Source of the DNA: a virus
Reading direction: 5' to 3' (one strand)
Virus record (IMG/VR): IMGVR_UViG_3300047287_000318
Location: 1-46,591 of that record
DNA: 46,591 bases
How positions within the stretch are numbered: position 1 is the stretch's first letter; each line of letters opens with the position of its first letter. The notes under the pieces are model-generated. The model had not been told where the DNA came from. It worked only from the letters and a program-made list of their open reading frames with translations, and made no database searches. This document shows positions 1 through 46,591 of the stretch, piece by piece. The translations under genes were made by a program, and so were the position numbers.

Positions 1-1569
1 ATTCGTTTTTGCACGCTTCCCGAATTTCATTTACTTGAAGCATCGTCTGAATATCTGCCTCAGGACTATCTAGAAGAAGGGCAAAGCTATCAAGTGCGTA
101 AAACACGCGCTCAAAGTAGCTTTCAGAACTACTATTCTCACCTTCGCGACCTTGTAACAGGTACTGCACTGCGCAAAGGTGTATCTTTGCCCGAAAATAT
201 CCCGTCCGAATGGGGCAATTTCTTTGAAGATGTCGATTTAGAAGGGCATTCCCTGCTTTCCTTCGCCAAAGAAGTCTTTACAGAGGCTCTCGATGGGGGC
301 GTAGCTGCAATTTGGGTCGAATATCCCAAATTACCAGACAATTTGAGCGCTGCTGAGGAGAAAAAACTCAATCCACGCCCATATTTTGTACTTATGCGCA
401 TGGATCAAGTGCTTGAATGCCGCTATGACGTATTTAATGCAGAAATTGGGGCGCAAAACGTATTTGGCGCGTTCCCTACCTACCTGCGCGTTAAGTCTGA
501 GATCCGTCGTCAAAGCGCTGATAACGAATTTTTTGAAGAAGTTGTCCCTGCAGTGCGTGTTTATGACATTGTTTCGCTCGCAGATAACACTGTTTCGATG
601 CTCAGCGACACTCCTGAGTACATGAGCATTACAGAGCGTGTTCGCTGCCGTCTTTATACAAAGATGAATACGCCGGGCGATGTTGATAAGTACATGCTTG
701 AGGAAACCACATATCTTTCTGTGCCGTTTATTCCTTTTGTGCCAGTCTTTGGGGGCAAAAAAGAAGCGTTCTTCCGAGGGCGACCCTTACTTTTTGATAT
801 TGCACGCCTAAATCTGCATCACTGGTCGGTGTCTGCTGACCTTGCAGAATCCATCCACCTCACCTCCTCGCCAATTCTCACCGGTACGGGCGTGCGTCCT
901 GACGATGAGATCAAGGCTGGTGCTGGCCGCGCCATGTTCTCCCAGAACCCGGACGCCAAATTCAACCTGATGAGTGCCTCGATGGAGGGCGCTTCCGTCA
1001 CCCTGGAGAACCTGAGGCGCATTGAATCGGCCATGGAGCGGCTTGCTGCCGTCGCCATGACAACCGGTAAGACTCAGGCGGAAAGCGGCTTTGCGAAGCT
1101 CCTAGACCGCTCTCAGAGCGATTCTCAGCTCGCCGTGCTGGTGCAATCGCTGGAGGATGCGCTGAATCGTGCATTGCTTTACGCCGCTGCTTATCGCAAG
1201 TTTTCTGAAGTGCGCGTTGCAATCAGCAAGAACTTCATTCCCGTCAAGCTTCATTCGCAACAAGTCATGGCGCTCAATTCGCTGTTCAAAGACAGCAACG
1301 CCATCACGATTGGCATGTTCCTGCGGATGCTTGAGGCGGGCGAAATGTTTGAAGGTCTTCCCGAGTTCAGCGTCAGCAACATGCTTGACGACATGGGGCT
1401 TGATGGTACGGAAACCGCGAAAGAGCTTGGTATCGGTCCTGGTGCTAAGCAGCTTGTAAATAGCGGTCAAGTGCCGGGCGGCGACACGAATCCGCTCGCT
1501 CCTGGATCTAACACGGAAAATCCAGAGCCGAGCACACAAGCAAACGAAGCAACTGGTGCTATCATTTGA
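1..1569 (+). CDS. Portal protein, DUF4055-type (5' end missing)
   Basis: The reading frame is open from base 1, so the gene starts left of the window; 522 residues are visible. The product should be the dodecameric portal at the head vertex through which DNA is packaged. The early motif with SSEYLP followed by a GQSYQ..R..RA.F segment, the block FIPFVPVFGG, and NLHHWSVSADLAESIHLTSSP are the pattern I associate with DUF4055 phage portals. A GTG at 94 could be read as a start, but the conserved YLP motif lies upstream of it, so 94 is not the true start. The C-terminal 40 residues are Pro/Asn/Thr-rich and probably disordered. A GC-rich patch lies around 880-1030. The scaffold-like gene follows after 21 bases, as in many tailed phages. 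Family assignment is from remembered motifs, not from a search. Confidence 0.85.
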   Translation: MRFCTLPEFHLLEASSEYLPQDYLEEGQSYQVRKTRAQSSFQNYYSHLRDLVTGTALRKGVSLPENIPSEWGNFFEDVDLEGHSLLSFAKEVFTEALDGGVAAIWVEYPKLPDNLSAAEEKKLNPRPYFVLMRMDQVLECRYDVFNAEIGAQNVFGAFPTYLRVKSEIRRQSADNEFFEEVVPAVRVYDIVSLADNTVSMLSDTPEYMSITERVRCRLYTKMNTPGDVDKYMLEETTYLSVPFIPFVPVFGGKKEAFFRGRPLLFDIARLNLHHWSVSADLAESIHLTSSPILTGTGVRPDDEIKAGAGRAMFSQNPDAKFNLMSASMEGASVTLENLRRIESAMERLAAVAMTTGKTQAESGFAKLLDRSQSDSQLAVLVQSLEDALNRALLYAAAYRKFSEVRVAISKNFIPVKLHSQQVMALNSLFKDSNAITIGMFLRMLEAGEMFEGLPEFSVSNMLDDMGLDGTETAKELGIGPGAKQLVNSGQVPGGDTNPLAPGSNTENPEPSTQANEATGAII

Positions 1570-1590
1570 CGAGTCAAGTTCTGACTTTGC

Positions 1591-2442
1591 GTGTCCAAAT
1601 CATCTATCCCTGAAAGTCTGGAAGAAGCTCTCGCTCAGATCGCTGAGCTTGAAAAGCAGAAAAATAGCGCAGAAAGTGAGTCTGTCAAGCTCAAAGCAAC
1701 AAATGAAGGTCTGATCCGCGATCTTAAAAAGAAAAAGCAGGTTGACACTTTCTTGAAAGTTGCTGGCATTGAGCTGGGCGACGATCTTGATGAAGACGGC
1801 ATTGCTCAAGCGATTGTCGGTCTGCGCACTCAGCCGTCCGATCCCTCTGATTCCGTTTCCACGCCAAACCTCTCCCAGCAGGGCCAGCCGACCGGGCAGA
1901 CCCCTTCCGACGCCATGACGGAGGCGATGAAGGCCCAGTTCACCTCGCTCCGCAAAGAGCTTGCTGATCTGCGCAAAGCCAAGGAAGCTGCTGAGGAAAT
2001 TGCAAATCAAGAGCGCGAGCGCCGTCGTCACAGCAAGCTTGAGCAGCTTGTGCGCGATGAACTGTCAAAAGCTGATTGCAGCCGCCCGCAGCATCTCTTC
2101 AAATTGATGCAGAGTGATTTTCGTCTACTTGATGACGAAACGACAGTTGTCTTTGGTCCCGAAGAGAATCCTGTTGCTTTGCGTGACGCCGTTTCTCGCT
2201 TACGCGAAGACGACGAATACTCTTTGTATTTCCGTGGCAGCGGTGCAACTGGTTCTGGCATGACGGCGCCTCGTTCCAACGCAGCGCTTTCTGCAAATAA
2301 TCCGTTTGCAACGGGCACTGTAAATGCAACAGATGCTGCGAGGATGATGCAAGATAACCCGGACAAAGCTCGCCGTTTGATGAATGAGGCTCGCGCTTCT
2401 GGCAAACTTGATCCTGTGATGGCTCGCGCTTTCGCCAAATAG
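1591..2442 (+). CDS. Head scaffolding-like protein
   Basis: 283 residues from a GTG start. The N-terminal 50 residues (SLEEALAQIAELEKQK...) and a second stretch around residues 105-155 (FTSLRKELADLRKAKEAAEEIANQERERRR) are charged heptad-like helices predicted to form coiled coils. The middle is Pro/Ser/Gln-rich and probably disordered. Composition, size and position between portal and capsid genes all fit an internal scaffold that directs capsid assembly. No protease motif was seen, so the scaffold is probably removed by another route or simply exits. No strong Shine-Dalgarno precedes the GTG. An intrinsic terminator follows at 2474. Function is inferred from location and composition only. 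Confidence 0.6.
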   Translation: MSKSSIPESLEEALAQIAELEKQKNSAESESVKLKATNEGLIRDLKKKKQVDTFLKVAGIELGDDLDEDGIAQAIVGLRTQPSDPSDSVSTPNLSQQGQPTGQTPSDAMTEAMKAQFTSLRKELADLRKAKEAAEEIANQERERRRHSKLEQLVRDELSKADCSRPQHLFKLMQSDFRLLDDETTVVFGPEENPVALRDAVSRLREDDEYSLYFRGSGATGSGMTAPRSNAALSANNPFATGTVNATDAARMMQDNPDKARRLMNEARASGKLDPVMARAFAK

Positions 2443-2473
2443 GTGTAAGCTGTCTAGGTGGTTGAAGAAACTG

Positions 2474-2498
2474 TGCCCCCGAAAGGGGGTATTTTTTT
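2474..2498 (+). terminator. Rho-independent terminator after the scaffold gene
   Basis: A 7-bp stem TGCCCCC/GGGGGTA (including one G-U pair) closes on a GAAA tetraloop and is followed directly by seven T. It is 31 bases after the scaffold stop and separates portal-scaffold from the mini-genes and capsid. Confidence 0.85.
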
Positions 2499-2531
2499 GG
2501 GCGCTATTCTACAGAGAGACTTTCTGTTGTC

Positions 2532-2819
2532 ATGGCGGTTCCAGAGCGCGTCAAAGCTGCAATGAAAAAGAATGGGCTGACGGGCGTTAATTCTCCAAAG
2601 CGCACGCCAAACCATCCAACAAAAAAGGGCGTTGTCATGGCGAAAGAGGGCGATACATATAAATTAATTCGTTTTGGCGATGCAAATATGACGACTGCGG
2701 GCAATCGACAAGATGAGCGATCAAAAGCCCGCCGTGCATCTTTTCGTGCTCGCCATGCAAAAAATATTGCACGCGGAAAGCTCTCTGCCGCCTACTGGGC
2801 CGATAAAGTTTTGTGGTAG
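2532..2819 (+). CDS. Small basic cyanophage-conserved protein (RARHAKNIARGKLSAAYWADK motif family)
   Basis: 95 residues, very Lys/Arg-rich. The sequence holds a KRTPNHPTKKGVVMAKE block, a YKLIRFGDAN block and a C-terminal ARRASFRARHAKNIA...SAAYWADKVLW block. I recognise this three-block layout from hypothetical proteins common in cyanophages and other aquatic phages. Function is unknown. The high charge suggests nucleic-acid contact, which would suit a head-located protein, but that is inference. It is the first of three basic mini-genes inserted between scaffold and major capsid genes. Confidence 0.7.
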   Translation: MAVPERVKAAMKKNGLTGVNSPKRTPNHPTKKGVVMAKEGDTYKLIRFGDANMTTAGNRQDERSKARRASFRARHAKNIARGKLSAAYWADKVLW

Positions 2820-2834
2820 CCCTTTGCTTGCGCC

Positions 2835-3014
2835 ATGAAAAAGAAAACTAAAGCTCAGAAAAAGATGAGCAAAGTAATGCGTGAATTTGCGGCAGGCAAA
2901 TTACATTCTGGTAGCAAGAAAGGGCCGCTCGTAAAAAGTCGTAAACAGGCAATCGCGATTGCAATGTCAGAAGCTGGCATGAAGCGCAAGCCCAAGAAAG
3001 GTGCCAAAAAATGA
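2835..3014 (+). CDS. Small basic protein, DUF6496-like
   Basis: 59 residues starting MKKKTKAQKKM and ending KPKKGAKK. The core, a VMREFAAGKLHSGSKK segment continuing to VKSRKQAIAIAMSEAG, matches the pattern I know as DUF6496 (gKLHSGSKkGp.VKsRKQAIAIalSEAg). The start was chosen because it gives the full conserved core. Its stop overlaps the next start as ATGA at 3011-3014, which implies translational coupling. Function is unknown. Lysine content is extreme at both ends. Confidence 0.75.
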   Translation: MKKKTKAQKKMSKVMREFAAGKLHSGSKKGPLVKSRKQAIAIAMSEAGMKRKPKKGAKK

Positions 3015-3184
3015 AAAAGAAAAAGACCGGTCTTTACGAAAATATTCGTAGAAAGCGCGAGCGTATTGAATCTGGCAGCCATGAAAGGATGCGCAGCCCT
3101 GGAGAGCATGGTGCCCCAACCGCTGCAAATTTCCGTGCTGCAGCAAAAACTGCAAAGAAGCGCAAAACCAAAAAGAAGCGCTAG
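3011..3184 (+). CDS. Small lysine/arginine-rich protein of unknown function
   Basis: 57 residues, coupled by an ATGA overlap to the DUF6496-like gene. It starts MKKKKTGLYENIRRKRERIESG, has a central MRSPGEHGAPTAANFRAAAKTAKK and ends KRKTKKKR. The arrangement of a GLY.NI..KR.RI block followed by a P(G/S).GAPTA..F block is one I have seen in small phage and viral proteins of unknown function; I do not trust my memory of a family number. About 37% of residues are Lys or Arg, so DNA or RNA binding is plausible. It ends 152 bases before the capsid start. Confidence 0.65.
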   Translation: MKKKKTGLYENIRRKRERIESGSHERMRSPGEHGAPTAANFRAAAKTAKKRKTKKKR

Positions 3185-3197
3185 TATTTGTGAGTTA

Positions 3198-3302
3198 GGG
3201 GCGGTGCCCCGTGTCCGCAGAAGTGGCGGTGCCTCATTCTGCGAAATAAGCAAGGTGTTGCGGTGCTCCATCTTGTTCGCAAGCATTTGCGGCCTAGCCG
3301 CA
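3198..3302 (+). promoter_or_regulatory. Structured leader upstream of the major capsid gene
   Basis: Three short hairpins lie in the leader. They are GGGGC-GGT-GCCCC (3198-3210), CGCAGAA/TTCTGCG with a 14-base loop (3216-3243), and TGCGG/CCGCA (3288-3302). The heptamer GCGGTGC occurs three times (3201, 3226, 3260). None has a T-run, so they are not classical terminators. They could stabilise the capsid mRNA or act as RNA-processing or protein-binding sites; this is inference. Confidence 0.4.
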
Positions 3303-3336
3303 CAAATCCAAAATCATCCCCCTCTGAACTAGAGCC

Positions 3337-4329
3337 ATGCTTCTCGCAGGTGTTCCGCTGATCCCCGAACTGTTCCTCGGCTATCAGCAAGAAGAAGTGC
3401 AGGACCGCAACGTTCTCGTCACTTCTGGTCTGATGACCACCAACGGTGCCATCCAGGCCGAATTCAACAAAGGCGGCAAAACCATTGACCTGCCTTTCTT
3501 CGGTGATCTCTCTGGCGACTCTGAGATCCTGAACGACACCACCGGTCTGACCCCTCAGACCATTGGTGGCGGCGTGCAGATCGGTGTTCGCAACCTCCGT
3601 GGTAAGAGCTGGAAGTCCAGCGATCTTGCTGCTGAGCTTGCCGGTTCCGATCCGATGCAGGCCATCGCTCGCAGCACCGGTCGCTACTGGGTGCGCGACA
3701 TGCAAAAAGTCCTGATCCAAGTGATCAAGGGTCTGTTTGCTACTGGCGGCCCCCTGGTTTCCTCTCACGCCTCTGGCGGTACGAGCACTGCTCTGACCCC
3801 TGATGCGCTGATCGACGCCATTGCCAAGCTGGGTGATGCAGGCGAAGAGCTGACCGGTGTGTTTATGCACTCGGCCACCTACTACGCCCTGATGAAGCAG
3901 GATCTGATTGTTCCTGCCTCCACCACTGTGCAGATTGACACCCGCCTGTCTGAGCAGCGTCTGGAGAAAGGCACCTACCTGGGTCGCCCGGTGTTCGTGG
4001 ATGACACCCTGCCTGTTGATGCTGGTGCTGGCACCGGTAGCGGCTCCGGCAAGAACGTGTACTCCACCTACTTCTTCGGTCCTGGCGCCTTCGCTTATGC
4101 GACTGCCCCTGCCAAGACTCCTCTGGAGACCGATCGCGATTCCCTGAAGGGCATCGACTTCCTGATCAACCGGACTCACTATTTGGTGCATCCGAATGGT
4201 CTGAGCTGGGTTGGTACTCCCTCTGGTAACTCGCCCAGCAATGCTGAGCTAGCTACCGGTACCAACTGGAGCAAAGTGTTTACGGATAATCGCAACATCC
4301 GTATCACTCAACTGAAAGCCTACGTCTGA
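3337..4329 (+). CDS. Major capsid protein
   Basis: 330 residues. Position directly after portal and scaffold, size, and the pattern of the N-terminal third (LVTSGLMTTNGAIQAEFNKG, TIDLPFFGDLSG) and the segment RNLRGKSWKSSDLAAELAGSD identify it as an HK97-fold coat protein. The middle residues VRDMQKVLIQVIKGLF form the likely spine helix. Codons are almost uniformly C- or G-ending, and I find no ATA or TTA codon in it, in contrast with the AT-rich tail genes. That fits very high expression in a GC-richer host. A strong terminator follows 18 bases after the stop. A structured leader precedes it. Identity as coat protein is confident; the exact family is not. Confidence 0.85.
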   Translation: MLLAGVPLIPELFLGYQQEEVQDRNVLVTSGLMTTNGAIQAEFNKGGKTIDLPFFGDLSGDSEILNDTTGLTPQTIGGGVQIGVRNLRGKSWKSSDLAAELAGSDPMQAIARSTGRYWVRDMQKVLIQVIKGLFATGGPLVSSHASGGTSTALTPDALIDAIAKLGDAGEELTGVFMHSATYYALMKQDLIVPASTTVQIDTRLSEQRLEKGTYLGRPVFVDDTLPVDAGAGTGSGSGKNVYSTYFFGPGAFAYATAPAKTPLETDRDSLKGIDFLINRTHYLVHPNGLSWVGTPSGNSPSNAELATGTNWSKVFTDNRNIRITQLKAYV

Positions 4330-4347
4330 TAGACGTAGAATAAAAAC

Positions 4348-4371
4348 GGCCCCTTCGGGGGCCTTCTTTTT
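4348..4371 (+). terminator. Rho-independent terminator after the capsid gene
   Basis: A perfect 6-bp stem GGCCCC/GGGGCC closes on a UUCG tetraloop and is followed by TTCTTTTT. It probably limits read-through from the very highly expressed capsid message. Confidence 0.9.
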
Positions 4372-4388
4372 ACCTGGAGGTACTTGAC

Positions 4389-4544
4389 ATGGGAATGGCA
4401 GGATTACGTCTTGCAGAACAGGAGCGTCAAGAGCGTGAAGCTCAAGCTGCCGCTGCTGAATGCCCTATGCCGGAGCCCGCTGCTGAGGAAGCTCCCAAAG
4501 CAGCTACGGTGACTGCAAAGGCTCGGACTACTTCTAAAGGCTGA
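4389..4544 (+). CDS. Small Ala/Glu-rich protein of unknown function
   Basis: 51 residues preceded by a strong Shine-Dalgarno (GGAGG at 4376-4380, 8 bases before the ATG), which decides that this short frame is real. The N-terminal half is a charged helix (LRLAEQERQEREAQAAAAE). The C-terminal half is Pro/Ala/Lys/Thr-rich and probably disordered. It sits between capsid and first connector genes, where tailed phages often carry small head-accessory or decoration genes; no family was recognised. Confidence 0.6.
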   Translation: MGMAGLRLAEQERQEREAQAAAAECPMPEPAAEEAPKAATVTAKARTTSKG

Positions 4545-4563
4545 GCTGTAGCGGAGAGGGTCG

Positions 4564-5223
4564 ATGGCCTTTGTATCAACACTCGGCGCTTCTGACGCCA
4601 ACTCATTTTTGAGCGTTGCTCGGGCCACGACCCTTCTCGGTGAACTTCCTGTGAGCGCGGGTATCACAGCCTGGCTTGCATTTACTAGCACTCAAAAAGA
4701 GCAGACTCTTGTTGCTGCCACAATGGCAATTAATCCCTTGAAGTGGAAAGGGACTGTTGCTACGCAAGAACAATCGCTGGCATGGCCGCGCCGCATGAAA
4801 GTTGATGGGCGTGTTCTGCCATATGACGACCTGCCAATTGATTTTGAAATTGCTGTTGCTTACATGGCAGCGTTTCTTGGTAGTAGTGGCGGATATACAG
4901 CTGTTGCAGTAAATGACGGTGGCTCGTCGCTGCTTAGTACAAATCAGTACGACGAAGTTGAGCTTGGCAATGGCGCATTGCGCGTGAAATTTAAGGGCGG
5001 CGATACTCCTCAGACGGGCATGGATTACATTCCGCCCTTCTCGATGGACATTCTGAGTCGCTATGCACTTGACTCAAGTTTTAATCAGCCATATGTAACA
5101 CGCGACAGTGTTGCACGACTTGATCCTTACTATGGAAATTCTGCATTCCGCCCAAATCGCATTCGTGCTGTGGGCAGCCAAATTTATCCTTCCTATGGTG
5201 GGTGGGCGAGCAACCCACTCTGA
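4564..5223 (+). CDS. Head-tail connector / adaptor (DnaT_2-like head completion family)
   Basis: 219 residues. The N-terminal pattern (ANSFLSVARATTLL ... EQTLVAATMAIN..KWKG ... QSLAWPRRMKVDGRVLP.DDLPIDFEIAVAYMA) matches the phage family often labelled putative DnaT-like ssDNA-binding protein. In structural clusters this family is the adaptor ring protein attached to the portal. The C-terminal 90 residues are Gly/Ser/Tyr-rich and end with a proline-containing tail that could thread into the neck. The following gene starts 6 bases later. The name DnaT-like is historical; a structural role fits this context far better. Confidence 0.7.
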   Translation: MAFVSTLGASDANSFLSVARATTLLGELPVSAGITAWLAFTSTQKEQTLVAATMAINPLKWKGTVATQEQSLAWPRRMKVDGRVLPYDDLPIDFEIAVAYMAAFLGSSGGYTAVAVNDGGSSLLSTNQYDEVELGNGALRVKFKGGDTPQTGMDYIPPFSMDILSRYALDSSFNQPYVTRDSVARLDPYYGNSAFRPNRIRAVGSQIYPSYGGWASNPL

Positions 5224-5229
5224 TGAGCC

Positions 5230-5610
5230 ATGGCGCTGGTCGATGACATTTTCGGTTCAATCCCGGCGCCACTGATCAATCAGTTCGGGATAAATGCCAC
5301 ATATATCAAGCTTTCGCAAAATCAAACTTATAATCCAGAAACTGGCGTAGTTTCGGGTTATTCGCAAGAAATTTCTGTTAAGGCATTTATTTATACACCA
5401 AGCGGCAATGATCTTGCGGGTGTAAAGTTTGAACAGATTGGCGTTAAATTTTTGCTTTCTACTAAGGAGCTTGGCGGATATTACCCACAAAAGGGAGACT
5501 CAATTCGATATAGTGAAAATGGTGTTCAAAGAACTGCTATAATTACTGGATCAGATACAAGCCGTGGCGATAATCCTATAATGCATGTAGTTGTTGCGAG
5601 ATTAAGTTGA
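5230..5610 (+). CDS. Head closure (stopper) protein
   Basis: 126 residues, mostly beta strands by eye (ISVKAFIYTP, VKFEQIGVKFLLSTKEL, DSIRYSENGVQRTAIITG). Size, beta-rich composition and its place between the adaptor and the neck protein fit a head-closure ring protein of the SPP1 gp16/HK97 type. The next gene begins 1 base after its stop, so the two are translationally linked. Assigned by gene order rather than by clear motifs. Confidence 0.55.
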   Translation: MALVDDIFGSIPAPLINQFGINATYIKLSQNQTYNPETGVVSGYSQEISVKAFIYTPSGNDLAGVKFEQIGVKFLLSTKELGGYYPQKGDSIRYSENGVQRTAIITGSDTSRGDNPIMHVVVARLS

Positions 5611-5611
5611 T

Positions 5612-6232
5612 ATGGCGCCAAGACGTGCAACAAGAGCAACACCTAGGCAGCTTGCCGCATACGAAAGAAAAGCAGCCAAGGCCGATCTTCAAGAAATAGT
5701 TAAAGAAGCTAATCGAAGGCTGGCCAGGGGAATACAAGAGGCTGTTATTAGTTCAGTAAATGGCTTGGTTGATGCTGGTCCAGCTTGGAGCGGTGAATTC
5801 TCTGCGTCTTGGGATTTTGTGCCAGAGGGACAACCCGGAGTTCAGTCGAGAGGATCTGGCAGCATTTATAGATATTCAAAAAAAGATTTTGATGTTATAA
5901 AAATTGAAAAATATATTAAAGCGGGAATCAAAAGATTTGAAATTGTTAATACATCCGAGCACGCAAATATCGCGATTGATGCAGAGCTTTCAACCTATAG
6001 GCAAATTGGCGAGCCACTAAAGCCAAATAAGTTTATTGGCTGGAGACCGACTAGCGAAACAGGCAATCAAGTGGGAAGCCTGAGGGGTGATCTTAGTAGT
6101 GCAACATTTCAGGATGGCACTGCTGGAACGGCAACTGCTCCACTTGATTGGTATGTAACTTACACAAGAGGTGGATCGCTTACTCTTAATTTCAAGAAGG
6201 GATTTTCTGCTGGCTTTAGAGGGTATTTCTGA
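5612..6232 (+). CDS. Neck / tail completion protein, HK97 gp10-like
   Basis: 206 residues. A basic N-terminal helix (residues 1-45, RRATRATPRQLAAYERKAAKADLQEIVKEANRR) is followed by AGPAWSGEFSASWDF, which resembles the tPvdTG.LraSW motif of HK97 gp10-family neck proteins. Its stop overlaps the start of the tail terminator gene as ATGA (6229-6232 region). Codons become AT-rich here compared with the capsid gene. Role inferred from the motif and position. Confidence 0.6.
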   Translation: MAPRRATRATPRQLAAYERKAAKADLQEIVKEANRRLARGIQEAVISSVNGLVDAGPAWSGEFSASWDFVPEGQPGVQSRGSGSIYRYSKKDFDVIKIEKYIKAGIKRFEIVNTSEHANIAIDAELSTYRQIGEPLKPNKFIGWRPTSETGNQVGSLRGDLSSATFQDGTAGTATAPLDWYVTYTRGGSLTLNFKKGFSAGFRGYF

Positions 6233-6660
6233 TGAACTATCAATCCATTCGCGCAAAACTTGAGGCACCGCTTCTTACTGCATATAACAATCAGACACCT
6301 GCCGTTCCTGTTTATTTTGACAACATCACTTTCGTTCCGCCTGATCCGCCAAAAGAATATGTGCGTGTAAACGTAACATTTGGCATGATGTCAGAATGCG
6401 TATTAACGAATGAGCTTGATTTTGCTCGCGGTGCAATTATCATTCGCTGTTTTGCAGCTAAGAGCAATGGTCCGGCCAGGTGTCAACAGCTTATAATGAT
6501 TGCCAAGCAGGTAATAGATGTCATAAATTCAACTCCAAAAACTGCCGACACTACTTATGTTCGCGTCAAGGATATTAGCGGGCCGTCTTTTACTTCCATG
6601 GAGGACAATCCTCACTTTATGGGCAAATTAGAGGCTGGTTGGCAAGCAACTGTGAAGTAG
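6232..6660 (+). CDS. Tail terminator protein (DUF4128-like)
   Basis: 142 residues, coupled to the neck gene by an ATGA overlap. The layout is an N-terminal helix, then PAVPVYFDNITFVPPDPPKEYVRVNV (the nv..Pp.p..yvRv pattern), then a strand with ARGAIIIRCFAAKSNGPARCQQL and a helix. This is typical of the lambda U/DUF4128 proteins that cap the tail tube and join it to the head. The tail-tube gene follows, as expected. Confidence 0.65.
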   Translation: MNYQSIRAKLEAPLLTAYNNQTPAVPVYFDNITFVPPDPPKEYVRVNVTFGMMSECVLTNELDFARGAIIIRCFAAKSNGPARCQQLIMIAKQVIDVINSTPKTADTTYVRVKDISGPSFTSMEDNPHFMGKLEAGWQATVK

Positions 6661-6679
6661 TCGCTACGCTGCTGTTAGC

Positions 6680-6692
6680 CGGGCAGTGCCCG
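6680..6692 (+). promoter_or_regulatory. Small GC hairpin in the tail-tube leader
   Basis: CGGGC-AGT-GCCCG: a perfect 5-bp stem with a 3-base loop, 27 bases before the tail-tube ATG. Its core GGGC-RGT-GCCC is the same as that of the first hairpin in the capsid leader (3198-3210). No T-run follows. Confidence 0.35.
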
Positions 6693-6718
6693 CACAAGCC
6701 ACTACCCCCCTGTTTATC

Positions 6719-7486
6719 ATGGCAACCGTTCTGTCCGGTATTTCCGGGGCTTTTTATTACAAGCCCGCTGGCACCAAAGCAACCTTTGGCGAAACTGATG
6801 TAAATGCAACTGGCAACACGATTTTTGTTGGCACTTACATGGGTTTTCGCGTTGGCGATCCCGTCAAGTTCAGCATTGTGAATACTACGACCGGTGGAAC
6901 TGGTACTGGTACGCTTCCTGCCACGCTTAGTGATTCCACTACCTATTACGTGCTGACCTATGTTGCCAGCACGGGCCTGATGAGTGTTTCCACCGCTGCT
7001 GGTGGCACCGTTGTTGACATTACTGACGACGGCACCGCAACCGGCTCCAATAAGTTCCAGGTTGCCTATGCCGCTTTTGGCGCTGTTGCTGAGGTTCGCG
7101 ATTGGAGCATTGAGATCTCTCGCGCTGAGATCGACGTTACCACCATCGGTCAGACCCAAGGCCAGTACGTTCCCTTCCGTTCGTACATCTCTGGTTTTGG
7201 CGATGCGAACGGTAGTGCAACGGTCTACATGACCGATGAGGATAATGCTTTTGCTAACCGCATTATTCAGGACGTGCTTCAGCGTAAGCAAGTGGGCGCC
7301 ACGATGAAGCTTTATATTGATCGCGTTGAGTCTGCCGGTGTTGTTGATGATACGAAGAGCCGCTCGATCGAGACTGAAGTTACCCTGACCTCTGCTTCGT
7401 TCACCGTTAACCCGGACGACGCACAGAGCATCGCCATCAACTTCCGTCCCTCTTCTGCTGTGTCCTTCGATCTTGTTACCACCTGA
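6719..7486 (+). CDS. Major tail tube protein with an inserted beta module
   Basis: 255 residues from the ATG at 6719; an in-frame GTG at 6686 would add 11 residues, but these would be coded from the leader hairpin. The C-terminal 150 residues carry the tail-tube pattern AEVRDWSIEISRAEIDVTTIG ... SGFGDANGSATVYM, ending with strands of the LTSASFTVNPDDAQSIAINF type. Residues about 30-110 form a separate Gly/Thr-rich beta module (TYYVLTYVASTGLMSVSTAAGG...) whose layout recurs in the fibre encoded at 29103. Codons are host-like and GC-rich in the second half, consistent with high expression. Two further tube-like proteins are encoded at 18714 and 19148. Confidence 0.8.
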   Translation: MATVLSGISGAFYYKPAGTKATFGETDVNATGNTIFVGTYMGFRVGDPVKFSIVNTTTGGTGTGTLPATLSDSTTYYVLTYVASTGLMSVSTAAGGTVVDITDDGTATGSNKFQVAYAAFGAVAEVRDWSIEISRAEIDVTTIGQTQGQYVPFRSYISGFGDANGSATVYMTDEDNAFANRIIQDVLQRKQVGATMKLYIDRVESAGVVDDTKSRSIETEVTLTSASFTVNPDDAQSIAINFRPSSAVSFDLVTT

Positions 7487-7503
7487 TCGCAGGTTGTTTG
7501 ACT

Positions 7504-7530
7504 GCCCCGCTTCGGCGGGGCTTTTCTTTT
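7504..7530 (+). terminator. Rho-independent terminator after the tail tube gene
   Basis: A perfect 7-bp stem GCCCCGC/GCGGGGC with a TTCG tetraloop is followed by TTTTCTTTT. Confidence 0.92.
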
Positions 7531-7546
7531 ATTTGGAGTCATTGCA

Positions 7547-8836
7547 ATGCCTACTTCTGTTACCCATGGAACACTGCCTGATGGCAGCATTCTGGAAATT
7601 GGCTCAACTGATGATGGCAGGCTTGAAGTAGACGCTGACTTTTCTGACTCTTCCGTAGATTCATTTGGCCGTCTTCGCACATCAACACCATTTACGCTAT
7701 TCGATTCCAGTCATCGCTTTTCTGATAACGGCCACTGGGCTACTTCTGCGTCTACTGGCGGATCGGCGACTTTTAACGCAAATCAGGGACTTGTTGATCT
7801 CGCAGTTACCGCAGCTTCTGGCTCTGAGATAATTCGTGAAACAAAGCGTGTATTTGCCTATCAGCCAGGCAAATCGCTGTTAATGATGAATACGGTTGTT
7901 TTTGCTACTGCAAAGACGGGCCTTCGTCAGCGTGTTGGTTATTTTGGGGCGGAAAATGGAATTTATCTTGAGCAAGATGGTACGACTGTAAATCTTGTAC
8001 TTCGCTCAAAGGTTTCTGGGTCTATTGTAGATACTAAGATTGCACAATCAAACTGGAATGGCGATGATAAATTAAATGGAACCGGCCTATCTAGTATCAC
8101 TCTTGATTTATCTAAAGCGCAAATTTTTTGGATTGATCTTGAATGGCTTGGCGTTGGCACTGTTCGTGCTGGTTTTGTGATTAATGGTCAATTCATTCAC
8201 TGCCATTCTTTTCATCACGCCAATTTAATTTCCTCTACATATACGACTACTGCTTGCCTGCCAATTCGTTATGAAATAACAAATACGGCTGCGACTTCTG
8301 GCGCAAGCACTATGAAGCAGATTTGCTCTACAGTGCTATCAGAAGGTGGCTACGAACTTCGCGGCATTGCCGAAAGTGCTGGTACAGCAATTGGATCCGC
8401 TTATTCTCTGGCCGTCGCTGGAACCTACTATCCAGTTATTTCTATTCGCCTAAAATCAACTCGACTGGATTCTATTGTCGTTCCCATTGGCGGCGCCTTA
8501 ATGGGTGTTGGTAATGGCCACAATTATTCGTGGCGCGTTTACGAAGCGTCAACAATCTCGGGTGGAAGTTGGCTAACTACAAGCGCGGATTCATCAGTTG
8601 AATATAATCTGTCGGGAACGTCGTTTTCTGGTGGTAAAATTATTTCTTCTGGATACTTTTCTTCTTCAAATCAATCAACTCCTATTGCGAGTATTATCAG
8701 GCAGGCTTTGTTTAGCCTTCAGCTTCAGCGGAATAGTTTCACATCTAATGCTGAAACTCTTACAATTGCTATTGCGTGCGATACGGCTACAAGCACGGCA
8801 TATGGAAGCCTTGACTGGGGCGAGATTACGCGCTGA
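7547..8836 (+). CDS. Conserved virion surface/structural protein (cyanophage family)
   Basis: 429 residues with a GGAG ribosome site about 10 bases upstream. The block from VFAYQPGKSLLMMNTVVFATAK through GYFGAENGIYLEQDG, IFWIDLEWLGVGTVRAGF, HSFHHANLISSTY and LPIRYEITNTAATSG to MKQICSTVLSEGGYELRG is a highly conserved beta-rich domain. I have seen it in structural proteins of many large aquatic phages, preceded as here by an SFGRLRTSTPFTLFDSSHRFSDNG entry motif. Position between tail tube and tail chaperone suggests a tail- or capsid-surface protein, possibly an adhesin or decoration. The precise role is unknown. The C-terminal 130 residues look like a second beta domain. Confidence 0.65.
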   Translation: MPTSVTHGTLPDGSILEIGSTDDGRLEVDADFSDSSVDSFGRLRTSTPFTLFDSSHRFSDNGHWATSASTGGSATFNANQGLVDLAVTAASGSEIIRETKRVFAYQPGKSLLMMNTVVFATAKTGLRQRVGYFGAENGIYLEQDGTTVNLVLRSKVSGSIVDTKIAQSNWNGDDKLNGTGLSSITLDLSKAQIFWIDLEWLGVGTVRAGFVINGQFIHCHSFHHANLISSTYTTTACLPIRYEITNTAATSGASTMKQICSTVLSEGGYELRGIAESAGTAIGSAYSLAVAGTYYPVISIRLKSTRLDSIVVPIGGALMGVGNGHNYSWRVYEASTISGGSWLTTSADSSVEYNLSGTSFSGGKIISSGYFSSSNQSTPIASIIRQALFSLQLQRNSFTSNAETLTIAIACDTATSTAYGSLDWGEITR

Positions 8837-8842
8837 TTGACA

Positions 8843-8890
8843 GTCGGCCCATTGTGTTTTTGCTTATTGTGCATTACGCTTTGGGCTGAC
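8843..8890 (+). promoter_or_regulatory. Long-loop hairpin upstream of the tail chaperone gene
   Basis: GTCGGCCCA (8843-8851) pairs with TGGGCTGAC (8882-8890) over a 30-base loop with one G-U pair, followed by a T-rich stretch up to the ATG at 8905. It may be an attenuator or a poor terminator; the long loop makes this weak. Confidence 0.3.
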
Positions 8891-8904
8891 CATTTTTTCT
8901 TTTT

Positions 8905-9273
8905 ATGGCCAACGCACCCGCCGTTTCTGGCCCGACAAGGGCTATCGACATTCTGCGCAAAGCAGCGAATTTTGAGCCTATCAAGCAGGAGATTACGCTC
9001 AGTGATGGCACTGAGTTTGTTTTTTATGTTTCCCCGTTGAATGCCGCTGAGCGCGAAAAAGCACAGAAGGATGGCGGCGCAGATAGCAATGGCTTTGCCA
9101 TGCAACTTCTCATTCAGAAGGCCCTTGATGAAAACGGCGAGCGGATGTTCAAGTCTGGCGACATTCCCGTTCTGAAGCGTGATGTTGAAGACGAAGATCT
9201 TCAAAAAATGATCCTTTGTGTTCTTCGCCCGCGTGGTGGAAAGGATGAAGAGACCGATCTGAAAAGCGCTTGA
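8905..9273 (+). CDS. Tail assembly chaperone, short form (gpG-like)
   Basis: 122 residues. Small acidic/amphipathic protein directly upstream of the tape measure gene, the place of the lambda G chaperone that holds the tape measure unfolded during tail assembly. Features include DILRKAANFEPIKQEITLSDGTEFVFYVSPL (strand-rich core) and a C-terminal helix ending VLKRDVEDEDLQKMILCVLRP. The stop at 9271 lies 9 bases after a run of four A (9262-9265), from which a +1 shift enters a second open frame. There is no clear Shine-Dalgarno; the start ATG follows a T-rich stretch. Confidence 0.7.
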   Translation: MANAPAVSGPTRAIDILRKAANFEPIKQEITLSDGTEFVFYVSPLNAAEREKAQKDGGADSNGFAMQLLIQKALDENGERMFKSGDIPVLKRDVEDEDLQKMILCVLRPRGGKDEETDLKSA

Positions 9274-9463
9274 GAAAGAACTTGAGTTTGATAGCAGACT
9301 CATGTTTCAGCTTTCTCTTGCAGAGGAGCTAAAAATGACATTGGCTCAACTAAAAGAGTCAATGACAGATGAAGAAATGCTCCTCTGGGCCGCGTATTTC
9401 CGCATCAAGAAGCGTCAACACGACAAAATGATGCAAGACGCGAAAAGAGGGGCAAGGCGTTAA
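9263..9463 (+). CDS. Tail assembly chaperone frameshift extension (gpT-like part of a GT fusion)
   Basis: This frame opens only after a TGA at 9260-9262 and runs 66 residues to TAA at 9461. A ribosome with tRNA-Lys on AAA (9262-9264) can re-pair perfectly on AAA (9263-9265), giving a +1 shift and a fusion ...TDLK-ALEKELEFDSRLMFQ.... The product part (LSLAEELKMTLAQLKES, DEEMLLWAAYFRIKK) has the helix pattern and W-A-x-[YF] signature usual for lambda-type T domains. An internal ATG at 9302 could allow separate translation, but the lack of a ribosome site and the continuity of the helix upstream of 9302 favour fusion. Established: most long-tailed phages make a G/GT pair here, usually by -1. The +1 sign is what I see in this sequence. 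Confidence 0.65.
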   Translation, partial: KALEKELEFDSRLMFQLSLAEELKMTLAQLKESMTDEEMLLWAAYFRIKKRQHDKMMQDAKRGARR

Positions 9464-9471
9464 GAGTGATC

Positions 9472-9499
9472 AGCCGTCCACCTGGGGCGGCTTTTTCTT
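9472..9499 (+). terminator. Rho-independent terminator before the tape measure gene
   Basis: An 8-bp stem AGCCGTCC/GGGCGGCT (one G-U pair) with a 5-base loop is followed by TTTTCTT. The tape measure therefore probably has its own promoter or depends on read-through; a convincing promoter was not identified in the 37 bases that follow. Confidence 0.8.
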
Positions 9500-9536
9500 G
9501 CCTGGCTAGAATTGTCTCAGAGCGCAACTTCGTTAC

Positions 9537-12500
9537 ATGGCTGGCGTCAATACAGTTATTAACGTAGCGGTAAATGATAAGGAACTCGATCGCCTAAGCA
9601 CAAAACTAAATGCGGTAGCCTCATTAATAAATAGAGTTAATGCTGTTCCAATAGCGCTTGATGACAAAAGAGCAAGCTCTGCGGTTCAAGATCTTGTCTC
9701 TGAGCTATCTGCGTTCGCAAAAAAACAAGCTGAAGTAAAAACTGTAACATATAGCACTACTGCTGCATTAAAAGATCAGGCAAATGCTTATCTGCTGGTC
9801 GCAAATAATGCTAAAATAGGTCAAGAGTTATTCAAGAATGCAACAATATCTGCAGAGCGTTTAACGCGCAGGGCAGCAGCGGCAGAGCAAGAAAGACTCA
9901 AAATATTAAAAGAATTTTATACTACACAGAAAGTAACTAACAAGCAGGGTAAGTCTGAATATGCAAATCTTGGAATAGAAGAACTTGTTCGCCAGCAAAA
10001 GCTTGCATTCGGTACAAATAGCATTGCGTCTATTAGTGCTTTCGCCGCAGAGCTGCAGGGAGTTTTTGAATTAATGGGGTCAGGCGCTCCTGGCCGCCTG
10101 CAGGTTCTTGACATGATTGTTGAGGCCGAAAAACGGCTCAAATCAATTCAGCGCCAACCAGCCGCTACTGCGCCTGTTGCTCGCACTGGTCCCGCAACGG
10201 AACTTGGAAGCCCAAAAGAATACCAGCAAAGGCAAAAATTTGACGATGATTTACTTGCAACTAGAAAGAAGCTTGAAAGAATTAGCGTAAATCTTGATGC
10301 GTCTACTTTATCGCAAAACGATAAACTTCAAGTAAGGAATAATCTTGCAGAGGCGTTTAATGCGCTAGAACAGAAAAACTTCTCTCTCGCTAAAAACCTT
10401 GGCGCGGAAACTGATAGGTATCTCCGTGACGCAAAAAGCAGGCAAACAGTTACGGAAAGAGCTGATCGTCAGCGTGCGGCTGCACTAAAGGCGATAGAAA
10501 AAGCTACTTATAGCGCAGAGCTTTCTGTCGCAAAGCTAACTGCCCAATTTGCCAACACATCCGATCTTGATGCCTGGGTAGATGGATTCTCAAAGGTTGA
10601 AAATACGGCTCAAGAGATTCTTGATCTCAGTAAAAAATTCGGGACAGAATTTGATAAAAAGTTAAAAAATATTCCAACACCAGAAAAGCCATTCGTTACT
10701 CGCCTTGGTGGCGGACAAGAAGTTAGGGCACGTCAGGATTATCTCAACAGGCTTGAAGCCGAAGTCCAACTAGGCAAAGCAGTCAAGCTTGGTGGAGGGC
10801 AAGAGCTTGCTCAGCGCCAGAAATTTGATAAAGATCAAATTAGAGCAGCCGAGCAAAAAACAAGTCTCAATAGAATTATTGAGGCGCAGCTTCTTTCGTT
10901 CAATACATTAGCGAATGATTTCACGCTTCAAGAGCAGAGAGGCGTACAAATTGCTGGAGAAAAAGCAGCTCTTCTTAGAGATATTCAAGCTATAGACAAG
11001 AAAGACTTTGAGATAAATGAGCTAAATACAAAGGCAATTGCTGATCGACTGAGGATATACAGAGCAGCCCTTGCCCTTCGCATTAGCGAGGCAAAAGTTG
11101 CCGGAAAATATGTAACTAGCACTCCAGAAGCTACCGGCAAAAGTCAGGCGGATATTATAGAAGAAAGAAGGAATCGTCTTCTTCTAAATGCTCTCAGCTT
11201 ACAGAGCAATATTGTCTCGATTGAAAGTCGCGGCGCTGATCTTAGCTCCGAGCGCCTAGAGCTTGAAGCGAAGATACTTTATCTCAAAAATCTACAGGGC
11301 AAGGCGTCACAGGAAGACCTAACTATTCTCGCTAACCAAATTCAACAGTTAAGGATTAAAGCAAAAACAGAATCTGCTGGACTTCCTAGGGAAAAAAGGA
11401 GAGTTCCATTCCTTGAGCGTCGTCTTGGCGCTGAAAAAGCAGGGGCTGTCACTGAGGGCTTGGTCGGTGGCGCCTTCCCACTGCTCTTTGGTCAGGGTGT
11501 TGGCGCGTCCATCGGTGGCGCGGTTGGCGGCGCTCTTGGTGGTATGGCTGGTGGTGGGCTTGGCTTCGGCCTGTCTCTGCTGGGCACCACGCTTGGATCT
11601 GCGCTCGATCAATCAGTTGCAGCTGCAACGGCGCTTGGAAATGCTTTACTTATTGCTAAAGATAATTACAGCGAACTTCGTCAGCAGGGTCTTGATTTTA
11701 CCGCAGAACTTGAAGATCAGGTTCGCAAAGCAAAAGAGGCTGGTCAGTATACCAAGGCAAGAGACATACAGCGTAGCGCAGTATTTTCTCAGACTAGCGA
11801 TGTCGATTCTCTTGCACTGAGAGGAGTTACAGCGGCTTCCAATGAATTGCTCAAGGCCTGGAATGAAGTCAAGGCGGCAGTTGGAACAACCCTGTCGATT
11901 CTTGCATCGCCCTTCATGTTTGCCCTATCTGCAATCCTAAGGATTGTTTCAAGTGCGGCGCAGGGATTTAATGTAATTGCTACCGGTATTGCAAAAATTG
12001 TCAGTTTAATACCTGGCGCCGACGCTCTTGGGGCGACTCTCGAAGAAAGAGCGGTAAGAGGCACGCAGCAATATGAAGATCAAGTCGCTGAAATAAATAA
12101 GCAAATATCCGCATCTGACAAACTAAATCAAACGCTAAAATTAAAAAATGATATTATTCAAGCCTCAATTGGCGCATCAAAGGGCGAATACGAGGCAGCC
12201 GTAAAACGCGCAGAAGCTCAAGAAAGGCTCAAGAAATTAGAAAAAGAAATTCAAGACTTTAGGGCTAGTGCTCCCACTGGCACAAGCGAACTTCGCACTA
12301 AAGCTCTTGTTCAAGAAAATCAAATGCGAATTAAGTTCGCAGAAGATGAGCGCAATACATTACTTGCTGACGCAAGAACAGTATATGACCAAATAGTTGA
12401 AAACAATAAGAGAATAAGTGAGCTTAAAAAGCAATACGAAGAAGAATACAACAGCATGGTCTTGCAAAATAGCCGTGCTCAACAAGATTCGGATATTTCC

Positions 12501-14438
12501 GCAACGAGGAAGCTGCAAGATGCTCGCATGAAAATGCGCGAGCAAGAAATTTCTTATATTAGAAAAATTGGTCAGGAGCAAATTAAAGCTCAAGAACTTG
12601 AAATTCAGCAGCGTTCGTTTGGTCGTGGTATTGAAGCGCAACTCTCTTCTGATCCGACATCCGCAAATCTGATTAATACTGTTCAAACTGCAATTGAACA
12701 GTGGCGCACTGGGCGTCGTTCCGTAGAAGAAGAATATCAGGCAAAACAGCAGGAAATACAGCTTGAAGCGCAAAAAGCAGAAATATCAATCCAGCGCTAC
12801 AAGCTTGATAACGCGCTGAGAATCGCTCGCGCCAATGAAGATAGCCAAATTAGGATTAACAAGCTACAGGAACAAATTAATAAGCAAAATGAACAGGCAT
12901 CAAAAAATGATGTAAAAAGACAGCAGGAAGGTCTGCTTAATATTGTAGGGCTCAGGAAAGGTATAGCCACGGAGCAATATTTTGCGGTTAAATCTCAAGC
13001 CGATTTGGCAAAAGCAGCTCCAAATGCTTTTACAGGTGAACAGAAACAAAGAATTGAGATTGATCTTGACCTAGCTAAGCGAGTTTATGGAATATACGAT
13101 TCACTTTATAAGAGGGTAGAACAAACAATTGCTAATGTAAAAATTAGCAGTGCTATACCGAATCTTGGTCCTGCGCCAAAACTTACAGATACTTCCGGTG
13201 TTGCTAGTGCGGCGGAATCAGCAGCTGTTACGCAAAACAAAAAATACGAAGAGCAAGTGAATTTACTTAGTAAAATCCAAGGTTTAAAGCGAGAAGATTT
13301 TGAACTTGTCAAGAAAATACTTGATCCTCAGTCCAGCCAACTGGAGCAATTAAATCAAATACTTAAATCGCAGCAGAATGCTGTTGAGGAAAAGATGCGT
13401 TATCGCCAGTTAATCGCATCTGGTGTTAACCCGGAACTGGCCAAAGAGTTAATTGCAATTGAAATGATTAGAGATGTTCAACTGCAAAATCTTGACACAT
13501 TGATTAAATCAATTGAAGCGACCGAGGAGTTTGCAAGTAATCCAAAAATTCAAGAAATAGTTCAAGCCCTGAAAGAGATCAGCGGTGGCGTTAAGAGCAA
13601 AGCCGATGAAGCCATTTCTGGCGCCAAAAAAGCAAACGCTCCGGGCGAAAAAATTAAAGATTTCATTGCTCAGGCAACCGCTGAACTCAATGATCTTGAA
13701 TCTGTTGCCATTCGTGTTTCACAAAGCATTGGCGATGCTATCGGCAACTCTCTTGCCAATGGCATCTCCGGCCTGATCGAAGGCACGACTACCGCCAAGC
13801 AAGTCTTTGCAGACTTCCTGAAGAGCGTTGGCCAGATTCTTGTGCAAGAAGGCACGAAGATGATTGGCATGTATATAGCAATTGCGATTGCAAAGGCTGC
13901 TGCTGGATTATTTGGGGGTGGTGGCTATAGCGCCGCCAGAGATTCCCAGATGCCAAATTCCGCTTTTATTCCAAAGGGCGGCTTTAAGTTTCCGGGCGCT
14001 GCAGATGGCGCATATTTCTCTGGCGCAATGTCGTATTTTGCCAATGGCGGCATGTTCACCAATAAGATCGTTTCCTCGCCAACTCTCTTCAAGTTCGCCG
14101 ATGGCGGCTCCATGAGCACTGGTGTCATGGGCGAGGCTGGACCCGAGGCAATCATGCCCCTGCGTCGCGGTGCTAGCGGTCGCCTAGGCGTTGACGCCTC
14201 CGGCCTCCGCGAGGCCATGGGTAGCGCTCCTGGCGCCTCTTCTGGTGGCTCCGTCTTGAACATGACCTTTGAGACGACTTCGATCAATGGCGTGGAATAC
14301 GTCAGCAGGGAGCAGCTTGAGTCTGCAATGGCTGCCACTCGACGCCAAGCAGCTTCGGACGGCGCAAAACGTGGAATGTCGATGGCCTTAGATAAACTTC
14401 AACAGTCACCTCAAGCTCGTCGTCGGGTCGGGATCTAA
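9537..14438 (+). CDS. Tape measure protein
   Basis: 1633 residues, the longest gene here; it sets tail length and is ejected with the DNA. By the usual 1.5 angstrom per residue rule its length implies a tail of very roughly 240 nm (inference). Long Lys/Glu/Gln/Ala-rich helical stretches occupy residues 1-630 and 830-1420. A Gly/Ala-rich hydrophobic region lies near residues 637-692 (GLVGGAFPLLFGQGVGASIG...), with further hydrophobic segments to about 830 suited to membrane insertion. The C-terminus has the lambda H-like signature MGEAGPEAIMPLRRGASGRLGVDASG. Most of the gene is AT-rich with many ATA and TTA codons, while the Gly-rich region and C-terminus are GC-rich. Confidence 0.9.
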   Translation: MAGVNTVINVAVNDKELDRLSTKLNAVASLINRVNAVPIALDDKRASSAVQDLVSELSAFAKKQAEVKTVTYSTTAALKDQANAYLLVANNAKIGQELFKNATISAERLTRRAAAAEQERLKILKEFYTTQKVTNKQGKSEYANLGIEELVRQQKLAFGTNSIASISAFAAELQGVFELMGSGAPGRLQVLDMIVEAEKRLKSIQRQPAATAPVARTGPATELGSPKEYQQRQKFDDDLLATRKKLERISVNLDASTLSQNDKLQVRNNLAEAFNALEQKNFSLAKNLGAETDRYLRDAKSRQTVTERADRQRAAALKAIEKATYSAELSVAKLTAQFANTSDLDAWVDGFSKVENTAQEILDLSKKFGTEFDKKLKNIPTPEKPFVTRLGGGQEVRARQDYLNRLEAEVQLGKAVKLGGGQELAQRQKFDKDQIRAAEQKTSLNRIIEAQLLSFNTLANDFTLQEQRGVQIAGEKAALLRDIQAIDKKDFEINELNTKAIADRLRIYRAALALRISEAKVAGKYVTSTPEATGKSQADIIEERRNRLLLNALSLQSNIVSIESRGADLSSERLELEAKILYLKNLQGKASQEDLTILANQIQQLRIKAKTESAGLPREKRRVPFLERRLGAEKAGAVTEGLVGGAFPLLFGQGVGASIGGAVGGALGGMAGGGLGFGLSLLGTTLGSALDQSVAAATALGNALLIAKDNYSELRQQGLDFTAELEDQVRKAKEAGQYTKARDIQRSAVFSQTSDVDSLALRGVTAASNELLKAWNEVKAAVGTTLSILASPFMFALSAILRIVSSAAQGFNVIATGIAKIVSLIPGADALGATLEERAVRGTQQYEDQVAEINKQISASDKLNQTLKLKNDIIQASIGASKGEYEAAVKRAEAQERLKKLEKEIQDFRASAPTGTSELRTKALVQENQMRIKFAEDERNTLLADARTVYDQIVENNKRISELKKQYEEEYNSMVLQNSRAQQDSDISATRKLQDARMKMREQEISYIRKIGQEQIKAQELEIQQRSFGRGIEAQLSSDPTSANLINTVQTAIEQWRTGRRSVEEEYQAKQQEIQLEAQKAEISIQRYKLDNALRIARANEDSQIRINKLQEQINKQNEQASKNDVKRQQEGLLNIVGLRKGIATEQYFAVKSQADLAKAAPNAFTGEQKQRIEIDLDLAKRVYGIYDSLYKRVEQTIANVKISSAIPNLGPAPKLTDTSGVASAAESAAVTQNKKYEEQVNLLSKIQGLKREDFELVKKILDPQSSQLEQLNQILKSQQNAVEEKMRYRQLIASGVNPELAKELIAIEMIRDVQLQNLDTLIKSIEATEEFASNPKIQEIVQALKEISGGVKSKADEAISGAKKANAPGEKIKDFIAQATAELNDLESVAIRVSQSIGDAIGNSLANGISGLIEGTTTAKQVFADFLKSVGQILVQEGTKMIGMYIAIAIAKAAAGLFGGGGYSAARDSQMPNSAFIPKGGFKFPGAADGAYFSGAMSYFANGGMFTNKIVSSPTLFKFADGGSMSTGVMGEAGPEAIMPLRRGASGRLGVDASGLREAMGSAPGASSGGSVLNMTFETTSINGVEYVSREQLESAMAATRRQAASDGAKRGMSMALDKLQQSPQARRRVGI

Positions 14439-14441
14439 GTC

Positions 14442-14831
14442 ATGTCGATACCATTCCCCGCACTTGTTCCGACCGGACGCAGAGTAAAGCTCGGCGAATA
14501 TCCGACGAAGGTTTATAGGTCGATGTCGGGCGCAACTGCAAAACGCAGTTTTGGCAATAGGGCGTTCAAGTATCAGTTAACACTTGAGTTCAAGAACATA
14601 CTTGATGCAACCGCCGCTTCAATTGTTACACACTACACAAGCGTTAATGCTGGTTTTACGCGCTTTACGCTTTCAACGCAACTTTTTGATGGCATGGATT
14701 CGACCTTGAGTTCGCAGCTTCGTGCTCCGGCTGGAGTTCTATGGGAGTATGCGTCGCCTCCTGATGTCGAATCAGTGACGAAGGGCATTAGCACTGTTAG
14801 GGTTGAACTTGTAGGAGAAATTGATCCGTGA
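14442..14831 (+). CDS. Tail tip protein, lambda M-position minor tail protein
   Basis: 129 residues starting 3 bases after the tape measure stop. The pattern FPALVPTGRRVKLGEYPTKVYRSMSGATAKRSFGN ... LTLEFKNILDATAASIVTHY is a compact beta protein that I know from cyanophage tail-tip clusters. By position it corresponds to lambda M, which starts the tail tip complex. Its stop overlaps the next gene's GTG as GTGA (14828-14831). Confidence 0.6.
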   Translation: MSIPFPALVPTGRRVKLGEYPTKVYRSMSGATAKRSFGNRAFKYQLTLEFKNILDATAASIVTHYTSVNAGFTRFTLSTQLFDGMDSTLSSQLRAPAGVLWEYASPPDVESVTKGISTVRVELVGEIDP

Positions 14832-15295
14832 CACTTGAAATCAGAGTTGCTCAGTTTTTCAAGCTTGCTGATAGAGCTGGTAACGTTTATCGCTATCAAA
14901 ATTATTTCATAAATTCAACATCTTCTATTCCGGGCGAAAGCTATAACTTCGCGCCGTTTCAAGTGCAGGGAACGATGTCAACCCTCGGCGGCGACAATGG
15001 ATTGCTACAGATTCTATTTCCCAACATTGAATTTGCTATTCGCCTCCTGGAGGCCGCTGATGGGAATAGGCTTTCTAAGCTGACACTTAATACTTATTGG
15101 CTTAGTGCATCGGGCTCTGTACTTAAGTCCTACGGAGAAAAATATATTGGCGTTGGATCAAGCTTTAGCGATACAACAATTGAGCTTCGCTACAGGGCTG
15201 CAACTGATGCAGCTGGCAACCAGTTCCCCGCTTCGACGCTTACAAGAAATCTTGTCGGCATTCTTCCCCTTGACTCAGAGATCTCGACGCGATGA
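14828..15295 (+). CDS. Tail tip protein, lambda L-position minor tail protein
   Basis: 155 residues from a GTG in a GTGA overlap with the upstream gene. A beta-rich protein (YRYQNYFINSTSSIPGESYNFAPFQVQGTMSTLGGDN...) ending in PLDSEISTR. By gene order (tape measure, M, L, K, J) it takes the place of lambda L, a tail-tip baseplate hub component. The four cysteines that bind an iron-sulfur cluster in lambda L are not present here. The stop overlaps the next start by 4 bases (ATGA, 15292-15295). Confidence 0.55.
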   Translation: MTLEIRVAQFFKLADRAGNVYRYQNYFINSTSSIPGESYNFAPFQVQGTMSTLGGDNGLLQILFPNIEFAIRLLEAADGNRLSKLTLNTYWLSASGSVLKSYGEKYIGVGSSFSDTTIELRYRAATDAAGNQFPASTLTRNLVGILPLDSEISTR

Positions 15296-15672
15296 ATGAT
15301 CTGATTGGACTCAAAAGAGCCTGGAGTGCGCTGCCAGGTGATGGCTCTGGCATGGTCGATTGTTGTGCCCTTGCCGCAGAGGTTCACAAAAGGCTTGGAT
15401 ACTATGACTACACTAATGAGCTGCTTGAGATATTTAGCAAATACACAGACGATTCGCTGCCTAAAAGTTTTATAGCAAAATGGCTACTGAAGAATGCTGA
15501 GCGGATCGACGGCCCGGAACCACATGCTGTAGTTTTGCTTCCCGGCAATGGAGCTGGGGCAGTCGGCACGGTTCTCGACGATGGGAACGTTCTTTTTATC
15601 GCGCCGAACAGCTATGTTGTACGTGCGCCAATTCCAGAAGGGATGGGCTGGTACTTTCGGATGAAAAAATGA
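15292..15672 (+). CDS. Tail-tip NlpC/P60-like (lambda K-like) protein, possibly inactive
   Basis: 126 residues. The MVDCCALAAEVHKRLGY segment fits the catalytic-Cys helix of NlpC/P60 peptidases (Cys24 or Cys25), and VGTVLDDGNVLFIAPNSYVV fits the following beta strands of the fold. In active members the strand starts with a catalytic His (H-V-G); here the equivalent residue is Ala90. A His at position 79 (EPHAVVLL) lies one strand earlier and could compensate. Position between the L- and J-like genes is that of lambda K, thought to open peptidoglycan during entry. The fold assignment is moderate and the loss of activity is inference. ATGA-type overlaps occur at both ends. Confidence 0.5.
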   Translation: MNDLIGLKRAWSALPGDGSGMVDCCALAAEVHKRLGYYDYTNELLEIFSKYTDDSLPKSFIAKWLLKNAERIDGPEPHAVVLLPGNGAGAVGTVLDDGNVLFIAPNSYVVRAPIPEGMGWYFRMKK

Positions 15673-18662
15673 CGCGCAAGCTTCTGCCCTACGAGCATCA
15701 ACTCATTGAAGTTCTTGGCGTCACGGAAGAGGAATATCTTGAATTTTTATACTATCAGAAAGAGTACGAAGACATCAAGGTCGGTACGCAACTTGACGCT
15801 AGAGCGGATTTTGGAATTGTTGCACTTGTCCTAACGGTTGTCGGTATTCTGTTTCAGGTTGCAGCGGTTCTTCTAGCGCCAAAGCCACAAGTTCCCGAAT
15901 TCAAGGGACAAGGGCAAACAAAAGAACAGCGCATAAACCCACGCTACGGATTCAATGGTGCGCAAGAACTTGCGATTTACGGTGATCAGGTCCCACTTAT
16001 TTATACCAATACCAGTCAAAATTCGTTCGGAGGCGTAAGAGTTAGCACTGCTTTGCTTTGGTCTGCCGTTCTTTCGTTCGGATCCTCGCAATTTATGCGA
16101 CTTATGATGATGGTTGGCGCAGGCCCTGTGGTTCAGATTGATCCTGCGCGTACTGCCATAGGTAATATTCTTGTTAATGATATTCCCGGTAGTGTTATAT
16201 GGCAATACTTCAACAAGAATACATATACATCGTACTCTGATTTAGTTGCAAATTTTCCGACAGATCCGACAAGCACTAATAGCTCAGCTCCAACTGCTGG
16301 ATTTACGTGGAAAGGAACTACTGGCTTTAGCCAGAGCTATGCGCCAAGCTCAACAAATGAATGCACTATAACCGCGACTATACCAATCAAAACAAATGCT
16401 GCCTCAATAGATCCAAGTGGAGACAGAAAATTCGCTGGTGTTCGCGTAGAATTTAGGCCGGCTACTGGCCTTCTAGAAACATATTGGAATACCGCGCTTG
16501 TTATTGGGACGCGTGAACTTGTTCCATATGGCGCAGATTGGACTTTAACGATACCATCATATGTTGACGCAACTGATAACACCTATACAGCGGATTTAGC
16601 ACAGGAGACGAGAATAGCTCTTTCGGAAGTAATTGAGGAGGGTTCACTCTTTAAGATAGGAAGTGCTATTTTTAAGTTAATCAATTATTCATATTCTGGT
16701 TCAGAACCAGACATAGCCAAATACAGCATGACGGCAATCTTGAGGTGCGTTCAGACCGGAAAGATGCCCTATTTCCCCTATGATATAGAACATCATCTAA
16801 GCAGTGCCGCAAATGGTATAGTAGACGCAACTGTTGACAATTTTTACACAAAATGTCTCGCAAGAATTTCTATCGCAACCTATGCAAGCATTACTCCGAG
16901 CCATGCTGTTGAGTTTGCATTGCGCCTGACCGCTTATAGAAGAGTTAGTGGCAGACTTAAAGACTATGGAACTAGCGGCTCAAGTTATGGGTACAAAGAT
17001 AAAGATAATGGCAAGCAGCGAAGAGTTTCTCTGTTTATTGTTAAATATAGATTTTCTAACGCGGTATTTTGGACAACATTTCCAGTTATATTTGCATTTA
17101 ATGGATCAACTGAACAGGTTACTTTTAGCTCTATTCGCCTATTATCGAGTACTCAGCAAAGTTGGCAGGTTCAATTCGAGCCTGTACTTGAATTAAAAAC
17201 AGAGTATGAAATTTGCGGGCATCAAGGTGTTTTCCTAATTTCTACTAATCGCAGTCATACGACAATTGCGCCTTCTGGCTCACCAATTAGTGTGCAAGCT
17301 TATGGCGTTTACAAGCCTGGCGTATTTCAATATCCACCTACTGGACTTGAGAATTTACCAAAAGAAACAAGGAGTTATGGGCTGTTTAGTCAGGAAACAT
17401 ACACTGATACACAATTTTCATATGAACAAACCGCAGAGCTTACAATTACAGCTGTAAATGAAATTCAAGATATTCAATGGTCAAGTATTAGTCCAAATCT
17501 GTATTCGGGAATTTCGACATTTGCGCTCCATGCTTTCTCTGGTCGAAATATTCAACAATTGCGCGACACATCAGTATTTGTCACTCAGGGCAAGCAATGC
17601 TTTACAATTTCAACAAATGGATCAGTTACTGCTTCAAGTACTTCTAGTAGTTATGCTCCAGATATTTTTATTGATACTGTTCTTGATAGTACGCATGGTA
17701 TCGGCGCTTATGCAGATAGCGACGCAATACAGCTTCAACGCTTGGGCGAATCAAAAGCTTTTTGCCAAGCTAACCAATTATTTATGGATGGTGTAATTGC
17801 AGATTCTTCCAACTGGCGTGAATTTTGGGCGCAATATGCACCATTTAGCCTGCTTGAGTTCGCTCGACTCAACGGACAAGATACTTTAATTCCCGCCGTA
17901 CCTTTCAATAAATCAACTGGGGTGATAACAGATCAAATTAGCGTTTCTGCATTATTTAATCAAGGAAATATTATTGAAGGAAGCTATAAAGAAGAATTTT
18001 CAGAATTTATTAACAATACACGATACGTGAATATATCAGTTGTCTACAGGGATGGATCTACAAACAGTGCCTTCCCCAAGAACTCGACTGTCAATGTCAG
18101 GCTTTCCAGCGCACCAGCGAATGCGCCAAGAGAAAGAATTGACATGTCTCAGTTTGTCACAAGAAAAGAGCAAGCAATACTTGTTGCAAAGTATTTATGC
18201 AATGTTAGATTTTACAATCAGCGCTCCGTTGAATTTAGTACATTCCCTAGCGATTCCCCTGTTTCTCCCGGCGACTACTGCTTCGTTGATGTTGGCGTTA
18301 ATCGCTGGGATGGCATTTATACGGGCAGAGTTGAGGCGGGTGGCTTCCTTAATGCGCCGATTGCCTCGATTCCGAACGGCACCTACTCCGCCATGGTGAG
18401 CCTTCCTGGCTCCACTCCTGCAACGGTGGGATCCGTCTCTGTCAGCAATAACATTGCTACCGCATTGTCTGCTTATACTGGCGCGTTGTTTGTTCTTGGA
18501 ACAACTATTAGCACTAAAAGAGTTTTTCGTGTTGTAGAGGTTTCCATGGATGAGGAAGCACAGGTAACAATTAGAGCTGTCGAGCATCCCTGTGCTGGGT
18601 CTGGCACAAATCTTACTAGCAAGATAGCTCAGTTCTCTTCTGGCTTTATTATTGAAGAATAA
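15669..18662 (+). CDS. Central tail tip protein, lambda J-like with N-terminal membrane-like segment
   Basis: 997 residues. It overlaps the upstream gene by ATGA (15669-15672). Residues 48-70 (FGIVALVLTVVGILFQVAAVLLA) are a hydrophobic segment like those in lambda I/J-type N-termini, followed by PKPQVPEFKGQGQ. The remainder is a chain of beta domains; the region around residues 700-830 (SDAIQLQRLGESKAFCQANQLFMDGV ... FARLNGQDTLIPAVPF) and the motif FSTFPSDSPVSPGDYCFVDVG resemble the hub and fibronectin-like parts of J-family receptor-binding tail tips. It probably forms the trimeric tip. Mostly AT-rich with a GC-rich patch at 18240-18470. Confidence 0.7.
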   Translation: MTRKLLPYEHQLIEVLGVTEEEYLEFLYYQKEYEDIKVGTQLDARADFGIVALVLTVVGILFQVAAVLLAPKPQVPEFKGQGQTKEQRINPRYGFNGAQELAIYGDQVPLIYTNTSQNSFGGVRVSTALLWSAVLSFGSSQFMRLMMMVGAGPVVQIDPARTAIGNILVNDIPGSVIWQYFNKNTYTSYSDLVANFPTDPTSTNSSAPTAGFTWKGTTGFSQSYAPSSTNECTITATIPIKTNAASIDPSGDRKFAGVRVEFRPATGLLETYWNTALVIGTRELVPYGADWTLTIPSYVDATDNTYTADLAQETRIALSEVIEEGSLFKIGSAIFKLINYSYSGSEPDIAKYSMTAILRCVQTGKMPYFPYDIEHHLSSAANGIVDATVDNFYTKCLARISIATYASITPSHAVEFALRLTAYRRVSGRLKDYGTSGSSYGYKDKDNGKQRRVSLFIVKYRFSNAVFWTTFPVIFAFNGSTEQVTFSSIRLLSSTQQSWQVQFEPVLELKTEYEICGHQGVFLISTNRSHTTIAPSGSPISVQAYGVYKPGVFQYPPTGLENLPKETRSYGLFSQETYTDTQFSYEQTAELTITAVNEIQDIQWSSISPNLYSGISTFALHAFSGRNIQQLRDTSVFVTQGKQCFTISTNGSVTASSTSSSYAPDIFIDTVLDSTHGIGAYADSDAIQLQRLGESKAFCQANQLFMDGVIADSSNWREFWAQYAPFSLLEFARLNGQDTLIPAVPFNKSTGVITDQISVSALFNQGNIIEGSYKEEFSEFINNTRYVNISVVYRDGSTNSAFPKNSTVNVRLSSAPANAPRERIDMSQFVTRKEQAILVAKYLCNVRFYNQRSVEFSTFPSDSPVSPGDYCFVDVGVNRWDGIYTGRVEAGGFLNAPIASIPNGTYSAMVSLPGSTPATVGSVSVSNNIATALSAYTGALFVLGTTISTKRVFRVVEVSMDEEAQVTIRAVEHPCAGSGTNLTSKIAQFSSGFIIEE

Positions 18663-18713
18663 ATCGCTGGCCCCGCTAACCTGAGGCCATTGAGCCCCTA
18701 GTCCTGCTTCCAA

Positions 18714-19151
18714 ATGGCCTTCTACACGGGTTGCAACGGCTCTGTCGTTTATAACGCGAAACCGGTTGCCAAGGTTCGTGACTGGTCACTTGAGACGACA
18801 GTTGCTCTCCTTGATACAACTACCATGGGTAGCTGTATTAATACTTATATTGCCGGCAATAAAGGAGCAACTGGCAGCGCAACCCTGATGTACTATCGCC
18901 TTGAAACTGGCGAGTCTACAACTTTTACCGAATTTACCGCCCTGCTCTCCAATATTCACAAAATTGGAGATGTATCCAAGACGCCAGTTCAGCTGACCCT
19001 GAAAGTTGGCACTGGAACCAATGATGACATTATTGCAAATGTCTTCATCACTTCCGCCTCGATTTCTGTTGGCACTGGTGAACTCGTGACTGTTCCCATC
19101 CAGTTCACAGTTGACGGTGATTTTCTCACTGGTGGCGTTATTACTGCATGA
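18714..19151 (+). CDS. Tail-tube paralogue 2 (tail tip or fibre-attachment ring)
   Basis: 145 residues. AKVRDWSLETTVALLDTTTMG ... GNKGATGSATLMYYRL aligns by eye with AEVRDWSIEISRAEIDVTTIG ... SGFGDANGSATVYM of the tail tube at 6719. The C-terminal strands (NVFITSASISVGTGELVTVPIQF) match the tube's terminal strands. It lacks the inserted beta module. Located directly after the J-like gene, it probably forms a tube-fold ring at the tail tip or a collar for fibres. Its stop overlaps the next start as ATGA. Confidence 0.65.
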   Translation: MAFYTGCNGSVVYNAKPVAKVRDWSLETTVALLDTTTMGSCINTYIAGNKGATGSATLMYYRLETGESTTFTEFTALLSNIHKIGDVSKTPVQLTLKVGTGTNDDIIANVFITSASISVGTGELVTVPIQFTVDGDFLTGGVITA

Positions 19152-20014
19152 CGTATTTTGTTGGTTATCAAGGTGGCGTAAGGCTCAAGCGTTCGTCTTT
19201 GGGCTTTTTCTCTTCTTCGATTCTTGCGGATGACGTAAGTGTCGTCCTCAATCGAATTGGCATTGAGAGCGCGGTAGATAACCTGCTGACTGGCGACAGA
19301 ATTCTCATATCAACAGATGATCCGCGAGGGCTTATATGCTTTCCGGTCGGAACGTGGGCGGACCTGACAATTGAATCAGAGATTGACGTATACATTAATA
19401 TAAATGCAGTTGGGGGTCTGCGCCTTTTCAGGACATTTGAAGATGCGGTGAACAATAACAGGTCTGCAGAAATTGTGGTTTCTGAATTTACTGGAGATCC
19501 TATTCCTGTCCTCGTTCAAATTAAAGACACAAGCTATAAGATACTAGGGGATGTTACTGGTTACACAATCAATACCGATAGAGAAGCGATAGATGTAACT
19601 GCGCTCTCTGATAGATTCAGAAAGCAGCATAGCGCTGGGTTAATTAGCGGTAGCGGCAGTATTGACTGCATTTTTAATCCATTGTCATCTGGAGTTGCTG
19701 AGGCATCTATCCTGATGATTCAACTTATACAACGAATCGAGGTTGGCAGCAGTTTTCAGTGCGCCCTATATCTTGTAAATTCAAGCAATGAGCAAGATGA
19801 GCAGAGCGTATTCTATGAGTTTTCTGGCATGGTAACAAAAGCTGGGGTTACGGTTGATACAAATAATGCAATTACTTGCAGTATTGATTTTGTTTCTACT
19901 GGTGAGATTAGGTTGCTTGTTGGTGAAATTCAGGGTTACATTTTGAAGGAAAGCGACGACAAGCTGATTGTCGAACCAACGCTTGGCTACCTGTTGAAGG
20001 AAACCATAGACTGA
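19148..20014 (+). CDS. Tail-tube paralogue 3 with N-terminal extension
   Basis: 288 residues, ATGA-coupled to paralogue 2. Residues about 125-260 hold a third tube-fold domain: DVTGYTINTDREAIDVTALSD ... GLISGSGSIDCIF. The first 120 residues, starting MTYFVGYQGGVRLKRS, are an extra beta domain that begins like a further tube-type entry strand. The C-terminus repeats a short motif: GYILKESDDKLIVE then GYLLKETID. Followed by the giant fibre gene, so it may be the adaptor between tail tip and fibres (inference). Confidence 0.6.
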   Translation: MTYFVGYQGGVRLKRSSLGFFSSSILADDVSVVLNRIGIESAVDNLLTGDRILISTDDPRGLICFPVGTWADLTIESEIDVYININAVGGLRLFRTFEDAVNNNRSAEIVVSEFTGDPIPVLVQIKDTSYKILGDVTGYTINTDREAIDVTALSDRFRKQHSAGLISGSGSIDCIFNPLSSGVAEASILMIQLIQRIEVGSSFQCALYLVNSSNEQDEQSVFYEFSGMVTKAGVTVDTNNAITCSIDFVSTGEIRLLVGEIQGYILKESDDKLIVEPTLGYLLKETID

Positions 20015-20038
20015 GGCATCGTCTTCTACTGCAGCGAC

Positions 20039-23000
20039 GTGGCCGACTCGCGTATAACACAGCTGACCGCTCTTTCCGGCGTTGCGTTAGCTGCAAATGA
20101 TGTTCTGCCTATTGCAGATATAAGTGCGAGTGAAACTAAAAAAATTACATCAAAAGATCTTGTTCAGTTTGGGCTTGGGCTGACTGATGCTGGATCTATT
20201 GATATTGCAAAACTTAATCAATCAAGCGTCACAAAAATCGGCTCTACCGCAATTGGCGCCGGAGCAATTACAGCAATTAAGTTTGCCAGTAATTCAAGTA
20301 TTGCTGTTCAGACCGGTACTCCAGTTTCGGACAACTTTGAAGGACGCGGATGGTTTGATAGTACCAATAATAAATTAAGTATTTACAAGGCTGGTGTTTA
20401 TACGCAAATAACAATTGCTGGCAGCAGCATTGATTCGCTTAGTATTACTAATACGCAGCTTGCCGATGGCTCTGTTACGACAGCAAAAATTTCTGCACTT
20501 GGGCTTGGCACAGCTGCTTATGCAGATCTAAGTATTACCGGCGCAAAAATTGCAAACTCTACTATTACCGATGCCAAGCTTGCCGTAGATGCAGCAATAA
20601 ATAATATTCAACCTGCAACACTTGATATTGCAAAAATTAATCAATCGAGTGTATCAAAGCTAACAACTACTGCGCTTGCCGATGATGCAGTTACGGGCGC
20701 AAAGCTTGCGGATAATTCTTCGATCGCTGTTCAGCCGGGCGCACCGAACACCAACAATTTTGAAGGGCGTGGTTGGTTTGATAGTGTCAACAATAAGCTG
20801 AGTATCTATAAGTCTAGCGTATTTTCACCGCTAACTATTTCTGGCGCAAACATTGATGTTGGCACTATTGGTGCCGATCAGATAGCTAGTGGTGTTATTA
20901 CCACCGCAAAAATTTCAGCTACTGGACTGAGCACTGCCGCTTTCGCTGACCTTAGCGTTACAACTGCAAAGATTGCAGCTGGCGCTGTAACTGATGCAAA
21001 ACTTGCTACTGGTGCAGCAATTGCAAATATTGCTGATGGTTCGCTTGATATTTCTAAAATTAATCAGTCAAGCACAACAAAACTTGGGTCTTCAGCAATT
21101 GCTGATGGATCAATTACTGTTTCCAAATTAGCCAATAATTCTACCATTGCTGTTCAGACTGGACAGCCAACAACAAATAATTTTGAAGGTAAGGGCTGGT
21201 ACAACGCAACAAGCGCCGTACTTAGCATTTATGCTAATGGATCATTCAGCCCAATTTCTTTAACCGGTGGCAGCATTGCCGCTGGATCAATCACTACAAC
21301 ACAGATCGCAGATGGCACGATAACAACAACCGATATTTCTTCTGCGGGGCTTGGAACTGCTGCTCTGGCGGATGGAAGTGTGACTACGGTAAAGATTGCA
21401 TCTAGCGCAATCACATCGTCGCTTTTAGCATCATCTTCCGTAACAGAGACAGCAATTGCAACCGGTGCAGTCACGACACTTAAAATAGCCGACGACTCGG
21501 TTACATTTGCTAAGTTCCAGAACATATCGCCAAATGTTTTACTTGGACGCGGCACTGGCGTAGCTGGCGACATCGAGGAAGTTCCCTGCACCGCTTTTAT
21601 CAGGACAGTTCTGGATGATGCAGATGCTGCGACTGTCCGCGCAACGCTTGGACTTGGCAGCCTCGCAACTCAAAATGGAACTGTCTCTGGAGTCAATACC
21701 GGAGATCAAACGATTCAGTTGACTGGTGATGTAACCGGTAGTGGCACTGGTTCTTTTGCTACAACAATAGCAAACCTTGCTGTTACCGCAAGCAAATTAG
21801 CTGCTGATGCTGTAACTACAACAAAAATCTTAGATAGTGCTGTTACTGGTGGCAAGATTGCACTAAATACAATTGCCGGCACAAATCTTGCGAACAACTC
21901 TTCTTGCAAAGTTGAAGCCAATGCTCCTGTTGGGTCTGGTGATTTTGTTGGCCAAAGTTGGTTCAATCTTAATACCGGCATTGAATACACATGGAATGGA
22001 ACAAGCTGGTCTAGACAAGCTGCAATAGGCGCTATTACCTTTAGCGATTCAACGCCAATATCTTTTGCTGTTAGCTATCCAGATGTATATAGTGCAACTA
22101 TAACTACAACTGTAGATTCTCAAGCTGCAAATACAGTTTGGGCTGGTCCTAGCAGTGGCGCAAATACACAGCCAACTTTTAGATCGCTTATCCCAGCAGA
22201 TCTTCCAGACGCAAGCAACTCAACAAAGGGAATTGTCCTACCAGGCACAGGTTTGACTGTTAGCGCTGGGGTGATTAATCACTCAAATTCAACTACGGCC
22301 GGAACATATACAAAAATCACAGTAGATAGCCAGGGGCATGTAACAACGGGTGCGTCACTTTCTGCTTCCGACATTCCAAGTCTCGACGCATCGAAAATAA
22401 CAACTGGTACATTTGCTACAGCAATGCTCGCCGATGATTCGGTTACTGCAGCAAAGATTGCAAACTACGGCATTGCAAAAATCACAGATCTTCTGCCTAA
22501 TACTGTCACTCCAGACTTTACGACGCAGTTACTGCTGAATACGCTAGATCAAACGTTCTACATGCACGATGGAAACGTTTGGCAGCCAATTGGTATTTCT
22601 GCTGGCGCAATTACATTTGCCGGAACATACGACGCTAGCGTAAATCAAATCGCGTCTGTTACGTCTGAAGGTTCTGCCATTGGCCTAACAACTGGCGCTG
22701 CTCTTCCTTCGGCTGCAACAGCAAACAAGGGATACTACGTTGTTGTTTCTGAACTTGGTACTGGTGCTTCTCCAGCGCCCACTGTTGCTCTTGCTCCGCC
22801 TGACATCCTTCTGAGCAATGGATCGGCATGGGTCGAAATTGATGTTTCCAGTACATATACAGCCCAAAGTGCAACGAACGTCGCTTTTGTTCCTGCCGGA
22901 CAGATAGCATCGACAAACGTACAAACAGCAATCGAAGAAGTAAGCAGCGAATGCAGAAATGCTTCAAATATAACCAGTGGAACTCTTGCCGTAGATCGTG

Positions 23001-23548
23001 GTGGCACGAATATTACAAGCTACGCAAAAGGTGACCTGATCGCCGCCAGCGCTGCAACAACTCTGTCGAAGCTAACAGTTGGCACGAACGGCCAAGTTTT
23101 ATGCGCAGATAGCACAACAGCTACTGGTCTTAAATGGATTTCCGTTGGATCTGGCACAGTTACAAATGTAACCGCTTCTGCGCCACTTTCCGTAACAAAC
23201 GGAACAACGACTCCAGCTATTTCAATCAGCTCTGCAAGCACCAGCGCGGCTGGCGTTGTTCAGCTCAGCGATAGCACCTCGACAACCAGCAGCGTTCTCG
23301 CCGCCACCCCAACGGCCGTCAAGGCTGCATATGACCTCGCCGCAGCTGCACTCCCCGCTGCCGGTGGCAGCATCACTGGAGAGCTTCGCATCGGCCCCGT
23401 AGGAACACTTGTGTTTGAGGGTGCAACAGACAATACATTTGAGACAACATTTTTCTTTGTTGACCCAACCGCAGATCGTACAATTACTTTCCGCGATCTA
23501 GCAGGAACTGTTGCGTATACATCAGACCTGGATGACGGGACGTTCTGA
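20039..23548 (+). CDS. Giant tail fibre protein 1 (triple 141-residue repeat)
   Basis: 1169 residues from a GTG start giving MADSRITQLTALSGVALAANDVLPIADIS, a recognisable fibre entry motif. Residues 58-480 are three tandem repeats of exactly 141 residues. A fibre block with GLGSLATQNGTVSGVNTGDQ and LTGDVTGSGTGSF follows, then Thr/Ser/Gly/Ala-rich beta repeats. The C-terminus (FETTFFFVDPTADRTITFRDLAGTVAYTSDLDDGTF) resembles the beta-prism type ends shared with other fibres here (compare ...DGGTF at 31403). No chaperone or sugar-active domain was seen. Likely a long trimeric fibre that binds the cell surface. Confidence 0.8.
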   Translation: MADSRITQLTALSGVALAANDVLPIADISASETKKITSKDLVQFGLGLTDAGSIDIAKLNQSSVTKIGSTAIGAGAITAIKFASNSSIAVQTGTPVSDNFEGRGWFDSTNNKLSIYKAGVYTQITIAGSSIDSLSITNTQLADGSVTTAKISALGLGTAAYADLSITGAKIANSTITDAKLAVDAAINNIQPATLDIAKINQSSVSKLTTTALADDAVTGAKLADNSSIAVQPGAPNTNNFEGRGWFDSVNNKLSIYKSSVFSPLTISGANIDVGTIGADQIASGVITTAKISATGLSTAAFADLSVTTAKIAAGAVTDAKLATGAAIANIADGSLDISKINQSSTTKLGSSAIADGSITVSKLANNSTIAVQTGQPTTNNFEGKGWYNATSAVLSIYANGSFSPISLTGGSIAAGSITTTQIADGTITTTDISSAGLGTAALADGSVTTVKIASSAITSSLLASSSVTETAIATGAVTTLKIADDSVTFAKFQNISPNVLLGRGTGVAGDIEEVPCTAFIRTVLDDADAATVRATLGLGSLATQNGTVSGVNTGDQTIQLTGDVTGSGTGSFATTIANLAVTASKLAADAVTTTKILDSAVTGGKIALNTIAGTNLANNSSCKVEANAPVGSGDFVGQSWFNLNTGIEYTWNGTSWSRQAAIGAITFSDSTPISFAVSYPDVYSATITTTVDSQAANTVWAGPSSGANTQPTFRSLIPADLPDASNSTKGIVLPGTGLTVSAGVINHSNSTTAGTYTKITVDSQGHVTTGASLSASDIPSLDASKITTGTFATAMLADDSVTAAKIANYGIAKITDLLPNTVTPDFTTQLLLNTLDQTFYMHDGNVWQPIGISAGAITFAGTYDASVNQIASVTSEGSAIGLTTGAALPSAATANKGYYVVVSELGTGASPAPTVALAPPDILLSNGSAWVEIDVSSTYTAQSATNVAFVPAGQIASTNVQTAIEEVSSECRNASNITSGTLAVDRGGTNITSYAKGDLIAASAATTLSKLTVGTNGQVLCADSTTATGLKWISVGSGTVTNVTASAPLSVTNGTTTPAISISSASTSAAGVVQLSDSTSTTSSVLAATPTAVKAAYDLAAAALPAAGGSITGELRIGPVGTLVFEGATDNTFETTFFFVDPTADRTITFRDLAGTVAYTSDLDDGTF
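20210..21478 (+). repeat. Three tandem 423-bp coding repeats in fibre 1
   Basis: Units begin at 20210, 20633 and 21056, each with a K-[LI]-NQSS motif. Each carries an AVQ-x-G-x-P...NFEG-[RK]-GW block, an LSIY block and a T-[TD]-AK-[IL] block. The period is exactly 141 codons both times. Confidence 0.9.
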
Positions 23549-23594
23549 TTAGACTACGCGCATTGATTTCCGGCCCTTTTAAGGGTGTTAAGGA

Positions 23595-26500
23595 ATGTCC
23601 CTGCAGCATTACCGCAGCTCCACTGCCAACAAGCGTCCTGTCGCCGCAAATATGGCAGATGGACAAATTGCTGTTAATACTGCAGGTTCATCACCAGGGC
23701 TTTTCATTAAAGATAGTGGTGGCGCAGTAGTAAAGATTGGCCCTGTTCACGTTGGCAGTACCGCACCAAATTCCTCCCCAGCTATTGGTGGATCAACTGG
23801 TAATTCGGTTGGTGAGATTTGGCTGGATACGACTGGCGGAAATTATGCAGTCAAGATATGGGATGGAACTGCTTGGCGATCTGAAGATGGAATATTTGTA
23901 AATACAACTGGCGACACGATGACTGGAAACTTGACGCTTGATGCGTCGAGTCTCATTTTTGATAGCGGCTTGTTCAATACGACTATCAGCGCAACGACTG
24001 CTACTGCAGCGCGTAGTATTTTGCTGCCAGATGCTGGCGGCACTGTTGTTGTAACTGGCGCAACCGGTCAAGTTACAAGTGCGATGATTGCCGATGGAAC
24101 TATTGTTGATGGGGATATTAGTGCAAGTGCGGAGATTGCAGTATCGAAGCTGGCCAATGGTACTGCACGACAATTATTGCAAACGGATACTGCTGGAACT
24201 GGCGTTGAGTGGACAAGTAATCTACAGATACCGGGAAGCCTAGGAGTTACTGGAGCAACAACATTTACCGGCGCAGTAACTTCCAACAATAATATTACGT
24301 TAAATGCACAGAGCGATCTTCGTTTTGCTGATTCTGACAGTAGTAACTGGGTTGCCTTCCAGGCGCCTGCGACTGTTGCGACAAATGTTACCTGGACACT
24401 TCCTAGCGCAGATGGAAGCTCCAATCAAATACTTAGAACCGATGGGGCTGGGAATTTAAGCTGGATTTCTCAGACTACAGGTGGTGATGTCTTTCTCGCC
24501 AATAATAATGCCTTCACTGGCGCAAATACTTTCTTCAATGCGACTGGGCAGGTTATTGGCACAAGCTCAACTCAAGATAGTTTGCTGCTTCGCGGTAGAA
24601 CTGGCGGTACAACTTCGCTGCGCATAAATCTTGAACCAGCTGCATTATCCCAAACGCGAACGATTGTTTTTCCAAATACCGATGGAAATGTAGTCACGAC
24701 TGGTGATACTGGGACTGTTACCAGCGCAATGATTGCAGCAAATACAATTGTAGATGCAGATGTTAGTGCGTCAGCTGAAATAGCTGTTTCCAAGCTCGCC
24801 AATGGAACTGCAAGGCAGTTGTTGCAGACTGATACTGTTGGCACTGGCGTGGAATGGACAAGCAATCTACAAATACCAGGATCGCTTGGCGTAACTGGCG
24901 CAACAACTTTTACTGGTGCAGTTACTTCAGACAATAATATTACTCTTAATGCACAAAATGATCTTCGTTTTGCAGATTCTGACAGTTCTAACTGGGTTGC
25001 ATTACAGGCACCAGCAACTGTAGCCGCAAATGTTACCTGGACGCTGCCGGCCGCCGACGGCTCTTCAAATCAAATCCTAAAAACAGACGGCGCTGGAAAT
25101 CTTGGTTGGGTTACACAATCTGCTGGAGGTGATGTTTTCGCCAATGGCACAAATGCATTTACTGGTGCAAATACTTTTTATAACAATTCTGGTCAAACTT
25201 TCGGTACTGGTACGGGCACTCAGGATGGAATTGTTCTTGCTGGACGTGCAGGCGGCACAACTTCGCTGCGAGTTACTTTCGTCCCTGATGCCCTGACAGG
25301 CAATAGAACGCTAACACTGCCAAATACCAGTGGAACAATCATAACAAGTGGTGATACGGGTACTGTGACGAGCACAATGCTCGCCGACTTAAATATTGTA
25401 AATGCAGATATTAATGCTGCAGCTGAAATAGCCGTATCAAAACTCGCAAATGGAACAGCGCGTCAACTACTTCAAACTGATGCAGATGGAATTAGCGTTG
25501 GATGGACGAGTAACATTTCAATTCCAGGGACACTTGCCGTAACTGGAGTAACGACTCTGACAGGAAGCCTTGTAGCCTCAAGCGATATTACGCTAAATGC
25601 TCAAAACGATCTTCGATTTGCTGACGCCGATAACACAAATTGGGTCGCTTTCCAAGCCCCAACAACAGTTGCATCCAATGTCACTTGGACGCTTCCCGCC
25701 GCAGATGGTACCTCTGGGCAGTTATTAACTACCAATGGCGCAGGAACTTTATCTTGGACGACCGTATCCGGTGGTGGCGTTGGCGATGTAGTTGCTGCAA
25801 GTAATAATGCTTTTACTGGCGCAAATACTTTTTATAACAGCACTGGTCAAACTTTTGGTACTAGCACAAGCACGCAGGATGGAATTGTTCTTCAGGGTCG
25901 TGCTGGTGGCACGCTAAGTTATCGCGCCACGATAGTTCCAACTTCACTGACTGGGAACAGGACTCTTACGCTGCCAAATGAAACGGGAACATTTTTAACA
26001 AGTTCTAGTACCGGTGCGATTGGAAACACGCTACTGACTAATAGCTCGGTAACTGTAAACGGAACCGCAGTCTCACTTGGTGGATCTGCCACTGTTACCG
26101 CAAATACAACCAATGCACTTACTCTTAGTAATGCTGGAACCGGGGCAGCTAGCGGCACAACTTTTAATGGCAGCGCTGCAGTAACTATTTCCTATAACTC
26201 AGTCGGTGCTGCAGCAACGAACCAGACAATGAATATTGGCACGACTGCTGTTGCAATCAACAGGGCGTCGGCCAACCTTGCGCTGACCGGCATCAGCAGC
26301 ATTGCGCTGCCCGGTGCAACGTCGGGGACAGTCACCCTTCAACCGACTGCAGCTGCCGGTACCACGACTCTGACGCTACCCGCGACAAGCGGCACGGTTC
26401 TCACAACGTCAAATTCGATAACCGTCAACGGCACCAGTGTTTCGCTTAATACCGGGGGCACGATTACAGCCAATACCCCAAACAGCTTGACCTTTAACAA

Positions 26501-27575
26501 TGGTGGGGCTGGCGCAACTAGCGGCACTACGTTTAATGGTAGCGCAGCAACAACAATTTCCTATAACTCAATTGGTGCCGCCCCACTAGCAAGCCCTGCA
26601 TTTACAGGTACGCCAACCGCTCCAACGGCGACGGCTGGCACAAACACAACTCAAGTCGCGACTACTGCGTTTGTCGTTACCGAGAACTCGGCCAACGCGA
26701 AGCTTGCAAGTTCTAACACATTTAGCGCTGCGCAATATGTGCCAGGTGGCAGCGTTTCCGCTCCCGGCCTTGCATTTTCTGGAGATACGGATACGGGTGT
26801 CTACAGTCCCGGCGCAAATCAAATCGCGTTGGGAGCGGGTGGAATACAGCAGGTTTATGTCAACTCCTCAACTTTGACCGGTGGTGGTGTTGGCTTTAGG
26901 GCTACGGCTCCCGTTTCTACCAATACTGGTGGGGTTTTCGGCTTGTTTTGGGATGGCTCAAATGGAGCTGCCAGTATCGCCACCGCAGATGGTGCTGTGC
27001 TCAATGTAAATAGGATGGGAAGTGACGGAGCGGTAATTAACATTCGACAAGGTGGAACCACCGAGGGAACTATTGAAGTTGCTGGCACAACCGTTTCATA
27101 CCTTGGAGCCCACCTTGCACGATGGTCGCAGATTCCAGGGCTTGGACATGACAATCCGCTAGAGCGGCCTGAGATACTGCGCGGCACTGTTATGACCAAC
27201 CTCGATGAGATGTGCGAATGGCCCGACCCCGACAGCGGAGACCTTCAAAATAACGAGCAACTAAACAAGGCGCAAGTTAGCAGCGTTGACTCCGACAAGA
27301 ATGTTGCCGGCGTGTTCTGTAACTGGGACAATGAAGACGAGACATGGCAAAACGACTTCGTGATTGCAATGACGGGTGACTTTATCATTCGCATTGCAGA
27401 AGGCGTTGTCGTTGAAAAGGGCGATCTGCTTGTTTCCGCCGGAGACGGCACTGCTCGCGTACAAGACGACGACATTATTCGCAGCTGCACGATTGCAAAA
27501 GTTAGCAGCAATCATGTCACCTGTACCTATGCAGATGGCAGTTATTGCGTGCCTTGCGCACTGATGGCTTGCTAA
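23595..27575 (+). CDS. Giant tail fibre protein 2 with Cys-rich C-terminal domain
   Basis: 1326 residues. The N-terminus (MSLQHYRSSTANKRPVAANM, then DGQIAVNTAGSSPGLFIKDS) is an attachment-type motif also seen in the smaller fibres. Residues about 157-803 are three repeats of 215-216 residues. A region of NGT.VSL-type beta repeats follows, then FTGTPTAPTATAGTNTTQVATTAFV, a common fibre motif. The C-terminal 250 residues include GSDGAVINIRQGGTTEGTIEV and FVIAMTGDFIIRIAEGVVVEKGDLLV, reminiscent of self-cleaving intramolecular chaperone domains. The last 20 residues hold four Cys. Probably a trimeric receptor-binding fibre; self-cleavage is inference. Confidence 0.75.
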   Translation: MSLQHYRSSTANKRPVAANMADGQIAVNTAGSSPGLFIKDSGGAVVKIGPVHVGSTAPNSSPAIGGSTGNSVGEIWLDTTGGNYAVKIWDGTAWRSEDGIFVNTTGDTMTGNLTLDASSLIFDSGLFNTTISATTATAARSILLPDAGGTVVVTGATGQVTSAMIADGTIVDGDISASAEIAVSKLANGTARQLLQTDTAGTGVEWTSNLQIPGSLGVTGATTFTGAVTSNNNITLNAQSDLRFADSDSSNWVAFQAPATVATNVTWTLPSADGSSNQILRTDGAGNLSWISQTTGGDVFLANNNAFTGANTFFNATGQVIGTSSTQDSLLLRGRTGGTTSLRINLEPAALSQTRTIVFPNTDGNVVTTGDTGTVTSAMIAANTIVDADVSASAEIAVSKLANGTARQLLQTDTVGTGVEWTSNLQIPGSLGVTGATTFTGAVTSDNNITLNAQNDLRFADSDSSNWVALQAPATVAANVTWTLPAADGSSNQILKTDGAGNLGWVTQSAGGDVFANGTNAFTGANTFYNNSGQTFGTGTGTQDGIVLAGRAGGTTSLRVTFVPDALTGNRTLTLPNTSGTIITSGDTGTVTSTMLADLNIVNADINAAAEIAVSKLANGTARQLLQTDADGISVGWTSNISIPGTLAVTGVTTLTGSLVASSDITLNAQNDLRFADADNTNWVAFQAPTTVASNVTWTLPAADGTSGQLLTTNGAGTLSWTTVSGGGVGDVVAASNNAFTGANTFYNSTGQTFGTSTSTQDGIVLQGRAGGTLSYRATIVPTSLTGNRTLTLPNETGTFLTSSSTGAIGNTLLTNSSVTVNGTAVSLGGSATVTANTTNALTLSNAGTGAASGTTFNGSAAVTISYNSVGAAATNQTMNIGTTAVAINRASANLALTGISSIALPGATSGTVTLQPTAAAGTTTLTLPATSGTVLTTSNSITVNGTSVSLNTGGTITANTPNSLTFNNGGAGATSGTTFNGSAATTISYNSIGAAPLASPAFTGTPTAPTATAGTNTTQVATTAFVVTENSANAKLASSNTFSAAQYVPGGSVSAPGLAFSGDTDTGVYSPGANQIALGAGGIQQVYVNSSTLTGGGVGFRATAPVSTNTGGVFGLFWDGSNGAASIATADGAVLNVNRMGSDGAVINIRQGGTTEGTIEVAGTTVSYLGAHLARWSQIPGLGHDNPLERPEILRGTVMTNLDEMCEWPDPDSGDLQNNEQLNKAQVSSVDSDKNVAGVFCNWDNEDETWQNDFVIAMTGDFIIRIAEGVVVEKGDLLVSAGDGTARVQDDDIIRSCTIAKVSSNHVTCTYADGSYCVPCALMAC
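24063..26003 (+). repeat. Three tandem ~645-bp coding repeats in fibre 2
   Basis: The VSKLANGTARQLLQTD motif recurs at 24141, 24786 and 25434 (spacing 215 and 216 codons). Each unit holds an IAVSKLANG block, a DLRFAD-x-D block, a VTWTLP-[SA]-ADG block and a GANTF[FY]N block. Protein identity is very high while codons differ. Confidence 0.9.
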
Positions 27576-27608
27576 TTCTCAAAGGTGGCGCTAGCGTAGT
27601 CCAGCAGT

Positions 27609-27806
27609 ATGCTCAAATCCACTCCAATGCCCTGCAAAAAAAGCGAACTGGTTTCCATGATCAATTCCTATGTTGCCGCCAGGGCGTCTGGCGACAGCAA
27701 CCTGATTGCTTTTTCCGCAAATGCACTTCAGGCTGTTATCGACACCCTTGAGTATTCGCCGGAAGAGATTCAGGAAGATGCAGACAAAGAGGAGGCCGCT
27801 GAGTAA
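27609..27806 (+). CDS. Small cyanophage-type protein of unknown function
   Basis: 65 residues. The N-terminus is MLKSTPMPCKKSELVSMINSYV; the centre is a helix (ARASGDSNLIAFSANALQAVIDTL) and the tail is acidic (YSPEEIQEDADKEEAAE). Its last stop base is the first base of the next ATG (TAATG). It opens a three-gene mini-cassette between the giant fibres and the holin-like gene. Confidence 0.55.
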   Translation: MLKSTPMPCKKSELVSMINSYVAARASGDSNLIAFSANALQAVIDTLEYSPEEIQEDADKEEAAE

Positions 27807-27943
27807 TGGCTGTTAAAAGCAAGGTTGGCACCGCCAGGCTTGAACACCAGCCCGGTCGCCCCAAGACCACGGCTCAGGGCCAGGGGCAGCATTCTCGACC
27901 CCATCGCAGGGGCAAGAAGAAAATGCGTGGCCAGGGGCGCTAA
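27806..27943 (+). CDS. Small Lys/Arg/Gly/Gln-rich protein, cyanophage conserved type
   Basis: 45 residues: MAVKSKVGTARLEHQPGRPK then a TAQGQGQHSRP block and RRGKKKMRGQGR. The MAVKSK.GTar.e...G.pk.TtQG.g.h......KK.RGQGR pattern is one I know from cyanophage genomes. It has no hydrophobic core, so it is probably disordered and nucleic-acid or assembly associated. It overlaps the upstream stop by one base, and the next ATG follows its stop immediately. Confidence 0.65.
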   Translation: MAVKSKVGTARLEHQPGRPKTTAQGQGQHSRPHRRGKKKMRGQGR

Positions 27944-28093
27944 ATGAACGATTCCGCCCGAGAGAAATGGCTCAAAGTCAAACAGGCTCTTGAGGCATCG
28001 GGTAAAACAAATTCGCTTTACTACAAGTTTGCTATTGATGCTCTCGCGAAAAATGGCAAGCCAATTGGCGAATCTGATCTCGGGCGGAATTAG
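27944..28093 (+). CDS. Small protein of unknown function
   Basis: 49 residues starting immediately after the previous stop (TAAATG): MNDSAREKWLKVKQALEASG then a helical KTNSLYYKFAIDALAKNG. Two short helices are likely. Real because of the tight coupling and normal composition; function unknown. A 47-base gap separates it from the holin-like gene. Confidence 0.5.
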   Translation: MNDSAREKWLKVKQALEASGKTNSLYYKFAIDALAKNGKPIGESDLGRN

Positions 28094-28140
28094 TCATTCG
28101 TTGAGCAGCGCTAGGCTGTTTCGTAGCGCTCTCGCGGTTT

Positions 28141-28407
28141 ATGGCTGGGTCAGATGATGTGTCGCACGGTGACATCTACCATAAACTCGGCAGCCTAGAG
28201 GGAAAGCTTGAGACAGTCTTAATTCAGTTAGGAGAAAAACGCAGCGACCTATCTATTCTTTTTTCCAGGCTGCGCGAACTCGAAAGCCGTGTTGCAATTG
28301 GTGTTGGAATTGCAGTTGCTCTTAGCTTTTCGATTCCTTTTGTAATACAGGCATCAAACCCACGCCTTCACTTTGAGGGAGCGTCTGTTCAGCACGAAAG
28401 ACCCTAG
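28141..28407 (+). CDS. Holin-like membrane protein with coiled coil (XhlA-like layout)
   Basis: 88 residues. Residues 10-50 (GDIYHKLGSLEGKLETVLIQLGEKRSDLSILFSRLRELESR) form a heptad-patterned helix. Residues 51-70 (VAIGVGIAVALSFSIPFVIQ) are a single membrane span, followed by a short polar tail. This layout is that of XhlA-type holin partners that anchor a coiled coil to the membrane. It lies 8 kb from the endolysin, inside the fibre region, so a role in DNA entry or fibre attachment is also possible. Confidence 0.5.
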   Translation: MAGSDDVSHGDIYHKLGSLEGKLETVLIQLGEKRSDLSILFSRLRELESRVAIGVGIAVALSFSIPFVIQASNPRLHFEGASVQHERP

Positions 28408-28442
28408 AGATCAAGTAGGATGAATTAGGGTTTTCTCCTGAC

Positions 28443-28787
28443 ATGGCAGTTTCTCCTGGGACATACAACATAAACCTTCAGCGCAGAGCCGATTATTCGC
28501 TGGCGCTTCAATTTAAAGATAGTTCTAATGTGCCAATCAATTTAACTGGTTGGACAGCATATGCGCAAGTCTGGGATAGAGCAAGAGCAACTAAGTATGC
28601 TGATTTTACTATTAGTTATACAAATCGTTTGACTGGACAGATTTCAGTTTCTCTCACAGATACGCAAACTTCATCCTTTCCAGATGAATGCTTTTATGAT
28701 ATTTTGTTAGAAAATCCTAGCGGCTTACGCGAGTACTATATGGAAGGAACAATTTACGTTTCCCAGGGGTACACAGCTGCGCCATGA
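28443..28787 (+). CDS. Small baseplate/fibre-associated beta protein (BppU-like N-terminal fold)
   Basis: 114 residues: YNINLQRRADYSLALQFKDSSNVPINLTGWTAYAQVWDR ... LTDTQTSSFPDECFYDILLENPSGLREYYMEGTIYVS. The 'polarg-D...l.f.d..g.p.dLtG.ta.aqv' layout followed by 'yDi....G....l..G.i.v' matches small phage fibre proteins resembling the N-terminus of baseplate upper proteins. Its stop overlaps the collagen-like gene (ATGA, 28784-28787). Confidence 0.6.
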   Translation: MAVSPGTYNINLQRRADYSLALQFKDSSNVPINLTGWTAYAQVWDRARATKYADFTISYTNRLTGQISVSLTDTQTSSFPDECFYDILLENPSGLREYYMEGTIYVSQGYTAAP

Positions 28788-29062
28788 CATCAGTAAGCGT
28801 TTCCGAAATTAACAATACTATTGTTGTTACCGAGCAAACAGGTACAACAACAACTGTTATTGTGCCGAGTGAATCGGTAATTATTAACGCGATTGGTGTC
28901 GGCCCTCAGGGACCAGCGGGCCCTCCTGGCCCTGGAGGTATTGTTGTTGACGAAACAAACAGAGTAAATCGAAGTATTGTTTACTTTGATGCAAATACGA
29001 CGACATATAAGGCCGATGCAGTAATTACAGATTTAACGCTTACAGATGGTGGAAATTTTTAG
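28784..29062 (+). CDS. Short collagen-like fibre protein
   Basis: 92 residues. Residues 40-52 are a short Gly-X-Y run (GPQGPAGPPGPGG), enough to nucleate a trimer; beta-type segments lie on both sides and it ends TLTDGGNF, like other fibre ends in this cluster. Coupled by ATGA to the upstream gene. Likely an accessory or adaptor of trimeric fibres. Confidence 0.6.
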   Translation: MTSVSVSEINNTIVVTEQTGTTTTVIVPSESVIINAIGVGPQGPAGPPGPGGIVVDETNRVNRSIVYFDANTTTYKADAVITDLTLTDGGNF

Positions 29063-29102
29063 GGCGGCGATACCATGTCCCTAGGTTTCTGTCTCAGTAG
29101 TC

Positions 29103-31403
29103 GTGCCCAACACCGTCCGTATCAAGCGTCGTCTTGCCGGTGGCGCTGCTGGTGCCCCTAGTTCTCTCGCTAATGCAGAATTAGCATTTAACGAGCAAGA
29201 CTCTACTTTATATTATGGCGTTGGAACTGGAGGTGCAGGAGGAAGTGCAACTTCAATTCTTGCAATAGCTGGCCCTGGTGCATTTGCAACTCTTGGTACT
29301 ACTCAAACATTTACTGGTAATAAAACTTTTAGCGGCACAGTTGCATTAGGCGGAAGTGCTACGGCGACTACTGCTGCAACCAGTGATAACTCCACCACCG
29401 TCGCCACCACTGCCTATGTGAAAGGGCAGGGCTATGGCGTTGGAAGCGTCACCAGCGTTGGCCTGAGCCTGCCAAGCTTCATCACTGTCACCAACTCCCC
29501 TGTGACCGGGAGTGGCACTCTGACGGGCACTCTGGCAAGCCAAACAGCCAATACCGTCTTCGCCGCCCCTGACGGCACCGCTGGTAGCCCCACATTCCGA
29601 GTCCTTGTCGCCAATGACATTCCAACTCTGACTGCTGCAAAAATCAGCAATTTTGACACACAGGTTCGCACGAGTCGCCTTGATCAAATGGCGATTCCAA
29701 CCGCCAGTGTTGATATTAATAGCCAGCGACTACTTAACGTTGCGACCCCGCTGCTTCCTACTGACGGCTGCAATAAGCAATACGCAGACTCTATTGCGCA
29801 AAGCCTGAACGTTCATGGCGCTGTTCAGTACGCAACGAACGGCGCTGTCTCTTACACCTATACCTCTGGTGGCACTGCATTAACGATTACCACGATTACT
29901 GGCACGGATACGATTACGTTTAGTGGTACTCATAATCTTGATATTAATTCTCAGATTAGAACTGGTAATACAACAACTGGAACTGGCTTAACTGCAAACG
30001 CAACTTATTATGTTACCTCTGTTCCGTCTACAACGCAAATCAAGGTATCTTCTACCTATGGTGGCGCCAATGCAACTCTTACTAACGGCACTGGATTAAG
30101 CATTGTTGTTAATGGCGATCCTGGCGAAAATGCAACCCTAAGCGGATGCCCAAATAGCGTTGATAGTGGTGCAACTCTTGTAATTGGTGATCGAATTCTT
30201 GTAAAAGATCATAGCACATCTGGTTATAACGGTATTTATGTTGTTACTACTGTTGGCACTGGCGCCAATGGCGTATGGACGCGCTCGACTGATTTTGATA
30301 ATAATCCAACTGGCGAAATTGCACAAGGTGATTACGTCTTTGTCGCCGCTGGGACTACAAATGGCAGCAATGGTTTCGTTCAGACCGCAACTGCGCCCAT
30401 TCGCATGGGTATCAATGCGGCGAACTATTCCGTATTTACTGGTGACTCCATAACGTTCTCGCAATTCTCTGGCGCTGGTCAAATTACGGCTGGTGCTGGT
30501 TTAACAAAGTCTGGAAATGCACTTGATGTTGCATCGACTGGCGGCGGATCTTTAACGATTAGCGCTGACTCGATCAACCTCACTAGTGGCATTATTGGCA
30601 CGATTGGCACTTATCGCAGCGTCACAGTTGATACTTACGGTCGCGTAACAGCTGGCACAAACCCGACAACTTTCTCTGGCTACGGAATCAGTGATAGCAG
30701 TGCCAATCTTTTCAGCGCGTTGACTGACAAGAGTGGCAGTGGCGGCACGGTGGTATTCAATACCTCTCCGAGCCTCACCACGCCATCTCTTTCTGGCGAG
30801 ACCTTCAGCACCACCAATAACGTCACGGCCGGCACGAATGCCCAAGGCCAGGGGGCTTTGACGAGTGACTACAACGTTATTACGACCGCAGCAGCAAATC
30901 CCTCTGGCGTAACGCTGCCTACCGCAACACAGGGACGACGCATTGTTGTTGTCAATAAAGGCGCTAACCCAATCAATATTTACCCCGCCAGTGGCGGCAC
31001 TATTGATGCCCTAGCTGCTAATGCTTCGATTCAGCTAGCAGTCAATGGCGTGATGGAGTTTAACGCCTCTAGTACTACTCAATGGTATTCCAGCTTCAAT
31101 AACAGCGTCTCTGGCACTGGTGTTAGTAGTTTCTCTGCTGGTACTACTGGTTTTACTCCTAGTACTGGTACAACTGGCGCAGTTACGCTTGCCGGCATTC
31201 TTGTTGGAACGAACGGAGGTACTGGCGTAAACAATGGCAGTAACACAATTACTATTGCTGGAAATGTTTCCACTGGTGGCGCCTTAACGTTCTCAGGCGC
31301 GTTTGGTACAACTTTTACCGTAACCGCAACTACTTCGTTAACACTGCCAACAAGTGGTACGCTACTTAGCGATGGAAGCACCATTGACGGCGGCACCTTC
31401 TGA
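29103..31403 (+). CDS. Tail fibre protein 3
   Basis: 766 residues from a GTG start giving MPNTVRIKRRLAGGAAGAPSS, then LANAELAFNEQDSTLYYGVG, an attachment motif shared with fibres 2 and 4. The centre has SVTSVGLSLPSFITVTNSPV, then LNVHGAVQYATNGAVSYTYT, a frequent fibre domain. Residues about 265-340 carry a beta module (ITFSGTHNLDINSQIRTGNT ... TYYVTSVPSTTQIKVSS) of the same layout as the insert in the tail tube. C-terminus ends STIDGGTF. The stop overlaps the next start (TGATG). GC-rich patches at 29480-29620 and 30720-30860 interrupt AT-rich sequence. Confidence 0.75.
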   Translation: MPNTVRIKRRLAGGAAGAPSSLANAELAFNEQDSTLYYGVGTGGAGGSATSILAIAGPGAFATLGTTQTFTGNKTFSGTVALGGSATATTAATSDNSTTVATTAYVKGQGYGVGSVTSVGLSLPSFITVTNSPVTGSGTLTGTLASQTANTVFAAPDGTAGSPTFRVLVANDIPTLTAAKISNFDTQVRTSRLDQMAIPTASVDINSQRLLNVATPLLPTDGCNKQYADSIAQSLNVHGAVQYATNGAVSYTYTSGGTALTITTITGTDTITFSGTHNLDINSQIRTGNTTTGTGLTANATYYVTSVPSTTQIKVSSTYGGANATLTNGTGLSIVVNGDPGENATLSGCPNSVDSGATLVIGDRILVKDHSTSGYNGIYVVTTVGTGANGVWTRSTDFDNNPTGEIAQGDYVFVAAGTTNGSNGFVQTATAPIRMGINAANYSVFTGDSITFSQFSGAGQITAGAGLTKSGNALDVASTGGGSLTISADSINLTSGIIGTIGTYRSVTVDTYGRVTAGTNPTTFSGYGISDSSANLFSALTDKSGSGGTVVFNTSPSLTTPSLSGETFSTTNNVTAGTNAQGQGALTSDYNVITTAAANPSGVTLPTATQGRRIVVVNKGANPINIYPASGGTIDALAANASIQLAVNGVMEFNASSTTQWYSSFNNSVSGTGVSSFSAGTTGFTPSTGTTGAVTLAGILVGTNGGTGVNNGSNTITIAGNVSTGGALTFSGAFGTTFTVTATTSLTLPTSGTLLSDGSTIDGGTF

Positions 31404-32914
31404 TGGCTAACACAATCAGACTGCGGCGAGGTTCAACTGTTCCAAGTGCTGGTTCTTTTGTTGAGGGAGAACCTGCATGGGATAGTGCAAACGGCAAGCT
31501 TTATATCAAAAATGCTGCCGGCACAATGGTGCAGATTGGCGGCGGAACTGGCGGTGGTTCTTACACATTTTCTAGCACCGCCCCTAGTTCTCCAACCGCT
31601 GGCGATGAATGGACAGATAGCGATGATGGGATTACATATCAATATGTAAATGATGGCAATAGTTCGCAGTGGGTTGAGCTTGGTCAAGCAACTCTTGTCA
31701 ATGACCCAACCTTTAGTGGCGGAATAACAATTGCCGGAACAACGTCTGGCTCGATTAGTCTTAATGTTCCAGCCGTTGCTGGATCAAACACGATTGGTTT
31801 TCCAGCTGTTAGCGGAAATGTTGTAACTACTGGTGATACTGGAACTGTCACCGGAACGATGATCGCCGCAAATACCATTCTTGACGCAGATATTAACTCT
31901 GCCGCTGCAATAGCCGGCACTAAAATTGCACCGAATTTTGGCGCTCAATTAATTCAGTCGTCGCAGGCCAACCAAGCGCTTTCTTTAACTGGAACCCTCA
32001 ACCCCGCGAGTACCAGCAATGGTTTGCTCTCAGTTGGAACCCTTGGCTTTACGGGGGCCAGGATGGGTGGAAATTTTACATCCTCTCAAACTTCATACTA
32101 TCAAGTTGTTCTGCAAAATACGAGCAATAACGCAGGTGCTTCGTGTGACTTTGTTGTCTGTAACGATGCGTCAACAGATACAACAGTATACGGCAATTTT
32201 GGAATCAATAGTTCGACATTTTCGGGAACTGGCTCACTTAATCTCGCAAACTCAACATATGTTACTTCAACAACTGGCGATCTTGTATTTGGTACGACAA
32301 CAGCTCATCAGATTCGATTCGTTGTAAACTCTGGCACCACTGATGCCTTTGGTGTTAATACTTCAGGGGCGTGGTTAGTAGCAGGTTCAGCTGGAACTTC
32401 TGGTCAAACTTACCGCTCTGGTGGCTCTGCCGCAGCGCCAAGTTGGAGCAATATTGGAACTTCACAGGTTGTTAGCCTTACTTCAACGCAGCAAAGCACT
32501 TCAACTGCGCTAGCAAACGTTACACAGCTTGTTGCAGCTCTTGAGGCAAATGCTACTTATACTGTTGATTGTTTTGTAACTTTTCAATCTGCCGCAACGA
32601 CTACTGGTTTAAACCTGGGATTTACGTCGCCAACTGGATGTAGCCCAATGGTGGAGATTGTGGTGCCAATCGTTTCCACTGCTGCAGCAACGGCACTTCG
32701 GACAACATTTCCAAACGCGGCTTCTACAACAAGCGGAAACGTAATCGGAACAGGTGTTACGGCCATCAACAGTAACCATACAGCACGCATCAGTGGCATC
32801 GTAAAAAATGGCGCTACGGCTGGCAACTTCCAAATCCAGTTTGCTACAGAGGTAAACGCATCAGCAGTGACGCTTCAGATTGGCTCTACAATGCAACTTA
32901 CTAGAATTGCCTAA
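31403..32914 (+). CDS. Tail fibre protein 4
   Basis: 503 residues; start overlaps the previous stop by one base. The N-terminus MANTIRLRRGSTVPSAGSFV then EGEPAWDSANGKLYIKNAAG is the fibre attachment motif. TFSSTAPSSPTAGDEWTDSD follows, then one half-copy of fibre-2-like repeats (VVTTGDTGTVTGTMIAANTI). The C-terminal 150 residues (VVSLTSTQQSTSTALANVTQ ... ANATYTVDCFVTFQSAATTT) are a beta-sandwich type common in phage fibres and probably bind the receptor. Confidence 0.7.
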   Translation: MANTIRLRRGSTVPSAGSFVEGEPAWDSANGKLYIKNAAGTMVQIGGGTGGGSYTFSSTAPSSPTAGDEWTDSDDGITYQYVNDGNSSQWVELGQATLVNDPTFSGGITIAGTTSGSISLNVPAVAGSNTIGFPAVSGNVVTTGDTGTVTGTMIAANTILDADINSAAAIAGTKIAPNFGAQLIQSSQANQALSLTGTLNPASTSNGLLSVGTLGFTGARMGGNFTSSQTSYYQVVLQNTSNNAGASCDFVVCNDASTDTTVYGNFGINSSTFSGTGSLNLANSTYVTSTTGDLVFGTTTAHQIRFVVNSGTTDAFGVNTSGAWLVAGSAGTSGQTYRSGGSAAAPSWSNIGTSQVVSLTSTQQSTSTALANVTQLVAALEANATYTVDCFVTFQSAATTTGLNLGFTSPTGCSPMVEIVVPIVSTAAATALRTTFPNAASTTSGNVIGTGVTAINSNHTARISGIVKNGATAGNFQIQFATEVNASAVTLQIGSTMQLTRIA

Positions 32915-32939
32915 GTGTTCAATGCAATGGTCGCTACGA

Positions 32940-32965
32940 AACAGGCTGGCAACCATTAGCCTGTT
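32940..32965 (+). promoter_or_regulatory. Intergenic hairpin after fibre 4
   Basis: AACAGGCT pairs perfectly with AGCCTGTT across a 10-base loop. There is no T-run, so it is not a standard terminator; it may protect the upstream message or pause transcription. Confidence 0.4.
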
Positions 32966-32975
32966 ACCGAGACTG

Positions 32976-33005
32976 TTGACTCACCTAGCCACTTTGTTGC
33001 ATAAT
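32976..33005 (+). promoter_or_regulatory. Candidate sigma-70-type promoter
   Basis: TTGACT (32976-32981), 18 bases, then CATAAT (33000-33005): one mismatch in each box. Transcription would begin near 33012, i.e. at the ATG of the 52-residue gene, so that gene would be leaderless or the promoter serves the genes from 33172 on. It is the best match I noticed on the plus strand, but I made no systematic scan. Confidence 0.4.
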
Positions 33006-33009
33006 TACA

Positions 33010-33168
33010 ATGCCGCTTGATTTTCCTTCCAGCCCAACGCTCAATCAAACCTATACATACGGCACCCGCACCTGGAAATGGAATGGCTCTGGATGGGCAT
33101 TGCAATCACAGGTTCAAGTTGCTACAAATGCAGCTGTAGCTCTCTATCTCTACGCAACTTGTATTTGA
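33010..33168 (+). CDS. Fibre-associated mini-protein
   Basis: 52 residues: MPLDFPSSPTLNQTYTYGTR then TWKWNGSGWAL, the 'P.sPt.g.ty....tWkWnGsgW' beta motif that occurs in many phage fibre and tail proteins, followed by a short Ala-rich end. It ends 3 bases before the next gene. It is possibly a trimmed fibre tip or a remnant of a larger fibre. Confidence 0.6.
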   Translation: MPLDFPSSPTLNQTYTYGTRTWKWNGSGWALQSQVQVATNAAVALYLYATCI

Positions 33169-33171
33169 ATC

Positions 33172-33567
33172 ATGGCCAGCAATCCTAGTTTCATTTCCAC
33201 GCCTCGCATTGGCCGTTGCTCTTTGAGTACTGCGAACACCGCAACCGATGGAACTGGCACTATTGCTGATTTAATTCTCGGCGTAGCAGCTGGCACGCGA
33301 GTTCTTTCTGTTGTTGTGCAAGGAACCGCAACTACAGTTGCCTCATTGGTAAACCTATTTCTGTACGATGGCACAAACTGGGATCTATTTGATCAGGTCA
33401 CAATTAGCGCCACCACTGGTAGCAATACCGTGAAGGGCTATCGCTTGGTGACTGCCTACACGGATCTTGTATTACCGAGCGCTTCTGCAAAGCTTGGGGC
33501 CACAATCACGGTGGCACCTACAACTGGCACTGTGCGCGTAATGGCTTTCGGCGGCGATCTCACATGA
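33172..33567 (+). CDS. Small tail-fibre/virion beta protein
   Basis: 131 residues: STPRIGRCSLSTANTATDGTGTIADLI, then GTRVLSVVVQGTATTVASLVNLFLYDG, a compact jelly-roll-like beta protein of a kind I have seen among cyanophage structural proteins. It is ATGA-coupled (33564-33567) to the first polyglycine adhesin, suggesting the two are made in equal amounts and may form one fibre tip. Confidence 0.6.
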   Translation: MASNPSFISTPRIGRCSLSTANTATDGTGTIADLILGVAAGTRVLSVVVQGTATTVASLVNLFLYDGTNWDLFDQVTISATTGSNTVKGYRLVTAYTDLVLPSASAKLGATITVAPTTGTVRVMAFGGDLT

Positions 33568-34412
33568 ATTTTCTGTTTGGTGGTTGGCCAAACAATTCGA
33601 TGCCGTTTGCGAACTTTCAAGAGTTCACGGTCAGCGGCGTCTGGAAGAAACCACAGGGTTGCACTGGCTATTACATCGAATGTATTGGTGGAGGTGGTGG
33701 TGGCGGAAGCGGGCGTCGTACAACTAGCACTTCGGTAAAAGGAGGTGGTGCAGGAGCAAGCGGTGGAATGTTAGTTTATGCAATTGGTAGTATTGAAGAA
33801 CTTGGCGCAGAAGAATATGTCACCGTTGGATCTGGTGGATCTGGTGGTGCTGCGCAAGCAGTAGATGATACCAATGGAAATACTGGATCTGATGGTGGTA
33901 ATAGCACGTTTGGCGCGCTTCTTTATGCGCCTGGCGGTGTTAGTGGAATCGGCGGGATTTCAGGAGCACCAACTGCTACGCCAATTAAATACAGAGGCAG
34001 CAGTCTTTCGTTTGCTTCCGGCTATTGCGGCATCGGCGGCAACGGCTCTTCTACTGGAGCGGCAGGAGCGCTTGGGCCTGGTGGTGGTGGCGGTGGTGGA
34101 GGAACAACAGCTACTCCAGTTGCTAGCCCTGGTGGTGAGGGTGGCGTTGGATTTGGAATGTTTAAGTTTGGCACTGCAAGTAGTACCGGTGGTGGTGGTA
34201 CAGCTGGTTCGATCAGCACAGCCGGAAGCATTGGATCGTATGGCGATGGTGGCGGTGGTGGCGGTGCTAGCACGACTGGAGCCGGTGGAAATGGTGGAAA
34301 CGGGGCATTTCCTGGCGGAGGCGGTGGCGGTGGTGGCGCCAGCAGCAACACCTTTCTCAGTGGCGCAGGGGGCAATGGCGCTCCTGGCGTAGTACGCATT
34401 TGGTGCTGGTAA
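33564..34412 (+). CDS. Polyglycine adhesin 1
   Basis: 282 residues, about 40% glycine. FQEFTVSGVWKKPQGCTGYYI leads into a Gly-rich run at residues 43-52 (GGGGGGGSG) and several more Gly stretches (residues 170-180, 215-240, 250-270), ending GVVRIWCW. Such proteins are known in phages as adhesins whose Gly motifs form a polyglycine-II helix sandwich (compare gp38 of T-even-like phages such as S16). It is the first of three consecutive paralogues; its stop and the next ATG share one base (TAATG at 34410-34414). Confidence 0.75.
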   Translation: MNFLFGGWPNNSMPFANFQEFTVSGVWKKPQGCTGYYIECIGGGGGGGSGRRTTSTSVKGGGAGASGGMLVYAIGSIEELGAEEYVTVGSGGSGGAAQAVDDTNGNTGSDGGNSTFGALLYAPGGVSGIGGISGAPTATPIKYRGSSLSFASGYCGIGGNGSSTGAAGALGPGGGGGGGGTTATPVASPGGEGGVGFGMFKFGTASSTGGGGTAGSISTAGSIGSYGDGGGGGGASTTGAGGNGGNGAFPGGGGGGGGASSNTFLSGAGGNGAPGVVRIWCW

Positions 34413-35206
34413 TGAACAACAATCCGATAGGCTGGTCTGGAACGCAAAATCCGGTATTTACAAGTTATAGAGAATTCACGCAAAGTGGTTTATGGACGAA
34501 TCCACGGCAAGGTACGTTTTTCTATATAGAAGCTATTGGCGGTGGAGGAGGTGGTGGTAGCGGGGATCGCGGGGCGGCTGGCACATTACGATCTGCTGGC
34601 GCAAGCGCTCATGGCGCTGCTTGCGTTCTCCGCTTTGGTCTTTTGTCTGCGCTTAATCCAATCGAAATCGTAACGATAGGAAGTGGGGCGACTGGAGCCA
34701 CGGGAATAACAACTGATGACACGGTTGGTGGTGCTGCAACAACAGGAGGAGCAACAAGTTTTGGTAGTATCGTTTATGCACTTGGAGGTGGCCCAATTCC
34801 GCCAGTCAGAGGAAATACAACATTTATTCGCGGATATGCTGGTATTGCCGGCGCAAATATTGGAGGAATTTGCCTTTATGGTCCAGGCGGAAGTGGCACA
34901 GGCGGATCTATTACTGCCGCCAATATTGCGAACTCTGGGTCGTCTGGTGGCCAGGGTTTTGCGGCTAGAAAGAGTGTAGGTAGGTCTTCATTTGGCTTTG
35001 GGGGCAATACCAACGGAGGCAATGGCCTTACGGTAGGCGATAGTGGCGGCGGCGGCCTTGCAAGCAATACGGCAACAGGTGGAAATGGCGGAAATGGTGC
35101 ATTTCCTGGTGGAAGTGGCGGAGGTGGTGGCGCCACACTGAACGGCTTTACGTCTGGGGCTGGTGGCAACGGAGCCAATGGTTTTCTGAGGATTTGGACA
35201 TGGTGA
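34412..35206 (+). CDS. Polyglycine adhesin 2
   Basis: 264 residues from the ATG at 34412 (a TTG at 34400 would add four residues but lies inside the previous gene). It shares with its neighbours the entry motif YREFTQSGLWTNPRQGTFFYI, the EAIGGGGGGGSG run and the terminal FLRIWTW. The surface-loop segments between Gly runs differ strongly from paralogue 1, as expected for receptor-binding variation. The stop overlaps the next gene. Confidence 0.75.
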   Translation: MNNNPIGWSGTQNPVFTSYREFTQSGLWTNPRQGTFFYIEAIGGGGGGGSGDRGAAGTLRSAGASAHGAACVLRFGLLSALNPIEIVTIGSGATGATGITTDDTVGGAATTGGATSFGSIVYALGGGPIPPVRGNTTFIRGYAGIAGANIGGICLYGPGGSGTGGSITAANIANSGSSGGQGFAARKSVGRSSFGFGGNTNGGNGLTVGDSGGGGLASNTATGGNGGNGAFPGGSGGGGGATLNGFTSGAGGNGANGFLRIWTW

Positions 35207-36072
35207 ACAACGCAGCTGGCTGGCCTTCTGCCATCCCTCTTTCAACTGGAATTTCATATACTGAATTTACGAAAAGTGGCATATGGGAAAAGCCGCGAAA
35301 TGCGACTTTTTATTACATTGAATGCCTTAGTGGCGGCGGCGGTGGTGGTAGCGGAAAACGTGACGCCACGCTGATCAATCGTGCGGGCGGGGGTGGTGGA
35401 GGCGGAGGCAACTTGGTATTTCGATTTGGACCTGCCTCTGAACTTAACGCAAGAGAAACAGTCACAGTTGGAGCTGGAGGTAGCGGAGCAGCATCTCAAA
35501 CAGTTGATAGCACAAATGGTATTGCTGGTGGCAATGGTGGTTTTTCTCAATTTGGCACGACTCTTTATTCAACTGGCGGAGGTAGTGGTGGCGGCGGCTC
35601 AACAACAATTGGCGATTCGTCGTTATCAGATGGCTCAAGAGGTGATTCAAATTTCGCAAATGGCTATAACTCACTCGGAGGTAACGGGTTGACAAGTGGC
35701 GGCAACTCCGGGCGTCCGTCTGCTTACGGGGCTGGTGGCGGTGGGTCTGGTGGTGGTATTAGTAATACCGATGCTATTGGTAGCACCGGTGCTGGTGGAG
35801 AAGGTTTTTCTGTAAGAAAGTCAGCAGTTTCACTGCAATTCGGTGGAGGTGGTGCTTTAGCTTCCACTGATGGCGCCAGTGGTGGTTCTGGCCTGACTTT
35901 TGGAGATGGCGGCGGTGGTGGTCGCGCTATTGCTGCTGGACCTGGAGGCTCGGGCGGAAATGGTGCATACCCTGGCGGCGGCGGTGGTGGTGGTTCTGCT
36001 TCATTTAACGGATACAATTCTGGTGCTGGCGGAGCTGGCGCTAGCGGTTACGTTCGTATTTGGACTTGGTAA
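35203..36072 (+). CDS. Polyglycine adhesin 3
   Basis: 289 residues from GTG at 35203 (GTGA overlap with the previous stop; ATG at 35200 is the alternative). GTG was chosen because it gives MNNAAGW, parallel to MNNNPIGW in paralogue 2. Same entry motif (YTEFTKSGIWEKPRNATFYYI), Gly runs and YVRIWTW end. Its stop shares a base with the next ATG. Confidence 0.75.
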   Translation: MNNAAGWPSAIPLSTGISYTEFTKSGIWEKPRNATFYYIECLSGGGGGGSGKRDATLINRAGGGGGGGGNLVFRFGPASELNARETVTVGAGGSGAASQTVDSTNGIAGGNGGFSQFGTTLYSTGGGSGGGGSTTIGDSSLSDGSRGDSNFANGYNSLGGNGLTSGGNSGRPSAYGAGGGGSGGGISNTDAIGSTGAGGEGFSVRKSAVSLQFGGGGALASTDGASGGSGLTFGDGGGGGRAIAAGPGGSGGNGAYPGGGGGGGSASFNGYNSGAGGAGASGYVRIWTW

Positions 36073-36305
36073 TGATCTACGCAATTCTCGACAGCGAAGG
36101 AAAATGCGTGAATCGGATAGTGTGGGATGGTGGTGGTGGATGGCAACCGCCAGAGGGCTGCATAGCAGTACCAGATGAAGACGGTGCCTATCAAATTGAA
36201 CTGCCAGTGCAGGAACAGACGCAGAACGATCCAATGGCCGTTTTTAACACTCTGACGGAAGAGCAGCGAGCGGCGCTTCTTGCAATACTTCAGCCGCAAC
36301 AGTAA
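36072..36305 (+). CDS. Small fibre-associated protein (possible fibre assembly factor)
   Basis: 77 residues; ATG overlaps the adhesin 3 stop (TAATG). MIYAILDSEGKCVNRIVWDG and WQPPEGCIAVPDEDG follow the 'm.yaiid..G.v.N.i.wdg...w.pPeG...v' pattern of short proteins found beside phage fibre genes. The C-terminal half is a helix (LTEEQRAALLAILQPQQ). It may be an assembly chaperone or a tip protein. Confidence 0.5.
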   Translation: MIYAILDSEGKCVNRIVWDGGGGWQPPEGCIAVPDEDGAYQIELPVQEQTQNDPMAVFNTLTEEQRAALLAILQPQQ

Positions 36306-36310
36306 AAGCC

Positions 36311-36565
36311 ATGCCTACTTGGCTATCACGCTCAATAGTAGGCATATCTGCATCAATCGCGGTAGTTTCTGCGATGCAATGGGCATCATGCAGATTTTAT
36401 GTGCTACCTAGAATTTGGCCAATGTATGCACAATTTATAGGAGCAAAGGATGGAACAAAAATAGATTTAACGCCAATTGGCTGCAACGATGTTGATGCAA
36501 GAACAATGGCGGCAATGATGGCTGTCCTTACGACTCTGATTAGCCTGAGCAGGAAAGCAGACTGA
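36311..36565 (+). CDS. Candidate holin (two hydrophobic segments)
   Basis: 84 residues. Hydrophobic segments lie at residues 8-24 (SIVGISASIAVVSAMQW) and 65-80 (TMAAMMAVLTTLISLS), with a positively charged end (RKAD). Size, two-span layout and position three genes before the endolysin suit a class II holin. No family match is claimed. Confidence 0.5.
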   Translation: MPTWLSRSIVGISASIAVVSAMQWASCRFYVLPRIWPMYAQFIGAKDGTKIDLTPIGCNDVDARTMAAMMAVLTTLISLSRKAD

Positions 36566-36567
36566 TC

Positions 36568-36837
36568 ATGCGCTTAGTTTTTCTTAATCTCGCCAAGTTT
36601 TTTCTTCGTCTCGCAGTTGACAAAGCCTTAGAAAAAGCGCTGCCAAAAATTTACAAAGAACTCGATACGGATCTTCCGCCATTGTTTTATCATCAGGCGC
36701 CAAAAGAGATTATTTCTTTTGAAATTTCAAAAGCAATTGTTCGCAATATGAATGGTATAGAGGCAAAACCTGTAACTGAAATCGTAAAGATGCTCTATGA
36801 CCCGGCTATGGTGAATCAGCACAAGTCGAAAAAATGA
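36568..36837 (+). CDS. Small protein of unknown function in the lysis region
   Basis: 89 residues. The first 25 residues (MRLVFLNLAKFFLRLAVDKALEKAL) form an amphipathic or signal-like helix with basic residues; the rest is a soluble mixed domain (DLPPLFYHQAPKEIISFEIS). The start is 2 bases after the holin candidate and the stop overlaps the endolysin start (ATGA). It could be a lysis accessory protein such as a pinholin partner or spanin-like factor, but no lipobox was seen. Confidence 0.5.
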   Translation: MRLVFLNLAKFFLRLAVDKALEKALPKIYKELDTDLPPLFYHQAPKEIISFEISKAIVRNMNGIEAKPVTEIVKMLYDPAMVNQHKSKK

Positions 36838-37913
36838 GCGACTTTCTGACCGCTGCTCGCTGGACCGACAAAAAGCATCCAGAGCCTCATCAGATTGCAG
36901 CTTGGAATTTTGCCTGGAGCGTTCTGAATAAAGAGCAGCGCGATGAATTCCTAGAGTTGTTTCGTTCCGCCCCATCTATTTCTCAACCGCTTAGCTTTGA
37001 GAACTCCTGGGATGGAGTGATAGCAGCAGCAAAAAACTCTGGTGCAAAGTTTCCAGAATGTGTTGCTGCCCAATGGGCACTTGAAAGCGGTTGGGGCAAA
37101 CATACAAGTGGTAAAAACAATTATTTCGGCATTAAAGGACCAGGATCTAGTGTAAAAACGTCAGAGGTTATCAACGGTAAAACGATTACTATCACAGACG
37201 AATTTATTGACTTTAGAAGCCTTGGCGAGTGCGTTGAATATATTGTCGATCGCTGGTATCGAGACTGGAAAGAATACAAGGGCGTCAATAACGAAAACAA
37301 CAGAGATGATTGCGCTCGCGCACTTGTAAAACAAGGTTATGCAACTGATCCCGTATACGCAGAGAAAATAATCAAAATCATGAATGATAAAGCACCAATT
37401 GCAAAGCCGGCAATGTCACAAGCAAAATCACCCTTTCTTTATCTCACTCGCACTCATAAAACAAATGGTGCTGGACTTGAGCTTCTCAAGTTGCAGTACT
37501 TCAAAGATGGAAAATCTGTTGATTCGATTAACGTCGTCTCGGGGGCGCCTGGGGCGCAACAGTTCAGGATTGGATCGCGCAGTCGATCGGGCAGCCTTGA
37601 ACCACTCCCAGAGGGCCGGTGGGGCGTCGAGGATGTGCAGTGGCAGGCTGGGCGGGATAACTACTCCGGCAACTGGGGGGCCGGTCTGGGGCCCGTCAGC
37701 ACGCCTCTGCGCTATCTGGGACCGGGGACAACAGAACGCAGCTCGATCGAGATCCACATTGATTCCAACGCCCGCACCTCTCCTGGTACAGCCGGCTGCA
37801 TTGGAATTGCGAATGAAGCTGATTATCGCAAATTCGTAAACTGGTTACGCGATACTGATCCGCGTGATCTTTTTGTTGACTATTCTCTCGGCACTTGCCC
37901 AACGCCAAAATAG
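36834..37913 (+). CDS. Two-domain endolysin: glucosaminidase plus L,D-transpeptidase-like domain
   Basis: 359 residues. Residues 55-185 have the GH73-type layout: FPECVAAQWALESGWGKH with catalytic Glu84, NNYFGIKG, and FRSLGECVEYIVDRWY; this should cut the glycan strand. Residues 200-350 end in IEIHIDSNARTSPGTAGCIGI, a His308...Cys322 arrangement like the H-x(n)-GC motif of YkuD/L,D-transpeptidase-type domains, preceded by PEGRWGVEDVQ. That domain may cleave or bind peptide cross-links. No signal peptide, so a holin is needed. A GC-rich patch (37540-37740) lies within domain 2. It ends directly against the sigma factor gene on the other strand. Confidence 0.75.
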   Translation: MSDFLTAARWTDKKHPEPHQIAAWNFAWSVLNKEQRDEFLELFRSAPSISQPLSFENSWDGVIAAAKNSGAKFPECVAAQWALESGWGKHTSGKNNYFGIKGPGSSVKTSEVINGKTITITDEFIDFRSLGECVEYIVDRWYRDWKEYKGVNNENNRDDCARALVKQGYATDPVYAEKIIKIMNDKAPIAKPAMSQAKSPFLYLTRTHKTNGAGLELLKLQYFKDGKSVDSINVVSGAPGAQQFRIGSRSRSGSLEPLPEGRWGVEDVQWQAGRDNYSGNWGAGLGPVSTPLRYLGPGTTERSSIEIHIDSNARTSPGTAGCIGIANEADYRKFVNWLRDTDPRDLFVDYSLGTCPTPK

Positions 37914-38801
37914 TCAGAGATTGAGTTTGTTTTTAACCGAAAGAAGCAGTGCGCACTTTTGTATGCCCCTTCTTTCCATGATTTGAAGTTTTCCCTTTGA
38001 CAGTCCAGTCGCCTGCGACAAATCCGACCAGGGAGTTGGTCTGTCTCTGTGCCGCTCAAGAATGATGTATTTTGTTTGTTCATCAACAAATTCATCAAGT
38101 GCGCGATAAAGAGTTTCAATGTTGATTCTTTCCTCTGCATCATCAATTGTATTTGAATTGTGCGGATCAGGAACCACATCAATTATTGCGCTTGAATCAT
38201 CTTGATCTGTACATTTTTTATCAAGACTAAATGCGTTTCTTGGCGCATCAAGTAATTTTCGTATATCCTCTACGTCCATGCCGACTTCATCTGATATTTC
38301 CGTGAGCGTTGGTTCGCGCTTTAATTCTTGAGAAAGCCTTTCCCCTGTTCTTCTAATCTGATGTAGAGCATCATACGTTCCAATTGGTAGTCGAATTGTT
38401 GAATCTGTAGCTTGCATCGCCCTCTGAATTGCCTGCCTAATCCACCAGTAAGCATATGTACTCATTGCATAGCCACGAGTTGGATCAAATTTTTCTACAG
38501 CGCGAGCAAGACCAATATTTCCTTCTTGTATAAGATCCATAAAATCAAGTGTCTTAGCAAGTCTTGTGTATTTACGAGCAATATTTACAACAAGACGAAG
38601 GTTGCAATTAATAAATTTAGCTCTTGCTCTTATTCCAATTTTCTCTATTCGCAAATCTTCTTCTGAGTAATTCTCTTTTCCTTTGTCTTGAATTGCTATC
38701 CATGCTTGCACTTGTGTGCCCAGCATTACTTCTTGCGCTTTTGTCAGCAGCGGATAGCGACCTATTTCATTGAGGTAAGCCTGAATCGTGTCGCGGGCCA
38801 T
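37914..38801 (-). CDS. Phage-encoded RNA polymerase sigma factor (cyanobacterial group-2-like)
   Basis: 295 residues from ATG at 38801, giving MARDTIQAYLNEIGRYPLLT, the standard cyanobacterial sigma start; longer frames would add unlike residues. Region 1.2 is at 1-35 and region 2 at 58-130 (NLRLVVNIARKY, DLIQEGNIGLARAVEKFDPTRG, STYAYWWIRQAIQRAM), all well conserved. Region 3 is at 135-190. Region 4 (240-290) is divergent: GLSKGKLQIMERRGIQ replaces the usual ..TRERVRQIE..AL.KLR. It should direct host polymerase, probably to late phage promoters, with normal -10 but altered -35 contacts (inference). Last gene of the leftward cluster. Confidence 0.88.
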   Translation of the reverse strand: MARDTIQAYLNEIGRYPLLTKAQEVMLGTQVQAWIAIQDKGKENYSEEDLRIEKIGIRARAKFINCNLRLVVNIARKYTRLAKTLDFMDLIQEGNIGLARAVEKFDPTRGYAMSTYAYWWIRQAIQRAMQATDSTIRLPIGTYDALHQIRRTGERLSQELKREPTLTEISDEVGMDVEDIRKLLDAPRNAFSLDKKCTDQDDSSAIIDVVPDPHNSNTIDDAEERINIETLYRALDEFVDEQTKYIILERHRDRPTPWSDLSQATGLSKGKLQIMERRGIQKCALLLSVKNKLNL

Positions 38802-38961
38802 TGTCGTGAGTGGAGCCAGAAGCAACTTGCATGTAGTGGAGCTTCCAGAGGGCCTGCCACTTCTGTGCATGATCCCACACCATGCCCAATCCGTAAACGC
38901 GCCATTTCCATTGATTTTCTTCGCATGGCGCTTGAAGCCATGGCTCGTTACTCTCAGACAT
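38767..38961 (-). CDS. Possible small Trp-rich protein upstream of sigma
   Basis: 64 residues from ATG: MSESNEPWLQAPCEENQWKW then GMVWDHAQKWQALWKLHYMQ. It overlaps the sigma start by 35 bases in another frame and would lie in the same transcript. Composition (six Trp) is unusual but not random-looking. The alternative is an untranslated sigma leader. Confidence 0.4.
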   Translation of the reverse strand: MSESNEPWLQAPCEENQWKWRVYGLGMVWDHAQKWQALWKLHYMQVASGSTHDNGPRHDSGLPQ

Positions 38962-38976
38962 AACTACCGCACTTCG

Positions 38977-39243
38977 ATGTCCCATTTAACGTATCGCCCA
39001 GAGGATCAGTTTCAGGAGCGATTGAATGCAGAGCGCCTTAAGGAATTATTCAGTAGTAAAGACCATCAGGGATTGCTCGATTTTGCACTGCTATTGAACC
39101 ATCAGGCATCGTTCAATAACAGTCGTGCGTACTGGGCAATTTGCGAAGCAGCAAAAAATATGAGTGAAGAATTTAACGTAGAAAAGTATATGCCAATTGC
39201 GTCTGAGATAATAGAAGAGAAAAATACCCGAGGCGGGATTTGA
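38977..39243 (+). CDS. Small plus-strand protein inside the leftward cluster
   Basis: 88 residues from ATG at 38977: MSHLTYRPEDQFQERLNAER, then FALLLNHQASFNNSRAYWAICEA and an acidic helix. Upstream in-frame starts give low-quality sequence overlapping sigma and were rejected. Its last 6 residues are coded within the antisense of the tRNA-Leu gene, so it is either a real gene trimmed by the tRNA or a fortuitous frame. Looks protein-like; no family recognised. Confidence 0.45.
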   Translation: MSHLTYRPEDQFQERLNAERLKELFSSKDHQGLLDFALLLNHQASFNNSRAYWAICEAAKNMSEEFNVEKYMPIASEIIEEKNTRGGI

Positions 39244-39298
39244 ACCCGCGCTTGAGCGATTTTAAGTCGCTTGCCTCATTCCGCTGGGCTACTCGGGC
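39225..39298 (-). tRNA. tRNA-Leu(UAA), short variable loop
   Basis: The minus-strand sequence folds with acceptor GCCCGAG/CTCGGGT and discriminator A. The D stem is GCC/GGC with 3 bp, and the anticodon stem AGCGA/TCGCT encloses the loop CTTAAAA (anticodon UAA, reads UUA). The T arm is GCGGG-TTCAAAT-CCCGC. The variable loop is only five bases (CAAGC), whereas leucine tRNAs normally have a long variable arm; the 3-bp D stem is leucine-like. CCA is not encoded. Confidence 0.85.
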
Positions 39299-39304
39299 TT
39301 GTGG

Positions 39305-39376
39305 TAGGTCCGCCGAGAATTGAACTCGGTTCTGCCACTTATAAGGTGACGGCCTTAACCAATAGGCGACGGACCC
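39305..39376 (-). tRNA. tRNA-Ile(UAU)
   Basis: Acceptor GGGTCCG/CGGACCT with discriminator A, D stem GCCT/AGGC with GG in the loop. Anticodon stem GTCAC/GTGGC encloses the loop CTTATAA (anticodon UAU, reads AUA). The T arm is CCGAG-TTCAATT-CTCGG. No encoded CCA. It lies 4 bases after the dcd stop and 6 bases before the other tRNA, so it is probably cut from the same transcript. Bacteria usually read AUA with a modified CAU tRNA, so UAU is notable. Confidence 0.88.
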
Positions 39377-39380
39377 ATGT

Positions 39381-39938
39381 CTACGCCGCAATTTTATCAA
39401 ACTCTTCAGTGGTTTCTGGCTGCTGCCAAACACTGGGCATTACGGTTTGATTTAAATTGTAATGTCCCTTCATTGCGTAGCTCACGCGAGGAGTTGACTC
39501 CATGCGCTGAAAAACAATCTGTCCAATTAGCATTCCAGTGTATAAAGGAATTGGATGTACTTGGCGAATATTGTGCAACTCAAGCGTTAATCGACTGCCA
39601 TAAAAGCCAGGGTCGATGAATGCACTCAGGGCATGAGAGTACCCTTCTCGCCCACGGCTTGATTTCAAGGCAAAATTGCCAGCAATATCTTCTGGCATAT
39701 TCAAAATTTCTTGCGTGCAAGCAAGACAGAATTGTCCTGGGCGCAACATCCAGGGATTCTCTTCTGTATAGCCAGCCAGTGGCGCACGAACAAATTGATT
39801 CGTCGCAACTGACTCGATCATTATTTCATCCCCCAATCGAACGTCGTAGCTCGCTGGATTGAGCTGATCGGGCGAGAAAGGGAGAATCATTGCCTGTTCT
39901 TTGCACAGGCGCTCTATCTCAGTGTCGCACAGAATCAC
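39381..39938 (-). CDS. dcd: dCTP deaminase
   Basis: 185 residues from GTG. Family motifs are all present: QLNPASYDVRLGD (26-37), LKSSRGREGYSH (91-102), FIDPGFYGSRLTLELHN (108-123, catalytic Glu120) and IGQIVFQRMES (138-148), with a final Y...KGHYN.Q. The enzyme turns dCTP into dUTP, feeding dUMP to ThyX; some relatives also hydrolyse dUTP to dUMP. It overlaps the upstream zinc-ribbon gene by 20 bases and is followed at once by the two tRNAs. Confidence 0.92.
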   Translation of the reverse strand: MILCDTEIERLCKEQAMILPFSPDQLNPASYDVRLGDEIMIESVATNQFVRAPLAGYTEENPWMLRPGQFCLACTQEILNMPEDIAGNFALKSSRGREGYSHALSAFIDPGFYGSRLTLELHNIRQVHPIPLYTGMLIGQIVFQRMESTPRVSYAMKGHYNLNQTVMPSVWQQPETTEEFDKIAA

Positions 39939-40218
39939 TTAACTTTCTAACACCTTTGCGTAGGTAAGCATAGTGCCGAGTGTCCTTCAGTAAAGCCTCT
40001 TGCCCACAAATGTGACAGATACCTTTGACTGATGTGCTCACGCCCTCTCTGGGCTCGCCATAAAGCAGTCCGCAGCGCGAGCAGCAAGATGTGGCGTTGA
40101 TCAGTGTGCGCAGCAGTTCAATGTTCTTCAAACGCAGCTTGCGCGATGGACGGAAAACAATCGCCAAAGATTTTCTGACACTCTTCAGCAATTTCGCGAT
40201 GCTCAAGTTAGGTTTCAT
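39919..40218 (-). CDS. Small zinc-ribbon protein
   Basis: 99 residues. A basic N-terminal half (LLKSVRKSLAIVFRPSRKLRL) precedes two CxxC pairs, CSRC (46-49) and CHIC (68-71), forming a four-Cys zinc ribbon, then RHYAYLRKGVRK. Likely nucleic-acid binding; function unknown. Coupled by ATGA to the upstream HNH gene and overlapping dcd downstream. Confidence 0.65.
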   Translation of the reverse strand: MKPNLSIAKLLKSVRKSLAIVFRPSRKLRLKNIELLRTLINATSCCSRCGLLYGEPREGVSTSVKGICHICGQEALLKDTRHYAYLRKGVRKLSDSVRH

Positions 40219-40808
40219 ATCTTAAATGGGAAAATTGCTTGATGGCGCGAGATCCTCGATATATGCTCAAGAAATTTGTCGTGTGACATTTTATGTTTCA
40301 TCCAATTGCACGTAGAGCAGCAGGGGACACAATTGCCATCAACGTAGCCAATTTCATTGTATATCCTGTCAATGCCTGTATATGCAAAATTTCCACTTGT
40401 TTTACCAAGTCCCTTTGATATGGTTTGTAGACCAGATCCACAATAAACACAGTTTTTTGTGCATATAGCTTTGAACTCTTCCTTTGAGAGCATAAAGTCA
40501 AGCCCGCGCCTATCTGCTCGATTTGCGTAAGAATAATAAAGCTGATTAAAAGCCACTTCTCCAGGCGGAAGCTGCCATGATTTGTTTTTAGGACCAACGC
40601 TGCGCCATATACTTGATTCGTGCTTCATGCATCCACAGGAAATCATTTTGTGCAAATGCCCGGATGCTATTACTTTTTCTTTATCGCAATAAGAGCAATG
40701 GATTTTAACTTTTGCTCTTTTGCTGGCGCCTTGTGATATAACTTCAAGCACTGTTATTTTGCCATTGCTAAATTGCTGGCCAGGGGAGTATTTCAGAGGT
40801 CTTGGCAT
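40215..40808 (-). CDS. Free-standing HNH endonuclease
   Basis: 197 residues. N-terminal part with VKIHCSYCDKEK and ISCGC (Cys38, 41, 58, 60) looks like a small DNA-binding zinc fold. The C-terminal HNH core has CVYCG (120-124), YTGIDRIYNEIGYVDGNCVP and CCSTCNWMKHKMS (163-175), i.e. two CxxC knuckles around a His-less first motif but with the D-R-x-x-N-x-x-G-Y element usual in phage HNH enzymes. Probably a homing endonuclease lodged between thyX and the zinc-ribbon gene. It overlaps thyX by 16 bases. Confidence 0.8.
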   Translation of the reverse strand: MPRPLKYSPGQQFSNGKITVLEVISQGASKRAKVKIHCSYCDKEKVIASGHLHKMISCGCMKHESSIWRSVGPKNKSWQLPPGEVAFNQLYYSYANRADRRGLDFMLSKEEFKAICTKNCVYCGSGLQTISKGLGKTSGNFAYTGIDRIYNEIGYVDGNCVPCCSTCNWMKHKMSHDKFLEHISRISRHQAIFPFKI

Positions 40809-41434
40809 TTGTTCCAGTCAAGAGCTTCGCCTATGATAGGAAACTGCTCGACAAATATTTTCCTGCACTCAATAGCAATTTCCCTGTGCTCCAATTGAGT
40901 TTCTTTAGAGCTTCGCAATTCTATATAGTGAATCCACGACCTTAGTGTTGAATGCATGTACAGAGTCGTTGGCGTGCAAAGCGGAAGAATTCGACGAGCA
41001 GTTTCTTTCGCTACGCCCTGCATGAGCATTGCTTCATACACGCCATAAGCCTTGCCGATAATGTTTCCTGCCGCAGAGCGAAAACGAATTTCATCATCTT
41101 CTGGCAGATCGTCAAAACTGTTCTGACGATTCTTATCGTCCTGCCGCCTAAATGCAGGAATTTGAGCTGGCTTAGTTTGTGCGTAGCGAGTAGAAAATTC
41201 GCTAAAGCTGAAGCTGCGATGACGAATAATTTGAGCTGCAATATCTCGCTCAGTTTCTATTTTTAAACACATTGAAGCCATTTCAAACGGCGAAATATGC
41301 TTATGCTCAAGCAAGTAACGAAGAAGTTTTGGGCCGGTCTCCCAGTTGTCTTCATTTTTAGGATTACTTACTCTCGCAATTTTTACGATTAACTTTTCTG
41401 CATCTGGTGTGCAGTGAACAAGCTCAACCCTCAT
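40793..41434 (-). CDS. thyX: Flavin-dependent thymidylate synthase
   Basis: 213 residues from ATG at 41434 (MRVELVHCTPDAEK, the usual start; an ATG seven codons upstream is possible). The ThyX signature RHRSFSFSEFSTRY is at 71-84, HKHISPFEMASM at 45-55, and the C-terminal RSWIHYIELRSSKETQLEHREIA pattern binds dUMP/FAD. Makes dTMP from dUMP with FAD and methylene-THF without needing dihydrofolate reductase. It works with the dcd product and the dNMP kinase. Confidence 0.93.
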   Translation of the reverse strand: MRVELVHCTPDAEKLIVKIARVSNPKNEDNWETGPKLLRYLLEHKHISPFEMASMCLKIETERDIAAQIIRHRSFSFSEFSTRYAQTKPAQIPAFRRQDDKNRQNSFDDLPEDDEIRFRSAAGNIIGKAYGVYEAMLMQGVAKETARRILPLCTPTTLYMHSTLRSWIHYIELRSSKETQLEHREIAIECRKIFVEQFPIIGEALDWNKCQDL

Positions 41435-41588
41435 CTTTCGCCCTCTCTCTTTCAATGAAACGCTGAGTCAGCGCGTACTGTGCAAAGGCAACATGCGATG
41501 CAGCAGCTTGCTTATTTGCAGGCGCCATAGGAAAAGACTCTTTCCAGTATTTCTGGAAGAGTTCTTCAAGTGTCATGTTGTCAGGCAT
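41424..41588 (-). CDS. Small protein of unknown function upstream of thyX
   Basis: 54 residues with a strong ribosome site (AGGAGG 4 bases before the ATG): MPDNMTLEELFQKYWKESFP then MAPANKQAAASHVAFAQYAL. It overlaps thyX by 11 bases and the upstream gene by 8. Predicted helical; no family recognised. Confidence 0.65.
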   Translation of the reverse strand: MPDNMTLEELFQKYWKESFPMAPANKQAAASHVAFAQYALTQRFIERERAKDEG

Positions 41589-41736
41589 TTGCCTCCTCCT
41601 CTTTATTCATGTACTTGTCAGCAAGACCCGTGTAAAGCATGTAGAACTCATGCCCTTTCTTGTTGCGCCCATCCTTAAAGAACCAGCGATCAAGCCGTTC
41701 TTGTTTTTTGTTCTCTTCAATCGGATCAATAAGCAT
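41581..41736 (-). CDS. Small charged protein of unknown function
   Basis: 51 residues from ATG at 41736: MLIDPIEENKKQERLDRWFF then KGHEFYMLYTGLADKYMNKE. A longer frame from GTG at 41808 exists, but it would run through the whole end of the upstream gene, so the ATG just after that gene's stop is preferred. Overlaps the next gene by 8 bases. Confidence 0.6.
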   Translation of the reverse strand: MLIDPIEENKKQERLDRWFFKDGRNKKGHEFYMLYTGLADKYMNKEEEANA

Positions 41737-41737
41737 G

Positions 41738-41893
41738 TCAACGAGTGCTGTGTTTTTCGATCCAGCGAGCCGCCTGGGCGCACCGCCACCCATAACAGGC
41801 AGCGGCACGCACCAGAGCCCTCAGATTGACGTTCAGGGACGCCTCTGGGTTCCAGACCGCCTTGATAATGACATCTGTTTCAGCGTCAGTCAT
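41738..41893 (-). CDS. Small protein of unknown function
   Basis: 51 residues: MTDAETDVIIKAVWNPEASL then NVNLRALVRAAACYGWRCAQ, ending WIEKHSTR. Starts inside the last codons of the upstream gene (8-base overlap); the next ATG follows one base after its stop. Helical and protein-like; no family recognised. Confidence 0.55.
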   Translation of the reverse strand: MTDAETDVIIKAVWNPEASLNVNLRALVRAAACYGWRCAQAARWIEKHSTR

Positions 41894-42038
41894 CGGCCGT
41901 CAGGAGCACTGCCTGACCGTAATAGGGCGCAAGGTCGCTGTTCATTAAAAGATGACGAGCCTCAACAATCGAGGTCGCATGAATCGGACGGAAGATGTTT
42001 AGATTTGGGATGTGAAACACGAAACGCTTGGTTTTCAT
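41886..42038 (-). CDS. Small protein of unknown function
   Basis: 50 residues: MKTKRFVFHIPNLNIFRPIH then ATSIVEARHLLMNSDLAPYY. It looks like a small alpha/beta protein. It overlaps the membrane-protein frame upstream by 77 bases in another register and the downstream gene by 8, in keeping with the compact nest here. Confidence 0.55.
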   Translation of the reverse strand: MKTKRFVFHIPNLNIFRPIHATSIVEARHLLMNSDLAPYYGQAVLLTADD

Positions 42039-42159
42039 TTTCTGAGTGAGAACTGTTGTGATGCACAACATAAGAGATGTGCGAGTAAAAGATAGCAGCA
42101 AAAGAAGCCGATGCAATTGCAAAGCAAATAATGTTTGCAATTTTGTCACGAAGGTTCAT
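41962..42159 (-). CDS. Small single-span membrane protein
   Basis: 65 residues, ATGA-coupled to the MazG-like gene: MNLRDKIANIICFAIASASF then AAIFYSHISYVVHH, one membrane span near residues 8-27. The C-terminal 26 residues overlap the next gene in a different frame and are Ser/His/Lys-rich, so they may be unconstrained. Confidence 0.5.
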   Translation of the reverse strand: MNLRDKIANIICFAIASASFAAIFYSHISYVVHHNSSHSENENQAFRVSHPKSKHLPSDSCDLDC

Positions 42160-42539
42160 TTGACTAAATCAATGAGGGTCGGCGGCTTGTAGTTCGGCCC
42201 TTTCAGCACCTTACCGTCCTCCCTTCTCATAACTTTTCCATCCTCGCCAACCTTGCTCATATTGCTAATGAAGACTCGATGCAATGCCTCATCGAGATCC
42301 CAGCCAAGATATTCAGCCATTTGATAGCAGACGAAGACAAGATCTGCTAGTTCCTTGAGAAAATCTTCTCTTGCTTGCACTGAGCCGCGACTTCCTTCGT
42401 ATGAAAAGCTCGCGACCATTACCTCGTTATATTCTTCCCTGATCAGAAGTCGTTGCAAATCAAATTGATCTCGATTCCATTTATTTGGAAGCTCAAAAAT
42501 TTCGCGGAATTTACGTGCCTGTTCTTGTGGAGTTTGCAT
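42156..42539 (-). CDS. MazG-like nucleotide pyrophosphohydrolase
   Basis: 127 residues from ATG at 42539 (MQTPQEQARKFREIFELPNK). An earlier frame start at 42581 would place the terminator at 42552 inside the gene, so it is rejected. Metal-binding helices REEYNEV (34-40) and KELADLVF (62-69) give the ExxE...ExxD pattern of all-alpha NTP pyrophosphohydrolases. The end with NMSKVGEDGKVMRREDGKVLKGPNYKPP is typical of the phage/bacterial HisE-MazG-like branch. It probably hydrolyses (d)NTPs; phage MazG proteins are often discussed as altering nucleotide or alarmone pools. Confidence 0.8.
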   Translation of the reverse strand: MQTPQEQARKFREIFELPNKWNRDQFDLQRLLIREEYNEVMVASFSYEGSRGSVQAREDFLKELADLVFVCYQMAEYLGWDLDEALHRVFISNMSKVGEDGKVMRREDGKVLKGPNYKPPTLIDLVK

Positions 42540-42551
42540 GGTTGAAATGGC

Positions 42552-42579
42552 AAAACAAAGGCCCCGCCGAAACGGGGCC
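42552..42579 (-). terminator. Rho-independent terminator after the cyAbrB-like gene
   Basis: On the minus strand, GGCCCCG pairs with CGGGGCC over a 6-base loop, followed by TTTGTTTT. It ends the transcript of the upstream cluster before the MazG-like gene. Confidence 0.88.
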
Positions 42580-42601
42580 AATTTGTCAGGGGAGAATCGG
42601 A

Positions 42602-43138
42602 TCAGAGATCCAGATCGTCACCCTCATCAGCGGCGTCTGCGCTGCCCTCAAAGGCCGTCAGAACGATCTTGCCAGCCTCGGCAGTCACTTGCACCTTGGA
42701 GCCGGGACCGAAGCCAGCAATGCTGCTGTGACGGTTGCCGACGACGCAGTTGCCGGTCTTGCCAACGGTGATCACGGGCTGACGACCACGACGAGTGGTG
42801 TAGGAACGGCGATTAGTCGGAGGCACATAGCCAGTGCTCGCCTCAGTCATTGCCTTGAAGAAGGCAGGCTTGTGATAACGGGTTTCGGTTTCGCCCGTTT
42901 CAGAATCAGTTACAAGGGTGTAGTAACCGGTAGAGAAAAGAACTTCCTCAATGGGATCTTCTTTGTGAGCGCCAACATAGTCAAGCAGTGCTTGACCAGT
43001 CATTTTGTCGCCCTTGACTTTGGTTTTACCAACTTCAAGAGTTTCGATTTCTTCGACTTCAGGAGCGAGAGTTGCAGGTGCCATTTCAGAATCAATTGGA
43101 TCTAGGACGTTTTCTGCGCCCTGTTTTTTGCGAGCCAT
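42602..43138 (-). CDS. cyAbrB-like transcriptional regulator
   Basis: 178 residues from ATG at 43138 (MARKKQGAENVLD). Residues 45-105 (KMTGQALLDYVGAH ... STGYYTL ... RYHKPAFFKAMTEASTG) and 115-160 (TRRGRQPVITVGKTGNCVVGN then GFGPGSKVQVTAEAGKIVLT) follow the cyanobacterial AbrB pattern: an N-terminal 'GkaLl..v....' helix region, then a swapped-hairpin domain with 'sV...GNllIG.aY...l.l.pGd.f.i.lg.k.i.L'. In cyanobacteria cyAbrB proteins control nitrogen/carbon uptake genes. The C-terminus is acidic (DEGDDLDL). It is GC-rich and host-like in codon use, followed by a strong terminator, so probably highly expressed. Confidence 0.75.
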   Translation of the reverse strand: MARKKQGAENVLDPIDSEMAPATLAPEVEEIETLEVGKTKVKGDKMTGQALLDYVGAHKEDPIEEVLFSTGYYTLVTDSETGETETRYHKPAFFKAMTEASTGYVPPTNRRSYTTRRGRQPVITVGKTGNCVVGNRHSSIAGFGPGSKVQVTAEAGKIVLTAFEGSADAADEGDDLDL

Positions 43139-43202
43139 GTCGGCGGGTGTGGTTGACCTGTACAAAGTAGCACAGCAACCAGGCTCTTGCAAGTATCCCC
43201 GG

Positions 43203-43742
43203 TTAGGGGGCAAATACAAAAGCCGCCCCGCTCGCTGCCGCTTCATTCAGACGAGTCACTGTTACGTGAACGCCAGGAACGCCATCAGGCTTGCAAAAAA
43301 GCTTGGTGGAAGACGCGGAGACAATTAAGGCGTCGTCATCGTAACATACTTTTGTAAGAGCGTCACCACAAGCTCGTAACAGTTTGTCGGCGTCTCCCAG
43401 CTTGCTGTGAAACACGGGAGCGTTCGATTTCAGCTCGCCCTTGCTGTTGAAGTGGTATTTCGGGCGAGGCATGTAGAAGACGGCGTGAAGGGTGTATAGG
43501 CCGTCTGTGCGCCACATGTTCGGGCGCAGGATCAGGGCCATCTTGCCGATCTTGCTGCGCCACTCATGCAGCCCTTTCGACTGCTCCACCATTGCTACAG
43601 CGACGCGCTGTTTGCCGTTCGCGTCTGTCCATGTGCGGCCAAAAGCGCTCTTCGACCCTTGAGTTTCAGGTTTACCCGAAACGAAGAAAGAGAAGCTCTG
43701 CTCAGCGCAGTCTTCAAAGTTGCTCAGCAGTTTCAGAGTCAC
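43203..43742 (-). CDS. RusA-like Holliday junction resolvase
   Basis: 179 residues from GTG at 43742. SGKPETQGSKSAF (22-34), VEQSKGLHEWRSKIG (52-66), FYMPRPKYHF (89-98), then GDADKLLRACGDALTKV with Asp117, 119 and 127, and YDDDALIV with Asp135-137 form the RusA acidic active site. It would cut branched DNA during replication or recombination, as in many phages. It overlaps the upstream gene by 29 bases. Confidence 0.82.
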   Translation of the reverse strand: MTLKLLSNFEDCAEQSFSFFVSGKPETQGSKSAFGRTWTDANGKQRVAVAMVEQSKGLHEWRSKIGKMALILRPNMWRTDGLYTLHAVFYMPRPKYHFNSKGELKSNAPVFHSKLGDADKLLRACGDALTKVCYDDDALIVSASSTKLFCKPDGVPGVHVTVTRLNEAAASGAAFVFAP

Positions 43743-44454
43743 TTGTCTGTTGATCTGCTTTGTAAAGCTCGATCAACTTAGCGATCATCGCACGAATCTG
43801 ATGCTTTTGAAATCGCTTATAAAGTTTTTCAGCAATAACTTCGCAGCCCTCTACAGTTGCATATTTTAAATGCTTGATTGGTTTTAGCGTTTCTACTTTA
43901 TTTCTTAGCAGATAATGATCGCAGCACTCAAATACATCTTTGAATTTTCTTCCTGCGCCTACGTCTTTTAACAAATGCGGATAACTATTGTACAACATAT
44001 CAAGTAATTTAACTGCTTCATACTTTCGCATCTTGTGATTGCTTGACATGTATCGAATACATGTTCTCAGTCTTTTGTATTGAAAATATTCTTCAGGAAA
44101 GTCAAAGCGATCATCCTCGTTCTTCAGCCATGAAATCATCTTTCCCGCATATTGACTTTGCGTTTTATCTTGTATTGCTACTCGCGTGCAATTTCCAAGA
44201 AACTGATTGATGCTATTTGTCTTGATTCCAAGCCCGTAATTTGTATTATAAAAAAAATCAAGTATGCCACTGAGTTTAACGTCTTTCCCGGTAAGCGTTT
44301 TATACCCAAGAAAAGTTTTTCTGCTCAGTATTTTGCACATAACTACGAAAAACGGTTCGGAGTATTGCCCGTTCATCACAGTTGACAAATGCAGCCTGGC
44401 CTCGGCAACCAGGCGTGCATCGTAAAAAATGTCGTCTTTACCGCCTTGCATCAT
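43714..44454 (-). CDS. Protein of unknown function
   Basis: 246 residues (MMQGGKDDIFYDARLVAEAR; start at ATG 44454 or 44451). Largely helical and basic, e.g. QYAGKMISWLKNEDDRFDFPEEYFQYKRLRTCIRYMSSN and VIAEKLYKRFQKHQIRAMIAKLIELYK. There are no recognisable motifs. It is AT-rich, unlike the RusA and cyAbrB genes downstream. Tight overlaps with dNMP kinase (17 bases) and RusA suggest a DNA-metabolism role, by association only. Confidence 0.7.
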   Translation of the reverse strand: MMQGGKDDIFYDARLVAEARLHLSTVMNGQYSEPFFVVMCKILSRKTFLGYKTLTGKDVKLSGILDFFYNTNYGLGIKTNSINQFLGNCTRVAIQDKTQSQYAGKMISWLKNEDDRFDFPEEYFQYKRLRTCIRYMSSNHKMRKYEAVKLLDMLYNSYPHLLKDVGAGRKFKDVFECCDHYLLRNKVETLKPIKHLKYATVEGCEVIAEKLYKRFQKHQIRAMIAKLIELYKADQQTSDSETAEQL

Positions 44455-44989
44455 CAACTGCTAGATCAATCTTTGCGCGAAACTCTTCAATTGTTCCACT
44501 GTTTTCGATGATCCTATCAAATCCATGCCACTTATCTAGCCCGCCCTCAGATGCGTGCGACCCGTTGTAGCTTGCGGATGGCCGAACAATTTGCCACATT
44601 TCGCCACCCATTGCTTTTACCGCCTGTGCTTCGTTTTCAAAGCGCACATCATCAACGATAACTCGATCATGTTTTTCCGCCCTTGCTTTCCAGGCGCGAA
44701 TCCAAACATCTTCGCAAACCCAATTCCTTCCCCATTCCGTACCAAGTGTTTGCAATAAATAACGAGAGCTTGCGTTTAATTCTGGTATTACAGCAGCTTT
44801 ATCAACCCACGCCAATTTAAGAGCTTGCTCTTTTTCGTATCCAAAACTCATTAGAAATTCCGTGACCATTCTTTTTAATGGTTCCGCAAAACTAACTGGT
44901 TGAAAGCCTTTATGTACAAGCACAGTTGCCGCAAGTGTTTTCCCAGATTGCGGAGCTGAGCTGTAAATACCGATTAGTCGCTTCGACAT
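44438..44989 (-). CDS. Deoxynucleoside monophosphate kinase-like protein
   Basis: 183 residues. P-loop IGIYSSAPQSGKTLAAT (6-22) with the first Gly of the Walker A replaced by Ser/Ala, a SFAEPLKRMV segment, LLQTLGTEWGRN, RVIVDDVRFENEAQAVKAMGG and HASEGGLDKWHGFDRIIEN. This is the phage dNMP-kinase layout (T4 gp1-like/DNMK). It would phosphorylate dNMPs including dTMP from ThyX. It starts about 30 bases before the terminator of the SSB gene, so it begins a new transcript. Confidence 0.8.
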   Translation of the reverse strand: MSKRLIGIYSSAPQSGKTLAATVLVHKGFQPVSFAEPLKRMVTEFLMSFGYEKEQALKLAWVDKAAVIPELNASSRYLLQTLGTEWGRNWVCEDVWIRAWKARAEKHDRVIVDDVRFENEAQAVKAMGGEMWQIVRPSASYNGSHASEGGLDKWHGFDRIIENSGTIEEFRAKIDLAVDDARR

Positions 44990-45016
44990 TGCATTTTTGC
45001 GTGCATTTCAGGATAC

Positions 45017-45040
45017 AAGAAAACCCCCATTACGGGGGTT
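45017..45040 (-). terminator. Rho-independent terminator upstream of the dNMP kinase gene
   Basis: On the minus strand, AACCCCC pairs with GGGGGTT over a 5-base loop, followed by TTCTTG. It closes the nuclease-SSB transcript after a 210-base trailer. Confidence 0.85.
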
Positions 45041-45250
45041 CTCAAGCTTGGACTTACGGGCTTTTTATCTTAGTGAGGCCCAGAAGCCAGACTTATCGGC
45101 CGGAACCACCTCACTCCGCGATCAGACCCCGATGCGTTGCGAACGCCGTGACTTGCTCACTACCGCCTGGCCCGAGCAGTAGAAGTGTTGGCGAGGGGGA
45201 GACAAAACAGTGAGGACAGGAATCAATGCTCACCGTGCCCTGCCAAGTAA
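45041..45250 (-). other. Gene-poor, GC-rich trailer between SSB and its terminator
   Basis: No convincing gene on either strand. A 40-residue minus-strand frame (45111-45233, GTG start) begins SIDSCPHCF but has no matching second Cys pair. The stretch could hold a small RNA or the remains of a gene; nothing decisive is visible. Confidence 0.4.
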
Positions 45251-45622
45251 TCAGAACGCTACATCTTCATCAACAGAAGCTTTTTTGCCTTTGCTGCTTG
45301 AGTAACGCTCTTCGCCAGGACCACTATTTTCAGGAATGCTGAATTGATAGCCTTCCATGTAAGTAACAATGTACTTGTTACCATCTTTTTTGGTCTTTTC
45401 GGCAATCTGCTTTACGCCACCAGTAATTGTTACTTGGCGCCCATCTTCATTGACATACTTTTGCAGAACGTCAATTTTCTTGCCGTAGAAAGTAGCGTTG
45501 ATGAAATTGGTCTGTTTGCCGTTGATGGTTTTAGCGCGAATGCAAACTGTTGCGTTACGCCCGTACTCGCCTTCCTCAACTTTGATTTCGCCTGTCGTGT
45601 AACCGGTGGCTGTAATGATCAT
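45251..45622 (-). CDS. ssb: Single-stranded DNA-binding protein
   Basis: 123 residues. An OB-fold pattern (IITATGYTTGEIKVEEGEYGRNA, FINATFYGKKIDVLQKYV, GRQVTITGGVKQIAEKTKKDG) and an acidic tip DEDVAF (118-123) like the DDDIPF tail with which SSBs recruit partners. It coats single-stranded DNA in replication and recombination. ATGA-coupled to the nuclease upstream. Confidence 0.85.
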   Translation of the reverse strand: MIITATGYTTGEIKVEEGEYGRNATVCIRAKTINGKQTNFINATFYGKKIDVLQKYVNEDGRQVTITGGVKQIAEKTKKDGNKYIVTYMEGYQFSIPENSGPGEERYSSSKGKKASVDEDVAF

Positions 45623-46374
45623 GATTCGATGAGCCTTGGAAAAGTTGTGTTTTCTAAAGAACAGTAAGCCTTGAAGCGCTCGATAAATTCTTGCGCTGCA
45701 GCTTTTAGCTCCTGCTTGTTCAGGACATGAATGTGTGGTTCACGCCAGTCGTAGCAAATGCAGATTACACCTTGAGTTATCTCCGTGTCAAGTTCTCCGC
45801 GCTTCACGGCAAGATTATGAGCAAGTGCGTAAGCGGCAATTTGAATTTCTGCCTCTTTGTAATGAGATATTGACTTTGGTTTCTTTTTGACGCCCTCCTC
45901 TTTGTATGAGCGTACGGTTTTCCAGTCCCAGATGCTGTATTCGCCCTCCCAGAAGAGCCTTGCGTCAGCAGTTCCTGCATAGCCAAGATGACAATGAAGA
46001 ACTTCTTCGATTAAAAATGATGGATGACTAACACCGTGCTTAAAATTATTTTCTTTGATAATCTCAAGTACAGGTTGTAAATACGTCATATACTCTGGAA
46101 CGTTATATGAGATCATTTCATCCATACTCGCATGATCCATTCTGTGCTTTTGTGCATCACCAAAGAACGAGAGTTCAGTTTCTGAGTGAATAATTGTTCC
46201 TCTGCGCTGCGCTCGCTCCATGATGTCTTGCCAGTTCGGCTCCATTTGGCGCCAAATTTCAAGACCCTTTAACTTGTTTGGATTGAACAGTTCTGCTGTT
46301 CTACCAAGAACAGAACTAACCGAGATGTATTCGGTATCTTCTTTTGTATAAATACCAGATTTAGGATGGGTCAT
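45619..46374 (-). CDS. PD-(D/E)XK nuclease (Cas4/RecB-like)
   Basis: 251 residues from ATG at 46374 (MTHPKSGIYTKEDTEYISVS); a TTG 29 codons upstream would lie inside the preceding gene. Motifs: RRGTIIH (His63), IEEVLH (Glu123/124), GYAGTADAR (Asp137), IWDWKTV (Asp150...Lys152) and AEIQIAAYALAHN (Gln178, Tyr182), the RecB-family order H-E-D-[DE]xK-QxxxY. There are no Cys for an iron-sulfur cluster, so it is an exonuclease of the phage type rather than a true Cas4. Together with SSB it probably prepares single strands for recombination. Confidence 0.82.
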   Translation of the reverse strand: MTHPKSGIYTKEDTEYISVSSVLGRTAELFNPNKLKGLEIWRQMEPNWQDIMERAQRRGTIIHSETELSFFGDAQKHRMDHASMDEMISYNVPEYMTYLQPVLEIIKENNFKHGVSHPSFLIEEVLHCHLGYAGTADARLFWEGEYSIWDWKTVRSYKEEGVKKKPKSISHYKEAEIQIAAYALAHNLAVKRGELDTEITQGVICICYDWREPHIHVLNKQELKAAAQEFIERFKAYCSLENTTFPRLIES

Positions 46375-46591
46375 TTCTCTGCTGTGGGATGAATGGCAAT
46401 TGTACTTTGTTTTTTTGCTGAGCGCAACTACCTGTGTTTTCCTGCAGTCTTGCGTTAACAAGCCTCCAATTGATCTCGACCTGTCTGCCTGTCGGCCATG
46501 TAACTTCGCCCCGTAGAACCGTTACCTCTGCTGGCTGAACAGTTGCAAAACGTATCTTGCAAGAATTGCATATTCTGATTCGATGCCAATC
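46361..46591 (-). CDS. NrdR-like zinc-ribbon protein (5' end beyond the window)
   Basis: The minus-strand frame is open from the right edge to TAA at 46361, 76 residues, with no start inside. RIRICNSCKIRFATVQPAEV resembles the second half of the NrdR-type zinc ribbon (RrR.C..C..RFtT.E). The first Cys pair would lie outside the window. The rest (EINWRLVNARLQENTG) is helical. Overlaps the nuclease start by 14 bases, so the two are coupled. Likely a small DNA-binding protein. Confidence 0.6.
   Translation of the reverse strand, partial: DWHRIRICNSCKIRFATVQPAEVTVLRGEVTWPTGRQVEINWRLVNARLQENTGSCAQQKNKVQLPFIPQQRNDPS

Follow-up and report, generated by a model that had tools for sequence, protein, structure and literature searches.

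The window that we analysed, a complete virus record of 46,591 bases, encodes a 178-amino-acid protein that, judged by profile comparison, forms a divergent, phage-only clade within the cyAbrB family. We propose, with a probability of about 40%, that this protein is insensitive to redox state and, as a homologue of host cyAbrB, competes or pairs with it on AT-rich DNA, so that silencing is relieved or redirected. The gene, its flanking signals and three further genes are as follows.

42602..43138, minus strand: cyAbrB-family gene (178 amino acids plus stop), from the ORF, cyAbrB HMM, hhalign, predicted fold and charges
43164..43192, minus strand: candidate promoter-like element TTGCAA-N17-TACTTT, from conservation in 10 loci; begins about 10 nt past the rusA stop
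42560..42579, minus strand: intrinsic-terminator-like stem-loop with a T-rich tail; GC-rich stem, 22 nt past the stop of the cyAbrB-family gene
43203..43742, minus strand: RusA-like Holliday junction resolvase, upstream neighbour (PHROG 140, E = 1.8e-22)
42156..42536, minus strand: MazG-like nucleotide pyrophosphohydrolase, downstream neighbour (PHROG 671, E = 1.6e-29)
37914..38870, minus strand: sigma-70-type phage factor (Pfam sigma-70 regions 1.2, 2 and 3)

Membership in the cyAbrB family

Searched singly against Pfam, the protein matched the AbrB-like family (PF14250) below the gathering cut-off (E = 0.0078; 16.7 bits against 25). That model has 70 positions and spans just the C-terminal part of cyAbrB, and its cut-off is curated, not biologically defining; full-length profile tests therefore weigh more. 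An HMM built from six cyanobacterial cyAbrBs, with phage sequences excluded, matched the studied ORF over model positions 5–127 (E = 6.6e-10, among 18,212 ORFs). When the phage family was compared with 54 cyanobacterial cyAbrBs using hhalign, the two aligned over 127 columns with 98.6% probability (E = 1.3e-15), and five neighbouring phage gene families that served as controls reached 0.1–1.0%. The reverse search, using the phage-family profile against Cyanobiaceae genomes, retrieved cyAbrB proteins. A plasmid collection yielded only two matches (E > 1), AbrB-annotated proteins of Calothrix and Acaryochloris, which align with the phage protein across most of its length. The HMM and profile–profile tests with their controls rule out chance resemblance, and they bear out an earlier note, made from the sequence alone, that had called the gene a phage-borne cyAbrB-like regulator.

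The best single Pfam match was SymE_toxin (E = 0.00094), which would make the protein a SymE-like toxin, an AbrB fold turned toxin. This match covers 22 residues (141–162) at 19.7 bits against a cut-off of 29, weakens to E = 0.01–0.14 in those relatives that match, and is accompanied by E = 0.16 for NCBIfam SymE; the full-length match goes to cyAbrB. We rejected SymE identity for this partial, below-threshold match and regard a SymE-like toxin as very improbable. A sequence search of solved structures with the single protein gave no match; with the combined alignment it reached 2glw, a hypothetical protein.

We modelled the protein with AlphaFold2 (55 sequences, single chain) at a mean pLDDT of 68. 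Values were highest in the N-terminal domain (82–89, residues 41–100) and about 50–73, moderate confidence, in the C-terminal AbrB-type half. The modelled order is helix-helix-hairpin-helix followed by the AbrB-type half, and a control model of a host cyAbrB showed much the same order of elements. In the PDB, the best structural matches were AbrB and SpoVT (probability 0.99 and 0.92, E = 0.14 and worse, over roughly 42–57 columns), and the same families headed the list for the host control. A viral structure library gave one strong match, the 'AbrB family transcriptional regulator' of uncultured phage_MedDCM-OCT-S39-C11 (E = 4.6e-07). In the model, the C-terminal half thus resembles the AbrB/SpoVT fold. 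The earlier note had staked its family call on a significant profile match to AbrB and on a predicted fold with the swapped-hairpin domain; the full-length match and the single-chain model do not speak against it.

The phage protein is collinear with Synechocystis cyAbrB1 (Sll0359) and cyAbrB2 (Sll0822) over the whole cyAbrB length. Its helices and strands are predicted to follow one another as in host cyAbrB, and it shares the motifs GYY, R...F..A...A, GR, G...VG and PG, although identity is about 25%. The GRKHI loop of host cyAbrB is AEAGKI in the phage protein, which also adds a long acidic N-terminal extension and an acidic tail ending in DDLDL; (D/E)DLDL closes every member checked. Because host cyAbrBs have acidic C-termini as well, we view the tail as an elaboration and not an invention. 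Charge is −4 over the N-terminal 44 residues, +3 net over the core (residues 45–163, pI 9.1) and −7 over the last 15 residues, and the pI of the whole protein is 5.0; the basic core would be compatible with DNA binding.

A further difference concerns Cys34 (cyAbrB2 numbering), whose glutathionylation disrupts DNA binding by cyAbrB2 (PMC13421787). Thr occupies this column in 7/7 distinct members of the phage clade, whereas Cys does so in 145/153 sequences from hosts and in 53/61 of the remaining viral ones. The residue does not define the family, as 8/153 host sequences also lack it. Another Cys, residue 131, is present in the C-terminal half of the phage protein. In a tree of 95 cyAbrB sequences, the phage clade came out as monophyletic (100/100); the branch leading to it is very long, which prevents the naming of a donor. 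The phage_MedDCM-OCT-S39-C11 regulator and its contig relatives are likewise diverged phage relatives of cyAbrB by profile comparison (hhalign 95.8%). That regulator has 118 amino acids, lacks the long acidic ends and lies among tail genes; it is at most a candidate sister of the studied clade.

The gene and its locus

An in-frame ATG at 43246, upstream of 43138, opens an alternative longer frame. We place the true start at MARKK, at 43138, on the grounds that this is the start kept across relatives; the promoter-like element is situated between the two candidate starts. Nine relatives on viral contigs share 66–93% identity with the protein. Pairwise dN/dS against the studied gene is 0.10–0.15, rising to 0.29 for the most distant relative (L014), which indicates purifying selection. 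We found no counterpart of the protein among isolate phages (0 tblastn matches in 50,697 phage records), no close relative in a tblastn scan of bacterial and archaeal genomes and no match in PHROGs; the whole record had no megablast match to isolate phages.

The flanks of the gene are conserved too. All 10 loci have TTGCAA unchanged; 17 nt further on comes the hexamer TA[CTA][TC]TT, and the intervening spacer diverges; the exact TTGCAA-N17-TACTTT occurs once in the 46,591-nt record. A generic promoter consensus scan did not list the element, and we call it a candidate on the basis of its conservation. The terminator that had been noted earlier was confirmed as a GC-rich stem-loop with a T-rich tail (42579–42560), kept in 10/10 loci compared. 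With a conserved promoter-like element on one side and a terminator on the other, the cyAbrB-family gene appears to form a transcription unit by itself. The leader just 5′ of the start codon (43141–43157, minus strand) contains CAACCACA, which is invariant in 10 relatives, and no obvious Shine–Dalgarno sequence.

GC-rich, host-like codons had also been taken to mean that the protein may be abundant. The gene is indeed moderately GC-rich (GC 53.1%, GC3 0.508), but this value falls within the range of 0.32–0.66 spanned by 17 genes of the record, and the capsid gene, rusA and portal all have higher GC3. The codon claim holds only in part; as a sign of abundance, codon usage is weak, and we set it aside.

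The gene lies in the order exonuclease, SSB, dNMP kinase, an unknown gene, RusA, cyAbrB-family gene, MazG-like, ThyX, dCTP deaminase and sigma factor, and L011 and L014 largely keep this order from exonuclease to sigma factor; by gene content it belongs to a DNA-metabolism block. This conserved setting fits a role on the phage side, in which the protein would bind the replicating DNA of the phage itself, or would use the (D/E)DLDL tail to bind a replication or recombination partner. It would thereby organise replication or recombination, or the switch from early to late genes, host cyAbrB not being the target. The acidic tip conserved in all members checked is in keeping with such a role. Host cyAbrBs have acidic C-termini too, however, and the phage protein has kept its cyAbrB-type N-terminal domain; we consider this phage-side role somewhat unlikely.

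The phage sigma factor may act at the promoter-like element. Its best matches among isolates are from Synechococcus siphoviruses (36–44% identity). The virus probably infects cyanobacteria, and its host is likely to be a picocyanobacterium, with which the sigma-factor matches are consistent without being proof. The major capsid protein was uninformative as a host clue, as its matches of about 40% are to phages of many hosts. Elsewhere in the window are two adjoining tRNA genes, Leu(TAA) and Ile(TAT), at 39225–39376 (minus strand), and, at 33564–36072 (plus strand), genes in tandem for three glycine-rich proteins whose ends resemble one another, within a stretch of strong GC skew (about 0.26).

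cyAbrB in other viruses and in cyanobacteria

Phage-borne cyAbrB is not unique to the studied virus: one scan for relatives of the cyAbrB of viral contig L097 returned 77 viral loci. The canonical cyAbrBs of other viral contigs (L097, L098, L099 and L190–L263) are phage-encoded members of the same family, lie near host Cyanobiaceae cyAbrBs and mostly retain Cys34, whereas the studied clade is separate (100/100). They also sit elsewhere in the genome. In L098 (4044–4373) and L099 (7992–8315), as in several contigs including L214 and L238, cyAbrB is found between the terminase large subunit and portal. For ten viral contigs we tested one or two nearby proteins each, and these were mostly terminase, portal, RecT, helicase and head genes. 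A RecT gene lies near cyAbrB in two other viral contigs, a further point for a role on the phage chromosome; the position between terminase and portal counts against it, as the genomic context is not constant. One viral contig (L212) carries two tandem cyAbrB genes (3426–3827 and 4059–4427).

Shortened and rearranged versions were also observed. The isolate P-TIM68 (L264:1501–1659) and contig L268 (1501–1659) encode 52-amino-acid proteins that consist of the cyAbrB N-terminal domain only, without the AbrB half, and stop at the identical place. In Synechococcus phage B23, the N-terminal domain is joined to other sequence.

Among cyanobacteria, PF14250 was present in 289/291 genomes sampled, usually in two copies and in up to 13 in Cyanobiaceae. 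Several Cyanobiaceae genomes (L149, L156, L158 and L186) have cyAbrB-like sequence in one frame with an apparent valyl-tRNA synthetase, as does a 1026-amino-acid frame in L151; the synthetase was identified by eye, and fusion or an adjacent in-frame start are both possible. A contig labelled Chloroflexaceae (L050) has a typical cyanobacterial cyAbrB and is possibly misbinned.

Possible interference with host silencing

Host cyAbrB2 binds AT-rich DNA broadly and represses it, functionally resembling H-NS and Lsr2 (PMC11368403, PMC13421787); it interacts with cyAbrB1 (PMC11368403) and was proposed to be a nucleoid-associated protein in 2024 (PMC11368403). In the mechanism that we propose, the phage protein would be a dimeric, nucleoid-type DNA-binding protein made during infection, with a basic core that may bind DNA loosely and a cyAbrB-type N-terminal domain that would allow pairing or competition with host cyAbrB. 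Where host cyAbrB2 covers and represses AT-rich DNA, the phage protein would lift or redirect the repression of phage DNA and, incidentally, of host DNA. As it has no redox switch at Cys34, its action would not depend on the host's glutathione state.

Competition with host cyAbrB, which the earlier note had also suggested, is our leading reading, taken as counter-silencing and at less than even odds. It is supported by full-length membership in the cyAbrB family, dN/dS of 0.1–0.3, the conserved flanking signals and Thr at the Cys34 position. The occurrence of cyAbrB in viral contigs of several types, together with the N-terminal-only forms of P-TIM68 and L268, fits interference with a host partner, and such forms in other phages would suit dominant-negative use. 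Counter-silencing is weakened by the DNA-metabolism context, which fits a phage-side role equally well, and at about 25% identity to host cyAbrB this clade may have lost the ability to pair with it. The idea further presupposes that cyAbrB silences incoming phage DNA, and silencing would also require a GC contrast between phage and host.

The earlier note had also suggested that the protein could re-tune host metabolism, and an auxiliary regulator acting on the host's genes for nitrogen and carbon uptake in infected cells would agree with the regulation of nitrogen and carbon genes by Synechocystis cyAbrB2 (PMC13421787, PMC11368403). We found nothing specific in favour of this idea. As an AT-rich-binding nucleoid protein, cyAbrB2 has a very broad regulon that is not specific to nitrogen and carbon (PMC11368403, PMC13421787), and the phage version is strongly diverged, has acidic ends, lacks the redox Cys and resides in a DNA-metabolism block, with no nitrogen or carbon genes among the neighbours identified at the locus. 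We regard metabolic retuning as unlikely.

For counter-silencing, a phage protein that acts against H-NS-family silencers is established elsewhere (PMC8501957). The phage and plasmid homologues and antagonists of H-NS belong to an unrelated protein family, so that the comparison with phage cyAbrB is one of working alike and not of membership; the shared logic would be that a mobile element disturbs the host's silencer of AT-rich DNA. On a broader and more tentative view, to which we give about one chance in three, cyanophages of several lineages may carry full, divergent or N-terminal-only cyAbrBs as a counter-silencing system. This would be the equivalent in cyanobacteria of the way phages and plasmids interfere with H-NS, and the studied clade would be its redox-blind, strongly remodelled version.

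An annotated phage AbrB protein already exists, and a few jumbo phages have been reported with AbrB DNA-binding domains (PMC7824862). Searches of an open-access full-text library gave few papers, and among these we found no description of phage-borne cyAbrB. Yet the gene is common on viral contigs. Given how widespread the viral copies are, such viruses may interfere with host DNA silencing and control. If they do counter or redirect host cyAbrB, cyanobacteria would be using cyAbrB to keep foreign DNA silent, with phages responding in turn.
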